From: an uncultured Granulosicoccaceae bacterium
GTDB taxonomy: Bacteria; Pseudomonadota; Gammaproteobacteria; Granulosicoccales; Granulosicoccaceae
Direction of reading: 5' to 3'
DNA: 64,000 nucleotides
Assembly: GCA_937922675.1 (NCBI GenBank)
Contig: CALAJN010000007.1
Location: 1-64,000 of the forward strand
The translations under genes and the position numbers were made by a program. Below the pieces are notes generated by a model. That model was not told the DNA's origin, ran no database searches, and was given only the letters and a program-made list of their open reading frames with translations. Shown here in pieces: positions 1 to 64,000 of this stretch. Numbering within the stretch: position 1 is the stretch's first letter; each line of letters begins with the position of its first letter.

Positions 1-126
1 TCAAGACATCGCTCTTTTGACAACTTCTTAGGAAACTTAATTGCTGGCTTAACAGCTTATTCATTTTTAGACAAGAAACCAAGCATTAAAATTCAGCACT
101 TTTTACCTAATATTGGTGTAAATTAG
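1..126 (+). mobile_element. IS982-like transposase, C-terminal fragment (cut by window edge)
   Basis: Frame 1 is open from the first base and ends at TAG 124-126. The 41 residues include RHRSFDNFLGNLIAGL followed by TAYSFLDKKPSIKI, which matches in style the C-terminal end of IS982-family DDE transposases (RHRS...N...AGL.AY...KPSI). The 5' part lies outside the window, so whether the element is intact is unknown. Bases just after the stop (about 127-140) could contain the right terminal inverted repeat, but the other end is not visible. The fragment shares the strong AT bias of the next 2.2 kb. The family call rests on remembered family pattern only. Confidence 0.6.
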
Positions 127-260
127 ATCGAACTCACGTTACTTAGCTAAATATAAATATTTTGCTTTTATCTTTTCCATTATAAACGCCAAATTTTGTA
201 TTTAGCGGACTTCATTAATATGTACCAATTTTTCGATTAAGCACAAACTCCCTATGTTTT
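127..260. other. AT-rich spacer between transposase tail and kinase gene
   Basis: Non-coding on both strands as far as I can see. It may hold the right end of the IS982-like element and the transcription end of the convergent kinase gene. No clear hairpin with a T-tract was recognised. Confidence 0.4.
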
Positions 261-1355
261 TTATATATTGTTATGCATAGACTTTTCTATCCTCAAAGTA
301 AAAATATTCCAAGATAAATCAATATTTTCATCATTAGAGACTTTTTTTGTTTCGAAACTTATTTTGCCATAAAAATGTTTCGAAATTTGCATAGCATTGT
401 ATAATCCCATTCCTGTGCCTTCTTTTGAATCCTTATTGACACTTGACCTGAAACCCCTTGAGAACAAGTATGGTTGTTCTGTTTTAGGTATTGATTTACC
501 ATATGAGTGTACACTAATGTTCAGTCTTTTTTTTGTTTCTTCAAATTCTACTTTTGGACCAATTCGTTTTGGAAATTGAGAGTACTTTAGAGCATTTTCT
601 ACTAGAATTTTAATTAATATTTCAAAGTATTCTTTATCTCCAGAAATTTTAATTCCTGAACTTCCTGTAAACTCAATATCAGCTCTTCCTTTCTTAAAAT
701 CATTCCTGTAAATTTTAACAATCTTGCTTACTGACCGATGTGCTACAAAGAATTTTGAGTAATCTAATTTTAAGTTTTCAAAAAAATTTGGTTGAAAGAA
801 TTTAATGTTGTCTAAAATGAACTTAATCAGTCTACTTCCAACATATATTTTTTTAACACTTTCTGTTTGTTCATCAAATTTGGATTCCCATTCTTCTTCT
901 TTTTCAATTTTCATAATCCGGTCAATATTTCCCGAAATTTTAGAGTTTAGACCTCTTAACTCGTGTAAGTTTTGAGTTACAATATCGATAGGGATAAATT
1001 CTTTAAAATTGACCAAGTCATATTCGAATTTTATTTGCTTTTTTAAATACTCAATATCAAATTTATTCAAAGGATATTTTTTACTTAAATTGTTATATTT
1101 ACCTCTGTCAGATTTATTGGTAATTAAGCCTATATAGCAAATAAAATCTAAGTTTAAAAAAGTAAAGCCTAACGGATCAATACCTATAATTACATCTTGA
1201 GAAGTACTTTCAGATAATATTTTAGTAAAAAAAGATTTTAATAATACTTGATTAGTTTGCTTTAAATATTCTTTTGGTAAACAACAAAGTCTTCCATTAT
1301 TGAAGGAGATTTGATTGTCGTGGTTCTTTGCAAAAGGGTAACTAAATTCTATCAT
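261..1355 (-). CDS. Soluble histidine kinase-like protein
   Basis: A 364-residue protein with the layout of a cytoplasmic histidine kinase and no membrane segment. An H-box-like stretch HELRGLNSKI lies near residue 132. The HATPase domain follows, with N-box LVENALKYS (about 251), a G1-like VHSYGKSIP, an F-box PYLFSRGF and G2 GTGMGLYNA (about 316). The first 125 residues match no sensor domain I know. The start codon overlaps the stop of the upstream receiver gene as ATGA, so the two are co-translated and probably exchange phosphate. Base composition is far more AT-rich than in the rest of the window, indicating a foreign origin. The signal sensed is unknown. Confidence 0.8.
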   Translation of the reverse strand: MIEFSYPFAKNHDNQISFNNGRLCCLPKEYLKQTNQVLLKSFFTKILSESTSQDVIIGIDPLGFTFLNLDFICYIGLITNKSDRGKYNNLSKKYPLNKFDIEYLKKQIKFEYDLVNFKEFIPIDIVTQNLHELRGLNSKISGNIDRIMKIEKEEEWESKFDEQTESVKKIYVGSRLIKFILDNIKFFQPNFFENLKLDYSKFFVAHRSVSKIVKIYRNDFKKGRADIEFTGSSGIKISGDKEYFEILIKILVENALKYSQFPKRIGPKVEFEETKKRLNISVHSYGKSIPKTEQPYLFSRGFRSSVNKDSKEGTGMGLYNAMQISKHFYGKISFETKKVSNDENIDLSWNIFTLRIEKSMHNNI

Positions 1356-2053
1356 ACTAACAAAGAAGTTATATTACCAACAATAGATAGAAAGTTATCT
1401 GCTATTTCCAAGACTTCTTTATTGTTTGTTATTTTCAATAGTTCTTTTTTAGTTGATTCTTTATTTCCACCATAAGTATCAATTACACTTTTTATTTGTT
1501 CAATAGTACTCGTGTTTGAAATTTCTTTAAGCATTTTTTTTCGTTCAATCTCAAAATGGTAAGAAGGAGAAAAAGCTTTTTTAATTCCATCATCTAGCTT
1601 TGATTTGAAGTCCAAAAATTCTAAATCTTTACCAATAAAGTCATCTGCTTTTTCAGCTTCCTGTTTATATTTAGTTATAGACCATTCAGCACCAGTAAAC
1701 ATTATAACAACAAGATTTGGGTTTGCATTTTTTAAATATTTTAGTATTCCCCAACCTTCTGATTTAGGAGATAATTTTTGCCCAATACCTTGGATATCTA
1801 ATACAACTACATTGTATTTTTTTCTCAAAAAATCGTCAATATTATCTATATCATCAAATTGAGTAATATTATATCCATCATCTTGTAATCTTTCAACGTG
1901 AGAAATTTCTTCATCGTCAATAAATGCAATTCGAGCTTTAAATTTAGCCTCTTCAAGTTCTTCCGATGTAAGTTCCTTTATTGGTGATTTCGGTGTAGGT
2001 TTATCTTTTTTTGAAAATAATGATGCGAACATTTTGGTTAGTTTTATTATCAA
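1352..2053 (-). CDS. Receiver-domain response regulator without a known output domain
   Basis: A 233-residue protein. After a basic N-terminus a CheY-like receiver runs from about residue 42 to 160: acidic pair in IAFIDDEE, phospho-acceptor Asp in VVVLDIQG, Thr in VIMFTGAE, Lys in FIGKDLEF. The last 70 or so residues are helical and lysine-rich and resemble no DNA-binding domain. It is the first gene of a two-gene AT-rich operon with the kinase downstream (ATGA overlap). The start is uncertain: ATG at 2051-2053 or ATG at 2030-2032, neither with a clear ribosome binding site. Output is probably through protein contact. Confidence 0.78.
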   Translation of the reverse strand: MIIKLTKMFASLFSKKDKPTPKSPIKELTSEELEEAKFKARIAFIDDEEISHVERLQDDGYNITQFDDIDNIDDFLRKKYNVVVLDIQGIGQKLSPKSEGWGILKYLKNANPNLVVIMFTGAEWSITKYKQEAEKADDFIGKDLEFLDFKSKLDDGIKKAFSPSYHFEIERKKMLKEISNTSTIEQIKSVIDTYGGNKESTKKELLKITNNKEVLEIADNFLSIVGNITSLLV

Positions 2054-2086
2054 TTTATATTATTTTCAGTTTATGCATAACGTAGG

Positions 2087-2112
2087 AATATAGTTACCAT
2101 GGTAACTATATT
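2087..2112. promoter_or_regulatory. Perfect 26-bp palindrome upstream of the receiver gene
   Basis: Thirteen consecutive base pairs are symmetric around the centre between 2099 and 2100 (core ATAGTTACCATGGTAACTAT). It lies 34 bases upstream of the first ATG of the receiver gene, where an operator would be expected. It is not followed by a T-tract on either strand, so a terminator is less likely. No regulator gene is next to it. Confidence 0.5.
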
Positions 2113-2360
2113 TCCATTATATAATTCACAAATCTAACAGATTTCAATCAAAAACAAAGTCTTATATGTTGTTTAAATGTTATTTAATCAGATTTTTATA
2201 GATATATAGAGCATGTCGTGAGATGAACTATCAGACTCTGGATACACCCATAATTATAGAAAATCATTTGTAAACACTTATAAACGACTACAAGTACAAC
2301 AAGTACCTCAATGGAGATCTACTAATTTATGGGTTTTGCGTCATTGTATAGTAGCCGTGA
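2113..2360. other. AT-rich non-coding stretch
   Basis: No gene recognised. A short direct repeat ACAAGTAC occurs twice near 2290-2307. Base composition starts to change towards that of the rest of the window at about 2330-2395, where the adhesin repeats begin. Confidence 0.5.
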
Positions 2361-2438
2361 CACCCTACGACCAGAAATACAGAAAACCAAAGGCCGGCTG
2401 CCGACGGCAACGGTGGCACAGTCACCCAGGCAATTGCT

Positions 2439-5024
2439 GTGACGGTGACCAACGTCAATGAAGACCCGACGATCACCTCGGCCAATACGGCGAGTGTCGC
2501 AGAGAATCAGACGGCGGCTTTGACGGTAACCGCCAGTGATGTCGATGGAGATGTGCCGACCTTCTCGCTAGTGGGCGGGGCAGATCAGTCTCAGTTTTTA
2601 CTTAACGGCGCGTCGGGTGAACTGACGTTCGCTTCGGCACCGGACTTCGACACTGCTGGCGATGCCAACGGTGACAATGTCTATGAAGTGACTGTGCAGG
2701 CGGCCGACGGCAACGGTGGCGTAGTCACCCAGGCCATTGCAGTGACGGTGACCAACGTCAATGAAGACCCGAATATCACCTCGGCCAACACGGCGAGTGT
2801 GGCGGAGAATCAAACAACTGTACTGACCGTGACGGCCAGTGATGTCGACGGAGATGTGTCGACCTTCTCGATAGTGGGCGGGGCGGATCAGTCGGCCTTT
2901 GCGATAGACAGTGTATCGGGTGCACTGACGTTCGCTTCGGCACCGGACTTCGACACCGCTGGCGATGCCAACGGTGACAATATCTATGAAGTGACCGTAC
3001 AGGCTGCCGACGGCAACGGTGGCGCAGTCACCCAGGCAATTGCTGTGACGGTGACCAACGTCAATGAATATCCGACGATCACCTCGGCCAATACGGCGAG
3101 TGTGGCGGAGAATCAGACGGCGGCTTTGACGGTAACCGCCAGTGATGTCGATGGAGATGTGCCGACCTTCTCGCTAGTCGGCGGGGCCGATCAGTCGGCT
3201 TTTGCGATAGACAGTGTATCGGGTGAGCTGACGTTCTCTACTGCACCAGACTTTGACACCGCTGGCGATGCCAACGGTGACAATGTCTATGAGGTGACCG
3301 TACAAGCGGCCGACGGCAACGGTGGCGCAGTCACCCAGGCTATTGCAGTGACGGTGACCAACGTCAATGAAGACCCGACGATCACCTCGGCCAATACGGC
3401 GAGTGTGGCGGAGAATCAGGCGACTGTACTGACCGTGACGGCCAGCGATCTTGACGGTGACGTCCCAAGGTTTTCAATCGTTGGAGGTTCTGATCAGTCT
3501 AAGTTCTCTATCAATGGTGAACTTGGTACGTTGACGTTCAACGTGGAACCAAATTTCGAAAACCCCACTGATGCTGAAGGTGATGGTAATTACCAAGTCA
3601 TTGTTCAGGCTGTTGATGGCAGAGGCGGCAGTGATCAACAATCGATTTCAGTATCAGTAATCGATGTCAATGAAGCACCGGTTGTTGTCAACGAAGGTCT
3701 TGTTGACTCAGGTGGCGAAGTTGACCCGGAAAACCCGATAGCCACAGAAACATACGACGTTCTCGAAAATCAGGTTGCCAATATCACGGTAATGGCAACA
3801 GACGAGGATGCTAACAACGACCTTGTCTACTCAATTGTTGGCGGAGCGGATGCTGATGCCTTCATCGTTGATCCGCTCACGGGTGTTATTGATTTCATCG
3901 CCACACCCAATCACGAGGAAAAAGCTCTGTACGCCGTACAAGTAGCGGTGACTGATGGTGACGGTCTTACGGCTTTTAAAAATTTAATTGTGAATGTGGA
4001 GGATGTGAACGAGCTGCCTACGGCAGTAGAAGATACTTTGGACGCAAGTGAAAACCAGGTACTCACTATTGATCCTGTGGCCTCGTTGCTCGCGAACGAT
4101 TCAGATCCTGAGCAGGGCGTGCTAGAAGTAGTTGACTTTACGCAGCCTTTGAATGGTGCTCTGAGTGTGAATGCCGAAGGTGACTTGGTATACACACCAG
4201 ATGTTGGCTTTAGAGGTGCCGATCGTTTTGAATATGTGATTCAGGATGAGGGTGGGCTGCGAGTGCGAGCGATAGTTTGGCTCGATGTCAGATCCTTGGG
4301 CGTGCCGCAGCTGTCTGAAGCCAATGAGGCAAGCAATGAGCATGCTGGGTTTGACCACTCAACACCGGAGCACCCTGATACCAAGCACCCGAATCAGGAC
4401 GTTGATAGTCACGATGTCGTTACGCCGGTAGAGTCAGAGTCAACTACTGGCATTGGCGGGAGCACCGATGCCAATGGTGCTGACAACGAGGTCAACGCCT
4501 TGTCAAGCGAGGTGTCGTCCTCGAATATGCGTACACCGTCGTTCAAAACACTATCGGTGGACACTACCGCACAAGTGCCCTTTCATCATCAGACATCCAG
4601 AGTGACTGTAAATCTGTTAGCTCAGCTGCTTGAGTACGAATTATCAAGCTTGGATATTGATTTCGAGTTAGTGGATTACACACAAACGGTTTCACCGGAA
4701 TTTCAACAAGCCCTGGATTCGCTACGTGAGGTGATAGACCAGATGATGGATCAATCCGACCAGTCGAGTCCATTGTCTGTACTTGCACCGAGTGTTGTCG
4801 GTGCGTCGTTGACAGCTGGGATTGTCACTTGGATTCTGCGCTCCGGACTCTTGCTGTCCGCAACACTGACCACAAGCCCATTATGGAGGCCACTGGATCC
4901 AGTACCGATTCTAATAGGCGCTGCCAAAGACGATCCTTGGTATGGGGATACAGACGAAGGCGGGCAAGACAAGCCTGTATCTGGCAACGCTGGACACAAT
5001 GAAAAGGGTGTCGGACATGGATAG
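2439..5024 (+). CDS. Cadherin-repeat adhesin, 5' end missing
   Basis: The frame is open from 2361, and repeat homology begins at about 2396 in mid-repeat, so the GTG at 2439 is probably not a natural start. The protein has tandem 101-residue cadherin-like repeats (…SANTASVAENQ… …GDANGDNVYEVTVQAADGNGG…), three near-identical and one diverged. A further cadherin-like unit follows, and then a bacterial cadherin/Ig-like unit (LANDSDPEQG…YTPDVGFRG). Next comes a His/Glu/Ser-rich stretch, and near the C-terminus a hydrophobic segment (SLTAGIVTWILRSGLLLSA) before an acidic tail. This C-terminal layout is seen in giant surface proteins of marine gammaproteobacteria. It overlaps the next gene by 8 bases. 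Role by inference: calcium-dependent adhesion or biofilm matrix. What remains is likely not expressed as a full protein. Confidence 0.75.
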   Translation: MTVTNVNEDPTITSANTASVAENQTAALTVTASDVDGDVPTFSLVGGADQSQFLLNGASGELTFASAPDFDTAGDANGDNVYEVTVQAADGNGGVVTQAIAVTVTNVNEDPNITSANTASVAENQTTVLTVTASDVDGDVSTFSIVGGADQSAFAIDSVSGALTFASAPDFDTAGDANGDNIYEVTVQAADGNGGAVTQAIAVTVTNVNEYPTITSANTASVAENQTAALTVTASDVDGDVPTFSLVGGADQSAFAIDSVSGELTFSTAPDFDTAGDANGDNVYEVTVQAADGNGGAVTQAIAVTVTNVNEDPTITSANTASVAENQATVLTVTASDLDGDVPRFSIVGGSDQSKFSINGELGTLTFNVEPNFENPTDAEGDGNYQVIVQAVDGRGGSDQQSISVSVIDVNEAPVVVNEGLVDSGGEVDPENPIATETYDVLENQVANITVMATDEDANNDLVYSIVGGADADAFIVDPLTGVIDFIATPNHEEKALYAVQVAVTDGDGLTAFKNLIVNVEDVNELPTAVEDTLDASENQVLTIDPVASLLANDSDPEQGVLEVVDFTQPLNGALSVNAEGDLVYTPDVGFRGADRFEYVIQDEGGLRVRAIVWLDVRSLGVPQLSEANEASNEHAGFDHSTPEHPDTKHPNQDVDSHDVVTPVESESTTGIGGSTDANGADNEVNALSSEVSSSNMRTPSFKTLSVDTTAQVPFHHQTSRVTVNLLAQLLEYELSSLDIDFELVDYTQTVSPEFQQALDSLREVIDQMMDQSDQSSPLSVLAPSVVGASLTAGIVTWILRSGLLLSATLTTSPLWRPLDPVPILIGAAKDDPWYGDTDEGGQDKPVSGNAGHNEKGVGHG
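2469..3680 (+). repeat. 303-bp tandem repeats coding for cadherin-like units
   Basis: The landmark CCTCGGCC recurs at 2476, 2779, 3082 and 3385, exactly 303 bases apart (101 codons). The first three units are almost identical in DNA, and the fourth diverges after about 3440. A partial unit precedes the first (from about 2396). Such near-identity points to recent unit duplication or gene conversion. Confidence 0.9.
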
Positions 5025-7995
5025 ATCATTGATGTTTACAGGCAGTATCAAGGCACATGTGCAGTCAATGAAGCGCCCGTTTTTTCTTGCGTCAAGTTTG
5101 GTGCTGCTAAGTTTGTCTGTGTTGTTCATGGCAGATTTGTTTGGACTGAAGACCAGCTCCATGGACAACTCAAAAGAGACTCGCAAAGTAGTAGCTGAAG
5201 CACTGGCGATACAGCTGTCGACATTGGCTAGCCAGGGTGAGGTTGCTGAGGTTCAATCCACCATTTCGCATTTTGTATTGCGCAACAACGATGTGCATGC
5301 TGCCGCCATGATTCGTGATACGGGCGTCGTCGTGGCTCAAATCGGAGATATGAGTCAGTTTGACGAGAGTGTGTCCGGATCTACTCCAACACAGCTACGA
5401 ATACCAATATACCAAGGCAGTGCGTCTTGGGGAGAGGTGCACGTGGTCTTTGAAGCTGTAGCTAGTCGGTGGCGTGAGGCGGTTGCTTACGTTTTCATCG
5501 CGTTTTTCTCACTGGTGTCGTTTACTGCGTTTTTAGGGCGTGCGCTCGTTCAGCTTGACCCTGGAAAAGCCGTTCCGGGGCGCGTTGACTCCGCGATGAA
5601 TCTGTTTAACGCAGGAGTCGTTGTGCTCGATGGCAATCTTCGCATCGTGATGGCGAACAAATCAGCTGAGTTGATGGCTGAAAGTGACAGTAAAGATCTT
5701 ATAGGAGATACACTGGATAGCTGGTCTTGGAAACGTGACACAGACTGGGAGGCGTTGTGGAAGAGTACGCTCGAGACAGGTGTCTCTGTATCTGATCATC
5801 ATATGACACTGGAGACACGGACCGGAGAGGAGCGGTCTGTATTGGTCAGTTGTGTGTTTGTCGGCGATAACGACAGTGAAGCCAAAGGTGTTTTGGTTAC
5901 GCTGGATGATGTTACGACTCTGGAAAATCAGAATCGCAGTCTGACAACAATGGTCGAACGTCTACGGGAGTCTCAGCTTGTTATTGAAGAAAAAAATCGA
6001 GACTTGAAACTACTGGCAACAACTGATGGATTGACAGGAATTGATAACCGTCGATCATTGATGCTATCGCTCGAAGAGCTGTATTCTGCGGCGATTATTC
6101 ATGAGGCCCCGCTGTCGTGCATCATGACAGACATCGATTTTTTCAAGCAAGTGAACGACACTTATGGCCATAAGGTAGGCGACGATGTCATTGTTGCGTG
6201 TGCGGGTGTTCTGAAAAGTCTCGCGCGAGAGCAGGATGTTGTCGGTCGATACGGCGGCGAGGAGTTTGTCATGGTTCTTCCCGGACTGAATGCTGCTGCT
6301 GCTGCAGAGGTTGCAGAGCGCGCACGTGTTGCAACGCTGGCTCTGGCGTATGGCGATGAACTTCCGCTTGAGAGTCTGTCGTCGAGTTATGGTGTTGCCG
6401 ACTTGACAAGTGGTGTTGCCAATAGCCCGGCGTTAGTCGACGCCGCTGATTCATGTCTTTATCTCGCCAAGGAGCAAGGGCGGAATCGTGTCGTGGTGTT
6501 TGATCCTCAAGGAATGGAGTCGGTAGCTTCAATCGAGCCTGTTTTGCCAAGCCCAACCGTTGCCGTTGTGCCAAGTTCAACCTCGGATCACTATCAGGCA
6601 CGTATGCTCGAGCTACAGAAAATGATAGAGCAGCGCGATGATCAGTTGAATCGAATGAATGAGTACGATGCGAACACGGGCATTCCTCTTCGTAAGGTAT
6701 TTTTGCAACGTGCAGAGGCCGAGTTAGTGAGCTCGGCTCGTAGCGATGCTCTTGTTGGAATCATATCTTTTGGTTTTCGAGATATGGATCGATTGATTTC
6801 CAAGTTCGGCTATGTACTGTGTCAGGAGTTGCTCAACGAAGTGATTGAGCGTTTGCAGAATGATCTTAGGTCAACAGACCTTGTGTCCATGCTATCGGAG
6901 GAGCATTCACTGTCCCGTCTCACGCTCAATGAATACGCCGTTCTGTTGTCTTCCTTAAGTGATGCAACTAGTGCCATGATCATTGTGACTCGGCTTAAAC
7001 GTATGTTGGCAAAGCCGTTTTTTGTTTCTGGCGAAAAAGTCTACATTGGTGCTTCTATTGGCATCGCCGTATCAGAAAGTGGTGAACAAGATGCTGACAG
7101 CTTGCTAAGCGAGGCCAACGAAGCTAGATCTTCAGCGCATGCGATGCCTGATAAAATATCCCACGTATTCTCGCAGAAGCGGCTACAGGAAGCCTCGGTT
7201 GATTACATACAACTGGAGTCAGATCTTTATGATGCGCTTGATAACGACGATATCGAAACCTGGTTCCAGCCCAAATATGACTTGAGCAACGAATGTGTAG
7301 TGGGGATGGAGGCGCTTTTGCGATGGAAGCACCAAACACGTGGCTTTGTATCACCGGAAGTGTTTGTTGCTGTCGCAGAGGCTAACGGTCTGATCGACAG
7401 ATTGACGCACAAAGTACTGTCCGCTTCCTTGCGGCAAATCATCGTCTGGCGAGCCATGGGCTTTGACCAGCTCAAAGTGTCCGTCAATATGTCGCCGATG
7501 CAACTACGAGCCCACACCTTGGTCGATGAAACTCTGCAGCAGTTGCGCTCAGCAGGCGTTGACGGGTGTCAGCTTGAGATCGAATTGACTGAGACATCAG
7601 TTCTGGAGAACGTTGAGAATGCGAGGAAAGATCTTGCCCGTTTGCGTGATGCAGGTGTAGGTATAGCTATCGATGATTTTGGAACCGGTTACACCTCCTT
7701 GTCTCTTCTTGCAGAGCTTCCTCTGGATGTGGTGAAGATAGATCGATCATTCATCAGTGCTATCGATACGGGCGTTCGCACACGAGCCGTGGTGGGTTCG
7801 GTGATTGGCATGTCCCACGCGCTCGGTCTGCGAGTGGTTGCCGAGGGAGTGGAGTGCATGGGTCAAATGGAACTGTTGCGTCAATTGGGTTGTGATGAAG
7901 TGCAGGGCTATTTTGTGAGTCGGCCATTGCCAGCTGACGAAATCACAGCCTTTCTTGTCAATCAACAATTTGGTGAGCTAAAACAGAGTGCCTGA
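5017..7995 (+). CDS. Membrane GGDEF/EAL cyclic-di-GMP protein
   Basis: Two membrane segments (about residues 22-42 and 140-165 from this start) enclose a periplasmic sensor region. A PAS-like domain (FNAGVVVLDGNLRIVMANKSAELM) follows. The first GGDEF domain has an intact GGEEF active site and an upstream REQD inhibitory site. A second GGDEF-like domain is degenerate (LTLNEYAVLL in place of the GGDEF loop). A C-terminal EAL domain has EALLRW, ELTETSVLEN, DDFGTGYTSL and EGVE, so phosphodiesterase activity is possible. ATG 5017 is chosen because it has an AAGG element upstream and only an 8-base overlap with the adhesin gene. An ATG at 4942 would overlap by 83 bases. The operon suggests c-di-GMP control of the adhesin. 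Confidence 0.9.
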   Translation: MDRSLMFTGSIKAHVQSMKRPFFLASSLVLLSLSVLFMADLFGLKTSSMDNSKETRKVVAEALAIQLSTLASQGEVAEVQSTISHFVLRNNDVHAAAMIRDTGVVVAQIGDMSQFDESVSGSTPTQLRIPIYQGSASWGEVHVVFEAVASRWREAVAYVFIAFFSLVSFTAFLGRALVQLDPGKAVPGRVDSAMNLFNAGVVVLDGNLRIVMANKSAELMAESDSKDLIGDTLDSWSWKRDTDWEALWKSTLETGVSVSDHHMTLETRTGEERSVLVSCVFVGDNDSEAKGVLVTLDDVTTLENQNRSLTTMVERLRESQLVIEEKNRDLKLLATTDGLTGIDNRRSLMLSLEELYSAAIIHEAPLSCIMTDIDFFKQVNDTYGHKVGDDVIVACAGVLKSLAREQDVVGRYGGEEFVMVLPGLNAAAAAEVAERARVATLALAYGDELPLESLSSSYGVADLTSGVANSPALVDAADSCLYLAKEQGRNRVVVFDPQGMESVASIEPVLPSPTVAVVPSSTSDHYQARMLELQKMIEQRDDQLNRMNEYDANTGIPLRKVFLQRAEAELVSSARSDALVGIISFGFRDMDRLISKFGYVLCQELLNEVIERLQNDLRSTDLVSMLSEEHSLSRLTLNEYAVLLSSLSDATSAMIIVTRLKRMLAKPFFVSGEKVYIGASIGIAVSESGEQDADSLLSEANEARSSAHAMPDKISHVFSQKRLQEASVDYIQLESDLYDALDNDDIETWFQPKYDLSNECVVGMEALLRWKHQTRGFVSPEVFVAVAEANGLIDRLTHKVLSASLRQIIVWRAMGFDQLKVSVNMSPMQLRAHTLVDETLQQLRSAGVDGCQLEIELTETSVLENVENARKDLARLRDAGVGIAIDDFGTGYTSLSLLAELPLDVVKIDRSFISAIDTGVRTRAVVGSVIGMSHALGLRVVAEGVECMGQMELLRQLGCDEVQGYFVSRPLPADEITAFLVNQQFGELKQSA

Positions 7996-8227
7996 TACAG
8001 TCGAAATGCAAGCGCCGCGTGATGTACTCATCGATCGCGAGCCAATCGAGTTATACAAAGTACTGAAATTTGAGGGTTTGGTAGCTAGTGGTGGTGAGGC
8101 CAAGAGCGTTATAGATGACGGTCTGGTTAGCGTTAATGGCGACGTTGAACACCGCAGGCGTCGCAAGCTTTTGGTGGGTGATGTGGTTGTATTTTCTGGT
8201 GCCGCACTGTGCCTGGTGAGAGCGTAA
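7988..8227 (+). CDS. Small S4-domain RNA-binding protein (YbcJ-like)
   Basis: A 79-residue protein that is almost entirely an S4 RNA-binding fold: ELYKVLKFEGLVASGGEAKS, VIDDGLVSVNGDVEHRRRRK, LLVGDVVVF. Length and pattern match E. coli YbcJ, a likely ribosome- or RNA-associated protein. GTG 7988 overlaps the end of the GGDEF/EAL gene by 8 bases. ATG 8006 is an alternative start that keeps the whole domain. The link to c-di-GMP signalling is positional only. Confidence 0.8.
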   Translation: MPDTVEMQAPRDVLIDREPIELYKVLKFEGLVASGGEAKSVIDDGLVSVNGDVEHRRRRKLLVGDVVVFSGAALCLVRA

Positions 8228-8382
8228 TTCTAGTACGTTTTTGACAGTTGTTGATATCGTTTCGTCCATATTATCCACTGCGCTGAGCAAGCTTTTACCG
8301 CTTGCCGGTAGTGTCTTGATTGCGACCGGACTGTTTCGTTTTTGCTTCCTGTCATCGGGTGAGTATGCGCACTTGTTCCGCC
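8228..8382. other. Intergenic space between convergent genes
   Basis: Lies between the S4 gene and the end of cobQ. An ORF-like stretch on the plus strand here runs into cobQ and has no family features. No strong terminator was recognised. Confidence 0.4.
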
Positions 8383-9891
8383 TCAGGAGGTGGCAAACGC
8401 ATTGGGCCTACGCGCATCGTTCAACAAGGCATCGACATCCAGACTCTCAGCCAGAGCATCGGCCAGGTTGTCCAATTCTCGCTCGACGGTCGATTCGTAG
8501 TTGAGGCCTGCTGAGCTACCGGCCCGTATTGCGTTCAACCACCAGCTACGAAAGTCGTCATTGCCGAACAAACCGTGCAGGTAGGTGCCCTCGACATTGC
8601 CTTGAATATTGATTGCACCATCGGAGCGATGGTCGAGGCGTGTCATTGGTCTGTTGGTGTCCGAGCCATCGGTGAAGCCCACATGAATCTCATAGCCGGT
8701 AACCGATAAGCCGCTACGCGTGCATACACCTTGTGTCACATGCGTTCGCTTTTCTGGCCGCATGTGGGTATGCACATTCAGGAGTCCGAGTGCCTCGGTG
8801 CTGCCGGGTGATCCATCGATGCCTTCAGGATCGTGAATGTGGGTGCCCAGCAATTGGTAGCCGCCGCAGATGCCAGTCACGCGTCCACCGTTGCGTGCGA
8901 AGGCTTTGATGTCATGATCCCACCCCTGGCGTCGCAAAAATTCGAGATCACCCAGTGTTGACTTGGTTCCCGGCAAAACGATCGCGTCAGCATCTTGCGG
9001 AATATGATGACCGGGCGGGATAAAGCGCAGGTCCACTCCAGGCTCCATACGCAATGGGTCCAGATCATCGAAGTTCGCGATGCGGGAGAGCATCGGTACT
9101 GCTATGTGAACAAGGCTCGAGCTTGCGGGCCGTTGCAAATTGCCGGTATCAAGAACGACCGCATCCTCCTGCGGCAAGCGCAACGCGGCGGGTACCCACG
9201 GCACAACACCTCGGCAGGGCCAGCCCGTGTGCTCTTCAATGGCGGTCACGCCCTCTTGGAAAAGAGTCGGGTCGCCACGAAAGCGATTGATGATGAAACT
9301 CGAGATCAACTGCGCGTCGGCCGGATCCAACACCGTTTTGGTACCGACAATCGATGCGATAACACCTCCACGGTCTATGTCACCGATCAAGCACACGGGA
9401 GCGTTTACGCGCCGTGCAAAACCCATGTTGGCAAGATCCCGCTCACGCAGATTGACCTCTGAAGCGCTGCCCGCACCCTCGACTAATACCAGGTCATAGT
9501 GCTGCGTCAGACGAGAGAAGCTGTCGACCACAGCGTCCATGAGGTTGGCGCGCTTGTCGTTCATGTACTCGCGCGCGCTGAAGGTGTTTAGCACACGCCC
9601 CTTCAATACCACTTGTGCAGTCATATCGCTTTGCGGTTTGAGTAGTACAGGGTTGAGATCGACGTGCAAATCGATACCGGCGGCACGCGCTTGCAAGGCC
9701 TGGGCGCGTCCAATCTCGCCGCCATCGGGGCAGACGGCGGCGTTGTTGGACATGTTCTGCGGTTTGAACGGCGCAACCGTCAGGCCACGTCGTCTGGCAA
9801 GGCGACACAGGCCCGCCACGAGTGTGGATTTGCCAACATCAGAGCCTGTGCCCTGAAACATCAAGACACGAGCTTGACCAGGTGAAGCCAT
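8383..9891 (-). CDS. cobQ: Cobyric acid synthase
   Basis: A 502-residue CobQ/CbiP. It amidates cobyrinic acid a,c-diamide at four side chains, using glutamine and ATP, in cobalamin synthesis. The N-terminal P-loop-like GTGSDVGKST (about residue 15) and KPQNMSNN belong to the dethiobiotin-synthetase-like ATPase half. The C-terminal glutaminase half has ITGICGGYQLLG with the catalytic Cys and GTYLHGLF with the catalytic His. It begins 3 bases after pdxJ and is the last gene of a minus-strand operon. No other cobalamin gene and no B12 riboswitch were seen nearby. Confidence 0.95.
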   Translation of the reverse strand: MASPGQARVLMFQGTGSDVGKSTLVAGLCRLARRRGLTVAPFKPQNMSNNAAVCPDGGEIGRAQALQARAAGIDLHVDLNPVLLKPQSDMTAQVVLKGRVLNTFSAREYMNDKRANLMDAVVDSFSRLTQHYDLVLVEGAGSASEVNLRERDLANMGFARRVNAPVCLIGDIDRGGVIASIVGTKTVLDPADAQLISSFIINRFRGDPTLFQEGVTAIEEHTGWPCRGVVPWVPAALRLPQEDAVVLDTGNLQRPASSSLVHIAVPMLSRIANFDDLDPLRMEPGVDLRFIPPGHHIPQDADAIVLPGTKSTLGDLEFLRRQGWDHDIKAFARNGGRVTGICGGYQLLGTHIHDPEGIDGSPGSTEALGLLNVHTHMRPEKRTHVTQGVCTRSGLSVTGYEIHVGFTDGSDTNRPMTRLDHRSDGAINIQGNVEGTYLHGLFGNDDFRSWWLNAIRAGSSAGLNYESTVERELDNLADALAESLDVDALLNDARRPNAFATS

Positions 9892-9894
9892 GCG

Positions 9895-10671
9895 TCAGGT
9901 GTGCTCGCGTGGCTTCTCGCAAACCGCCCTATAACGCAACACCGACCCCTTGAGACCATGTTCGAGTGCGTCCGCCGTGATCGCATGACCGATGGACACC
10001 TCGGCTACAAATGGGATGGCGTCGAGCAAGTGGCCAAGGTTATCAACGGTGAGGTCGTGCCCGGCATTGACGCCCATGCCAGCTGCACGTGCCGCCTCTG
10101 CTGTCGCGGCGAGTTTCGCAATCTCGCGTTGTGCTGCTTGCGTGTCGGCGTAGGTTGCCCCGTAGGGCCCGGTGTACAGCTCCACCCGATCACAGCCTGT
10201 GTCGCGTGCCAGGGACATCAGCTCAGGATCAGCATCAGTGAACAGGGCAACCCGATGGCCCCCGGCCTTCAGACGCGCAACAATCGGTTTGAGGTAGTTG
10301 CTTTTGCTGGCAAAGTCCCAGCCGTGATCCGACGTCGCTTGTGCGGGATCATCAGGCACCAGCGTGATCTGGTCAGGTGATGCGCTCTCTGCAAGCGCCA
10401 GGAACGCATCGGTCGGATAGCCCTCGATGTTGTACTCCCGATCGGGAAACTCTTCGTTGATCAGGCGCTGAAGCTCCGGCACGTCACTGAAGCGGATGTG
10501 GCGTTGATCCGGGCGCGGGTGAATGGTCAGCCCGACTGCACCGGCGTTCAGGGCAATTCGCCCGAAGTCGGTGACACTCGGCCAAGGCAGATCGCGGCGG
10601 TTTCTGAGTTGTGCGATGGCATTCAGGTTGACTGACAAGCCTGTTGTCGATCCACTTATCGATGTAGTCAT
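9895..10671 (-). CDS. pdxJ: Pyridoxine 5'-phosphate synthase
   Basis: Forms pyridoxine 5'-phosphate from 1-deoxyxylulose 5-phosphate and 3-amino-2-oxopropyl phosphate. It carries [67 protein letters not shown] and SIGHAI. It belongs to the sub-group with HPRPDQRHI rather than the E. coli HLREDRRHI form. ATG 10671 is chosen because it overlaps the stop of the transporter gene as ATGA. A longer frame to 10740 would run deep into that gene. Length from this start is 258 residues, slightly longer than E. coli PdxJ. cobQ follows after 3 bases. Confidence 0.93.
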
Positions 10672-11831
10672 GTGGCGATGGTAGCGGGCTCCAGACGCAA
10701 TCGGTAGCTCAGGGCGATCAACACCATCGCCAAAATGCACAGACCGGCCATTGCAAGATAGGCGGAGCCACCAAACAGCTCATACAATTTACCCGAGAGT
10801 AGTGTGGTCATCGCCATCACGGCTGTGCCCAGAGCGGCATTCATCGCCTGTGCGCCTGCAGCTCTGGAATCAGGGGTGCGCCTGGCAATGAAATTGACCA
10901 CGGCGAGAAAGGTCAGGCCGAAGCTGATGGCGTGCAAGGACTGCAAGATCAGCAACACCGGCAGCGCAGGGTCCTGGGCTGTGACGGCCCATCGGAAGGC
11001 GCTGCAGGCCGCGGCCAACAGCAAGCAAAACCGTGCACTGAAGCGCCGTGCAATAGCTGCAAAGCGCCACATCAAGACGATCTCGAACACCACTCCGACG
11101 GTAAACAGCGCAGACCCGAGCTGTGTACTGATGCCAACCGATTTCCAGTGCAGCAAACCGAAGGTATAGAAGGTTGCATGCGAGGCATTGATCAATGCTG
11201 CACCTACCAGTACCGCAAGGAAGCCGGGCGCGGGTGGCTGCGTGAGACCCTGTGCGGCGCCCCGTGCCGCAGACAATTGAGTAACGCGTGGCAGCCGATG
11301 TGCCAGCAGGGCACGCAGCAGCACGCAAGTGGAGAGTACGGTCAAAAATACATCGGGACCCTGGGCATCGAACAGGGCACCGCAAGCAATCACCGCCAGA
11401 ATGTAGCCGAACGAGCCCAGGCCGCGCACCCGCCCGAAGTCGAGCTCGCCGCGCTTGGCAACGCTGAGGCTTGCAGCATCTGTGATCGGTGAGGTACCGA
11501 GTGTCAGTGTGCCGACTATGACCCAGACCAGAGCGATAGCCAGTGAGTCGGTCGAAAACCACCACCAACTCAGGGCTAACAGCGTTGCCCAGTTACACAT
11601 AATGATGCTCTGGCGCCAGCTGCCCAGACGGTCCGCCCAGATTCCAAGCAGCGGTGTGGTGACCAGAGAGACCAGAGAAGGCGCTGCGACGACCGCACCG
11701 ATCCATCCAGCGGAGGCACCGCGGCTGTCGAGCCATAAGGCGATATAAGGCACCGACACGCCGATCACGGCAAAGGAGGCAAGGTAATAGGCGCCGATCG
11801 ATAGCTCGATCGGGTTCATGGGAAGGCGCAT
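10668..11831 (-). CDS. MFS transporter, HcaT-like
   Basis: A 387-residue protein with about 12 membrane segments. The [20 protein letters not shown] stretch and the early [11 protein letters not shown] segment place it in the MFS_1-like group that includes E. coli HcaT (phenylpropionate permease). The substrate is not known. It is first in an operon with pdxJ (ATGA overlap) and cobQ. The gene is divergent from prfB across 130 bases. ATG 11819 is an alternative start. Confidence 0.8.
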
Positions 11832-11919
11832 GAGGATCTCTTGTGTGCGCGAGGTGACGCACGAGCTGGAGCATAGTGCGTGATGTGATCTGTGGCTGCC
11901 GTCGTCGGTCCTGTCATAC

Positions 11920-11930
11920 GCTAGAATCGG
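11920..11930 (+). promoter_or_regulatory. Putative -10 region of prfB
   Basis: TAGAAT at 11922-11927 lies 34 bases before the prfB start, with no good -35 hexamer. The 11-mer GCTAGAATCGG is found again upstream of accD at 42870-42880. Confidence 0.35.
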
Positions 11931-11961
11931 CGACCCCCCCGTTTACCCCGTGCTGCACCCG

Positions 11962-13063
11962 ATGATCGAGATCAACCCCTACGTCACGCACATCGAGGAC
12001 CTTCGGCAGAGGGCCGATTCCCTCAGGGGGTATCTTTGACTATGACGCCAAGAAAGAAGAACTCGAGGAGATCCTGAGAGAGCTCGAGGACCCGACTGTC
12101 TGGAACGACCCTGAGCGCGCTCAAAAGCTCGGTCAGCAGCGCGCCTCGCTTCAGGAAACCGTGGACACCTTCGTGGCCCTTGATGACGGTCTCGGAGATG
12201 CCAGGGACCTGCTTGAGATGGCGCGCGAGGAAGATGACCAGGAAACCGTCGATTCTGTCGCGACCGACCTGGCCTCGCTCGAGGAGCGCGTTGCCAGGCT
12301 TGAGTTCAGGCGCATGTTCTCCGGTGAGCAGGATGCGGCTCCGGCCTTTGTCGATATTCAGGCGGGCTCGGGTGGCACCGAGGCTCAGGATTGGGCGGAG
12401 ATGCTCTTGCGTATGTTTCTGCGCTGGGGTGAGCGTCAGGGCTTTAAGACCGAGCTGATCGAGGCATCACCGGGTGAGGTTGCCGGTATCAAATCGGCCA
12501 CCATTCGCTTTGAAGGTGATCATGCTTTTGGTTGGCTGCGCACCGAGACTGGCGTGCATCGTCTGGTGCGCAAAAGCCCCTTTGATTCGGGTAATCGTCG
12601 CCACACCAGTTTTGCGGCAGTTTTTGTTGCGCCCGAGGTTGATGATGACATCGACATCGAGATCAATCCTGCTGACCTGCGCATCGATGTGTACCGTGCC
12701 AGCGGCGCTGGTGGGCAGCACGTCAACCGCACCGAGTCCGCTGTGCGTATCACCCATGAGCCTTCCGGCATTGTCGTGCAGTGTCAGAACGATCGCTCGC
12801 AGCACAAGAACAAGGCGACAGCGATGAAACAGTTGAAGTCCAAGCTGTATGAGGCTGAGCTCATGCGCCGACGTGGTGACCAGCAGGTCACCGAGGATGC
12901 CAAGTCGGACATTGGCTGGGGTAGTCAGATTCGCTCCTATGTTCTGGATCAATCACGTATCAAGGATCTACGCACAGGGCATGAGACCAGCAACACCCAA
13001 GCGGTGCTGGATGGTGACCTGACTCCTTTTCTGCAGGAAAGCCTCAAGGCTGGCCTCGAGTAG
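11962..13063 (+). CDS. prfB: Peptide chain release factor 2 with programmed +1 frameshift
   Basis: RF2 recognises UGA and UAA. The first 25 codons (ATG 11962 to CTT 12034-12036) end at an in-frame TGA (12037-12039, codon 26 as in E. coli). Translation then continues in the +1 frame from GAC 12038, giving [13 protein letters not shown]… and 366 residues in total. An internal Shine-Dalgarno-like AGGGGG sits just before the site. RF2 features are SPF in [13 protein letters not shown] in [12 protein letters not shown], and Ala (not Thr) four residues before the first Gly of GGQ. A caller that ignores the shift would start at GTG 12161 and lose the N-terminal domain. lysS follows after 25 bases. 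Confidence 0.97.
12025..12040 (+). promoter_or_regulatory. RF2 autoregulatory frameshift site
   Basis: AGGGGGTATCTTTGAC, the classical recoding site: Shine-Dalgarno-like AGGGGG, slippery CTT-T, poor stop context TGAC. Low RF2 lets ribosomes shift +1 and make more RF2. Confidence 0.95.
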
Positions 13064-13088
13064 TTTCCTTTCTGAAAACCCAACGAGT

Positions 13089-14579
13089 ATGAGTGACGAC
13101 AGCAATACGCTGATTCAACAGCGCCGCGACAAGCTTGCTCAGCGTCGTGACGCCGGTGGCGCGTTTCCCAATGACTTTCGCCCGGATGCACAGGCCGCGG
13201 CCTTGCACTTGGCGCATGATGACACCGAAAAAGAGGCGCTTGCAGCACAGGCACTCGCGGTGGCTGTTGGTGGGCGCGTCATGACGCGGCGTGTCATGGG
13301 CAAGGCCAGTTTTGCCACGCTGCGCGATTCAACTGGCGATATCCAGATATTCGTGCAGCAGGCGGCCGTGGGTGAAGAGGCCTATGCGGCGTTCAAGGAT
13401 CTTGACATCGGTGACATAGTGGCCGTCAAGGGTGAGCTGTTCAAGACCAAGACTGATGAGTTGTCGGTACGTGTGGCCGATGTGCGCTTGATGGTCAAGT
13501 CTTTGCGCCCCTTGCCGGAAAAATTTCATGGTTTGTCGGATCAGGAGACGCGTTACCGGCAGCGCTACGTGGATTTGATGACCAGTGAACAGACGCGCAA
13601 CACCTTTCGCATGCGCAGTCAGATCGTTGCGTATGTTCGTCGCTTTTTTGAGTCACGGGAATTTCTGGAAGTCGAGACACCCATGATGCAACCGATTCCC
13701 GGTGGTGCGGCTGCAAAGCCTTTCATCACTCACCACAATGCATTGGACATGCAGCTGTATCTGCGCATTGCACCGGAGTTGTATCTCAAGCGTCTGGTTG
13801 TTGGCGGATTTGAGCGCGTATTCGAGATCAACCGCAACTTCCGCAACGAAGGCTTGTCGACACGTCACAATCCCGAGTTCACGATGCTCGAGTTCTACCA
13901 GGCCTGGGCAACCTATGAAGACCTGATGGACCTGACTGAGGAGCTGATGCGCGGTATTGCAAGCGATGTGGTTGGCAGTCATTCCATTGCATCTGAGGAC
14001 GGTAGTTCGTTTTATGATTTTGGCAAGCCATTCACCCGTATGAGTCTGTTTGACGCGGTATTGCAATACAACTCTGAACTCGATGCGTCGCGTCTGTCGA
14101 CTCTCGAAGGTGCGCGTGCTGCCCTGGAAGCGGCGGGTGGCAAGGTAGAAGCTGCCTGGGGGCTTGGCAAGATACAGACCGAGTTGTTCGAGGCAACGGT
14201 TGAGGAAAAGCTGATGGACCCAACGTTCATAACGTTATATCCCACCGAGGTATCGCCGCTATCGCGCCGCAATGATGCTGACCCTTCGGTCACGGATCGC
14301 TTTGAGCTCTTTGTAGGCGGGCGTGAGATCGCCAACGGCTTCTCGGAGCTTAACGATGCTGAGGATCAGGCTGAGCGGTTTCGCGAGCAGGTCGCAGGCA
14401 AGGAAGCAGGCGATGAGGAAGCGATGCACTTTGATGCCGACTATGTTCGTGCGCTTGAGTACGGCATGCCGCCCACAGCAGGTGAGGGCATCGGTATTGA
14501 CCGATTGGTCATGCTGATGACTGGCGCCTCTAGTATTCGAGACGTAGTGCTGTTTCCTCACATGCGCCCGGAGGCGTGA
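13089..14579 (+). CDS. lysS: Lysyl-tRNA synthetase, class II
   Basis: A 496-residue LysRS that charges tRNA-Lys. The N-terminal OB-fold anticodon-binding domain includes [22 protein letters not shown] (residues about 65-85). Class II motif 2 is [20 protein letters not shown] and motif 3 is [15 protein letters not shown] near the C-terminus. prfB-lysS is a standard gammaproteobacterial pair, and the 25-base gap suggests a shared transcript. Length agrees with E. coli LysS (505). Confidence 0.97.
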
Positions 14580-14651
14580 GGTGCTGAGCCTCGACCGTGA
14601 CTGATGGGCTGCAATCGCTGAGTCGTGCGAGGCAGTGTTTCGCGCAGATCG

Positions 14652-15395
14652 TTAGTTCTGCACTTGCCACACCACCTCTTCGTCACGGTAGCCATTGATC
14701 CAGGTGGTTTGCTTGATCTCCATCGCGCCCTGCGTTGTGGGCCGAGCCATCAGGTCAACCTCAACGAGCACGACGCCGCTGTTTGTAGCGGAGGCCGTAT
14801 CGGTGCTAGTCATCAAGGATGCACCTCTGCGATGAAATCGCCAGTTGGTTGTGAGCGTCTTGCCATCTGCGTCCAGCGTCCAGCTTTGACGTGGCGGCAG
14901 CTCAATCACGGTGCTAATCGTCTTCGTGGTCAGGCGGTCGCTACTCGGCTCTGACACTATCGTGTGTTGGTCTTCTCTGGCATGTAGATGCTCGGTTCCG
15001 GAGGGCGCTGAGCGACGTTGGATGTCGTCGAGGTCAAAGTGAACCGTCACCGTGCGTCTCTCGTCGCCGGCGCCAAAGCAGGTGACGCGATACCCTTTGC
15101 CGGTCAGGTGCGCGCGGATGCTGACTGGTGACCAGGATGAATCGAGAACAGAGGCCGGACCACGTGCTGTAGGAACGGGGCTGTCAGGATCGCCGTCGGT
15201 GGCGGCGAGGGGGCGGTAGTAATCGTCACCTTGCTCAACCAAACGGGGGGATTCAGTACCGCACTCGCTTGAGGTCAGGGTTGCCGGGGCCGTACCCATG
15301 CAGAACAAGGCGATGAGCCCCGCCATCGAAAGTGCGCTGGCAATCGAGCTGGTGCTGGCCATCCGGCTCCGGCGTGCAATTGAGCTTGTTGGCAT
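14652..15395 (-). CDS. Exported protein of unknown family, copy 1 of a pair
   Basis: A 247-residue protein with a hydrophobic stretch (about 17-38) fitting a signal peptide, then a Cys-containing mature start (ECGTESPRLVEQGDDYY). Its core repeats in the gene at 16522: SWSPVSIRAHLTGKGYRVTCFGAGDE, FDLDDIQRRSAPSGTEHL, IELPPRQSWTLDADGKTL, and a C-terminal IKQTTWINGYRDEEVVW. I do not recognise the family. An AGGA element 8 bases before ATG 15395 supports the start. The gene is convergent with lysS and divergent from ppk2. Likely periplasmic or surface-located; function unknown. Confidence 0.7.
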   Translation of the reverse strand: MPTSSIARRSRMASTSSIASALSMAGLIALFCMGTAPATLTSSECGTESPRLVEQGDDYYRPLAATDGDPDSPVPTARGPASVLDSSWSPVSIRAHLTGKGYRVTCFGAGDERRTVTVHFDLDDIQRRSAPSGTEHLHAREDQHTIVSEPSSDRLTTKTISTVIELPPRQSWTLDADGKTLTTNWRFHRRGASLMTSTDTASATNSGVVLVEVDLMARPTTQGAMEIKQTTWINGYRDEEVVWQVQN

Positions 15396-15544
15396 CGTGC
15401 AGTTCCTGGTGCCCCTGAAGAATCGCTGCAGACCTTGCAGACCACGGGCTCACGCTGTTCCTGTGCCAAGCCCGAAACGCCGCACAGGTATGATCGTGCA
15501 AGTCCGTAGTGACGCACGAAGTGATGAGCAACAGGAAGGTAGCA

Positions 15545-16435
15545 GTGGATAAGACATCAGGCGAGGAATCTGGCATCAAATCCGGGGAGAAGTCTGACGG
15601 CGCATCGGTTGAGACTCCGGATGCAAAGCCCGACAGGGCGTCGTCCGATTCCTCTTTCGGGGTGTCATCCGAGCGAGAGGCAATGCCAAGGCTCAAGCGT
15701 CGCGACTACCGACGCCAAAAACAGGACCTACAGGTCGAGTTGCTCAAGGTACAGCGCTGGGTCAGAGACCGGCGGGAGAAGATCTGTGTGTTGTTCGAGG
15801 GGCGTGACGCCGCCGGCAAGGGAGGTGCCATCAGACCGTTCACCGAGAAGCTCAATCCACGCAGCACACGACTTGTTGCTTTGCAAAAACCGACTGAGTA
15901 CGAGCTTGGTCAGTGGTATTTCCAGCGCTACATCAGCGAGTTGCCCTCAGCAGGCGAAATCCGCCTGTTTGATCGCTCCTGGTACAACCGTGCTGGCATC
16001 GAGCATGTGATGGGGTTTTGTACGCCTGCCGAGTATTTGGAGTTCATGCGCCAGACGCCGGAGATCGAGCGCATGCTGGTGCGCTCTGGCATGCACCTGT
16101 TTAAATACTGGTTTTCGATCAGTCAGCGCGTACAACTGGAGCGCTTTGATGCGAGCACCGAGGACCCACTGAGAAGATGGAATCTATCGTCGCTGGATCA
16201 TGCGGCAATCAAGCGCTGGGACAAGTACACCGAGGCGCGCGATGCGATGTTTTTTCACACGCATACCGCAGATGCTCCTTGGGTGGTGATCCAGGCACAA
16301 GACAAGCGCCGGGCACGTATCCACTGCTTGCAGCATTTTCTGTTTCATCTTGACTACCCCGGCAAGAACCACGCGGTTGTGACCGGCCCTGACCCTGAGG
16401 TTGTGGGCGCTCCGTTAGCGCAGCTGCACTGCTGA
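15545..16435 (+). CDS. ppk2: Polyphosphate kinase 2
   Basis: PPK2 family, which transfers phosphate between polyphosphate and nucleotides (often making GTP or ATP). It shows RDYRRQKQDLQVELLKVQRW, Walker A GRDAAGKGG, KPTEYELGQWYFQRY, Walker B-like IRLFDRSWYNRAGIE, lid residues SISQRVQLERF, and the FHLDYPGK region near the C-terminus. The first 40 or so residues are Ser/Asp/Glu-rich and not part of the fold. GTG 15545 has AGGAAGG five bases upstream. ATG 15509 and 15524 are in frame but less well supported. It lies between two related exported-protein genes, all separately transcribed. Confidence 0.9.
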   Translation: MDKTSGEESGIKSGEKSDGASVETPDAKPDRASSDSSFGVSSEREAMPRLKRRDYRRQKQDLQVELLKVQRWVRDRREKICVLFEGRDAAGKGGAIRPFTEKLNPRSTRLVALQKPTEYELGQWYFQRYISELPSAGEIRLFDRSWYNRAGIEHVMGFCTPAEYLEFMRQTPEIERMLVRSGMHLFKYWFSISQRVQLERFDASTEDPLRRWNLSSLDHAAIKRWDKYTEARDAMFFHTHTADAPWVVIQAQDKRRARIHCLQHFLFHLDYPGKNHAVVTGPDPEVVGAPLAQLHC

Positions 16436-16521
16436 CTGCATTTGGGCTCGTCGAGGGTTCGCCACGCCAAAGGCTGGCCTTGAGGGCTTATGCAACTCGC
16501 ATTGGAGTCACTGAGGGCTGC

Positions 16522-17325
16522 TCAGTCCTTGATGCGCCAGACAAGATCCTCACTCTGATAGCCGTTGACCCAAGTGGTCTGGTTGATTTCCAGGCCGCCG
16601 TTCAGTGTACGCCGGGCGAGCAAAGCCACCTCGATCAGGGTGGCGGTCTGGTCAGTTTGTCGAAAGTCAGCGGCGTTGTCGCGCCGAAAACGCCGGATGT
16701 GCTCCAGTGTTCTTCCGTCTTCAGCGAGTGTCCACAGCGGCCGCGGTGGCAGCTCGATTGTTTCCAGCGAAACAATGCCATCGACGCGTCTGTCTTGCGA
16801 TGGCGCTTTGACCGTATGGCGATCCTCATAGGCGCGTAGGTACTCCAGGCCGGACAGGGCAGACTGGCGCTCGATCTCTTCGAGATCAAAATAGGTCTTG
16901 ATAGAGCGCAGCTCATCGCCTCTGCCAAGGCAGGTGATGCGGAAGCCTTCGCCCGTTAGCCTTGCGCGTTCACTGATCGGAGACCATTGGCCGTCGAGTA
17001 TTGACGCTGAATGACGATCAGAGCGGCGGGTATGTTCGACACGCTCGAAATTCTTATCAGAATAGTCACCGCGCTCGTAGTGATCGGCGTCGTAGTAATC
17101 ATTACCCTGTGCTGCAAACCTGGGCGAAAGACTCCCGCAACCGCTGGCAGGGGTTGACGTAGCAATAGTTGCATTGCTTGCGGCGACGCTTGCCGCGGTG
17201 CTTGGACGTGCGTCAAACAGAGCCAGACTCAGAGCCGCAGGCACAAGGATCGCGCTCAGCACATTTGCCCGAATCTTTGTGCGAGCGCATTTATGGCCGG
17301 CTGAATTGTGAAGGTATCTGGTCAT
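16522..17325 (-). CDS. Exported protein of unknown family, copy 2 of a pair
   Basis: About 267 residues from ATG 17325 (an upstream ATG at 17415 is possible). It has a signal-peptide-like segment ANVLSAILVPAALSLALF, then GCGSLSPRFAAQGNDYY and the shared core: QWSPISERARLTGEGFRITC, FDLEEIERQSALSGLEYL, IELPPRPLWTLAEDGRTL, INQTTWVNGYQSEDLVW. It is clearly a paralogue of the gene at 14652. ATG 17325 is preferred because the motif CAGGTATGATC then lies at a similar distance upstream in both copies. No known domain; function unknown. Confidence 0.68.
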   Translation of the reverse strand: MTRYLHNSAGHKCARTKIRANVLSAILVPAALSLALFDARPSTAASVAASNATIATSTPASGCGSLSPRFAAQGNDYYDADHYERGDYSDKNFERVEHTRRSDRHSASILDGQWSPISERARLTGEGFRITCLGRGDELRSIKTYFDLEEIERQSALSGLEYLRAYEDRHTVKAPSQDRRVDGIVSLETIELPPRPLWTLAEDGRTLEHIRRFRRDNAADFRQTDQTATLIEVALLARRTLNGGLEINQTTWVNGYQSEDLVWRIKD

Positions 17326-17557
17326 GTTGTGAGCGTATGCGGTCAGCCAATTTCTCACTGCCGATATGCTCACATTTCCCATGTCGCTACTATCGAGCGA
17401 GGCAGGTATGATCACGCCAAGCGGAAGCAGCTCACATCACCATGGCGAACAAATCACAGAATTTACAGACTTGGTGGGTCGATACCGCGCTCTCGGTAAC
17501 AGCGGTGACTCAACACGGTTTTCACCGCATCGTCATGAGTCGGGTTCTGGGTTCCTG

Positions 17558-18388
17558 ATGATGCGTATCCTCGTTCTTGCGCGTGCTGAGGTGCAGCGCT
17601 TTGTAGGTTCGCGTCGCGGTTTGGTATCGCTGCTAGCTTTCTGTTTGCTCTGGTATGCAGCGCTGACCTGGTTTGTCTTACCGGCAGGTCGCCTGGCTAG
17701 CGGCGGTGCCGGGGCCGGCATTGACGTGCTACTGGATGAATACCTCAGCCTCGGCAACCTTTTGCGATGGCCAGCTCAGGAGTACGCGGCCTGGTGGGTA
17801 GCAGCGTTGTACCTTCTACCTTTTGTATCAGTGGTCGCATCCGCTGATCAGATTGCCTCTGATCGTGCTCGAGGTACCTTGCGCTACCTGATCCTGCGCG
17901 CATCGCGGCTTGAGATCCTTGCGGGCAGATTCCTCGGGCAAGCCTTGATCATGGCAGTGGCCACACTCGTGACCATGCTTAGCACTCTGGCTCTGGTCTG
18001 GTATCAACACCAAAGCCTTGTTCCTAATACACGGTGGGCAGGCGAAGATGGGGTAGTGCCGATCGTCGGGCTAGCTGCGTTAGCGCTATGGATGACCTTG
18101 TTGCCATGGATTTCCTTGATGGCACTGGTCTCGGCACTGGCACGTACACCGTCGCAGGCCACGCGCTATGCACTGATCATCTGGATCGTGTTGTCGATAG
18201 CCGCTGCCTGGCTGTCATCACGATGGGGTAGCAACGTGGTGCTCGATCATCTGTTGCCGGGCTCTCCAGTGCGTACCTTGTTGTCGCGTATCGGTAGCGA
18301 AGCGATGGTGCCTGCCTCCATTGGCTTGCTGCATGCTGCAGTGTTTCTGGTAGCTGCAGCGCTTGTCATGTGCCGGCGAGATCTCTGA
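17558..18388 (+). CDS. ABC-2 type transporter permease (NosY-like)
   Basis: About 276 residues and six membrane segments, with the ABC-2 permease pattern: cytoplasmic LARAEVQRFVGSRRGL then TM1, and IASDRARGTLRYLILRASRLEILAGRFLGQ, the coupling region typical of NosY and GldF types. The ATG pair at 17558/17561 is chosen, because a longer frame to 17366 lacks coding character. TGATG overlap with the downstream ATPase gene shows they form one transporter. The substrate is unknown. Confidence 0.82.
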   Translation: MMRILVLARAEVQRFVGSRRGLVSLLAFCLLWYAALTWFVLPAGRLASGGAGAGIDVLLDEYLSLGNLLRWPAQEYAAWWVAALYLLPFVSVVASADQIASDRARGTLRYLILRASRLEILAGRFLGQALIMAVATLVTMLSTLALVWYQHQSLVPNTRWAGEDGVVPIVGLAALALWMTLLPWISLMALVSALARTPSQATRYALIIWIVLSIAAAWLSSRWGSNVVLDHLLPGSPVRTLLSRIGSEAMVPASIGLLHAAVFLVAAALVMCRRDL

Positions 18389-19314
18389 TGGTGAATACGT
18401 CCTTGCTCTCGTGTAAAGCGCTGGTGCGTCGCTATGGAAGAACGCGTGCGCTCGATGGCGTTGACCTTGAACTGGCCGGGGGCGCACCTATCGCCCTGGT
18501 GGGGCCGAACGGTGCGGGTAAGACCACGCTATTCTCGGTTTTGTGCGGTTTTGTACGCCCAACCTCAGGTGAGGTGCGTGTGCTTGGGCACCGACCGGGT
18601 AGCTCAGCACTGCGTGGACAACTGGGTGCTCTGCCGCAGGATGCCTTGTTGGCGCCACGTCGCACGGTCGGGGCGCAGCTTGAGGACTTTGCGCGATTAC
18701 AGGGTATGACGCGGGCGGTTGCACGTAGCGAACGTGAACGCGTGCTTGATGTTGTGGATCTTGCTGGCGTGGCGCGCCAACTACCCGATTCACTCAGCCA
18801 CGGTATGGGCAAGCGTGTGGCCTTTGCACAGTCGTTGATCGGCTCGCCACGTCTGGTGCTTCTCGATGAACCCACCGCTGGTGTTGATCCACCCAATGTG
18901 CGTGTCATTCACGGGCTGATACGTGAGATGGCAGGTCAGATCGACTTCATGATCAGTAGCCACAACCTCGACGAGTTGGAACGCCTGACAGACCGCGTGG
19001 TGTACCTGGACAGCGGGCGAGTATCCGCACGTGGCGCCATCGCAAACGATGATAGTGCGAGCAGTCAAATTGGCAGGCTCACCATCACGCTTGAGACTAT
19101 CCAGGCAAGTGCTGCTGAACAGGCAGCTTTTGCCTTGACGCAGCTTGAGTCAATCAGCGCCTGCAGAGCTACGCCGCGTGGTGATCTTGTGGCAGAGGTG
19201 GTGAACGAAGATCTGGCGGCTCGTGACGTTATTGAGTGGTGTGCAGCTCATAATGTGAGCTGGCGACGACTGGCACGTGGGCGTTCACTTGAGGCACGCC
19301 TGTACGATGATTGA
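18388..19314 (+). CDS. ABC transporter ATPase (NosF-like)
   Basis: 308 residues. It shows Walker A GPNGAGKTTLF, Q-loop LPQDALL, signature LSHGMGKRVAFAQSL (differs from LSGGQ), Walker B LVLLDEPTAGVDP, and switch His SSHNLDEL. The last 85 residues after the ATPase core are an extra regulatory or coupling region. It starts inside the stop of the permease gene (TGATG). It supplies the energy for the adjacent permease. Confidence 0.88.
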   Translation: MVNTSLLSCKALVRRYGRTRALDGVDLELAGGAPIALVGPNGAGKTTLFSVLCGFVRPTSGEVRVLGHRPGSSALRGQLGALPQDALLAPRRTVGAQLEDFARLQGMTRAVARSERERVLDVVDLAGVARQLPDSLSHGMGKRVAFAQSLIGSPRLVLLDEPTAGVDPPNVRVIHGLIREMAGQIDFMISSHNLDELERLTDRVVYLDSGRVSARGAIANDDSASSQIGRLTITLETIQASAAEQAAFALTQLESISACRATPRGDLVAEVVNEDLAARDVIEWCAAHNVSWRRLARGRSLEARLYDD

Positions 19315-19335
19315 TGTGCTACACGCGTGCTATCC

Positions 19336-19356
19336 GGCGCTACGCTCAGTAGCGTC
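19336..19356 (+). terminator. Hairpin after the ABC genes, no T-tract
   Basis: CGCTAC (19338-19343), loop GCTCA, GTAGCG (19349-19354), extended by a G-T and a G-C pair. It lies 22 bases after the ATPase stop. A run of T is missing, so it is only a possible terminator or mRNA 3' end. Confidence 0.3.
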
Positions 19357-19498
19357 TGGTGCACCGTAGTCGCTTCCAGTAGATCAGTCGTTCTTTTCGG
19401 GGTGTGGTCGAGACCGTGCTCATGCTGATGCGACCTGGGCGCGCCGTGCCCACTGTCTTTTGGCCCTTTGCAACAACAATACAGGCAGTTAGCAGACT

Positions 19499-19711
19499 AT
19501 GGATTCACAGAAAAAAAGCGGTACGGGATTCTGGTCTGTCGTGCAGAGCGTTCTGGCGGCGGCAATCGGCGTTCAATCCAAGGCAAATAAGGAGCGCGAT
19601 TTCAAACACGGCAACCCCATACACTTTATTGTGGGCGGACTGATCGGAACCATTATTTTTGTGGTCGCCGTGTGGTTATTTGTGCAGTATCTTATTCATT
19701 CATCGTCGTAG
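19499..19711 (+). CDS. DUF2970 small membrane protein
   Basis: A 70-residue protein: WSVVQSVLAAAIGVQSKANKERDF followed by one C-terminal membrane helix (IVGGLIGTIIFVVAVWLFVQYLI). This is the DUF2970 pattern common in proteobacteria, with no known function. The upstream 180 bases hold no other gene that I can support. Confidence 0.8.
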   Translation: MDSQKKSGTGFWSVVQSVLAAAIGVQSKANKERDFKHGNPIHFIVGGLIGTIIFVVAVWLFVQYLIHSSS

Positions 19712-19760
19712 TTGTAACGCTACTTCGATAGCCCCCGCGCGTACCTGGCCAAGCAAAGAG

Positions 19761-20978
19761 TCAATCGCCCGCAAGCTGCGTACGGATCTCGATATCGCCC
19801 ACGAGCGTCCGGTGCACGGGGCACTTGTCAGCGATCTCGAGCAGGCGTTCACGACTTGCAGTATCAAGATTCCCTGTCAACTTGACTTCTCGTGTCAGCA
19901 CGTCAATTTTCTTTGGTGATTGCTCGCAACCATCGCAATCGGTTTGATGTTCACGGTCGTGGTGCAGGATGACAGAAACGTCATGGAGAGCAAGACCCTT
20001 TCGTTCGGCATACATGCGCAAGGTCATGGCAGTGCAGGTGCCGAGTGCGGAGAGCAGCTGCTCATAGGGGTCGGGCCCGCTGTTGCGACCTCCAAGTATT
20101 TTCGGTTCGTCAGCAATCCATTGGTGATCGTCGCTGAAGACATCGAGCGCGAAACGGTGATCGCGTTCGTCGACCTGGACGATGCCCTTTTCAAGCTTCG
20201 GGCGAGTAGGTGCTCGCGTGGTGTCAGTAAGACGGCTGGCCCAGCCTGAAATCATGGAGGCAACGAATTCGGCATCGTGAGCCTTGCTCAGAAGATGGTC
20301 CGCACCGTTGAGATCAACAAAGCTCTTGGGGTGTTTGGCCGCCTTGTATATCCGTTCTGCATGCGAGACATCAACAATGGTGTCTGTGGGCGAGTGCATG
20401 ACAAGCAAGGCGCGTTTGAGGTTTGCGATATGGTCCACATCGGTCTTGCGGATATCGTCCAGGAAGCTCTGGCGGATCGTGAAGCTCCTGCCGCCGAGTT
20501 TTACTTCTGCCTCTCCTTGAGACTCGATGCGCTCGATATCGCAGGCAAACTGCTTGGACACGTGTTGTGCATCTGCGGGCGACCCGATAGTGACAACGCC
20601 TCGGCACTCAGGGATGTCGTGGGCTGCGTTGAGAACCGCCGTGCCACCTAGGCTATGGCCGATGAGCAACTGCGGGGCACGATCCTTGTCACGCAGGTAT
20701 GCAGCTGCAGCAATCAGGTCCCCGACGTTGGAGGAGAAATGTGTGTTGGCAAAGTCGCCGTCGCTATTGCCAAGCCCGGTGAAGTCGAAGCGCATAACGG
20801 CGTAGCCGCGTGCAACCAGAGCCCGTGCGATCCGTGAGGCCGCGGCGATGTCCTTGCCGCAGGTAAAGCAATGCGCAAACAGCGCCGTGCCCAGCGGTGC
20901 GGTATCAGGTGTTTCGAGCAAACCCGCAAGTGTGCTGCCGTCTTGACCGGGGAATTCAATTTTCTGGCGTTGTGGCAT
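19761..20978 (-). CDS. Alpha/beta hydrolase fused to an OsmC-type domain
   Basis: 405 residues. The N-terminal 250 residues form an alpha/beta hydrolase with FAHCFTCGKD, nucleophile elbow LIGHSLGGTA, and a C-terminal catalytic His in NGADHLLS. The C-terminal 140 residues form an OsmC/Ohr-like domain with two conserved cysteines, in LGTCTAMTLRMYAE and ADKCPVHRTL, suited to thiol-dependent peroxide reduction. Such fusions are known. Substrate not known. The gene stands alone, convergent with the DUF2970 gene. Confidence 0.9.
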   Translation of the reverse strand: MPQRQKIEFPGQDGSTLAGLLETPDTAPLGTALFAHCFTCGKDIAAASRIARALVARGYAVMRFDFTGLGNSDGDFANTHFSSNVGDLIAAAAYLRDKDRAPQLLIGHSLGGTAVLNAAHDIPECRGVVTIGSPADAQHVSKQFACDIERIESQGEAEVKLGGRSFTIRQSFLDDIRKTDVDHIANLKRALLVMHSPTDTIVDVSHAERIYKAAKHPKSFVDLNGADHLLSKAHDAEFVASMISGWASRLTDTTRAPTRPKLEKGIVQVDERDHRFALDVFSDDHQWIADEPKILGGRNSGPDPYEQLLSALGTCTAMTLRMYAERKGLALHDVSVILHHDREHQTDCDGCEQSPKKIDVLTREVKLTGNLDTASRERLLEIADKCPVHRTLVGDIEIRTQLAGD

Positions 20979-21029
20979 GGCAGGCTATTGATGTGTTGGT
21001 TGTATGCAGACGAGCGCCCCCGGGCGCCG

Positions 21030-21728
21030 TCACAATGCGGTGGCTCGCTCGAGTGCTTGCTCGATCACTGGTAGTGCATGTTCCAGTAGCAGAGGCTGAG
21101 CTTCAGCCGTTGGATGAATGCCATCGCGTTGAAAGTAGTTGCGGTCCATGGCGATGGGCTCGAGGAAAAATGGTAGGAATGATGCGCCTGTGGCCTTGGC
21201 AGCCTCGCCAAAGGCGTCGCTGAATGACTCGGTGTAGGCAGGCCCATAGTTGGACGGGATCATCATGCCGAAGATCAAGGCTGCAGCGCCGCTGTTCTGC
21301 GCAGCTTCTGCCATGGCGATCAGGTTATCGCGCATCGCGTTGGTGGGATAGGCCCGCAGACCATCGTTGCCACCCAGCTCGATGATGACCAGATCTGGCT
21401 TGAAGCGCTCGAGTGCGGCCGGCAGCCTGCGCATCCCACCGGCGGTCGTATCACCGCTGATGCTGGCATTGACCATCTGCACGCCCGGCCAGGTCTTGGC
21501 CAGCGCCTCTGCGGCAAGACTCACCCAGCCATCACTCTCGGCCAGGCCATAGGCAGCGCTGAGACTATCGCCGAGCACCAGGACGACAGGGCCTTCGCTC
21601 TCCGCGCCAGTACCATCAGCCGACGTCGGCCTCCCGTGAGCCAGCGCCACAGTGAGCACAACTGACCAAAAAATGATCCTGAGCCCCGCAGGGCGGCGGC
21701 TTGATAAAGCTGTCAAAAATCCCATCAA
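21030..21728 (-). CDS. tesA: Multifunctional acyl-CoA thioesterase/lysophospholipase (TesA-like)
   Basis: A 232-residue SGNH/GDSL hydrolase with a signal peptide. Block I is VLGDSLSAAYG (Ser), block II has Gly in ASISGDTTAGG, block III is IELGGNDGLR (Asn), and block V is DGIHPTAEAQ (Asp and His). It is divergent from an ybbA-ybbP pair, as in E. coli. It cleaves acyl thioesters or esters in the periplasm. The start is ATG 21728 or the adjoining ATG 21725. Confidence 0.92.
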   Translation of the reverse strand: MMGFLTALSSRRPAGLRIIFWSVVLTVALAHGRPTSADGTGAESEGPVVLVLGDSLSAAYGLAESDGWVSLAAEALAKTWPGVQMVNASISGDTTAGGMRRLPAALERFKPDLVIIELGGNDGLRAYPTNAMRDNLIAMAEAAQNSGAAALIFGMMIPSNYGPAYTESFSDAFGEAAKATGASFLPFFLEPIAMDRNYFQRDGIHPTAEAQPLLLEHALPVIEQALERATAL

Positions 21729-21873
21729 CAGTCTCTTGCGAACAAGTAGGTGGTGGTGCGGTCCTTAGTGAGTGCACTATGCATACTGCATCATATTCTG
21801 TGAGACCACGCTTGCCCTGTAAATATCCGGGCCGGCTATCCATTTCAACGCACGATACGCACGAGCCTCATCA

Positions 21874-22656
21874 ATGAGCACTAGAGCAGACGCCGCTGGC
21901 TCCCTGGTTGGCGTGACCGACGGCGCAGCCATCGTCGATAAGCCTTCGGCTCTGGCCTCGAGCGCGGCCTCAAGCGCGTCGGCGTCTGGCGGGGTTTTAC
22001 TGGTGCGCGATGTCGGCAAGAGCGTCTCTGGGCCGGAAGGCGATCTGGTCATCTTGTCCTCGCTGAATATGCGAGTCTCTCCCGGAGAGGCTCTCGCGAT
22101 TGTCGGGCCGTCTGGCTCGGGCAAGTCCACATTGCTTGGATTGCTCGCAGGGCTCGACACGCCCACGTCCGGCGAGGTCGAGCTGCTAGGCCAGTCCCTG
22201 TCGACCCTGGACGAGGACCAGCGGGCGCGCTTGCGCGCAGGTGATGTCGGTTTTGTGTTCCAGAACTTTCAATTGCTGCCGGGGCTTACAGCGCTTGAGA
22301 ATGTCATGTTGCCCCTTGAGCTCGCTGGCGCTGCGGATGCGCCAAGCCGGGCTCGTAACATGTTGGCTGAAGTCGGGCTCGATCATCGGGCAGGGCACCA
22401 GCCTCTACAGCTGTCGGGCGGTGAGCAGCAACGTGTGGCCTTGGCCCGGGCATTTGTGTCGCAGCCTGCGATTTTGTTTGCCGATGAGCCCACGGGTAAT
22501 CTTGATGGTGAGACGGGACGGCGAGTGATCGATCTGATGTTCTCGCTGCGCGAGAGTCGCGGTGCTGCCCTGGTTCTGGTCACGCATGATGAGCGATTGG
22601 CCGCTCGATGCGATCGCCGTCTGGTGATGGGCGATGGCAAACTGACCACAGGCTGA
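21874..22656 (+). CDS. ybbA: ABC transporter ATPase (YbbA/LolD type)
   Basis: 260 residues. It shows Walker A GPSGSGKSTLLGLL, Q-loop VFQNFQLLPGLTALENV, signature LSGGEQQRVALARAF, Walker B ILFADEPTGNLD, and switch THDERLA. An N-terminal Ala/Ser-rich extension of about 40 residues precedes the ATPase fold, so the true start may be further in. Four bases separate it from the FtsX-type permease gene. Known family partners act on periplasmic or membrane lipid substrates. Confidence 0.9.
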   Translation: MSTRADAAGSLVGVTDGAAIVDKPSALASSAASSASASGGVLLVRDVGKSVSGPEGDLVILSSLNMRVSPGEALAIVGPSGSGKSTLLGLLAGLDTPTSGEVELLGQSLSTLDEDQRARLRAGDVGFVFQNFQLLPGLTALENVMLPLELAGAADAPSRARNMLAEVGLDHRAGHQPLQLSGGEQQRVALARAFVSQPAILFADEPTGNLDGETGRRVIDLMFSLRESRGAALVLVTHDERLAARCDRRLVMGDGKLTTG

Positions 22657-22660
22657 TGTC

Positions 22661-25180
22661 ATGAGTGTCACAAAGACATCGGGAATGATCAGGCAGGGCC
22701 GCTTTGCGTTGCGTTCGCTCGGGCGAGATCTCAGGGCCGGTGAATTGCGCGTACTCGCGCTCGCCCTTGTGGTGGCGGTAGCGTCGGTCACGGCGGTCAG
22801 CTTCTTCACTGATCGAATCGGCCGCGCCGTCGAGCGTCAGGCAGGCGATGTGCTGGCGGCAGATCTACTGGCCTCCTCGGGGCTTGCCTTACCAGAGGGT
22901 TTGGAGCAGGCCGTAGCGGAACGTGGTGTTGATACCGCCTTTCATACCCGCTTTCCTTCGGTCGTGATTGACAGTGACGGTGAGTCACAACTAGTCGCGA
23001 TCAAGGCGGTGACCGCAGGCTACCCCTTGCGCGGTAGTGTGCGCATTGCGTCAGTGGATGATCCGGCTGCAACGCAAAGCCTGGGCAGTAACAGCGGGCA
23101 TCCCGAACCCGGCACCGTCTGGGTGGACAGGCCCTTGGTAGACGGGCTTGCATTGACACAGAACGAGATCCTGGAACTCGGTGCGATCACACTGAGGGTT
23201 GCAGGCGTTATCGATTATGAGCCGGATCGCGGTCAAAACTTTTTCGAGTTTGCACCGCGCGTCATGATGAATGCTGCCGACCTTGAAAAGGCAGAGTTGC
23301 TTGGGCCAGGCAGTCGGGCGCGTTATGCCTTGTTGATGGCGGGCGATCCTGCAGAGGTCACCGATGCGCGTGAGTATCTGGAGCAGCAGTACCCCGGTGA
23401 GTTGCGGCTGCAAGGTGTACGCGACGGGAGCCCTCAGATGCAAAGGGCGCTGGATCGCGCACAGCGCTTTCTCGGTCTTGCCTCGGTTGTCACGGTGTTG
23501 CTTGCCGGTGCGGCCATCGCACTCGCAGTCCGCCACTTTGCCCGAGCCCAGGCGGATGCGGGCGCTGTCATGCGCACCCTTGGTGCCTCACGCAATGAAG
23601 TCATTGTTTGGCTTGCCGCTCGTTTGACCCTGATAGCGCTGGTGGCATCGCTGATTGGAGCACTGATCGGTTGGTTGGCGCAGCGGGTACTGGCGGGCAT
23701 GTTGGTGAGCTGGTTCGGTTTTGAGTTGCCGTCGGCGGGATTCACGGCACCATTGATTGGCATGGTGACCGCGTTTATCGCCTTGGCAGGCTTTGGGCTG
23801 TTGCCAGTGATTCGCGCCGGGCGTGTCAATGTCATGCGTGTGCTGCAAAACGACTACGCCGGTGTGGACGGCAGTGCGGCTGTGGCCGCCTTATTGGGTA
23901 TCGGGGCAACTTTTCTGGTCGTCTGGCTGCTATCGGGTGATCCCCTGTTGTCCTTGATAGTAGTGGCCGGGGTAGTGGTCATGTTGCTGGTGTTCGCACT
24001 TTTTGGCCGCTTGATGATTCGTGCTGTCAGACGACTCGCTGGTGGTCGCTACCGACTGGCGGTCGCGGGGCTTGAGCGCAGGGCTGCCTCAAGCGTCGTG
24101 CAACTTGCCGCGTTCGCCATGGGCATCATGGCCCTGTTGCTGATAGCGATTGTGCGTGTGGACATTCTTGCCGCCTGGGAGCAGGATCTGCCACCGGATG
24201 CGCCCAACGTGTTCGTGCTGAACATACAGCCGGATCAGGCAGACGCATTTGCGGCGCGTCTGGACGAGCAGGGTATTGATAACAATGGGCTGTTTCCGAT
24301 GGTGCGTGCACGCCTTGCGGCCCATAACGGTGAGCCTGTGCTCGAAGATCCAAACGATGCCCAACAACAACGCCGTGCGCGCCGTGAGTACAACCTGTCG
24401 TTCACCGATACGTTGCCGGTAAGCAACTCCATCGATGCGGGCGAATTCTGGGAAGCTGGTGACACAAAGCCCCAACTTTCCGTGGACCGTGCCTGGGCAG
24501 AAGAGCGCGGCTTTGCGCTGGGCGATAGCTTGACCTTTCGGGTAGCAGGCGTTGATGTCACAGGTACCATCACCAGTTTTCGTCTGGTTGACTGGGAGTC
24601 GTTTGACGTCAATTTCTTTGCGCTGGCAAACCCGGCCATGCTTGAGGGCTTTCCGGCTACCTACGTAACCAGCTTTCGTATCGAGGAAGACTTCGCCACC
24701 GCGACCACGGGATGGGCGCGTGAGTTTCCAGGTGTGGCCACATTGGATATCGGCTCGATCATCACGCGTGTCAAGACACTGATGGACCGTGCGTCTTCGG
24801 CGGTGGAGTATGTTTTTCTGTTCACGCTCGCTGCAGGTTTTTGCGTCTTGCTTGCCGCGGTTCAAAGCAGTCAGCGTGAGCGGATCAAGGAGAGTGCGTT
24901 ACTGCGCGCTCTAGGTGCCTCACATGAGCAGGTGCGCCGTGCGGTACTCAGTGAGTTCGCGATACTCGGTGGTCTTGCAGGTGCGCTCGCCGCTTTGTTT
25001 GCAACCGCCATTGCCTTCAGTCTCAGTCGATTCGTATTCGAGTTGCCGTTCCAACTCAACATCGGACTCTGGATGATCGGTGTATTGGGTGGAGCTGCCG
25101 GGATCAGCCTGGTCGGTTACCTGGCGACAAGGCGTGTATTGCACACGCCTCCAATGGTTGCACTAAAAGCGAGCGCCTAG
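22661..25180 (+). CDS. ybbP: FtsX-family ABC permease (YbbP)
   Basis: 839 residues. One N-terminal helix (RVLALALVVAVASVTAVSFFTD), a large periplasmic domain, and two FtsX core domains with helix clusters at about 265-460 and 690-835. The …GASRNEVIVWLAAR and …GASHEQVRRAVLSEFA coupling segments are visible. Length and gene order (tesA / ybbA-ybbP) match the E. coli system. Function is not settled; a role in moving or removing membrane-bound molecules is inferred. Confidence 0.92.
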   Translation: MSVTKTSGMIRQGRFALRSLGRDLRAGELRVLALALVVAVASVTAVSFFTDRIGRAVERQAGDVLAADLLASSGLALPEGLEQAVAERGVDTAFHTRFPSVVIDSDGESQLVAIKAVTAGYPLRGSVRIASVDDPAATQSLGSNSGHPEPGTVWVDRPLVDGLALTQNEILELGAITLRVAGVIDYEPDRGQNFFEFAPRVMMNAADLEKAELLGPGSRARYALLMAGDPAEVTDAREYLEQQYPGELRLQGVRDGSPQMQRALDRAQRFLGLASVVTVLLAGAAIALAVRHFARAQADAGAVMRTLGASRNEVIVWLAARLTLIALVASLIGALIGWLAQRVLAGMLVSWFGFELPSAGFTAPLIGMVTAFIALAGFGLLPVIRAGRVNVMRVLQNDYAGVDGSAAVAALLGIGATFLVVWLLSGDPLLSLIVVAGVVVMLLVFALFGRLMIRAVRRLAGGRYRLAVAGLERRAASSVVQLAAFAMGIMALLLIAIVRVDILAAWEQDLPPDAPNVFVLNIQPDQADAFAARLDEQGIDNNGLFPMVRARLAAHNGEPVLEDPNDAQQQRRARREYNLSFTDTLPVSNSIDAGEFWEAGDTKPQLSVDRAWAEERGFALGDSLTFRVAGVDVTGTITSFRLVDWESFDVNFFALANPAMLEGFPATYVTSFRIEEDFATATTGWAREFPGVATLDIGSIITRVKTLMDRASSAVEYVFLFTLAAGFCVLLAAVQSSQRERIKESALLRALGASHEQVRRAVLSEFAILGGLAGALAALFATAIAFSLSRFVFELPFQLNIGLWMIGVLGGAAGISLVGYLATRRVLHTPPMVALKASA

Positions 25181-25239
25181 CCGTTGATCTGAATCAAACG
25201 GGTGCCGATCGACGGTGTGCTCAGGAGATAGTCGGCGCG

Positions 25240-25245
25240 TATACT
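25240..25245 (+). promoter_or_regulatory. Putative -10 element of relA
   Basis: TATACT 30 bases before the relA start, inside GGCGCGTATACT, which also occurs before aroC. No convincing -35. Confidence 0.35.
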
Positions 25246-25275
25246 AGTGCGCTTGATCCCACGCGTTCACCGCGT

Positions 25276-27480
25276 ATGAAGCACACGTTCAGCGCTGACG
25301 AAGAGGCACTCGCAACACCTGAGGGTGCGCTTGCTGTGCTCGCAGGAGACGTCACGCGCAACCAGCGGCTCGTGCTCAAGCGCGCCATTGATGCCTGGTT
25401 TGAGATCCGTAGCGAGCACTCCAGCTATCCGGATGCGCTGTTCGTGGCAGCGCAGCTCAAGGCCATGCGTGCGGACACACCCATCCTTGTTGCTGCTCTG
25501 TTCGGCACGGACGTGTCCGCACGTCATTATGCGCAAGATCATGTGCGTGAGCATTTTGGTCAGGAGTGCGCAACGCTTGTAACCGGCGTACGCTGGTTGA
25601 ACGAGCTGACAATCAACGACTCAGCTTCGTCAACATCTTCGGATACGCGCGATCAGGCGGAGCGCCTGCGTCGCATGGTGTTGTCGCTGGTGGAGGATAT
25701 TCGCGTAGTGCTGGTCAAGCTCGCGTATCGCACACAGCGCTTGTACAAGTTGGTCAAGCACGATGATCCGCAAAGCATCGCCCTTGCCGAGGAAACCCTT
25801 GCGATCTATGCGCCGCTCGCTAACCGTCTGGGTCTCGGGCAACTCAAGTGGGAGCTGGAGGACGTGGCGTTTCGTATCGTGAATCCTGATGCCTACAAGC
25901 ACATTGCAAGATCACTGGAAGAAAACCGCGCCGCTCGAGAATGCTACATACATGAGTTTGTCGACACCCTTGATCAGCAGCTTGTAGCAGGTGGCATTGA
26001 AGGAGCAGAGGTGTTTGGACGACCCAAGCACATACACAGCATCTGGAAGAAGATGCGCGCCAAGCACATCGAGTTTGCTGATCTTTTTGATGTGCGTGCC
26101 GTGCGCGTGCTTGTCGATGACGTGCAGCAGTGTTACGGCGCTTTGGGGTTGGCCCATGGTTGTTGGCAGCCGATTGCACGCGAGTTTGATGACTACATCG
26201 CCAATCCCAAGGACAACGGATATCGCTCCTTGCACACCGCTGTTATCGGGCCTGCAGGAAAGCCCGTGGAGATTCAGATACGCACTCGGTCCATGGACAA
26301 CGATGCGGAAAACGGGGTCGCCGCGCACTGGGCCTACAAGGAAGGAAGCCCGGTTGATGAGGCTTTGCAGAAAAACATCAATGCGCTGCGCCAGTTGCTC
26401 GAAGACAACGATGATGATCAGCTGGTTGAAGGGTTCAACCAACAGATAGACGCTGAGCGTGTGTATGTCTTTACGCCCAAAGGTGAGGTGATTGACCTGG
26501 TGGGCGGGTCAACACCGCTGGATTTTGCGTATCACATTCATTCTGAAATCGGGCACCGGTGTCGTGGAGCCAAGATAAACGGCAGCATCGTTACTCTGAC
26601 GCATAAGCTCAACTCGGGAGATCGGGTCGAGATACTCACGACTCGTGAGCCTGCACCGAGTCGCGATTGGTTGAATCGCTCGCTCGGCTACCTTGCATCA
26701 GGTCGTGCACGAGGCAAGGTGCGCGCCTGGTTCAATGCGCGTGATCACGATCAGCATGTTGTAGACGGGCGGGCAGTGCTGGAGCGCGAACTCAAACGCC
26801 TGAAGGTCAATTCAGTGTCGATCGAGAAGTTGGTGCGTCGGCTCAAGTTTGACAAACCTGAACAGTTGTTCGTCGCCATCGGTCGAAACGATGTCAGCAT
26901 CGCTCAGATCGCCGGTGCCATAGAGCAACTCAGCGAACCGGCAACCGGCTTGCCGGTAGTGACTATGCCCAGTAGCGGTCAGCGCCAATCCGGCGCTCGG
27001 CGTGCCAAGCCAAGCAGCGGTGACGATGGTGTGCGTGTACGCGGTGTGGGCAACCTGCTCACAACCGTTGCCAACTGCTGTCAGCCGGTACCTTGGGATG
27101 ACATCGTCGGTTTCATCACCCGTGGCAAGGGTGTGACGATACATCGCGCTGACTGCAGCAACATGATCAATCTTGGCGAGGCAGAATTGGCGCGCTTGAT
27201 CGAGGTAGACTGGGGCTCTGAGGAGGCACAGCAAGATCGTCACTATCAGGTAAAGATACTCATTCAGGCCTATGACCGGCAGGGCTTGTTGCGTGATGTG
27301 TCCACCGTGTTGGCCAACCAGAGTATTGATGTGGTCGCTGTCAACACCCTCTCGGATCCCGAGGAGCAGATAGCTGACATGCATCTGACTGTGCAAGTCG
27401 CCAATATGGGAGAGCTGACCATGCTGATGGATCGGATTCGACAGCTTCGCAACGTCAGCGCCGTGGAGCGAGAGATCTAG
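25276..27480 (+). CDS. relA: GTP pyrophosphokinase, RelA type
   Basis: A 734-residue synthetase of (p)ppGpp that acts on the ribosome when amino acids are short. The N-terminal hydrolase-like domain lacks the HD catalytic pair, so it should be synthetase-only. The synthetase domain has [14 protein letters not shown] and [23 protein letters not shown] is the RelA-type (EXDD) motif rather than the RXKD of bifunctional SpoT. A TGS domain ([13 protein letters not shown]), a CC-containing zinc-finger region (NCCQPVP) and a C-terminal ACT domain follow. Confidence 0.95.
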
Positions 27481-27551
27481 CGACAGCGGCGGCCTCGCCG
27501 TGCGTAAGTCTGGTCTGGCGGGCGACACTGCCGGGCGCGTATACTTCCCCG

Positions 27552-28658
27552 ATGGCAGGTAATACCTTCGGCAAGCTCTTCACAGTCACCACGGCGGGTG
27601 AAAGTCATGGCCCGGCGTTGGTCGGTATCGTTGACGGGTGTCCGCCGGGTATTGCTCTGACGGCTGAGCACCTGCAAACCGATCTTGATCGTCGCAAGCC
27701 CGGGCAAAGCCGCTACACCACGCAGCGGCGGGAAGCCGATGAGGTCGAGATTTTGTCGGGGGTATTTGAGGGTGTGACCACCGGTACACCGATTGGTCTG
27801 TTGATCCGCAACACGGATCAACGCTCGCGAGATTACGCCAGGATCAAGGATCGTTTTCGCCCCGCGCATGCTGATTACACCTATGAGCGCAAGTATGGCG
27901 TGCGTGATTATCGGGGTGGCGGGCGCTCCTCGGCGCGTGAGACCGCTATGCGAGTGGCTGCGGGCGCCATTGCAAAACGGGTCTTGTTGAAGAGCTTTGG
28001 CACCAAAGTGCGCGGCTACCTGAGTCAACTGGGGCCGATCGTTCTTGATCGCAGCGTCCACGACGCCGATGAGGTTGAGCGCAATGCGTTCTTTTGGCCC
28101 AATGCCGGGCAGATCGAAGCGCTTGAGACGTACATGAAGCAACTGGGCAAGGACGGGGACTCGATTGGGGCCAAGGTCGAGGTTATTGCCACAGGCGTGC
28201 CGACCGGCTGGGGTGAGCCTGTGTTCGACCGGCTGGACGCGGATATCGCCCACGCGCTGATGTCGATCAATGCGGTAAAGGGGGTGGAGATCGGTGCAGG
28301 CTTTGCCTGTGTGGCGCAGCGCGGTACCGAGCACAGGGACGAGATGACCAGCCAGGGGTTTACGTCCAACCACGCCGGAGGTGTGCTCGGTGGCATCTCC
28401 TCGGGTCAGGAGATTCTCGCCTCGCTGGCGCTTAAGCCCACCTCCAGTATCCGGCTGCCGGGCCGTGGCGTGGATGTTTCAGGCGATGATATTGACGTGG
28501 CAACCACCGGTCGTCACGATCCCTGTGTGGGCATCCGGGCCACGCCTATCGCCGAGGCCATGCTGGCTCTGGTGCTGGTGGACCACGCGTTGCGCCATCG
28601 GGGGCAGAATGCCGATGTTCAGAGCGCCACACCGATGATTCCGGCGTCGGTTGTGTGA
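27552..28658 (+). CDS. aroC: Chorismate synthase
   Basis: Last step of the shikimate pathway: EPSP to chorismate with reduced FMN. It shows [65 protein letters not shown], and near the C-terminus [17 protein letters not shown]. 368 residues, standard length. A TATACT lies only 6 bases before the start codon, so a leaderless mRNA is possible. It feeds the trp genes 12 kb downstream. Confidence 0.96.
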
Positions 28659-28736
28659 CATATCAGAAGTGCAAGGCCGAGCGCGACGACGTACTGTAGC
28701 GCCACTCGATTCACAAACAACACAGATAGCAGTGCA

Positions 28737-29090
28737 ATGGCATACAAGGCGGACGGCAAGGTCCACAAGATCTTTGATACCGAGCAAAAGAGTGCAACCT
28801 TTCAGGCACGTGAATTCGTGATTGAGGTAGCGGACGGGCAGTATCCGCAGATGGTTAAATTCCAGCTGGTACAGGACAAGTGCAACCTGATAGACGGCTA
28901 TGCCGAGGGCGAGGCAATTTCAGTTGATTTTGACCTGCGTGGGCGCGAATGGAACGGCAAGTACTTCACCAATTTGCAAGCCTGGCGCGTAGCACGCGCC
29001 GACGGCGCGGCTGCGCCTACCGCCGACAAGGCCGAGCATCCGACACCCGCAGTCGCCGGAGGCGACTTCGATGATGATATTCCCTTCTGA
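28737..29090 (+). CDS. DUF3127 protein with an SSB-like acidic tail
   Basis: A 117-residue protein. Residues 1-85 fit the DUF3127 pattern: GKVHKIFDTE, FQAREFVIEVADGQYPQMVKFQL, FDLRGREWNGKYFTNLQAW, which suggests an OB-like small beta-barrel. A flexible Ala/Pro-rich linker leads to the end GGDFDDDIPF, the same acidic tip that bacterial SSB uses to recruit repair and replication proteins. Role by inference: single-stranded nucleic acid binding and docking to SSB partners. Stand-alone gene after aroC. Confidence 0.75.
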   Translation: MAYKADGKVHKIFDTEQKSATFQAREFVIEVADGQYPQMVKFQLVQDKCNLIDGYAEGEAISVDFDLRGREWNGKYFTNLQAWRVARADGAAAPTADKAEHPTPAVAGGDFDDDIPF

Positions 29091-29203
29091 ACGGTTCTTG
29101 ATCTGGCATAGCGTGCGACACCTGTGATGTAACGTTGCAGGGCTTGTAGTATTCGTGCGATTGCAGCAATATAGCTTGGCTGCTGTCGTGGAGAACTCCG
29201 GTT

Positions 29204-29701
29204 ATGAAGTGGGTCAGGTCATCTCTGTGTTGTGTGCTGTTGATTCTGGTGGGAGTACAAAGCGCTGCCGCTCAGGAGGATCCCTTTTTCTTGTCCTTTG
29301 GTATAGGGCATAAGGCCACGCTAGACGATGATGTCGCCGAGCCACTGCTAGGCAAGATCGAATTTAGATTCAAGCCGTTGACTCGGTGGCGCGTTGCCCC
29401 GTCGATAGGACTCAGCCGGTCAGAGGGTGGAGCTTCCTTTCTGTTCACTGATATTTCCAGGGACTTCGAGTTGACCGAGCAGTGGATATTCACTCCCAGC
29501 TTCGGCTTCGGATCGTTCGACGATGGCAACGACGTGCAACTTGGTAACGACCTGGAGTTTCGATCCGGTATCAGATTGGGGTACAGGTTGCAGAACAACA
29601 TGCGTATCGCGGTAGAGGTGTTTCATCTGTCCAACGCGGGCTTTGGTGATACCAATCCGGGTACAGAGCCAATTCTGATTGCGCTGTTTATTCCGCTCTA
29701 G
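29204..29701 (+). CDS. pagL: Lipid A 3-O-deacylase (PagL-like)
   Basis: 165 residues with a signal peptide ending AAAQ and alternating strands of a small outer-membrane beta-barrel. The PagL active-site region is present near the C-terminus: FHLSNAGFGDTNPGTE, with the conserved His, Ser, Asn and a Glu. The enzyme removes the 3-O acyl chain of lipid A in the outer membrane. GGAG lies about 11 bases before the ATG. The gene is convergent with the LysR gene, with a 4-base overlap. Confidence 0.82.
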   Translation: MKWVRSSLCCVLLILVGVQSAAAQEDPFFLSFGIGHKATLDDDVAEPLLGKIEFRFKPLTRWRVAPSIGLSRSEGGASFLFTDISRDFELTEQWIFTPSFGFGSFDDGNDVQLGNDLEFRSGIRLGYRLQNNMRIAVEVFHLSNAGFGDTNPGTEPILIALFIPL

Positions 29702-30618
29702 GCGTGCCGCTGATGTGCGCGATCAATTAGTAACAATCGAAAGGCCTCTGCTGCGCGGCTCAAGCTGCGCTCACGCTGGGTGACACATCCAAGCTCGCGT
29801 CGCATATCAAGACCACGCATCGGCACGTGAACGACTGAGTCGTCCAGCATGTTGGCCGGCAGGGCGCTCCAGCCGAGACCAACACTGACCAGCATCTTGA
29901 TGGTCTCGAGATAGTTGGTCTCAAGCGAGGTGGTGAGTGATACGCCGTGCGGCTCCAGCGCATTGAGCAGGATGCTGCGCGTGACAGTACCTCGCCCCGG
30001 CAACACCGCTGTGTGTTTGGCGAGCGTCTGTGGCGCTTTTGGCCGCCCGCGCCTCCGGGCTGCTGATCCAGTTGCCGGTGTGGCGTGCACGATCGGGTGA
30101 TCGGGCGCTGCCACGATCACCAGTGGGTCCGGCCAGATCAGCTGCGTTTTGAGCTTGGCTGCGGGCTTGTCTGGCAATGTCACAACGGCAAGCTCAAGGC
30201 TACCTTCAGCGACAGCGGTGCAGGCGAGTTCAGAATCCATGAACACCAGGTCAAGCTCCACCGCAGGATAGCGCCTGACAAACTCCTTGAGTACCGGCGG
30301 CAGGCGGTGGATACCCACGTGATGGCTGGTAGCGAGCTTCAGCCGACCGGCTACCTCGTCACCCAGAGCACGCACGGCCTCGCGACTGGCGTGCAGGTCT
30401 GCCAGCAGGCGCCTGCTGCTGATCAGAAAGGTCTCGCCGGCCTCGGTCAAGCGAATCTTGCGCCCGAGTCGGTCAAACAAGACGGTGCCAAGATCAGCTT
30501 CCAGCGCGGCTACGCGTTTGCTGACAGCACTTTGGGTCATGAAGCACTGCTCAGCCGCGCGCGAGAACGAGCGCGTGTCTGCAACGCTGACAAATACATC
30601 GAGAGTGGTGAAATCCAT
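29698..30618 (-). CDS. LysR-family transcriptional regulator divergent from leuC
   Basis: 306 residues. The N-terminal winged helix-turn-helix (FVSVADTRSFSRAAEQCFMTQSAVSKRVAALE) is followed by a LysR substrate-binding domain. It faces leuC across 117 bases with TTC/GAA inverted repeats, so it probably controls the leuCD genes and itself. The effector is not known; a pathway intermediate is an obvious candidate. The C-terminus overlaps the end of the pagL-like gene by 4 bases. Confidence 0.9.
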   Translation of the reverse strand: MDFTTLDVFVSVADTRSFSRAAEQCFMTQSAVSKRVAALEADLGTVLFDRLGRKIRLTEAGETFLISSRRLLADLHASREAVRALGDEVAGRLKLATSHHVGIHRLPPVLKEFVRRYPAVELDLVFMDSELACTAVAEGSLELAVVTLPDKPAAKLKTQLIWPDPLVIVAAPDHPIVHATPATGSAARRRGRPKAPQTLAKHTAVLPGRGTVTRSILLNALEPHGVSLTTSLETNYLETIKMLVSVGLGWSALPANMLDDSVVHVPMRGLDMRRELGCVTQRERSLSRAAEAFRLLLIDRAHQRHA

Positions 30619-30639
30619 GCACGATTCTTGTGGTCTTGA

Positions 30640-30675
30640 TATTCCCGTAGAGAATACAAAGAATACAAAACATTC
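30640..30675. promoter_or_regulatory. LysR-type operator between the regulator and leuC
   Basis: Two symmetric sites with the same N7 spacing and centres 20 bases apart: ATTC-N7-GAAT at 30641-30655 (TATTC…GAATA, a T-N11-A box) and GAAT-N7-ATTC at 30661-30675. The 9-mer GAATACAAA is tandemly repeated at 30652-30669. Placement 22 bases from the regulator start fits an autoregulatory and activation site. Confidence 0.6.
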
Positions 30676-30735
30676 GCTGGTGTGATCTTGAGTCGGGCGC
30701 TAGGATGCTCGCTGATCCTGGATTAGGAATTTCGG

Positions 30736-32136
30736 ATGGCTGCCAAGACGCTGTACGACAAGGTATGGGATGCACACGTTGTCAATGAGCAGGAAGACGG
30801 CACGGTGCTGCTCTACATCGACCGTCATCTGGTGCACGAGGTGACGTCTCCGCAGGCGTTCGAGGGCCTACAGCTCGCCGGTCGCAAACCCTGGCGCACG
30901 GGTTCCATGCTCGCGGTGGCGGATCACAACGTGCCTACCGAAGGTCGCGACAAAGGCATCGCAGACCCGGTGTCACGTGTACAAGTGGAAACTCTTGATG
31001 CCAACTGCGAGTTGTTCGGGATCACCGAGTTCCGCATGAACGACAAGCGTCAGGGCATCGTGCATGTCATCGGGCCCGAGCAGGGGGCGACGCTGCCTGG
31101 CATGACGGTGGTGTGCGGTGATTCGCATACCTCTACCCACGGCGCCTTCGGGGCGCTCGCCTTCGGTATCGGCACCTCCGAGGTTGAGCACGTCATGGCC
31201 ACCCAGACCTTGTTGCAAAAAAAGGCCAAAAACATGTTGGTCAGCGTCGATGGCGAGGTCGGTGCGGGCATCACCGCCAAGGACATTGTCCTCGCGATCA
31301 TCGGTCGTATAGGCACCGCCGGTGGGACTGGCTGCACGATTGAGTTTGGCGGAGATGCGATTCGCGCACTGTCGATGGAGGGGCGTATGACCGTCTGCAA
31401 CATGTCCATAGAAGCAGGCGCACGCGCCGGCATGATCGGTGTGGATCAAACCACGATCGAGTACCTGCGTGACAGGCCCTTCTCGCCCAGAGGAGACGTG
31501 CTTGCAGCGGCTGAAGCGGCATGGCTTGAGCTCAAGAGTGATGAGGGCGCACATTTTGATGAAGTCGTGCACATCGATGCCGCTTCCATCGAGCCTCAGG
31601 TCACTTGGGGCACGTCACCCGAGATGGTGACAGGAGTGGGCGGTCATGTGCCAGATCCTGCAGCTCTGGATGACAGCAAGGCCGAGGGGGCTCAGCGTGC
31701 GCTTGAGTACATGGCGTTGGAGCCTGCAACGGCCATGACGGATATCAGGCTTGACCGGGTGTTTATCGGCTCCTGCACCAACTCGCGTATCGAAGATTTG
31801 CGAGCTGCTGCCGCGGTGGTTGGCGATCGGCGGGTAGCCGACAGCATCAAGCAGGCTCTTGTTGTACCAGGGTCCGGTCTTGTAAAGTCGCAAGCCGAAA
31901 AAGAGGGGCTTGACAAGATATTCATTGAGGCTGGTTTTGAATGGCGAGATCCTGGCTGTTCCATGTGTCTTGCGATGAACGCAGACCGGCTGGAAGCGGG
32001 TGAGCGCTGTGCGTCCACCAGTAACCGCAACTTTGAAGGGCGGCAAGGACAGGGTGGGCGCACTCACCTGGTAAGTCCTGCCATGGCTGCAGCTGCAGCC
32101 CTGGCAGGTCACTTTGTTGATGTGAGAACTTTCTGA
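30736..32136 (+). CDS. leuC: 3-isopropylmalate dehydratase, large subunit
   Basis: 466 residues of the aconitase family; isomerises isopropylmalate in leucine synthesis. It shows [26 protein letters not shown], and the iron-sulfur cysteines in [14 protein letters not shown] and [11 protein letters not shown]. The stop overlaps the leuD start by one base (TGATG). First gene of the leu operon. Confidence 0.97.
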
Positions 32137-32795
32137 TGCGCGCGTTTACCAAACTCGATGGATTGGCGGTGCCGATGCTGCGCGCCAACGTGGACACCGA
32201 TGCCATCATTCCCAAGCAGTTCCTCAAATCCATCAAGCGCTCGGGATTTGGCAAGAACCTGTTTGATGCCTGGCGCTACCTGGATACCGGTGAGCCTGAC
32301 CAGGACGTGGCCGGGCGTCCGGTCAATCCCGATTTTGTCTTGAACGAGGCGCGCTATCAGGGTGCCGAGGTATTGATTACCGGGGACAATTTTGGGTGTG
32401 GCAGTTCACGTGAGCACGCGGTCTGGGCCCTGGATGACTATGGCTTTCGAACGGTCATAGCACCTGACTTTGCCGATATCTTCCACAACAACAGTTTCAA
32501 GAGTGGTCTGTTGCCCGTCCGCTTGGCGCCGGCTATTGTTGAGCAGCTGGCAGCCGAATGTGAATCCACGCCAGGCTATCGTTTGTCGATAGACCTTGCA
32601 GCACAAACGGTGACCACGCCATCTGGTGAGGTGTTTGAGTTTGAGGTTGATGCCTTTCGCAAGGAGTGCTTGTTGAATGGCCTTGATGATATCGAGCTGA
32701 CACTGCAACAGCGAAATCGTATCGAGAACTACGAGTCCAGCCGGCGCAAAGCTGCTCCATGGTTGTTCACGGTGCCGGACGGTTCAAATAGTTGA
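32136..32795 (+). CDS. leuD: 3-isopropylmalate dehydratase, small subunit
   Basis: 219 residues. It shows [62 protein letters not shown]. It is the swivel subunit that completes the LeuCD active site. Translationally coupled to leuC. Confidence 0.97.
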
Positions 32796-32808
32796 TGAAA
32801 CTCGGCAG

Positions 32809-33456
32809 ATGAAGCTGGTAATCGGCAACTACACGTATTCGTCGTGGTCGATGCGGCCATGGCTGTTGATGCGTCATGTCGGTGTCGACTTCGAGACTGT
32901 ACGCATTCCCTTGTTTGCCGATGATACGGAGGCCATGCTTGAAAAATGGTGTCCTGCCAAGCAGGTGCCAGTGTTGCATGATGGGCCGTTGGTGCTGTGG
33001 GATTCACTGGCTATCTGTGAATATATAGCTGACAAGTGGAGTGATGCCGGGCTTTGGTCGGAGGCTGCTGCGGATCGTGCCAGAGCCAGAGCAATGTGTG
33101 CTGAAATGCATGCAGGCTTCAGGCATGTGCGCCGCAAGATGCCCATGAACTGCAGGCGTACAGTATCGGGCTTTACCCCGGATCTTGATACGCGCATCGA
33201 GATCAATCGACTGGTGCAGCTGTTTGAGGATGCGCTCCAGACGAGCGGCGGTCCCTGGCTTTTTGGCAGTTTTGGTGTTGTCGATGCGATGTTTGCACCC
33301 ATTGCATCGCGCCTGACAACTTACGGCGTGCGTGTGCCGGATGACAGCACTCGCTGGATTCAGTCTGTGCTGGCTCATCCAGCGGTGATCGAGTGGTATC
33401 AACTCTCCAGAGATGAATCTGAAGTCATAGAGCCTGCTGAAATAGCCGACGCCTGA
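32809..33456 (+). CDS. Glutathione S-transferase-like protein
   Basis: 215 residues. The thioredoxin-like N-terminal domain (MKLVIGNYTYSSWSMRPWLLM, VPVLHDGPLVLWDSLAICEYI) has the cis-Pro and the Glu/Asp-Ser type glutathione site (DSLAI). It is followed by an all-helical domain. Only 13 bases after leuD, so it sits inside the leucine operon. Substrate unknown; a direct role in leucine synthesis is not expected. Confidence 0.85.
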   Translation: MKLVIGNYTYSSWSMRPWLLMRHVGVDFETVRIPLFADDTEAMLEKWCPAKQVPVLHDGPLVLWDSLAICEYIADKWSDAGLWSEAAADRARARAMCAEMHAGFRHVRRKMPMNCRRTVSGFTPDLDTRIEINRLVQLFEDALQTSGGPWLFGSFGVVDAMFAPIASRLTTYGVRVPDDSTRWIQSVLAHPAVIEWYQLSRDESEVIEPAEIADA

Positions 33457-33543
33457 CATTGGCGTATACCGGCTCGCACACGCGCGCGGCTTGGCACTTA
33501 CAAGCCTGTCAATTCAATGATTCCCCTACACAGTGATCAAGTT

Positions 33544-34641
33544 ATGAGTGCAGCAACCCGAAAAATCGTGGTGCTCCCCGGTGATGGCATAGGCCCCGAG
33601 ATTATCGCCGAGGGGCGTCGGGTGCTGGATGCCGTTGTAGACAGTCACGGTCTGGATCTCACCGTTGAAGAGCATGTCTTTGGAGGTGCCGCCTATGACG
33701 CGCACGGTAGCCCCTTGCCTGAGATGACGCTGGATGCTTGCCGTGCTGCTGATGCCTTGTTGCTGGGTGCCATTGGTGGGCCTCAGTACGACAAGGCGCC
33801 ACGTGAGCTGCGCCCGGAGCGCGGCTTGCTGGGATTGCGCAGTGAGCTAGGGCTCTTTGCCAACCTGCGCCCGGCGATGTTGTACCCGGAGCTCAGTGCG
33901 GCGAGTTCACTGAAGCCTGACCTGGTGGCAGGGCTTGACATCATGATCCTGCGCGAATTGACCGGAGGCATCTACTTTGGCGGGCCGCGCGGTATTGAAG
34001 TGCGCAATGGCGTACGCACAGGCTTCAACACCATGGTCTATGACGAGAACGAGATTCAACGCATTGCTGTACGTGGCTTCGAGTTGTGCCGCGCCCGTCA
34101 TCCGGACGGAGGTGCTCGTTTGTGTTCTGTCGACAAGGCCAACGTGCTGGAAGTGTCCGAGCTATGGCGCGAAGTCGTCACGGCAGTCGCGACCGATTAC
34201 CCGGATGTGGAGTTGTCTCACATGTACGTGGACAACGCTGCGATGCAATTGGTGCGTGCACCCAAGCAGTTTGATGTCATCGTTACCGGCAACCTGTTTG
34301 GCGATTTGCTCTCTGATGCAGCCGCTATGTTGACAGGATCCATCGGCATGCTGCCCTCCGCATCGCTCGACAAGGCGGGCAAGGGGCTTTATGAACCAGT
34401 ACATGGTTCGGCTCCTGATATCGCGGGTCAGGGAATCGCTAATCCGCTGGCGACCATTCTGTCGGTGGCGATGATGCTTCGCTACACGCTTGGAGAAACC
34501 GGCGCTGCCGATGCCATCGAAGCCGCTGTGTCTCAGGTGATCAGCGCAGGTGTGCGAACAGCCGACATTACTACCCCAGGTGAATCCAGTGTCAGCACAC
34601 ACGATATGGGTCAAGCCGTGCTTGACGCTCTCAATTCTTGA
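33544..34641 (+). CDS. leuB: 3-isopropylmalate dehydrogenase
   Basis: Oxidises and decarboxylates 3-isopropylmalate with NAD. It shows [104 protein letters not shown] 33544 begins just before the family N-terminus; ATG 33517 would add nine residues. 365 residues. Confidence 0.96.
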
Positions 34642-34659
34642 TGACTTCCTAACATTCTC

Positions 34660-35691
34660 ATGAGCAAGACTTTTGATATCGCTGTAGTCGGTGCCACCGG
34701 TGCCGTTGGCGAAACGATGTTGTCCATACTGGCCGAGCGTCAGTTTCCTGTCGGTGAAGTGCATGCATTGGCCAGCGAACGATCAGCTGGCAAGCGCGTT
34801 GAGTTCGGCAAGCGTCAGTTGGTGGTCAAGGATCTCGCCACTTTCGATTTCTCCACCGTGCAGATCGGCTTGTTCAGTCCGGGCGCGAGCGTGTCAAAGA
34901 TCTATGCACCCAAGGCTGCGGCTGCAGGCTGCGTGGTCATCGATAACACCAGTCAGTTTCGCTACGATGATGACAAGCCTCTCGTTGTGCCAGAGGTCAA
35001 CGCCCATGCCATTGCGCGTTACAAGGACACCGGCATCATCGCCAATCCGAATTGCTCGACGATTCAGATGCTGGTCGCGCTCAAGCCGCTGCACGATGCC
35101 TTTCGCATCACCCGCATCAACGTCTGTACCTATCAAGCGGTCTCGGGTACTGGCAAGGAAGCGATTGAGGAGCTGAGCGGTCAGACCGCACGTCTGTTAA
35201 ACGGGCTTGAAGTGACCTGCGAGGTCTATCCCAAGCAGATCGCATTCAATGTCTTGCCACACATTGATACGTTTCAAGACAACGGATACACCAAAGAAGA
35301 GATGAAAATGGTCTGGGAGACCAACAAGATCATGGAAGATGACAGCATTCGCGTGAACCCGACGTGTGTGCGCGTACCTGTGTTCTACGGGCATTCCGAG
35401 GCTGTGCATATCGAGACAGAGAAGCCGATAAGCGCGGAGGCTGCGCGCGAGCTGTTGGCGTCAGCGCCGGGAATTGTGCTGATGGACGAGCGCGTCGATG
35501 GTGGCTATCCCACAGCATTGACCGAATCAGCTGGCACAGATCCTGTATTTGTCGGTCGGGTCAGAGAAGACATCAGCATTGAGAACGGGCTGGACCTCTG
35601 GGTCGTCTCGGACAACGTGCGCAAGGGCGCCGCGCTCAACAGTGTGCAGATTGCGGAGTGCTTGATCAGGGATCATCTCGGGTCTACCTAG
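34660..35691 (+). CDS. asd: Aspartate-semialdehyde dehydrogenase
   Basis: 343 residues. Makes aspartate semialdehyde for lysine, threonine, methionine and peptidoglycan. The NADP-binding start is VGATGAVGETMLSIL. The catalytic Cys is in IANPNCSTIQMLVALKPL, and the substrate-binding region is QAVSGTGKEAIEEL, followed by FYGHSEAVHIE. It follows leuB after 18 bases, and fimV is downstream, as in pseudomonads. Confidence 0.96.
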   Translation: MSKTFDIAVVGATGAVGETMLSILAERQFPVGEVHALASERSAGKRVEFGKRQLVVKDLATFDFSTVQIGLFSPGASVSKIYAPKAAAAGCVVIDNTSQFRYDDDKPLVVPEVNAHAIARYKDTGIIANPNCSTIQMLVALKPLHDAFRITRINVCTYQAVSGTGKEAIEELSGQTARLLNGLEVTCEVYPKQIAFNVLPHIDTFQDNGYTKEEMKMVWETNKIMEDDSIRVNPTCVRVPVFYGHSEAVHIETEKPISAEAARELLASAPGIVLMDERVDGGYPTALTESAGTDPVFVGRVREDISIENGLDLWVVSDNVRKGAALNSVQIAECLIRDHLGST

Positions 35692-35727
35692 CGTATTCCC
35701 GGCACGTGTTGCGGGCCGGTGCTGCAA

Positions 35728-35755
35728 TTGGCACTACCTGCCCACAGGTTATGAT
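35728..35755 (+). promoter_or_regulatory. Sigma-70 type promoter of fimV
   Basis: TTGGCA (35728-35733), 16-base spacer, TATGAT (35750-35755). Transcription would start near 35762, about 80 bases before the likely start codon. Confidence 0.55.
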
Positions 35756-35841
35756 CTATACACTAGGGCAGTTGATTGTTAGGTGTTTGTGCGTGCGCTG
35801 ATGGCCAAGGTATACAACCCAGGCTGGTCAGTCTCGTGCAA

Positions 35842-38800
35842 ATGCCATTGACGCGGGACGGGAAGAACGTGCGAAAACTCAGGTTAGCAGCCGCAGTGAG
35901 CCTCGTGCTCGCATCTCCTGGCGCATTTGCGTTGGGTCTTGGCGACATTGAAATGCGTTCGGCGCTGAATCAGCCCATGAACGCCGAGATTCGTTTGACC
36001 TCGGTAAAACCGGGGGAGCTTGACGGCATGATCGTCACGCTTGCGTCCGCGGACGCCTTCTCGCGCGCGGGCATCGAACGCTCGCAAAGCTTGCAGGACT
36101 TGCGATTCTCGGTGGATGATTCCGGACCCGCGCCGGTGATTCGCATCAGCAGCATGGGGCCTGTCATCGAGCCGTTCCTCAACTTCCTGCTGGAAGTTGA
36201 CTGGCCACAAGGGCGTATGGTGCGCGAGTACACCGTACTGCTTGATCCGCCGGTATTCCTGTCCCACGGCGCCACCTCAAGCGGTTCCAGTGACACGCCT
36301 GCATTGACCAACAGCAGCGATAATGCGCTTGCAGCCCCTGCGCCAATTGACCGTCGCGTTGAGAATGCAGCTGAAGTCGACTTTGATGTTGAAGTAATCG
36401 GCGGTGGCGAAGTTGCAAACTCGGTGGGTGGTAGTGAGCCGGCGACAATTGATGTGCAAGCGAGCACACCTTTGGTCCCTGCTGATGGTGAAGTCATCTC
36501 CTTGACCGACATTGAGGCGCCCAATCCCGCTGCAGCTCAATCCGCAGGTGATTTTGAATTTGCTGTTGAGATTGCAGGCTCCAATGATGAAGTTGGCAAT
36601 GAGGTTGGCGGCAGTGCAGAGATCATCCGCACGGCCGAGGCCGAAGCTGACGCCTTTGAAGTAGAGATCATCGGAGGAGACGAGCTCGGTGGAGGTGATG
36701 GCGTAGAGATTTCTCTTGATGATTTTGACGTGGCCGCTAGCGACGCTCCGGCCGCAGGCGCCGAGGTCACGGTGCAAACCGGCGACACGCTATACGAAAT
36801 CGCTCAGCGAGCCGCGGGCGACCAGGTCAGTGTCGAGCAGATGATGCTCGCACTTCTGAACGCCAATGAATCGGCGTTCATCGAGGGCAATATCAATCTG
36901 GTGCGTGCAGGATCAATTCTTCGAATCCCGGACGCACCTCAAGCTCAGTCGCTGTCTCAATCGCAGGCCTTGGCCGAAGTAGCGAGCCAGAGCCAGTTGT
37001 GGCAGGAATACCGCGACAACCTGCGTGCCAATCAAGGTACCAGTATCGCCTCTGCACCTGAGCAGGCTGAGCAGCCAGCCGAGAGCACCGAGCCTGCGAC
37101 TGAAGATCTTGGGCAAGTCGTTGTTGAGGACACGGTCGAGCAAGCTGCCGAACAAGCGGCCGCGGATGTTGAGAGCGCTGCTCAGGACGGTGAGTTGTTG
37201 TCTGCTGATGCGCGTGCGATTCTCGAGCAGGCCCGCGAGGAAATTCAGCAGCGCGATGAGCTCAGAATCGTGGGTGAGGACACATCAACCGATGCTGTAG
37301 CCGATGCGGGCGAGGGCAGCGAAGGTGAAGCGGTTGCTGATGTTGATCGACGTTTGCAGCTGGCTCGTGAGGAGCTGTCTTCGGCTCGGTTGGAATCGGG
37401 TGACCTGGTTGAACAAGCTACCGAGTTGGAAGCCACCACAGAAAACCTGGATGCCCTTGTAACGCTGCGTCAGAATGAGATCGCAGCGCTCGAGCAGCAG
37501 CTCACTGATGCGCGTGAAAACGCCGAGAATGCGGCAAGTGGTCTGGCGGGTCAGGCATCCAATGCCGTTGAGGGAGCGGCCGACGCAGTGGCAGAGGTTG
37601 GCGATTCGGTGGCTGATGCGGCTGACACCACAACCGATGCAGCGAGTACCGCTGCTACAGATGCTGTCGCGGCAGTAACAGACTCGTCAGACAACGAGGC
37701 GCAGGAGGGTCAGAACTTCTTTCAGGCGCTGCTGGCTGATCCTCGCAAGATGGCGATAGCCGGTGTGGGTGGTCTCGCCTTGCTTGGCGCGCTCGGCACA
37801 TTGTTGTTCGGGCGTCGCAGGTCCGATGACGACCTGCTGGACGATGTTGACGATCGGGTGCGCGATGGTGACCCCGATGTGAGCGGCGACAAGATCGATC
37901 GTGCCGTGATGGCTGCTGACCAGACAGGCGACAAGGTCTCGGATACGGGGGCAAGTATGGCAGCTGGAGCGGGTGCGGCAGTAGCTGGGGCCGCTGCGGT
38001 TGGTCGGCTCGCCGGCGAAGACGAGGATACTCGCGAGGCTTATGAAGCAATGATTGCCGGCTCATCCGATGAGGATGACGACGATATCGACAAGGACGAC
38101 ACCATGTCCGAAGCCGACGTCTATCTTGCCTACGGTTTGCACGGTCAAGCCGAGGAGCTGCTCGTAGCTGCCAGTGAGCGCGAGCCTGACAATCATCTGT
38201 TCCCACGCAAGCTGCTCGATACCTACAACGCGCAAGGTAATGGCGAGGCTTTCGCCAGGACTGCGGCTGACTATCACTCGCGCTTTGGAGGCGATGCAGC
38301 ACCTGACTGGGCGACGATCTCGGCCATGGGGCACGAGCTGCGACCGCAGGACGAGATGTTTTCCTCCTCGGCGGCTGCTGTAGCGGCGGTAGGTTCCGGC
38401 CAGGTCGGCGGGACCCGGCTCGATGCCAGTGACTTTACCGACGCCGGTGCTGATAATCCGGTATCCAGCAGTGTCACTCGGGATTTTGGGGCTGCTGAGG
38501 AGCCGCTTGATTTTGACAACGACGATGTTTCGGGAATGCTTGATCAAAGTGTTGATCCTGCCTTCGCCTTCGATGAGGCGGACCTGGAAGCGACAGGTGA
38601 CTTCTCGCAAATAGCGGACGAAGTGGCAGCCGAAAATGATGTGGGTACTATCGAGTTTCCCGATCTGGACGATGTAACTACCGACATTACCGCGGGCGCC
38701 TCGGAGCTTGAGTCATTTGATCTGGCTGTCGGCGCCACGGCGGCCAACGAGAAGATGTCCGATGCCACCGCGACGGCTGCTGATCTGACTCTCGACCTCG

Positions 38801-39096
38801 ATCAACTCAGTGAAGACATCTCTCTGGACAGCACCGAGTTGCTTGATGCAACTGACCTCGGATCCGTCGATGGCCTTGAGATTCCCGACCTCACAGCAGA
38901 CAACGAGCTGTTGTCCGGCAATCTGGACGGGCCAGCAGGTGGCGCGGACGAGATGGATAGCATGCTCGATCTTGCCAAGGCCTATATCGACATGGGTGAC
39001 AAGGACTCTGCATCCAACGCGCTTGATCAGATCGTCAAGAGCGGTAGCCCGGATCAGGTCAGCGAAGCGGAAACCTTGCTGCGCAAGATCTCCTGA
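35842..39096 (+). CDS. fimV: FimV-like polar hub / pilus assembly protein
   Basis: About 1084 residues. A signal peptide ends near SPGAFALG, followed by the FimV N-terminal domain (LGDIEMRSALNQPMNAEIRL). A periplasmic LysM domain has VQTGDTLYEIAQRA…AGSILRIP. A coiled-coil stretch and Ala-rich helix precede one membrane helix (MAIAGVGGLALLGALGTLLFG). The acidic cytoplasmic part contains TPR-like units and ends with the conserved FimV C-terminus (DLAKAYIDMGDKDSASNALDQI). It scaffolds polar type IV pilus and signalling complexes. The start is uncertain: ATG 35842 or GTG 35869 (the latter after GGGAAG). Confidence 0.92.
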   Translation: MPLTRDGKNVRKLRLAAAVSLVLASPGAFALGLGDIEMRSALNQPMNAEIRLTSVKPGELDGMIVTLASADAFSRAGIERSQSLQDLRFSVDDSGPAPVIRISSMGPVIEPFLNFLLEVDWPQGRMVREYTVLLDPPVFLSHGATSSGSSDTPALTNSSDNALAAPAPIDRRVENAAEVDFDVEVIGGGEVANSVGGSEPATIDVQASTPLVPADGEVISLTDIEAPNPAAAQSAGDFEFAVEIAGSNDEVGNEVGGSAEIIRTAEAEADAFEVEIIGGDELGGGDGVEISLDDFDVAASDAPAAGAEVTVQTGDTLYEIAQRAAGDQVSVEQMMLALLNANESAFIEGNINLVRAGSILRIPDAPQAQSLSQSQALAEVASQSQLWQEYRDNLRANQGTSIASAPEQAEQPAESTEPATEDLGQVVVEDTVEQAAEQAAADVESAAQDGELLSADARAILEQAREEIQQRDELRIVGEDTSTDAVADAGEGSEGEAVADVDRRLQLAREELSSARLESGDLVEQATELEATTENLDALVTLRQNEIAALEQQLTDARENAENAASGLAGQASNAVEGAADAVAEVGDSVADAADTTTDAASTAATDAVAAVTDSSDNEAQEGQNFFQALLADPRKMAIAGVGGLALLGALGTLLFGRRRSDDDLLDDVDDRVRDGDPDVSGDKIDRAVMAADQTGDKVSDTGASMAAGAGAAVAGAAAVGRLAGEDEDTREAYEAMIAGSSDEDDDDIDKDDTMSEADVYLAYGLHGQAEELLVAASEREPDNHLFPRKLLDTYNAQGNGEAFARTAADYHSRFGGDAAPDWATISAMGHELRPQDEMFSSSAAAVAAVGSGQVGGTRLDASDFTDAGADNPVSSSVTRDFGAAEEPLDFDNDDVSGMLDQSVDPAFAFDEADLEATGDFSQIADEVAAENDVGTIEFPDLDDVTTDITAGASELESFDLAVGATAANEKMSDATATAADLTLDLDQLSEDISLDSTELLDATDLGSVDGLEIPDLTADNELLSGNLDGPAGGADEMDSMLDLAKAYIDMGDKDSASNALDQIVKSGSPDQVSEAETLLRKIS

Positions 39097-39896
39097 GTCG
39101 CTCTCACTCACGTATCGCGCTCGCCGTCGACTACGACGGTAGCGCGTTTTGTGGCTGGCAACGCCAGTCCCACAGCCCTTCGGTGCAACAGGCGGTCGAG
39201 ACTGCGCTAGCGGCAGTTGCCCGCGAACCGATTGTCTTGCACTGTGCCGGTCGGACCGATACCGGTGTGCACGCCTTGGCACAGGTATGCCACTTTGATG
39301 CGCCCGTCGATCGGCCACTGCGTGCCTGGAGTTTTGGTGTCAACAGCCACCTTCCTGCCAGTATTGCGGTGCATTGGGCGGCTGAGGTTGTGCCAGATTT
39401 TCATGCGCGTCATTCGGCCTTGGGTCGCTGTTATCGCTACACCATCCTCAACCGGGCCACCCGCTCTGGGTTGCATGCGGGACGAGTTGCCTGGGTGCGC
39501 GAGTCTCTGGACGCTGAGCGTATGCACAGGGCGGCTCAGTATCTGGTCGGCGAGCATGATTTCCAGAGTTTTCGAGCGGCAGAGTGTCAGGCCCGTCATG
39601 CGGTGCGTGAGATCACGCGAATCAGTGTCACCCGTTCGGGCCAATGCATCACGCTCGACATTGCTGCCAACGGCTTCTTGCACAATATGGTGCGAATCAT
39701 TGCGGGCTGCCTGATTGCGGTTGGTCAATCAGCCAGGGAGCCCGAATGGATCGCCGCGCTGTTGCGCGCCCGTGATCGGCGACTCGGTGGTGCTACAGCG
39801 CCGCCGGACGGCTTGGTTTTTTTGCAGGCGTGGTATCCGTCACATTTCGGAATTCCAGACTTCACGGACGAGACCCGTCCGGCCTGGAGACCCTAA
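39093..39896 (+). CDS. truA: tRNA pseudouridine(38-40) synthase, probable CTG start
   Basis: It shows IALAVDYDGSAFCGWQRQ, then the catalytic Asp in CAGRTDTGVHALAQV, FHARHSALGRCYRYTI, FRAAECQARH, NGFLHNMVRIIAG. The first ATG, GTG or TTG in frame is GTG 39183, which would remove the conserved N-terminal strand. The frame is open upstream only to 39048 with no usual start codon. CTG 39093 overlaps the fimV stop as CTGA, like a coupled ATGA, and gives about 267 residues, the family length. Confidence 0.88.
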   Translation: MSRSHSRIALAVDYDGSAFCGWQRQSHSPSVQQAVETALAAVAREPIVLHCAGRTDTGVHALAQVCHFDAPVDRPLRAWSFGVNSHLPASIAVHWAAEVVPDFHARHSALGRCYRYTILNRATRSGLHAGRVAWVRESLDAERMHRAAQYLVGEHDFQSFRAAECQARHAVREITRISVTRSGQCITLDIAANGFLHNMVRIIAGCLIAVGQSAREPEWIAALLRARDRRLGGATAPPDGLVFLQAWYPSHFGIPDFTDETRPAWRP

Positions 39897-39967
39897 ACTC
39901 GAGACCCGGAATCGACGTGTGTCAAGTGTCGTGAACAAGGCCGGTCATCTGGTATCTTGCAAAGGCT

Positions 39968-40675
39968 ATGGCTGGACGTACCCGAGTGAAGATCTGCGGC
40001 ATTACGCGTCTCGAGGATGCGCTCCAGGCGGCGCAACTCGGGGTAGATGCACTCGGCTTCGTTTTTGTGCCTGCCAGCGCCCGGTGCATTGAACTGGACA
40101 AGGCGGCAGCTATCATTGCAAGGCTGCCAGCTTTTGTGGTGCCCGTGGGGCTGTTCCTGGATGCGTCTGAGCGGGCTATCAGCGAGGCACTGCAGGCCAT
40201 CCCGAGCCTCGTGCCACAATTCCATGGGCGCGAGTCAGCCAGTGACTGCGAACGGTTCGGCAAGCCCTATCTCAAAGCGCTGGCGCTGGGGTCCGAGAGT
40301 GCAACGGGCGATGGCGCCGGTGCCACATCGATTGCCCCAAATGAAGCCACTGCCCGTATGACAGGTGAGGCGGCGCGACAGTTCACGCACGCCAAGGGCT
40401 TTCTGCTCGACAGTCACGCTCCGGGCGCTCTGGGGGGAACAGGCGTGGCTCTTGACTGGGATTCTTTGGGTGACGTCAAGGAAGCGCTCGATGACAGACC
40501 GATGATTCTCGCCGGTGGCCTTGCGCCGGATACGGTGGCAGAGGCTATCGTCAAGACACGCCCTTGGGCCGTCGACGTCAGCTCCGGAGTCGAGTCAGCC
40601 AAAGGTATAAAAGATGAAACAGCAATGCGCGCCTTCGTGGCTGCAGTTGCGCAAGCGGACAGTCAACCGGCTTGA
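39968..40675 (+). CDS. trpF: Phosphoribosylanthranilate isomerase
   Basis: 235 residues. It shows RVKICGITRLEDAL with the catalytic Cys, ALGFVFVPASAR, VGLFLDAS, DSHAPGALGGTG with the catalytic Asp, ILAGGLAPDTV, VDVSSGVES. It carries an Ala/Thr-rich insertion around residues 120-140 compared with the usual length. First of the trpFBA group. Confidence 0.95.
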   Translation: MAGRTRVKICGITRLEDALQAAQLGVDALGFVFVPASARCIELDKAAAIIARLPAFVVPVGLFLDASERAISEALQAIPSLVPQFHGRESASDCERFGKPYLKALALGSESATGDGAGATSIAPNEATARMTGEAARQFTHAKGFLLDSHAPGALGGTGVALDWDSLGDVKEALDDRPMILAGGLAPDTVAEAIVKTRPWAVDVSSGVESAKGIKDETAMRAFVAAVAQADSQPA

Positions 40676-40716
40676 TTCGCATTTCGTTCGCATTGAATGA
40701 AGAAGGATAAAATCGT

Positions 40717-41958
40717 ATGAACATCGAAACGCGAATCGACCATGGCGACAGCCCGGTTCGAACAGGCACGGCTCAACCGGACGGCAAGGGGCACTTTGGT
40801 GTCTATGGCGGAAGCTTCATCGCCGAGACCTTGATGGATCCGGTAGCAGAGCTTCAACAAGCCTACGAGCGCTACCGCAAGGACGATGAGTTCATTGCCG
40901 AGTTTGAATGGGAGCTGAAAAATTTTGTGGGGCGTCCCAATCCTCTGTATCACGCACGCCGCTGGTCAGACGAACTCGGTGGTGCGCAAATCTGGTTGAA
41001 GCGCGAAGATCTCAATCACACCGGTGCACACAAGATCAACAACACCGTCGGGCAAGCGCTGTTGGCGCGCCGGATGGGCAAAAAACGCATCATCGCCGAG
41101 ACTGGCGCGGGGCAACACGGTGTGGCTACAGCAACAGTGTGCGCTCGATGGGGCATGGAGTGCATTGTCTACATGGGCGCGGAGGACATCGTTCGTCAGG
41201 CGCCTAACGTGTTTCGAATGAAGCTGTTGGGTGCCACAGTTGTGCCTGTGGAGTCCGGGTCGCGCACGCTCAAGGATGCGCTCAACGAAGCCATGCGCGA
41301 TTGGGTGGGCAACGTAGACGACACCTTCTATATCATCGGCACAGCAGCTGGACCGCATCCCTACCCAACGATGGTGCGTGATTTCAACAGTGTGATTGGT
41401 CGTGAGATCAAGGAGCAGTCGATTGAGCATACCGGGCGTTTACCTGACGCTGTTATCGCCTGTGTGGGTGGCGGCAGCAACGCCATCGGAGCTTTCCATC
41501 CCTTTATCGAGGACAAGGAGGTCGCGCTGTACGGTATCGAGGCTGGAGGTGATGGTGTTGAGACCGGGCGCCATGCGGCACCGCTTACCGCAGGAAGGCC
41601 CGGTGTACTGCACGGCAATCGCACCTACCTGATGGAAGACGATGCTGGACAGATCATCGAGACGCATTCAGTATCCGCGGGGCTTGACTACCCGGGTGTC
41701 GGCCCCGAGCATGCCTGGCTGAAAGACATCGGGCGTGTGACCTACGATGCAGCAACTGATGATGAAGCCCTCGCTGCAACGCATACCCTGTGTCGCCTTG
41801 AAGGCATCATTCCAGCTCTCGAGTCAGCCCACGCACTGGCACATGCTGTCAAGCTTGCACCCACCATGGGCTCTGACAAAAATATTGTGGTGAACTTGTC
41901 CGGGCGCGGTGACAAGGACATCAACACCCTGGCTACGATTGAAGGCATGACGCTGTAA
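40717..41958 (+). CDS. trpB: Tryptophan synthase beta chain
   Basis: 413 residues, PLP enzyme. PLP Lys is in [13 protein letters not shown], phosphate loop [16 protein letters not shown]-domain region [18 protein letters not shown] lies 11 bases before the ATG. The stop overlaps the trpA start (TAATG). Confidence 0.97.
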
Positions 41959-42809
41959 TGCAAAACGCCATATCTCGTCGGCGTATTGCCGAGCGCTTTG
42001 GCGCAGACCCCTCTCGCAAGCTGCTCGTCCCGTACATCACCGCCGGTGATCCGGACCTGGACACCACACTTGCACTGATGCACACGTTGGTTGAAAACGG
42101 CGCTGATATCATCGAGCTGGGTATCCCGTTCTCCGACCCGATGGCCGATGGTCCGGTTATTCAGGCAGCCTGTGAACGGGCACTCGCGGGGGGCACGCGG
42201 CTGGTAGATGTGCTGGATGTGGTGGCGCGTTTTCGAAAGACCAATGACGAAACAGCTGTTGTGCTGATGGGCTACATGAATCCGCTCGAGCGCCTGGGCT
42301 ATGCCGAGTTTGCCGAACGCGCTGCAGCGGCTGGCGTGGATGGGGTGCTAACGGTTGATCTGCCACCTGAGGAATCAGCGGAGCTCGGTGTTGAACTGGA
42401 CAAAGCGGGCCTTGATGCGGTGTATCTGTTGTCACCGACAACACCTGATGCGCGACTGACTGCGGTTGCCGAGCGCGCCTCGGGCTACGTCTACTACGTG
42501 TCATTGAAAGGGGTTACAGGTGCTGCAAAACTCGACACCAGCGAGGTCGCCTCACGCGTCAAGCACATCAAGTCGCTCGTCAACCTGCCGGTGGCCGTAG
42601 GCTTCGGCATCCGTGATGCCAAATCAGCAGCCACTGTGGCTGCAACAGCCGATGCGGTGATCGTCGGTAGCGTTCTGGTTGCCATGGTCGGTGAGCACGG
42701 CTCTGACGCTGACGCCTTGCACGCCGCTGTCGGTGGGGCAGTTCGCAGTATGCGCGAAGCGATGGACGCTGCCACGGGTCCTGCCTGGGATCCGGCGCTG
42801 GAGGCCTGA
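41958..42809 (+). CDS. trpA: Tryptophan synthase alpha chain
   Basis: 283 residues. Catalytic Glu is in IIELGIPFSDPMADGPVIQ and Asp in GVLTVDLPPEE. It also has YYVSLKGVTG and GFGIRD. It cleaves indole-3-glycerol phosphate and passes indole to TrpB. Start coupled to trpB by one base. Confidence 0.97.
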   Translation: MQNAISRRRIAERFGADPSRKLLVPYITAGDPDLDTTLALMHTLVENGADIIELGIPFSDPMADGPVIQAACERALAGGTRLVDVLDVVARFRKTNDETAVVLMGYMNPLERLGYAEFAERAAAAGVDGVLTVDLPPEESAELGVELDKAGLDAVYLLSPTTPDARLTAVAERASGYVYYVSLKGVTGAAKLDTSEVASRVKHIKSLVNLPVAVGFGIRDAKSAATVAATADAVIVGSVLVAMVGEHGSDADALHAAVGGAVRSMREAMDAATGPAWDPALEA

Positions 42810-42869
42810 TTCTGGCCGATCCGAGTTGGGGGTAGTTGCCATCGCAACGCGCGGGACCATCTCCAAAAG

Positions 42870-42880
42870 GCTAGAATCGG
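42870..42880 (+). promoter_or_regulatory. Putative -10 region of accD
   Basis: GCTAGAATCGG, identical to the element before prfB, ends 25 bases before the accD start. No clear -35. Confidence 0.35.
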
Positions 42881-42905
42881 GCACCTCTGAATCCCGGTAC
42901 TTCCC

Positions 42906-43973
42906 GTGAGCGACGACGACACCGCCAAGCCTGTTGACAGAACCCCCGGCAGCGGGCGACGTATGAGCTGGTTCGAGCGCCTGATACCGGCGCGTATCGG
43001 CGCGCGTAATGATGATCGCAGCTCCGATCGTGGCAACGTGCCCGAGGGTCTATGGATCAAGTGTGACAACTGCGGTGAGGTGCTCTATCACGCTGAAATG
43101 GATCGCTCACAGGATGTGTGTACTTCCTGTGGCAGTCACATGCGCATCCGCGCGCGCAAGCGCCTCGAGCGCCTTCTGGACGCAAATAGCGGGGTGGAGA
43201 TCGGTGCCGAGATAGCGCCCGTTGATATCCTCAAGTTCAAGGATTCCAAACGCTACAAGGATCGCCTGACGCAGGCGCAACGTGACTCTGGCGAGACTGA
43301 TGCGCTGGTCGTGATGCACGGTACGCTGCATGGTGAGCCCGTGGTCGTTGCGGTATTTGATTTTGCGTTCATGGCGGGATCGATGGGTTCGGTAGTCGGT
43401 GAGCGCTTCTGCCGAGGCTGTGACTACGCGCTGGCGCACGAGCTGCCCTTCATCTGTTTCAGTGCCAGTGGCGGCGCGCGCATGCAGGAGGCCCTGTTTT
43501 CCCTACTGCAGATGGGCAAGACCAGTTCTCTGTTGACCCGCCTTGGCGAGCGCAGGCTTCCCTATATTTCGGTGCTTACCGATCCCACAATGGGCGGCGT
43601 CTCCGCGAGTCTGGCCATGCTCGGTGATGTCATCATTGCTGAGCCAGGCGCGCGTGTCGGCTTTGCCGGCCCCCGAGTCATCGAGCAAACCGTGCGCGAG
43701 AAGTTGCCCGAGGGGTTTCAGTCCGCAGAGTTCCTGCTTGAGCATGGCGCGATCGATCTGATCTGCGATCGGCGGCAAATGCGTGACACCCTGGCGCGTC
43801 TACTTGCCAAACTCTGTGACCGTGTTGCCCCGACGGGCGCACAATCGCCCGTCAACTCTGCTAACCAGAACACCGCGGTATCCGTAGATGCGTCGAGCGC
43901 TACCGCCGAGGACGCATCCGTTGACCACTCTGCGGGCGCGGCAGCGGACGGACCGGCAGGCGCGCCAACCTGA
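42906..43973 (+). CDS. accD: Acetyl-CoA carboxylase carboxyltransferase, beta subunit
   Basis: 355 residues from a GTG start. The N-terminal zinc ribbon has CDNC (about 57) and CTSC (about 76). The crotonase-like core has [42 protein letters not shown] and [14 protein letters not shown]. The last 55 residues are low-complexity Ala/Ser-rich and outside the usual fold. Commits carbon to fatty acid synthesis. folC follows 28 bases later. Confidence 0.96.
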
Positions 43974-44001
43974 GTCGGAGCTCGTTGGGAGCGTGCCATC
44001 C

Positions 44002-45270
44002 ATGATCACGAACGCACCGGAATCCCTGCCGGTGGAAGACGCGCTTGGCCGTATCGCGGCGGCCCATGGCGTGAGCATGGATCTCGGTCTTGAGCGCCTG
44101 CGCCGCGTTGCCGAAAGGGCAGGATTGCTCGACGTTGCAGTACCGCTTGCGATCGTGGCAGGCACCAACGGCAAGGGCTCCACAGTTGCCTGTCTTGAGA
44201 CGATCTGGCGTATGGCTGGGCGGCGCACGGGCGCTTTTACATCGCCGCACCTTGTCTTATTCAACGAGCGCATCAGGATCAATGGAAGGAATGCGACAGA
44301 TGATGAGATCCTGTCTGCACTGGACCGCGTGACGCCGTATATCGCCCCGGATACGCTCACCTACTTTGAGGCAGCGAGTCTTGCCGCAATGGTCTGTTTT
44401 CAGATGGCCGGGTGTGATGCGATTGTGTTGGAGGTTGGGCTTGGGGGCAGGTTGGATGCCGCGAACCTGTGGGACGCCGACGGGGCCATTCTGACCAGTG
44501 TCGCGCTGGATCATGCCGAGTGGCTGGGGACCGATCTGGGAGTGATTGCTACCGAGAAGGCTGCTGTGGCGCGCCGGGGCGGGGTGCTTGTGGTCGGTGA
44601 GCTGAACCCACCGGAGGCGCTTGCGCCCTGGGCGCAGCAGAATGGTGTGGAACTGGTATCGATTGAACCGGTGCTCAAGGACCTTGCGCCTCCGGCCCGA
44701 CTTGGCGGCGCTCACCACCACCGCAACGCCGCCTGCGCGGCGACCCTGGCGCTTGAAATGGTGTCACTGGTGCCGGTCAGTGAGGACGAAATACGACGCG
44801 GTCTGGCCGAGGCAAGCGTGCCCGGGCGGCTGCAGTCACTCAGCGTGGAGGGTGTTGATGCCGTGCTGGATGTGGCCCACAATCCGGCGGCTGCCGAGGC
44901 CTTGGCCAAGGCGCTTGAACCGGAACGCTTGCACGTGGTGTTCGCAGCCCTTGGCGATAAAGACATCGACGGGATTGCACAAGCCTTGATGCCCATCGCC
45001 CTCTCGATCGCCTGCCCGGGTATCGAGTCTGATCGATCTCTGAACCCTGACGAGCTTGCAGTCATGTTTGAACGCCATGCAGGCGAAGGTGTGTTGGTTG
45101 AATCTCATGTGTCGGTGCAGGCTGCCTGGGAGGCGGCGGCTGCACGTGCTCGTATCGACTCCGCGCGGGTCCTGGTAGTGGGCTCTCACGTCACCGCCGG
45201 TGAGTGGCTCGCTCGCTATGGTGCCAATGCAGGGCCGCCGAGCGAGCGGCGAGCCCCCTCCAATGAGTGA
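44002..45270 (+). CDS. folC: Folylpolyglutamate / dihydrofolate synthase
   Basis: 422 residues from ATG 44002, which has GGGAG upstream. A longer frame to 43888 would overlap accD. It shows P-loop AGTNGKGSTVACLE, TSPHLVLFNERIRING, FEAASLAAMVCF, LEVGLGGRLDAANLWD, HNPAAAEAL. It adds glutamates to folates. The end overlaps the SPOR gene by 8 bases. Confidence 0.95.
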   Translation: MITNAPESLPVEDALGRIAAAHGVSMDLGLERLRRVAERAGLLDVAVPLAIVAGTNGKGSTVACLETIWRMAGRRTGAFTSPHLVLFNERIRINGRNATDDEILSALDRVTPYIAPDTLTYFEAASLAAMVCFQMAGCDAIVLEVGLGGRLDAANLWDADGAILTSVALDHAEWLGTDLGVIATEKAAVARRGGVLVVGELNPPEALAPWAQQNGVELVSIEPVLKDLAPPARLGGAHHHRNAACAATLALEMVSLVPVSEDEIRRGLAEASVPGRLQSLSVEGVDAVLDVAHNPAAAEALAKALEPERLHVVFAALGDKDIDGIAQALMPIALSIACPGIESDRSLNPDELAVMFERHAGEGVLVESHVSVQAAWEAAAARARIDSARVLVVGSHVTAGEWLARYGANAGPPSERRAPSNE

Positions 45271-45871
45271 AGATCCGCTCGATCAGGAGGAGAGTACAGC
45301 CCAGCTTCGTCAGCGCTTGTGGGGTGCTGCTGTACTGATAGCCATCCTTGTCATCGTGTTGCCGCTGGTACTCGATGGCTCGGGTAGCGAAAGTCAGTTC
45401 AGGCGCGTGGAGCGCTTGCGTGAGGAGCCACCGCGGGTTTTGGGGGCGGACGGGCAGCTGGAGGTCGCACCTGCAGCAAGACCTGAGATCGCACCCCGAA
45501 CATCACCTGCCGAGCAACCATTTGACCCCGATGCGCCGCGCATTCGCGTCGGAGAAGATGATCCGCCGGACTACCTGCGACCTGCCGAAGAATCTGGGGC
45601 GTCGGATGAGCGGTCAATCAACCCCGCAGATGAACGCAATACTGCGTGGGTAGTGCAGGCGGGCAGCTTCGGTGACGAGAGTAATGCGATCGCCGTGCGT
45701 GACCGGCTGCGCCGAGCCGGGTTTCCAAGCTTTGTCAGCCCTGCAGGCGATACCCAGCGTGTGTTTCGAGTCCGCGTCGGGCCAATGATTGACGCGTTTC
45801 GCGCCCAGGTAACACGCGACGCTGTGATCGAGCTGCTCGGCCGTGATGCTATTGTGATGCCCTATCCATGA
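45263..45871 (+). CDS. dedD: SPOR-domain membrane protein (DedD-like)
   Basis: 202 residues. A short cytoplasmic tail, one membrane helix (LWGAAVLIAILVIVLPLVL), a Pro/Glu-rich periplasmic linker, and a C-terminal SPOR domain (AWVVQAGSFGDESNAIAVRDRL…VFRVRVGPM) that binds denuded septal peptidoglycan. The start overlaps the folC stop (ATGAGTGA). Position between folC and cvpA matches dedD of E. coli. Confidence 0.9.
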   Translation: MSEDPLDQEESTAQLRQRLWGAAVLIAILVIVLPLVLDGSGSESQFRRVERLREEPPRVLGADGQLEVAPAARPEIAPRTSPAEQPFDPDAPRIRVGEDDPPDYLRPAEESGASDERSINPADERNTAWVVQAGSFGDESNAIAVRDRLRRAGFPSFVSPAGDTQRVFRVRVGPMIDAFRAQVTRDAVIELLGRDAIVMPYP

Positions 45872-45977
45872 TTGAAAGACCGGTAACTGTCACGCCCATG
45901 ACTGTCAGCGCGAGCTGTCCGAGCTACACTTGCGACGCGGGCGTGGGTGAGCGCGTGAAACCAGACATCACCAGAAC

Positions 45978-46487
45978 GTGACCGGAATCGATATAGCCAT
46001 AATCGTCGTGCTGGTGGTGTCCGGCGTCATTAGCTACCTGCGCGGCTTTTTCCGAGAGGCGATCAGCCTTGCTACCTGGGTCGGGGCCATCCTGGTCACG
46101 CTGGCTTTCACCTCCAGATTTGCAACGCTGTTGCCGCGCGATACCATTCAGAGCCCGGCAGCACGTGCAACCATCAGCGCCATCGTGTTGTTTATCATCT
46201 GCCTCACCGTTGGATGGCTTGCCCGGTGGCTGTTGCTGCGCATCATGGCGGGTATGCCCTTGCGTATTGTTGACCGCATCATTGGTGTCTTCTTTGGTGT
46301 TGCCCGTGGCGTGGTGATCGTAGCCTTGTTGGTGCTGTCAGCACATCTCGCCCCTTCCTTGCAGCAGGAGACCTGGTGGAATGAGTCCCGCTTGTTGCCT
46401 CGATTTGATCAAATCGCACGAGTGATTCATAGACAATTGCCCCAGGATGTGGCTCAGCATTTCTTCTTCTCGCCGGTGTCGATCTGA
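45978..46487 (+). CDS. cvpA: CvpA-family membrane protein
   Basis: 169 residues with four membrane segments. It shows DIAIIVVLVVSGVISYLRGFFREAI, then two central helices and GFFREA-type and GVFFGVARGVVIV motifs typical of CvpA. GTG start. Upstream of purF as in E. coli. Linked to envelope integrity and purine gene expression in other species. Confidence 0.93.
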   Translation: MTGIDIAIIVVLVVSGVISYLRGFFREAISLATWVGAILVTLAFTSRFATLLPRDTIQSPAARATISAIVLFIICLTVGWLARWLLLRIMAGMPLRIVDRIIGVFFGVARGVVIVALLVLSAHLAPSLQQETWWNESRLLPRFDQIARVIHRQLPQDVAQHFFFSPVSI

Positions 46488-46546
46488 TTGTCGTCACCCT
46501 GACTGCAGCGGAGTTCTGATCCGCTTGCTGGAGTTCCATTCCTGAT

Positions 46547-48043
46547 ATGTGCGGCATTCTCGGCATAGTCGGTCGCGACGCGGTGTGCAGTCGTCTGTAC
46601 GACGGTTTAACCCTGCTACAGCATCGCGGGCAAGACGCAGCAGGTATTGCCACCTGCGACGATGGACGCCTTGTCTTGCGCAAAGGTTCAGGTCTGGTGC
46701 GCGATGTCTTTCGCCCGGCTGATCTGCAGCGACTGGTGGGCTCGCTTGGTATTGCGCATGTGCGCTATCCGACCGCAGGCAGCTCTGGGGATGCAGAGGC
46801 GCAACCGTTCTACGTCAACTCTCCGTATGGCATTGTCATGGGACACAACGGCAATCTGACCAACAGCGAGGCCTTGCAAGAGGAGCTCTACGCCTCGGAT
46901 TTTCGGCACATCAATACACGATCGGATAGCGAGGTCTTGCTTAACGTCTTCGCGCACGAGCTACAGGCGCTAGGCCCCTCGGGCAAGCTAAAGTCTCAAG
47001 ATGTTTTTGATACCGTTCGTGCTGTACACCGGCGCTGCAACGGTGCCTACGCCGTTATCGGCATGGTAGTTGGGCGCGGTGTGTTTGCCTTTCGCGACCC
47101 CCTCGGTATACGACCAGCGGTTATCGGCGTGCGTGAGACCGATGCAGGTACCGAGTATGCAGTGGCCTCGGAAAGCGTGGCGCTTCGCGGGCTGGGTTTT
47201 TCCTTGCTGCGTGATGTCGCGCCAGGGGAGGCGGTGTGGATCGATGTAAATGGTGAATTGCACGCGGAGCAATGCGCCGATGACCCGCACTTGATGCCTT
47301 GTTTGTTTGAGTTTGTCTACCTTGCGCGTCCTGACAGCATTCTTGATAATGTGTCGGTCTACAAGGCGCGCCTGCGGATGGGTGAATCCCTTGCACAAAA
47401 AATACTGCGTGAACGCCCTGACCACGACATCGATGTGGTCATCCCGATACCCGATACCAGTCGCACCTCGGCATTGGAGGTGGCGTTCAATCTGGGGGTA
47501 AAGTATCGCGAAGGCTTTATCAAGAATCGCTACATCGGCCGTACCTTTATCATGCCCGGGCAGGCCACGCGCCAGAAGAGCGTACGTCAGAAGCTCAGTG
47601 CTGTAGACCTTGAGTTTGCTGGCAAGAATGTGCTGCTGGTGGATGACTCGATCGTGCGCGGCACGACCTCAGGTCAGATTGTCGAGATGGCGCGAGATGC
47701 CGGTGCCAAAAACGTGTACATGGCGTCTGCTGCCCCACCTGTGCGTTATCCCAATGTCTATGGCATAGACATGCCGGCGGCCGAGGAATTGATTGCGCAC
47801 GGGCGCGATGTCGCCGAGATCGAGAAGCTGGTCGGTGCCGATTGGCTGGTCTATCAAGATCTTGAAGATCTCGAGGAGGCCGTGAGATACAGTCAACGGC
47901 CAATTGAGCACTTCGAGAGCGGTTGCTTTACTGGTCGTTACATCACCGGCGATGTTGACCATGAGTATCTGAGCAATCTTGAAGCGCGGCGTTCTGATTC
48001 AACGCGCCGCGAAATTTCAGAAGACGGTCTACTGGTTCTGTAG
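46547..48043 (+). CDS. purF: Amidophosphoribosyltransferase
   Basis: 498 residues. Cys2 after the initiator Met (MCGILGIVG) is the glutaminase nucleophile. It also shows [11 protein letters not shown] and [11 protein letters not shown]. The PRPP site is [22 protein letters not shown]. First committed step of purine synthesis. Convergent with the HD-GYP gene, 17 bases apart. Confidence 0.97.
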
Positions 48044-48060
48044 CAACTGCAACAACAGCA

Positions 48061-49449
48061 CTACATCATGCGCAGGCCAGCTCGCTGAAAGTCTCCAACA
48101 TCGATACCAAAGCTGCCATCGCTGTGCGTAGTCTTGACCTGGTAGACAGTACCTTCCTCATCCGTCTCCATCTTGAACAGATCCACGATACGCTGTGAGC
48201 AGGGCTCGTGCGCAGCGTCCAGGATGATGATGATGCGCGGACGCAGCTTGTCGTTGGTATTGGACAGCACTATGCCCACTTCACCATTGAGCATCTCGAC
48301 AATACTGCCTGGTGGGAAGATACCGACAGCATCGATAAAACGGATGACCAGATCCTCGTCAAATTGCTTGCCGCGCAGAGCATAGAGCTCTTGCAATGCG
48401 TCCGATGGCGATACCGCTTGTCGATAGGTCTGCGTTGTCGTCATCACATCGTAGGCTTCGGCGATAGAGACGATCTGTGCAAACATCGGGATGCTGTCAC
48501 TGGTGAGTTTGCGCGGATAGCCTGTGCCGTCTGGCCGCTCATGGTGCGAGTGCGCAACGTCCGCAGCACCTGACATCACCGATTTGGTTGAGACCAGAAT
48601 GTCGCGTCCGTACTGTGGATGCTTGCGCATCTCGGCGAGCTCGTCCGGCTCCAGTGGTCCTGCCTTGTTCAACACTTCTGTCGAGACACTGGTCTTGCCC
48701 ACATCGTGGAGCATGGCGCACACACCGATGTCCTCCATCTCACGGACCGACATCCCCATGGACTTGGCGACAACTATCGATAATGCAGACACGTTGAGTG
48801 AGTGCTGCGCTGTCCCTTCGTGCTTGGCCTGAATGCGGGTCAGCCAGACTGAGGCATCGGGATTGCGCAGAATACTATCGACGCAGCCGTTGACCGCTTG
48901 CTTGACCTTGCCCCCGTCTATCTGGGCTCCCAGGCGAATCTCTTCAAACAGCGAGCTGATCGCGTGGTTGGCAAGCTCGTGTACTTCCTCGGCAGCGCCA
49001 ATCTCGTCCTCGACCAGAACGCCTTCATCACGTGTTGACCCTACGCCCGCCGCAGGCAGGCCAGTGCTGGCACTTGCTTTTTCACCCAGTGAGAACTCGT
49101 CGTAGTCGACGAACACGTAGGAACATTCGTTTTGAACCGCAATCACGTCCGCCGTGGATTTCAGCTCCAGTCCCTGGAACATGAAGCTCGACTCTTCCCA
49201 AGGTTTGTCCAGTTCAACCACGAACATACCGACGCGCAGATCGGCAACATCCATGCGTTCGTTCAGCTTCCGCGTTTTTTTCGTGTGCGCACTCTTCACC
49301 GCGGACGTCCGTTTGCGCGGGCGTTGAGGTTCCTTTTCCTCCGATTTGAAGAGTTTTCCGAACACTAAAGTTGCGTGTACCTTTGAGCGATGAAAGCTTG
49401 TTTCCCGACCCACATCCAGCGGCCCCCGACCTTTAAACTTTAGGGTCAT
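48061..49449 (-). CDS. HD-GYP c-di-GMP phosphodiesterase with DUF3391
   Basis: About 462 residues from ATG 49449 (an upstream ATG 49545 is in frame). The DUF3391-like N-terminal part is DVADLRVGMFVVELDKPWEESSFMFQG. The HD-GYP domain has AQHSLNVSALSIVVAKSMGM, AMLHDVGKTSV, HHERPDGTGYP and IAEAYDVMTTTQTYR, so all metal and GYP residues look present. Predicted soluble. It would lower c-di-GMP, opposite to the GGDEF part of the 5-8 kb gene. Confidence 0.9.
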   Translation of the reverse strand: MTLKFKGRGPLDVGRETSFHRSKVHATLVFGKLFKSEEKEPQRPRKRTSAVKSAHTKKTRKLNERMDVADLRVGMFVVELDKPWEESSFMFQGLELKSTADVIAVQNECSYVFVDYDEFSLGEKASASTGLPAAGVGSTRDEGVLVEDEIGAAEEVHELANHAISSLFEEIRLGAQIDGGKVKQAVNGCVDSILRNPDASVWLTRIQAKHEGTAQHSLNVSALSIVVAKSMGMSVREMEDIGVCAMLHDVGKTSVSTEVLNKAGPLEPDELAEMRKHPQYGRDILVSTKSVMSGAADVAHSHHERPDGTGYPRKLTSDSIPMFAQIVSIAEAYDVMTTTQTYRQAVSPSDALQELYALRGKQFDEDLVIRFIDAVGIFPPGSIVEMLNGEVGIVLSNTNDKLRPRIIIILDAAHEPCSQRIVDLFKMETDEEGTVYQVKTTHSDGSFGIDVGDFQRAGLRMM

Positions 49450-49562
49450 ACGCCTTTTGGACCGGGCGTTGCTGCCGATTCGCCTGAAGCCTTGCCAAGG
49501 CGGGTTCTCAGCCCGAGCAGTTCGAGTTGGCGGCCTCCCGTCCAACGCGCGTACGAGGAGCC

Positions 49563-50792
49563 CTAAAGCGGCCCTGGCAGGGCCTGTCTCGGTGATTGCC
49601 CCAGCTTTTCGGGCAGCCCTTGCGCCAGTTCGTCCGCGCTCAAACCCGCTAGGGTGTTCGGCGCCAACTCCGGAACGACGGGCAGAAAATTCACCTCGCG
49701 TACGCCGGCACCTGAATCAGACGGCCACCATGCGATATGGGTTGAGTCTGTGTCGTCCGGGACTTCAAGCAGCGTGGACCTGCTGATTGCGAACGCCGAG
49801 ACGTCGCTTGATGTGATGTCTCGCTGAATGAGTTCGTGCCGCTCGACGGAATTCGAGGCATGGCCGGGATTGAGGTAGCGCAAGGCGGCGGAGCGCAACT
49901 GATCACGCAAGGTGCGTTGCTCTGTCGCGTCGATCCAATCCGCGTTTTCGGCAAGAACGACCAGCGTCCTGTCCAGATCGACTCGCTCAGCGAGTTGTGC
50001 CATGTAGGCGTTGGGCATGGTCACGCAGCCTTCGCTGGACCACGGGCCGCGATTGTGATTTGCTTGCGGGACCCCGTGCAACCAGATGCCCGAGCCGGTT
50101 CTGCCGAGTGACTGGTCGAGCGCATTGGGGTAGTCAAGGGTCAAGGCGCCATCGCCGTAGAGGTCGGGCAGGCTCGCTTGGGAGTAGTGATGCAAAAGGC
50201 GATAGACGCCCAAAGGGGTCTTGCGATCACCCTCGAACCGCTTGCCAAAGCCTGCGCTGCCACTGGAGGCATAGTGCCGACTCACTAGAGTGGCGTGGCC
50301 TTGGTCAACGGTGAAATGCATCAGTTCAGAGCGCGAGAGATCGACCACTATCGCGTCGCTGATATGGTCACCGAGGTGAACGAGCGATCGTGGAAGCAAG
50401 GCTTGAGCATCATGTGCTGCCTGCTGCCTGGTTCTGTGGCGGGCGGCTTCCAGTCGGGTGCGTGCCTCAAGCAGCAGACTGACCGCACCCGTCGACCAAT
50501 CGTGCATGTCGTCAACTTGCAGAGTATCCATTGCAGACAGCGCACTCAATTCAGCGTGCAGCCAGTGGCCCAATCGAAACCGTGGATGGGCGTCTGACAA
50601 TTGACGCGCAAGTAGGGACGCATCATCTAGATCGCCACGTGCCAGGACCTCGAGTACGAGTTCTACCTGTTGCTCGATTTCAATTGCTGCAGTCACTGCC
50701 GCATCTTTCGCTGCTGTTTGCGGGGCAGCGTAAGCACTGCTCCACAGCGACAGGACAACGCAGGCGAGTAGCTGGAGTCTGGTTACGATCAT
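49563..50792 (-). CDS. L,D-transpeptidase catalytic domain protein (YkuD/YafK type)
   Basis: 409 residues with a signal peptide. The YkuD domain in the middle shows GKRFEGDRKTPLGVYRLL, GIWLHGVP and SSEGCVTM with the catalytic Cys; the usual SHGC is SEGC here. A helical N-terminal region and a C-terminal tail of about 130 residues have no clear match. It could cross-link or trim peptidoglycan or attached lipoprotein. Coupled by ATGA to the upstream gene. Confidence 0.85.
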   Translation of the reverse strand: MIVTRLQLLACVVLSLWSSAYAAPQTAAKDAAVTAAIEIEQQVELVLEVLARGDLDDASLLARQLSDAHPRFRLGHWLHAELSALSAMDTLQVDDMHDWSTGAVSLLLEARTRLEAARHRTRQQAAHDAQALLPRSLVHLGDHISDAIVVDLSRSELMHFTVDQGHATLVSRHYASSGSAGFGKRFEGDRKTPLGVYRLLHHYSQASLPDLYGDGALTLDYPNALDQSLGRTGSGIWLHGVPQANHNRGPWSSEGCVTMPNAYMAQLAERVDLDRTLVVLAENADWIDATEQRTLRDQLRSAALRYLNPGHASNSVERHELIQRDITSSDVSAFAISRSTLLEVPDDTDSTHIAWWPSDSGAGVREVNFLPVVPELAPNTLAGLSADELAQGLPEKLGQSPRQALPGPL

Positions 50793-51625
50793 GGCAACGG
50801 TAGAGTTTCGTAGATGCGCCAGCGATTGTCTTCAACGCGCATCAGCAACAAGTGGCCGATGTGATACACGTCGTTTGTTGACGACGCGTCATCATCGGTT
50901 GTCCAGCTGATCAGCGCAAGGGCGTCTGGCCCGACAAACCGAATATTACGTGATACCGCCTCCCAATCCGGGAGCTCGTCAACAGTCAATGATGAGAGCA
51001 CACTCGCGCCACTGTATTTTGCGCTGTAATGGGCGCGGTGTTGCTCTGATGACGGGTTTGCTGCGCTACGCCACCATTCCCAGAGTTCGTATTGTACGGT
51101 CGCATCATCAAACAACGACTCGTCACGGCGCAGCCTTCTGTGCGTGTCGCTGTTAACGTCGACCGAGCTTTGCACTTGCAATACAGGGGGTTGTTGAGCT
51201 GTTTGCTTGCCATTCAGTGCTCGCGCATACGCTTCAGCCGCGCGCCAACGATGTATGTCGCGCAGCGACTCGATACTGGCTGAGGCCCGCCCATCAAGTG
51301 CAATGGATTCAAGCAACCAGTTCACCGCCGCTTCCCACTCTGCACGGCCAGCGTCGACCACGGCAAGATTATGCTGAACCTGTGGTGTGTCCGGACAAGT
51401 ACCGAGTAGTTGACGTAGTGCCGTTTCAGCGGCTTGCGTATCACCGCGACGCAACTGCTCGGCAGCGGCGTCCAATTGAACGGTGCACTCAGCATCAGTG
51501 AGCACGCTTGTATCTGCGCTCGCCAGCGGGGCCTCTTGAGTGCCGTCAGAGGCTGACGCGGAGTGCAGTGACATGGTGATGAGTCCGCACAGTGTGAGGA
51601 CTAGACCTGAAAGCAAGGAACGCAC
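50789..51625 (-). CDS. Exported TPR-like protein of unknown function
   Basis: 278 residues. Signal peptide (LVLTLCGLITMSLHSASA), a TPR-like section (QLRRGDTQAAETALRQLLGTC…HNLAVVDAGRAEWEAAVNWLLESI), and a C-terminal half that looks like an NTF2-type fold (YSAKYSG…ISWTT…HLLLMRVEDNRWRIYET). Upstream partner of the L,D-transpeptidase gene with ATGA overlap, so a joint envelope role is likely. Confidence 0.7.
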   Translation of the reverse strand: MRSLLSGLVLTLCGLITMSLHSASASDGTQEAPLASADTSVLTDAECTVQLDAAAEQLRRGDTQAAETALRQLLGTCPDTPQVQHNLAVVDAGRAEWEAAVNWLLESIALDGRASASIESLRDIHRWRAAEAYARALNGKQTAQQPPVLQVQSSVDVNSDTHRRLRRDESLFDDATVQYELWEWWRSAANPSSEQHRAHYSAKYSGASVLSSLTVDELPDWEAVSRNIRFVGPDALALISWTTDDDASSTNDVYHIGHLLLMRVEDNRWRIYETLPLP

Positions 51626-51640
51626 TAAGCGTCGAAATAT

Positions 51641-51671
51641 TTACGCGATGTGACTTTAGATTATAGTCACC
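51641..51671 (+). promoter_or_regulatory. metZ promoter with overlapping inverted repeat
   Basis: TTTACG (51641-51646), 16 bases, TATAGT (51663-51668). GTGACT (51651-51656) and AGTCAC (51666-51671) form an inverted repeat with a 9-base gap covering the -10, as expected for a repressor site. Confidence 0.5.
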
Positions 51672-51695
51672 TTCGAGACTAAAACTGGCGAGATT

Positions 51696-52886
51696 ATGGT
51701 GTTTGACGGCACAAGACTGCACGACGATACGTTAGCGGTACGTGCTGGCTTTGAGCGCAGCAATTTCGGCGAGCACGCGGAGCCGATCATGACCACCTCC
51801 AGCTACGTGTTTGCCTCAGCTGCAGAGGCAGCGGCGCGCTTCTCTGGTGAGAACGAGGGTTTGATTTACTCACGCTTTACCAACCCCACTGTGCAGACTT
51901 TTGAACGTCGTCTGGCAGCGATGGAGGACATGCCGGCGGCCATCGGCACAGCCTCAGGCATGGCGGCCACCGCCATGTTGATGCTAGGTAGCCTGCGCCA
52001 GGGCGAGCGTGTTGTTGCCACACGCAACATGTTCGGCAGTACCGTTAACCTGTTCCGCAACTTTTTGCCGCGACTCGGAATCGAGGTGGATTGGGTCGAT
52101 GGGTTTGATCCTGAACGGTGGGCTGATGCCTGTCAGCAGGGCACGCGTTACCTGTATCTGGAGACACCGACCAATCCATTGACAGAAGTGGCTGACATTG
52201 CGGCGCTTGCCGACGTCGCGCATGCCAACGGTGCAGAGCTCGTTGTCGATAACTGTTTTTGTACACCGGTACTGCAAAAACCCGGTGCCTTCGGCGCCGA
52301 TATCGTTATCCATTCGGCAACCAAGTACCTTGACGGACAGGGACGTTGTGTAGGCGGTGCGATCGTTGGCAGCGAAGCCTTGATCAAGGAGCTGACAGCC
52401 TTCATGCGCAGCGCCGGTCCATGCATGAGTCCGTTCAACGCCTGGGTGTTTACCAAGGGTCTTGAGACATTGGGTCTGCGCATGCAGCGCCACTGTGACA
52501 ATGCCGCGACCCTGGCTAGCTGGTTGTCAACACGCGCGGGTATCAAGGCGGTCAACTATCCCGGGCTTGCGTCGCATCCGCAACACGCCCTGGCCGCAAG
52601 GCAGCAACGCGCGCCGGGTGGCATTCTCTCGTTTACGGTCGAGGGCGGGCAAGCCGGTGCCTGGAATGTCATCGATCATGTCAATCTGTGCTCGATCACC
52701 GGAAACCTCGGGGATTCGCGCACCACTATCACGCATCCCTCGACCACGACTCACGGGCGTATGAGTGCCGAGGACCGCGCGATTGCCGGTATTGAGGACG
52801 ATCTTGTGCGAGTCGCTGTGGGTCTTGAGCATATCGATGATCTGATCGCGGACCTGGATCAGGCGATAAGTGCAGCGCGTAGCTGA
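51696..52886 (+). CDS. metZ: O-succinylhomoserine sulfhydrylase
   Basis: 396 residues of the Cys/Met metabolism PLP family. It makes homocysteine directly from O-succinylhomoserine and sulfide. It shows YSRFTNPTVQTFERRLAAME, TASGMAATAMLM, ETPTNPLTEVADI, PLP Lys in VIHSATKYLDGQG, and a SLG-type end region. In pseudomonads metZ lies directly after purF; here three minus-strand genes are in between. Confidence 0.93.
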   Translation: MVFDGTRLHDDTLAVRAGFERSNFGEHAEPIMTTSSYVFASAAEAAARFSGENEGLIYSRFTNPTVQTFERRLAAMEDMPAAIGTASGMAATAMLMLGSLRQGERVVATRNMFGSTVNLFRNFLPRLGIEVDWVDGFDPERWADACQQGTRYLYLETPTNPLTEVADIAALADVAHANGAELVVDNCFCTPVLQKPGAFGADIVIHSATKYLDGQGRCVGGAIVGSEALIKELTAFMRSAGPCMSPFNAWVFTKGLETLGLRMQRHCDNAATLASWLSTRAGIKAVNYPGLASHPQHALAARQQRAPGGILSFTVEGGQAGAWNVIDHVNLCSITGNLGDSRTTITHPSTTTHGRMSAEDRAIAGIEDDLVRVAVGLEHIDDLIADLDQAISAARS

Positions 52887-52920
52887 GCACCGCAGACCTG
52901 CACAAGCGATAAAGCCCACG

Positions 52921-54111
52921 ATGACTGATGCAGCACACCTCGGGCTCGCATGCGAGCAGCAATTGCGCAAGATCTTTGATGCAGCCATTGCAGCTGTGGG
53001 CGGCAAACAGGCAACGTCGGCAGCTCTTGAGCGACTTGTGCTCGGAGAGCGCATACGCTTATTGGCCTTCGGCAAGGCGGCGGATGCCATGGTGCAGGGT
53101 GCCTTGCCGCATATTGGAGAGCGGATGCAGGCGGGGTTGCTGATAACCAAGCACGGTCACCTTGAGCCGGGTACTCGCTCGCATCCCTTGATTGAATGTC
53201 ACGAGGCTGGGCACCCCGTGCCCGATGCTGCGTCTCTGAAGGCGGGGGAGGCCGTGTGTCGTTTCGTCACTGAAACTGCAGACTCCGAACACCTGCTCGT
53301 GCTGATCTCCGGGGGCGGATCGGCGCTGGTGGAGTCACTGGTCGATGGTCTTGACTTGAGCGATCTGCAAGCACGCACGGACGCACTACTCGCCAGCGGA
53401 GCACCCATCGGAGACATCAATCGTGAACGTCGCAGTTTGTCGCGCATCAAGGGCGGTGGCTTGCTGTCGATGCTCGGCGAGTGCCCTGTCACCCAGCTAC
53501 TGATCAGCGACGTTCCAGGCGACAAGCTTGCGGACATCGCTTCCGGGCCCATGGTTCCCGATCGTAACCATGGTCATGGAGACGATCAGACGCTCTCACG
53601 AGTAGAGACGCATCTGGTGGCGACCAACACGCTTGCCCGAGCTGCCGCCGCGGAGCACGCGCGGTCACTCGGCTTTGTCGTGCGTGCGGTGGACGGCTCG
53701 CTCGATGGCGACGTCAACGAGGTAGCCGACAGGTTGATGGAGATCAGACCACAAGCTGCGGGAGAGATCGTCATTTCAGGTGGGGAACCAACGGTTGTTC
53801 TGCCACCGAATCCCGGTCGGGGTGGGCGTAATCAACACCTGGCAGCGCTCATGGCCCATCACATAGCGGGCGATGCGGATGCGGTGGCTCTTGTCTGCGG
53901 CACCGATGGCACCGACGGGCCGACCGATGCAGCTGGCGGGATTGTCAATGGCGACACCGTCGTTGCAGCCGGTGCCGAGACTCTGGCCACCGCCCTGCAG
54001 CAGGCTAACGCCGGTGAGTGGCTTGAGTCTGCCGGGGCCTTGGTGCGCACCGGGCCAACGGGGACTAACGTGATGGATCTGGCCCTGTTTGCCCGTAGGC
54101 TCGGGCGCTGA
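52921..54111 (+). CDS. Glycerate 2-kinase (DUF4147/MOFRL)
   Basis: 396 residues from ATG 52921; ATG 52870 would overlap metZ. The N-terminal DUF4147 part is RIRLLAFGKAADAM, ISGGGSALVE, LSRIKGGGL, LLISDVPGDKLADIASGP. The C-terminal MOFRL part is GRGGRNQHLAALMA and GTDGTDGPTDAAGGIV. It phosphorylates D-glycerate (older name hydroxypyruvate reductase TtuD). Start lies 35 bases after metZ. Confidence 0.9.
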   Translation: MTDAAHLGLACEQQLRKIFDAAIAAVGGKQATSAALERLVLGERIRLLAFGKAADAMVQGALPHIGERMQAGLLITKHGHLEPGTRSHPLIECHEAGHPVPDAASLKAGEAVCRFVTETADSEHLLVLISGGGSALVESLVDGLDLSDLQARTDALLASGAPIGDINRERRSLSRIKGGGLLSMLGECPVTQLLISDVPGDKLADIASGPMVPDRNHGHGDDQTLSRVETHLVATNTLARAAAAEHARSLGFVVRAVDGSLDGDVNEVADRLMEIRPQAAGEIVISGGEPTVVLPPNPGRGGRNQHLAALMAHHIAGDADAVALVCGTDGTDGPTDAAGGIVNGDTVVAAGAETLATALQQANAGEWLESAGALVRTGPTGTNVMDLALFARRLGR

Positions 54112-54141
54112 ATCGCTGCTAAAAAATAGAGTGCTCGAGAG

Positions 54142-55068
54142 TCAGTAGCGCTCAATAATGGCCGCAGCGCGAAGTTCCTCCAGTCGGGAATCTATGGTCT
54201 TCTGGACAACGGTGCTGACCAGGCCTGGCTTGATCGTGTCGAAGTCAGGACGTGGCGATTTGCGTGTTTCATCCAGTCGCACCACGTGAAAACCGAAATC
54301 AGTCTTTACCGGTGTTGTCGCCACAGAATCGGCGTCGAGTGCCGCCAGTGCCTGCACAATTTCTGATTGAGCTGTACGTGTTGTCACCCAGCCAAGATTG
54401 GCGCTGGCGTCGATCGAGTGCGTGCGAGCCAGTTCGTTGAAATCCTCGCCAGCATCGAGGGCTGCCAATACATCGATCGCCTCTTGTTCGGTCTCGACCA
54501 GAATGTGGCGAGCACGGTATTCGTTGTCAGGCAGTTTTTCGATTTCTTGCGCATACAGGTCGCGCAAGCCCTCGGCGTCATTGGCAATCTGCTCCGACTC
54601 GTGAGCAATCCACGCGTTTGCGAGTGTCTGGGTGTATTGCAACATCAACTCGGCCGCTACGCTGGGCGTCTGGTGAATCCCCTCAGCTTCTGCCGCCTGC
54701 GCGAGAATCTCAAGATCAATGATGTCGTTGATTATTGTCTCGGCGTCCGGTTTGTCTGCGTCGTCTGCTACCTGAGCGAGGATGGCGTCTACCGAGGCCA
54801 ACGGTATAAGGCGGCCGTTGACGCGCGCCGCTATATCATGGGTATCAAGCTTGACCGCTGCGCCGAGGGCCGGTACGCCCGTGATTCTGGGGGGCGACGC
54901 AGAGGCTTGTGTCTCTGCGTCAGACTCAACCCGATCTGCCGACTGTAGAGCCAGAAACAGGCTCAAAGCTGCAAAGGGGGCAGCCAGAAGAAACGGGCGC
55001 AAGGTGGGCGAGTTGAGCATGGTGTTGCAGAGGTGGCGTGCGAGCAGGCACATCGATGACAGCTGCAT
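54142..55068 (-). CDS. Parvulin-type peptidyl-prolyl isomerase, exported
   Basis: 308 residues. A membrane/signal segment (LRPFLLAAPFAALSLFLAL), a SurA/PpiC-like helical N-domain, and a parvulin domain: ARHILVETEQEAIDVLAALDAGEDFNELARTHSID, LGWV, TDFGFHVVRLDE. Probable periplasmic folding helper. ATG 55068 has GAGG upstream; ATG 55020 is an alternative. Convergent with the glycerate kinase gene. Confidence 0.87.
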   Translation of the reverse strand: MQLSSMCLLARHLCNTMLNSPTLRPFLLAAPFAALSLFLALQSADRVESDAETQASASPPRITGVPALGAAVKLDTHDIAARVNGRLIPLASVDAILAQVADDADKPDAETIINDIIDLEILAQAAEAEGIHQTPSVAAELMLQYTQTLANAWIAHESEQIANDAEGLRDLYAQEIEKLPDNEYRARHILVETEQEAIDVLAALDAGEDFNELARTHSIDASANLGWVTTRTAQSEIVQALAALDADSVATTPVKTDFGFHVVRLDETRKSPRPDFDTIKPGLVSTVVQKTIDSRLEELRAAAIIERY

Positions 55069-55207
55069 GCAATCCTCGGTCCTGTTCGACGCCTGCAGGT
55101 GCTTGACTCATGTAGACGGCCGAGCGCGTACAATTGAGACCTCGGGCATTGCTGGCCCACGCCAGCTGCGGTGCTCCTGCCTCATAGGTCCCCCAAGAAT
55201 TCCTGTC

Positions 55208-55831
55208 GTGAGCCAATTTTTCGACATTCATCCGGACAACCCCCAGCGCAGGCTGATCGCGCAGGCGGTTGCCATCGTCCGCAAGGGCGGGGTGATCGTA
55301 TATCCGACAGACTCGTGCTACGCGCTGGGGTGCCTGCTTGGCGACAAACAGGCCATGGAGCGCATCAGCCGTATCCGAAAAACCGACAAGAGCCATAATT
55401 TTACCTTGGTCTGTCGTGATCTCTCTGATCTTTCAACCTATGCCAGAGTCGACAACCGCACCTACCGGCTTCTGAAATCGCTGACGCCCGGACCTTACAC
55501 TTTCATTCTTACGGCGACCAATGAGGTGCCCCGGCGCTTGCAGAACCCCAAGCGCAAGACCATTGGCTTGCGGGTGCCGGACAATGCGATCTGTGAGGCC
55601 TTGCTGGAGGATCTTGGCGAGCCGATGATGACCAGCACGCTCATCATGCCTGGCAATGAGCTCCCGGAAACAGAGCCCGAGGATATTCGCGAGGCTCTTG
55701 GAAAGCAGGTCGACCTGATTATTGACGGCGGTAACTGCGGTCTTGAGCCCACTACGGTGCTCGAGATCAATGACGATGGTGACGTGTCTGTCACCCGAGA
55801 GGGGCGCGGTAGCCTCGCTTTCATGGAGTAA
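55208..55831 (+). CDS. yciO: YciO-type Sua5/YrdC-domain protein
   Basis: 207 residues from GTG 55208, starting like E. coli YciO (SQFFDIHPDNPQRRLIAQAV). It shows VRKGGVIVYPTDSCYALGC, SHNFTLVCRDLSDLSTYARVDN, TPGPYTFILTATNEVPRR and KTIGLRVPDN. The fold is that of threonylcarbamoyl-adenylate synthase; the exact role of YciO in cells is less clear. A frame reaching back to 54782 is a shadow over the opposite gene. It precedes scpA by 4 bases. Confidence 0.93.
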   Translation: MSQFFDIHPDNPQRRLIAQAVAIVRKGGVIVYPTDSCYALGCLLGDKQAMERISRIRKTDKSHNFTLVCRDLSDLSTYARVDNRTYRLLKSLTPGPYTFILTATNEVPRRLQNPKRKTIGLRVPDNAICEALLEDLGEPMMTSTLIMPGNELPETEPEDIREALGKQVDLIIDGGNCGLEPTTVLEINDDGDVSVTREGRGSLAFME

Positions 55832-55835
55832 GCGA

Positions 55836-56672
55836 GTGAGCGCAGCTGAAGCCCAACCCATAGCGATCGTCGAAGGCAGCCCGGTTACGGAGCTGCCGCT
55901 GGATCTCTACATTCCGCCCGACGCGCTGGAAGTTTTTCTCGAAGCCTTTGAAGGTCCTCTTGACCTGCTGTTGTATCTGATCAAGCGGCAAAACCTCGAC
56001 ATTCTCGACATACCGATAGCCGACATCACCGAGCAGTACATGTCGTACATCGAGCTCATGGAGGAGGTGCGCCTCGAGCTGGCTGCAGAATACCTGTTGA
56101 TGGCAGCCATGCTTGCCGAGATCAAGTCGCGATTACTGTTGCCGCGCTCCGAGGACGAGGACAGTGACGAAGAGGATCCGCGAGCCGAGCTGGTGCGGCG
56201 ACTGCAAGAATACGAACGCGTCAAGGAGGCTGCCGAAAACGTTGAAGCACTGCCGCGCATGGAGCGTGAGATCTTCCAGCTGAAGGTGGTCGCGCCGGAA
56301 ATTCAACGTGATCTGCCGCTGCCGGACATCTCACTGCAAGAGCTCTTGATGGCGTTGCGTGAAGTGTCAGAGCGCGCACGGGTAAACGGCAATCACTCAA
56401 TTGCACGCGAGACCTTGTCGGTACGAGCGCGCATGTCGCATGTGTTATCAACCTTGCAGATCGGCGGGTTTTGCGAGTTCAAGACCCTGTTTAACCCCGA
56501 AGAGGGACGCCTCGGTGTTGTTGTGACCTTCCTTGCGATCCTGGAACTCTGCAAGGAGTCGATGATTGACATCGTGCAAAACGAAGCCTTTGCACCGATC
56601 TATCTCAAGCCGCGTACAGCGGCGGTTGAAGGCGATACTGTTGATGAGGTCGACGGTGAGCAGATTGACTAG
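55836..56672 (+). CDS. scpA: Chromosome segregation/condensation protein ScpA
   Basis: 278 residues, kleisin subunit of the Smc-ScpAB condensin. It shows FEGPLDLLLYLIKRQNLDILDIPIADITEQY, LAAEYLLMAAMLAEIKSRLLLP, and a C-terminal winged helix (FKTLFNPEEGRLGVVVTFLAILELCKE). GTG 55836 has GGAG eight bases upstream. Longer frames overlap yciO. Confidence 0.95.
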   Translation: MSAAEAQPIAIVEGSPVTELPLDLYIPPDALEVFLEAFEGPLDLLLYLIKRQNLDILDIPIADITEQYMSYIELMEEVRLELAAEYLLMAAMLAEIKSRLLLPRSEDEDSDEEDPRAELVRRLQEYERVKEAAENVEALPRMEREIFQLKVVAPEIQRDLPLPDISLQELLMALREVSERARVNGNHSIARETLSVRARMSHVLSTLQIGGFCEFKTLFNPEEGRLGVVVTFLAILELCKESMIDIVQNEAFAPIYLKPRTAAVEGDTVDEVDGEQID

Positions 56673-56714
56673 TCCAAACGACGTTCCGAGAGACGCTTTG
56701 TTGAGTGCCGCGCG

Positions 56715-58010
56715 ATGGACATGAACGAGCAAGCCGTGCAGTCCGCTGACCCTGAACAGGTCAAAAATGTATTGGAGGCCTGTCTTCTGGTGGCAGGTCG
56801 CCCGATGTCACTGCGTGACCTCGAAGTGGTCTTTGAAGGCGACAGCGTGCAACCCAACCGCGATGCGCTGCGTACCGCGTTGACAAGCCTGCAAGGGGAA
56901 TACGAGTGCAGGGGCATTGAGTTGATAGAGGTCGCCAGCGGTTGGCGCTTGCAATCCCGTAGCAGCATGGAGCCTTGGGTTTCAAGATTGTTTCAAGAAA
57001 AGACGCCGCGTTACTCGCGTGCGCTGCTCGAGACTCTGGTACTCGTTGCTTATCGACAACCGATCACCCGAGGTGAGATCGAGGAGGTTCGCGGTGTAGC
57101 GGTGAGTTCCAATATCATCAAGACGCTACAGGAACGCGAGTGGGTCAAGGAAGTGGGCCACAAGGACGTACCGGGTAAACCCGCATTGCTAGGTACAACC
57201 AAGCAGTTTCTTGACTATTTCAATCTCAAGAAGCTGGAGGACCTGCCTACGCTCGGTGAGCTCAAAGATATCGATCAGATAGACGCAGCGCTTTCTGCGG
57301 AGTTGGCAACAGAGCTGGGTATTGTCGACGCTGCAACTGACACCCCCGCTGCTAACGATGAAGGCGATACCTCGGCAGTGGAGTCGACTATTGGTGCCGA
57401 GCCGCAATCGACGGATCCTGAATCTGCTGAACCGGATCCCGATGCTCGTACCGATACCCCCGTCGATCAACAATCCAACCCTCAGGGGCTTGTACTGCCA
57501 GATGCGAGAGCAGTTGATCTGACACCCTTCCGTGATCCTGACGGGCGAGTCGAGCCCGATATGGATCTTGGCAGCGATGATGTCGCTGATGACGATGGAG
57601 ATATCGCAACCGATGTCGGTCCGGTACAGAGCCAGGACACAACTCAGAGTGCCGATTCAGAGCAAGGTGTGCATGTGCAATCTGAAGTTGATGTCACCCC
57701 GATACCGGAAACAAATGGCATAACACCGGATGCGTCAGAGGATCCTCAGGCCAGACTCAAACGCGTCATTGATCAGTTTGCCGCTGAACATCGAGCAGAC
57801 CTTGATGCGCAAGAGCAGGCCAATCCGACACCCAAGACGCCAGCGCAGCGCGAGCCAGCGCCTTCTGAAACCTCCGCTGACGCGCCAGCTGCCACGCCGG
57901 TTGAATGGTCAAGCCAGCACCGTGGCGACGCACGCACACCGGGCGTGCCCGAGTTGGAGACGGAATCTGCCGACACTCCACCCCCGGAGCGCGACGACAA
58001 TGTGCCTTGA
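56715..58010 (+). CDS. scpB: ScpB with a long acidic C-terminal extension
   Basis: 431 residues. The ScpB core covers the first 190: VKNVLEACLLVAGRPMSLRDLEVVF, ETLVLVAYRQPITRGEIEEVRGV, IKTLQEREWVKEVGHKDVPGKPALLGTT, FLDYFNLKKLEDLPTL. About 235 acidic, Pro/Thr-rich, disordered-looking residues follow. The stop TGA 58008-58010 is followed by C, and the same frame then stays open to 59192. Confidence 0.92.
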   Translation: MDMNEQAVQSADPEQVKNVLEACLLVAGRPMSLRDLEVVFEGDSVQPNRDALRTALTSLQGEYECRGIELIEVASGWRLQSRSSMEPWVSRLFQEKTPRYSRALLETLVLVAYRQPITRGEIEEVRGVAVSSNIIKTLQEREWVKEVGHKDVPGKPALLGTTKQFLDYFNLKKLEDLPTLGELKDIDQIDAALSAELATELGIVDAATDTPAANDEGDTSAVESTIGAEPQSTDPESAEPDPDARTDTPVDQQSNPQGLVLPDARAVDLTPFRDPDGRVEPDMDLGSDDVADDDGDIATDVGPVQSQDTTQSADSEQGVHVQSEVDVTPIPETNGITPDASEDPQARLKRVIDQFAAEHRADLDAQEQANPTPKTPAQREPAPSETSADAPAATPVEWSSQHRGDARTPGVPELETESADTPPPERDDNVP

Positions 58011-58187
58011 CTAGCAAGACAGGTCGATGCAACGCGAAGGATCGCGGTTAGTTACGAGGGAGTAGGCGAAGAGCCCGAAAAGGCTGCTGAATCGGCAGCA
58101 TCTCGGCGCTTCTTTCCCAGTGAAAAACCCGTAGGTGCGCAGCTTGGCGCTGGTGCAAAGCTCACCGAGCGTGAGGTCAATCTTGGG

Positions 58188-59192
58188 TTGGAAGTGGGTG
58201 TTGAACTGGCACGCATTGTTGGTCGCGTTGAAGCTGATCTCCCGCCCGAGTCAACGTTTGAGCACAACGGCGACACGGCTGCACAACACAAGGAGAACGC
58301 TAACGATCAACTCTCGGTACTCTCGCCGTATGATCTGGAAGTCGAGATCGCTGTAGAAGCGGTTGCATCCGTTGTTGTCACTGGCAAATCCGCTGACAAA
58401 CCCGCTGACGATGTCGCCAACAGTGCCGCTCGAATAGAAGGCGAGCTGTTGCAGGAAGCGGCAGCGGTCGATGCACCCGGTCCTGCTCATGATGACATTG
58501 ATCTCGTTCTTGAGGCTGCTACCGCCCGAGCAGTGGAAGCCGTTGACAAAATGCCTGTCAGCGCAGTGCAACATGAAGCAGCGGTGCATACTTCGTCGTC
58601 CGATGCCGAGACTGCTTTTGACACTGCGCCTGTTGATGCTCAAGAGACGTCGGAGGCGGAGATACACAAGGCCCCGCTAGATGTACTGCTGGATCTCGGT
58701 GAGGAGCCTGATACTCAGGTGGTACTGGATGAAGAGGGCAGCGAGAATGAAGAAGGCAGCGAGCATGAAGAGGGCGGCGTTAGCGTCTCGCTAGCCATCA
58801 TGGCTGGTGGGCGGCCACTGCCTGCTAGTGACACCGACCCGCAGGCCACTGACCTGGACGACCTTGTCAACACAGATGATGCAGGCTTGAGCACTATTCT
58901 GGAGGATGTTGATACCACTCAGTTCGTTACAAACGTCGAGGCAGATCTTGTGGTGCCTAGACAAGCTGAAAGTCTGCCGATTGCGCCGACGGCGGGGACC
59001 TCTGCGCGAACAATGGTCGAACAGACATCACAGACAGTGATTGAGCACTCGGATGTGGCAGTGCAGTCCTCTGAAACATGGCCGGTAGCGTCGAGCCTGA
59101 GGCCAAAAGGTTTTATCAGACGTGCGCTGTCCCGCTTGGTCACTTTTGTCAAGTCGGTTCCTGCGCGGCTGTCGCAGTGGATACGCCGCTAG
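58188..59192 (+). CDS. Acidic low-complexity protein in frame with scpB
   Basis: The frame is open from 58011, directly after the scpB stop and in the scpB frame, but has no ATG, GTG or TTG until TTG 58188, which lacks a ribosome binding site. The product is acidic and repetitive (Glu-Glu-Gly-Ser-rich near residue 190). It ends in a basic amphipathic tail (FIRRALSRLVTFVKSVPARLSQWIRR). It may be the second half of a longer ScpB reached by UGA readthrough or split by a nonsense mutation, or a separate gene. No known family. Confidence 0.45.
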   Translation: MEVGVELARIVGRVEADLPPESTFEHNGDTAAQHKENANDQLSVLSPYDLEVEIAVEAVASVVVTGKSADKPADDVANSAARIEGELLQEAAAVDAPGPAHDDIDLVLEAATARAVEAVDKMPVSAVQHEAAVHTSSSDAETAFDTAPVDAQETSEAEIHKAPLDVLLDLGEEPDTQVVLDEEGSENEEGSEHEEGGVSVSLAIMAGGRPLPASDTDPQATDLDDLVNTDDAGLSTILEDVDTTQFVTNVEADLVVPRQAESLPIAPTAGTSARTMVEQTSQTVIEHSDVAVQSSETWPVASSLRPKGFIRRALSRLVTFVKSVPARLSQWIRR

Positions 59193-59210
59193 ATCAGCCT
59201 GGACGTAGAC

Positions 59211-59762
59211 CTATTCCTCTGGACTGCGCAGCAACACGTACACCGCGCCGGTGCCACCGTCCGAGGCACGTGCCGAGCAAAACGCCAGCACGTGCTTGCT
59301 GCGTTGTAGCCAGGCATTGACCGCAGGTTTCAGTCGTGGGCCGTTGTCGCCGCGTCCAAGGCCCTTGCCATGAATGACGCGCACGCATAGTCTGCGTTCG
59401 GCGCGGGCGGCAGTGAGAAAGCCACTCAATTCAATACGGGCGTCTTCCACAATGAAGCCGTGCAGATCAAGCTCCCCCTGGATGGAGTAGCGCCCGCTCT
59501 TGAGTTTGCGAAGCACGGATCGTTGCACGCCCTCTCGTGTCCAGGCGAGGTGCTCGCCGGTCTCCAGAAAATCGTTTTCTGAAAGCTCGGACAACAGTGC
59601 CGCCATGACCGAACGGTCATCGGCGTCGCGCTGGCGAAGACGCGGCGCCGCAGGGCGCGGCGGTGTAGTGTGGATGCGGTCGTCGCGCACCGGTTTTACC
59701 TCTCCGACGGCTTCCCGAAAGAGCGACATGTCGTCCTCACTCACTGTTTTTTTGTCGCCCAT
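59211..59762 (-). CDS. Smr-domain protein (SmrA/SmrB-like)
   Basis: 183 residues. C-terminal Smr domain with GELDLHGFIVEDARIEL, RVIHGKGLGRGDNGPRLK and GGTGAVYVLLR. The N-terminal 90 residues are basic and charged. Relatives are nucleases, including SmrB, which cuts mRNA at collided ribosomes. Convergent with the acidic ORF and divergent from msrB. Confidence 0.9.
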   Translation of the reverse strand: MGDKKTVSEDDMSLFREAVGEVKPVRDDRIHTTPPRPAAPRLRQRDADDRSVMAALLSELSENDFLETGEHLAWTREGVQRSVLRKLKSGRYSIQGELDLHGFIVEDARIELSGFLTAARAERRLCVRVIHGKGLGRGDNGPRLKPAVNAWLQRSKHVLAFCSARASDGGTGAVYVLLRSPEE

Positions 59763-59770
59763 GGACCCAG

Positions 59771-59799
59771 TATAGAATCAGAGGGTACAAGCTCGTACC
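59771..59799. promoter_or_regulatory. msrB leader: -10-like element and small hairpin
   Basis: TATAGAAT (59771-59778) is followed by GGTAC (59784-59788) and GTACC (59795-59799), a 5-bp stem with a 6-base loop, upstream of AAGGATT and the msrB ATG. Confidence 0.35.
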
Positions 59800-59820
59800 A
59801 GCAATCGCACAAGGATTCAT

Positions 59821-60228
59821 ATGGCACGCAAAATCGAGAAGTCGATCGAGGAATGGGCAAAAACCCTGACGCCCGAGCAGCTGCGCATAGCCCGCCAGAA
59901 AGGAACCGAGCCAGCGTTCAGCGGTCAATTTAATGGGTTCAAGGGAGATGGCAGCTACGTCTGTGTCTGTTGCGGTGAAACCCTGTTTGACTCTGCTCAT
60001 AAATATGACTCGGGTAGTGGCTGGCCGAGCTTTTACCAGCCTGCAAGCGACGACGTGATCGACGAAGAGAGTGATACCAGTTTTGGCATGGTTCGTACCG
60101 AGGTCATGTGTGATGCCTGCGGTGCGCATCTCGGTCACGTGTTCCCTGATGGTCCCAAGCCGACAGGTCAGCGCTTTTGTATCAACTCGGCGTCGCTCGA
60201 TTTTGTCGCACGTGAATCAGACAAGTGA
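59821..60228 (+). CDS. msrB: Peptide methionine (R)-S-oxide reductase
   Basis: 135 residues. It reduces methionine-R-sulfoxide in proteins. Zinc cysteines are in VCVCCGE and CDACGAHLG, and the catalytic Cys is in RFCINSASL. It also has SGSGWPSFY and [19 protein letters not shown] upstream of the ATG. Its stop overlaps the next start (GTGA), which links it to a thioredoxin-like protein. Confidence 0.96.
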
Positions 60229-60752
60229 AAGCTGAGCTAACCGGGAGAACTGCGGTACGAGTGCTGTTGTGCGCTGTTGTTCTATCTGTCGCGCCGATCA
60301 ACGCCTACAGCTCCGAGCAACATCTGTCCGTAGTTGACAAGGCCGTGCCAGATTTTTCCAGTCTGGCGCTGGATGGTGCTGAGTGGAATGTTGAGGCTCT
60401 GCAAGGCAAGCCCTGGATAGTCAATTTCTGGGCAAGCTGGTGTGGGCCCTGTGTTGAGGAAATGCCTGCCATGAACCGCGCTTGGGAGCAGATCCAGGAC
60501 GACGGTGTGGGTATGCTTGCCATCAACGCTGGTGAAAAACGCGACGCTATCGTGAGCTTTCTTGCCAAGGTGCCGGTGGATTTCGAGATCGTGATTGGCG
60601 ATGCCATGGCGCTGCCAGATTGGGGCGTCCGAGCCTTGCCAACAACTTATGTGATTGATGCCGACGGGCGCATCGTGTTTGAGGCTCTGGGGCCACGTGA
60701 GTGGGACGATCAGGAACTACTCGATCGTATAAGAGCTCTGGTGCCGCAGTAG
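60225..60752 (+). CDS. TlpA-like thioredoxin, exported
   Basis: 175 residues. Signal peptide ([19 protein letters not shown]), then a TlpA/ResA-type fold with [19 protein letters not shown] (CxxC) and the cis-Pro in [16 protein letters not shown] start overlapping msrB. A periplasmic thiol reductant is the likely role. Confidence 0.92.
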
Positions 60753-60794
60753 TCTTGTTTTGGCGCCGCGCTACGTTATTTCTTCACGCTTGAG

Positions 60795-62735
60795 TCAGTT
60801 GCCGCGGCTGGATTCAACCAATGAATCGACCACATTAGCGTCTGCAAGTGTGGTTGTATCACCCAGATCGTCAATTTCGCCGTTGGCAATTTTTTTGAGT
60901 ATACGGCGCAGGATCTTGCCTGAGCGCGTGCGCGGTAGCGCAGGCGCCCACTGTATGACATCCGGTACGGCTACTGCTCCAAGCCCATTGAGAACACGCG
61001 CCTTGAGTGCGTCTGCAAGTTCCTCATCCGTAGGTTCACCGAGCATCGGCGTCACCCACGCATAGACGCCTTGGCTACCGTTGTCTCTGGTGCAACTGAC
61101 CACAGCAGCTTCTGCGATACGTGGATCCGCGGTCAAGGCGTTTTCGATATCCGATGTTTCCAGGGACACGCCTTCAACAAGCAGGCGATCATCAACATGT
61201 CCTGTGATTCGGTATTCCCCTTCGCCATCGCGTTGCGCGGCATCACCAGAGGCGTAGTGCCCTGGGAATTCAGTCAGATAGGTAGAAACAAAGCGATCAT
61301 GGTCACCGTAGACCGTGCGCATCTGACCGGGCCAGGAGCGATTGATGACCAGCCGGCCACTGCCTTCACCCGTCACAATCGCACCTTGTTCATCGAGCAA
61401 GGCGACATCGATACCGAAAAAGGGACGGGCAGAGGCCCCGGGTTTTATTGACTCGGCTGCGGGAAGCGGGCTAAGCATAATGCCGCCTGTTTCTGTCTGC
61501 CACCATGTGTCCACCACAGGGCATCGCTCCTCGCCAACAACACGATGAAACCAGCTCCAGGCTTCCGGGTTGATGGGTTCACCGACACTACCTAGCAATC
61601 GCAAGCTACTGCGGTCGTGTTCGGTCACATGGGCGTCTCCCTGTGCCATGAGCGTGCGGATCAGTGTGGGCGTCGTGTAAAGCGTATTGACGCGGTGCTT
61701 CTCTACAATTTGCCAGGCGCGTTTGGGGTTGCGTGCGCTGAGTGCACCTTCGTAGAGCAAGGTGGTGCCACCGTTGGCAAGCGGGCCATAGACTGTGTAG
61801 GTATGCCCGGTTATCCAGCCGAGTTCGGCAATACACCAATGCACGTCACCCGCATGATGATCGAGAATGACTTCATGCGTAAGGGCTGAATACACCAGAT
61901 ACCCGCCGCAAGTGTGCATCACTCCCTTAGGGGTTGTTGTCGCGCCTGATGTGTACAAGATAAAGAGAGGATCTTCTGCTTCCATCTCTGCTACAGGAGA
62001 GTCAGCGGACGCGCCCTGCAGTAGATCGTGAAACCACAGGTCACGACCATCTTGCCAGTTGACCTCATCCCCTCCGCGCTGCACAACAACAACGCGTTTG
62101 ACCGACTCGAGCGTCTCGCAGGCAATGTCCACATTAGCCTTGACCGGAACCTTGCGTCCATAGCGCATGGCCTGGTCAGCTGTGATGACCACAGTGGCAT
62201 CAAAGTCATCGATGCGCTCGCGCAGTGCGTCGGGCGACGACCCACTGAACACGACCGAATGGATGGCGCCCATGCGCGCACAAGCAAGCATGGATATAAC
62301 CGCCTCGGGGATCATGGGCAAGTACAGGCACACTCGGTCTCCACGTTTGACACCAATGCCCCTGAGTGCAGTGGCGAGGCGACAAACCGCTTCACGCAAT
62401 TCCTGGTAGGTAAATGTACGCGCAGGTTCGTCGTCAGCCTCCGCCTCCCATATCAAGGCGGTTTGGTCACCGCGGCTTTCAAGATGGCGATCAAGGCAGT
62501 TGTAGGCAACATTCAGACGCGCACCCTCAAACCAGCGGGCGTCTCCGCCTGCCAGTGAGCCTGACTGCACCGTCTCCCAGGGGGTAAACCAGTGAACCAG
62601 GCGCTCGGCCTGTTCTGCCCAGAAGGAATCGCTGTCATCGAGTGACTGCCGGTACAAACGCTCGTAGGTCTCTGTGTCGACGTTCGCCTTTTGCCGGAAG
62701 GAGTCCGGTACGGGGCGAGCCAAACTGTCAGTCAT
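60795..62735 (-). CDS. Acetyl-CoA synthetase-like enzyme with altered motifs
   Basis: About 646 residues from ATG 62735 (ATG 62786 also in frame), Acs length. It shows WFEGARLNVAYNCLDRHL, GDRVCLYLPMIPEAVISMLACARMGAIHSVVFSG, VDTWWQTETGG, and C-terminal LPRTRSGKILRRILKKIA with the regulatory lysine. The ATP loop reads YTSGATTTPKG where Acs has YTSGSTGKPKG. The hinge region reads LVEGVSLETSDIE in place of the usual NVSGHRLGTAEIE. So it is an Acs-family enzyme whose activity or substrate may differ. Confidence 0.85.
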   Translation of the reverse strand: MTDSLARPVPDSFRQKANVDTETYERLYRQSLDDSDSFWAEQAERLVHWFTPWETVQSGSLAGGDARWFEGARLNVAYNCLDRHLESRGDQTALIWEAEADDEPARTFTYQELREAVCRLATALRGIGVKRGDRVCLYLPMIPEAVISMLACARMGAIHSVVFSGSSPDALRERIDDFDATVVITADQAMRYGRKVPVKANVDIACETLESVKRVVVVQRGGDEVNWQDGRDLWFHDLLQGASADSPVAEMEAEDPLFILYTSGATTTPKGVMHTCGGYLVYSALTHEVILDHHAGDVHWCIAELGWITGHTYTVYGPLANGGTTLLYEGALSARNPKRAWQIVEKHRVNTLYTTPTLIRTLMAQGDAHVTEHDRSSLRLLGSVGEPINPEAWSWFHRVVGEERCPVVDTWWQTETGGIMLSPLPAAESIKPGASARPFFGIDVALLDEQGAIVTGEGSGRLVINRSWPGQMRTVYGDHDRFVSTYLTEFPGHYASGDAAQRDGEGEYRITGHVDDRLLVEGVSLETSDIENALTADPRIAEAAVVSCTRDNGSQGVYAWVTPMLGEPTDEELADALKARVLNGLGAVAVPDVIQWAPALPRTRSGKILRRILKKIANGEIDDLGDTTTLADANVVDSLVESSRGN

Positions 62736-62834
62736 ACGAAATCTGCACTGCTGTGGTGGGCAGAGTGTACCTGTCTGCCGGATCATGCGAGTGTCGGGGT
62801 TTCACCTGCCTCAGATCCGTAGAAGAATGGGGCT

Positions 62835-64000
62835 CTAGCCAGTTTGCCTGAGCAGGCCGCTGCGCTGGCGCCGCTCCCAGAGCGCCTTGCGACTGATTCC
62901 GAGGCGCGCTGCCAACTCGGTCTCCGAGAGACTGTCCTGGTGAAACTCGACGAACCACCGAAAATACCCATCGAGGCTGGGTGCAGCCCCGGTGGCCGCG
63001 CTCGACCCCTCCAGATCGGAGATGGCGAGGGTTTCACTTGTCACCAGCAGCGTTGCGCGCGCCAGCATGGCTTCCAGCTCCAGAACTTGTCCTGGCCACT
63101 CTCGGGTCTGCAGCCAGGCGCGGGCTGCATCATCCAGCTGTGGCGCAGTACGCCCGCAGCGGCGCGAGGTGGTTTCGATGACCCGTCGGGCGTGGACCAG
63201 GATATCGTCCGGTCGTTGCTGAAGCGGTGCAATACGATCCTGGCAGTCCGTCTCGAACAAGGAGGCAAATTCTCTGTCCAGCTTGCCGTCATCCACAAGC
63301 TCATCGATTGCTCGTTCAGCGATGCAAATCAAACTGGCATTGCTGGCGTCCAGGGTGTGGGTCAATGCGGCTTGCGTTGTCGTGTCCAGCAGGTCTGGAT
63401 AGCGCATGATCAATGTTCCCCTGCGCGCATCTCGCAGTCCTTGAGCGGGTCTTGTTGTGTCGAGCTCGGTGATCCGGCGTCGCTCCTGTTCACTCATGGC
63501 CGCAAGGTTCAGGATCACCAGCGGCCCGTCTGCACGGCTACCATTGACATGCACAGCGCGTGCTACGCCCTCACGCCCACAGCCTGGTGGCCCATACAGA
63601 AAGTGACGCAGTGGCGCATCAGGTTTGCGTTGATTTACCGGCTTTATGATTCGCTCGACCAAGGATTCCAGGGAGGTGCCATCAACGCGTCTGCTGGCTG
63701 GAATGAGCCTTGACAGGTCTCGCTCAAGTGCCGCCATGCGAATGCCCAGCCGGTCGCGCTGCAAGGCTCGTTCGAGTACCAGCAACAATTCATCATGATC
63801 GAAGGGCTTGGCAATATAGTCGGTAGCCCCTTCCTGCATGACGTCAACCGCTGATCGTACACTTGCGTGGCTGGTCATGATGACCACAGGCGTTGGTGCT
63901 ACCTTGCCTATGATCGCAGTGCCCGAGGCGCCCGGTAGGCGAAGATCCGACAAGACAAGATCAAAGGTATGCACGTCGGTACGCTCAGCCTCTTCAATCG
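62835..64000 (-). CDS. Degenerate NtrC-type response regulator (partial, runs off window)
   Basis: The frame continues past 64000, so the N-terminus is missing. The receiver part has LVLSDLRLPG (phospho-Asp), VVIMTSHAS and YIAKPF. The AAA+ part is reduced: the Walker A-like GPPGCGREGVAR has Arg where Lys is needed, and the GAFTGA loop for sigma-54 contact is not present. The end is an NtrC-type helix-turn-helix (ETELAARLGISRKALWERRQR). It probably binds DNA without acting as a normal sigma-54 activator. Confidence 0.85.
   Translation of the reverse strand, partial: IEEAERTDVHTFDLVLSDLRLPGASGTAIIGKVAPTPVVIMTSHASVRSAVDVMQEGATDYIAKPFDHDELLLVLERALQRDRLGIRMAALERDLSRLIPASRRVDGTSLESLVERIIKPVNQRKPDAPLRHFLYGPPGCGREGVARAVHVNGSRADGPLVILNLAAMSEQERRRITELDTTRPAQGLRDARRGTLIMRYPDLLDTTTQAALTHTLDASNASLICIAERAIDELVDDGKLDREFASLFETDCQDRIAPLQQRPDDILVHARRVIETTSRRCGRTAPQLDDAARAWLQTREWPGQVLELEAMLARATLLVTSETLAISDLEGSSAATGAAPSLDGYFRWFVEFHQDSLSETELAARLGISRKALWERRQRSGLLRQTG

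Follow-up and report, generated by a model that had tools for sequence, protein, structure and literature searches.

Candidate programmed UGA readthrough at the end of scpB in a genus of Granulosicoccaceae

We found that scpB, in a 64,000-nucleotide stretch of contig CALAJN010000007.1 from an uncultured Granulosicoccaceae bacterium (the window), ends in a UGA behind which the same frame continues as a conserved coding extension, and that this arrangement recurs across its genus. The comparison makes it quite likely that scpB of the genus is a programmed-readthrough gene, whose minor, longer product would add an acidic linker and a terminal helix. Programmed readthrough that inserts ordinary amino acids is well known from viruses, animals and fungi; a bacterial housekeeping gene combining a conserved leaky UGA, a selected RNA element and a long extension would, to our knowledge, be a rare example among cellular genes. 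If this reading is right, bacterial UGA-readthrough signals could be tested directly in a simple reporter, a cell would have a means of tethering a minority of its condensin, and the long protein will have been missed wherever the extension is overlooked or called a separate hypothetical ORF. Searches of the open-access literature, preprints aside, returned nothing for Granulosicoccus with ScpB or Granulosicoccus with readthrough; for ScpB with stop codon and readthrough, only a CRISPRi-TnSeq screen matched.

The scpB frame and its stop codon

On the forward strand, positions 56715-59192 form one frame broken by a single TGA, as the first-pass annotation had proposed: scpB itself (56715-58010) encodes 431 residues up to the TGA at 58008-58010, and the extension (58011-59192) encodes a further 393 before a TAG. 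Residues 19-180 of the scpB product match the full Pfam SMC_ScpB domain (PF04079; E 5.8e-52, 175.9 bits against a cut-off of 27.4), which places the protein in this family, and an acidic tail follows the domain. Alignment and a structure model place a conserved helix in this tail before the stop, outside the Pfam domain (ARLKRVIDQFAAEHRADL; 57744-57821, forward strand, model residues 344-369, with counterparts in relatives); its residues L348, F355, E358 and H359 are invariant in nine aligned read-through proteins.

The first in-frame ATG, GTG or TTG after the window's TGA is a TTG at 58188, so the earlier claim that 177 bases behind the stop lack a usual start holds. In one genome alone, an open frame of this kind is not beyond chance: across 400 kb of the window genome, 29 of 526 ORFs (at least 150 aa, with shadow ORFs and scpB itself included) have at least 200 open in-frame codons behind their stop, and in six of these 29 the first in-frame start lies at least 26 codons downstream. 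What raises the case above chance is the comparative evidence, consistent in all 19 copies from 18 genomes.

The genus is represented by 27 genomes in our collection, 24 of them with scpB (G001, G004 and G014 gave no match). Every one of the 19 copies from 18 of these genomes (G022 has two) uses TGA as the scpB stop and has an open frame immediately after it. For 16 of the 18 genomes a single contig spans the ScpB domain, the TGA and the beginning of the extension. The contig carrying the domain is interrupted in G012 and G016, where similarity of the tail alone links scpB to a stop on a separate contig; in the second G022 copy, only 39 codons precede the TGA. The two G022 copies of the element are similar and lie at different contig ends, perhaps reflecting two strains in one bin. 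In the other six of the 24 (G005, G006, G015, G017, G039 and G041) the contig runs out before the scpB stop is reached, and these were left out of the counts.

The relatives are mostly fragmented assemblies, with a single contig in one of the 26 other genus genomes. Short coding repeats (EGA, ESA, SEQ, EVP, EAP, DA) occur in long runs in their scpB tails and extensions, and the repetitive tails weaken alignments and dN/dS estimates there. In eight of the 24 genomes the domain-bearing contig ends inside the scpB tail, visibly within short coding repeats in five of the eight.

Conserved RNA behind the stop

Across the 19 copies, the region behind the stop shows conservation at the RNA level. A conserved nucleotide block occupies the 36 bases that follow the TGA (58011-58046, forward strand; codons +1 to +12, beginning MURGCWAGR), and together with the stop its opening motif reads UGA-(C/A)U(A/G)GC(U/A)AG. 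The base after the TGA is C in eight copies and A in 11, and nothing else; UGA-CUAG occurs exactly in seven copies, the window included, UGA-AUAG in 11 and UGA-CUGG in one. The TGAC that had been singled out as a weak context is present in the window, but it is not the conserved part.

Constraint is also visible in the codons themselves. Codon +1 is ATA in 11 copies, CTA in seven and CTG in one; Ala +2, Arg +3 and Ala +12 are invariant residues, with Ala +2 encoded only by GCT or GCA and Arg +3 only by AGA or AGG, two codons that together make up about 10% of Arg codons in the window genome. Over codons +1 to +12, amino-acid-keeping comparisons use the same codon in a fraction of 0.728 (659 of 905; 17 copies), compared with 0.516 in the highest of 197 windows of the ScpB domain (15 genomes), and by codons 18-29 the fraction is down to 0.43. 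The near-duplicates G019 and the second G022 copy were set aside in this test, as were G012 and G016 on the domain side.

RNAalifold predicts one hairpin at the end of the block, pairing alignment columns 41-45 with 50-54 (CGCGA-AGGA-TCGCG at 58033-58046, forward strand), with its first base 22 nt after the UGA and with two covarying pairs. The compensatory changes run from C-G to A-U in three copies and from G-C to A-U in five of the 19; on the ScpB tree, they correspond to at least two changes at the first covarying pair and three at the second, one of these being the unpaired state of G040. The covariation score was matched by none of 500 shuffles, and the count of pairs changed on both sides, which is two, is not above shuffles (184 of 500 reach two). 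The loop-closing pair 45-50 is broken in four of the 19 copies and pair 44-51 in a fifth (G040). For the 14 copies in which all five pairs form, 1.0-3.3% of draws of random synonymous codons match the observed pairing; for the other five the figure is 10-13%. Besides this hairpin, a search for a wider helix gave no second conserved stack of at least four pairs in 135 columns.

We regard the hairpin as a putative, unproven stimulator of readthrough. Stimulators are not known to start as far as 22 nt behind the stop; because it is short (five pairs) and begins at that distance, the hairpin may work by some means other than obstructing the entry of the ribosome. On the other side of the stop, the codon before the UGA is CAT, CCT or CCC, giving Pro in nine of 19 copies and Glu-Pro in seven of these nine, and Pro or Glu-Pro before a stop slows termination in E. 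coli.

A profile of the post-stop element, built from 15 of the 19 copies, recovered the other four. The 19 copies score 51.8-84.1 bits, and the next matches in the genus score 27.5, 21.3 and then at most 17.6 bits; the 27.5-bit match, the only one below 51.8 bits that was read, has no TGA. Against 369 genomes of the class, under stricter filters, the best match after the window's own scores 25.3 bits.

The extension, its terminal helix and its origin

Stop codons and substitution patterns indicate that the extension is a conserved coding sequence in the scpB frame. Over the first 150 codons after the TGA in the 19 copies, frame 0 contains no stop, whereas frame +1 contains 125 and frame +2 contains 256. 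Twelve of the 19 extensions are complete, at 229-760 codons, and the other seven hit a contig end after 153-500 codons. All 12 computable pairs (13 were tried) have a lower dN than dS across the aligned extension; over its first 60 codons alone this is so in 12 of 13 pairs, the exception being G009/G021 (0.332 versus 0.323), which fits expectation if synonymous sites near the stop are constrained.

In the window, the extension has a net charge of -52 without its last 42 residues, and its last 32 residues carry +9, bearing out the earlier description of an acidic second part with a basic tail. The window protein has no Pfam family in the extension up to E 1. The structure model of the read-through protein has a mean pLDDT of 43.7, mostly low in the extension, and is useful only for local helices; the acidic linker is probably disordered. 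One such helix is modelled at residues 801-824 (block pLDDT 74-79), within the basic amphipathic C-terminal end RPKGFIRRALSRLVTFVKSVPARLSQWIRR (59100-59189, forward strand).

A basic amphipathic helix with G-x-x-x-R closes all 12 complete extensions, with the G visible in 11 of the 12 aligned ends and one slice starting after it. In 10 of the 12, no more than 3% of 500 shuffles match the helix moment (5.6% in G011 and 5.0% in G013). Moment and charge are high in all 12 ends, but similarly high charge-moment scores are seen elsewhere in some extensions, for example in G008 and G021. A profile of the C-terminal end also matches ends at contig edges in G015, G018, G020, G039 and G041, weakly in G020, G039 and G041 (E 0.002-0.02) yet recognisably when read; it thus located the extension end in three of the six genomes left out of the counts (G015, G039 and G041) and found none in the other three (G005, G006 and G017).

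In its domain, then, the protein is an ordinary ScpB, the SMC-ScpAB condensin subunit, and the extension is what sets the genus copies apart: it is absent from all 18 sister-genus scpB ends that are visible (two of 20 loci run into a contig end, and a 21st genome has no scpB match). These 18 end in TAG (13), TGA (four) or TAA (one), with at most 65 open codons behind. The last two residues of ScpB are LH or IH in all 18, whatever tail precedes them, and ...TLH stands directly before the TGA in 10 of the 19 genus copies, so the TGA seems to mark the point where ScpB ended ancestrally and the extension to have arisen downstream of it. Scored without the clade G005/G017, the ScpB tree needs no more than one gain of the extension; it is built on one short domain, leaves 13 of 38 inner branches open and places the genus in an unresolved fork with sister rows G396 and G394. 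Among 80 named scpB loci in the outgroup search, four have the motif and belong to the genus, two reach a contig end and the remaining 74, from more distant gammaproteobacteria, lack the motif. The frame behind the scpB stop is open for at least 148 codons (up to 619) in 11 of these 74; eight are the next gene with its own start, presumably RluB-like, and three look like shadow frames.

Proposed readthrough and its alternatives

A lone in-frame stop in one genome could be a recent nonsense mutation or a sequencing error in a decaying pseudogene, and the first-pass annotation had offered mutation as an option beside UGA readthrough. The same TGA, its following motif and the open frame are common to all 18 checkable genus genomes, and ScpB of sister genera ends at the corresponding ...LH or ...IH; this excludes mutation or error, to which we leave virtually no probability, whereas the readthrough option is supported by the comparison of sequences. 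The original observation has been strengthened by the relatives, which add three things that had escaped it: the hairpin and the terminal helix, both conserved, and the apparently ancestral position of the stop. A UGA with a conserved hairpin behind it, and GG in or beside the loop, might also be read as a selenocysteine codon with a bacterial SECIS. We consider this extremely improbable, as positions 57900-58300 have no Rfam match up to E 1 and tRNA-Sec exceeds the cut-off in two of the 15 genus genomes searched and falls below it in the window genome, for which selenocysteine at the scpB UGA is ruled out unless it has a tRNA of an undescribed kind. The two tRNA-Sec matches above the Rfam cut-off (G002:C67 and G011:C109) indicate a patchy selenocysteine trait. 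Reassignment of UGA to Trp, or an altered tRNA-Trp, was likewise rejected as far as loci resembling the query tRNA-Trp go: the tRNA-Trp of the window genome is ordinary, with a CCA anticodon and a 5-bp anticodon stem, and TGA is a common stop, ending 341 of 526 ORFs in 400 kb (shadow ORFs included). Among these loci, the anticodon is CCA in seven of seven scanned and the stem has 5 bp in the three that were drawn, the window genome included; reassignment would call for a UCA anticodon, or for CCA on a 4-bp stem.

The downstream frame could instead be a separate gene, translated by re-initiation or from its own start inside the extension, which we judge unlikely. The first in-frame starts lie 51-186 nt after the TGA across the 19 copies, and several starts have an SD-like match (the window's TTG at +180 with GAGGT, GTG at +78 in G008 and G019, ATG at +162 in G009, G021 and G040, and ATG at +105 in G012), so that local initiation may occur in some copies. 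Yet when relatives were searched for a clear start with a ribosome-binding site, which would mark a gene of its own, no start proved common to the 19 copies; the first starts vary in codon and place, and the block ahead of any of them is conserved, open and in frame. A frame shared with scpB is nothing that re-initiation would require. Genuine downstream genes in the outgroups, by comparison, start near their expected N-terminus (eight of 11 loci). Re-initiation at a near-start codon right behind the stop is suggested by codon +1, since ATA, CTA and CTG are all near-start codons, but CTA, present in seven of the 19 copies, is not a usual start codon. According to a review, some cases taken for readthrough could instead arise by stop hopping within the frame (PMC5009743); a hop over the scpB UGA is opposed by the codon before it, which is not repeated at codon +1 in any copy. 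We hold either route, near-start re-initiation or hopping, to be highly improbable.

Programmed readthrough of the UGA remains our preferred explanation, and its marks are present together: in-frame conserved coding sequence, the same stop in 19 of 19 copies with A or C next, and a conserved 3' RNA structure. Most ribosomes would stop at the UGA and yield normal ScpB (431 aa in the window), while a fraction would pass it, most likely via near-cognate tRNA-Trp, to yield a long ScpB (825 aa in the window). We propose that the leaky context (UGA-C/A, UGA-MURGCWAGR) and the short hairpin behind it allow this. In E. coli, UGA with C or A as the next base has been described as leaky (PMC5289835); a reporter study ranks G worst and T best as the next base, which makes A and C intermediate there, and reports that Trp is most often inserted at UGA in E. 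coli and that more reporters show readthrough in the cold (PMC11126739).

The added part would consist of an acidic linker, long and probably disordered, with the basic amphipathic helix at its end, and this helix could hold a minority of SMC-ScpAB complexes at the inner membrane or at some other anionic surface. A membrane tether is perhaps the best fit for the helix, which may alternatively bind nucleic acid or a protein partner. We infer readthrough as the mode of translation, as we do Trp insertion and tethering by the helix. More tentatively, the condensin may exist in two forms, one with free ScpB and a minor one tethered to the membrane, in which case termination efficiency, through temperature, RF2 level or growth state, would set how much SMC-ScpAB is anchored.

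The arrangement has partial counterparts elsewhere. Four mammalian genes (OPRL1, OPRK1, AQP4 and MAPK10) use a UGA-CUAG readthrough motif (PMC4132726). The scpB gene resembles them in the motif itself (seven of 19 copies), in a conserved coding extension and in nucleotide conservation after the stop, and differs from them in being bacterial, in having mostly UGA-AUAG, in an extension of hundreds of residues and in its conserved hairpin; we take the scpB motif to be of independent origin. Drosophila and viral cases of readthrough with a 3' RNA structure are named in the same paper (PMC4132726), Firth 2011 being a further reference. These share with scpB a leaky stop followed by conserved RNA structure, whereas the scpB hairpin has only 5 bp, begins 22 nt after the stop and is a putative stimulator. 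The prfB (RF2) frameshift likewise takes place in a chromosomal gene of bacteria, at a UGA whose context is weak; there the ribosome shifts +1, whereas the scpB frame is unchanged. According to a review, no known RF2 gene swaps the shift for in-frame readthrough (PMC5009743).

The extension is followed, after a gap of 18 bases, by a convergent gene on the reverse strand (59211-59762), which we take to be Smr-like. In several sister genera, read by eye, a similar reverse-strand frame follows soon after scpB with no extension between them.
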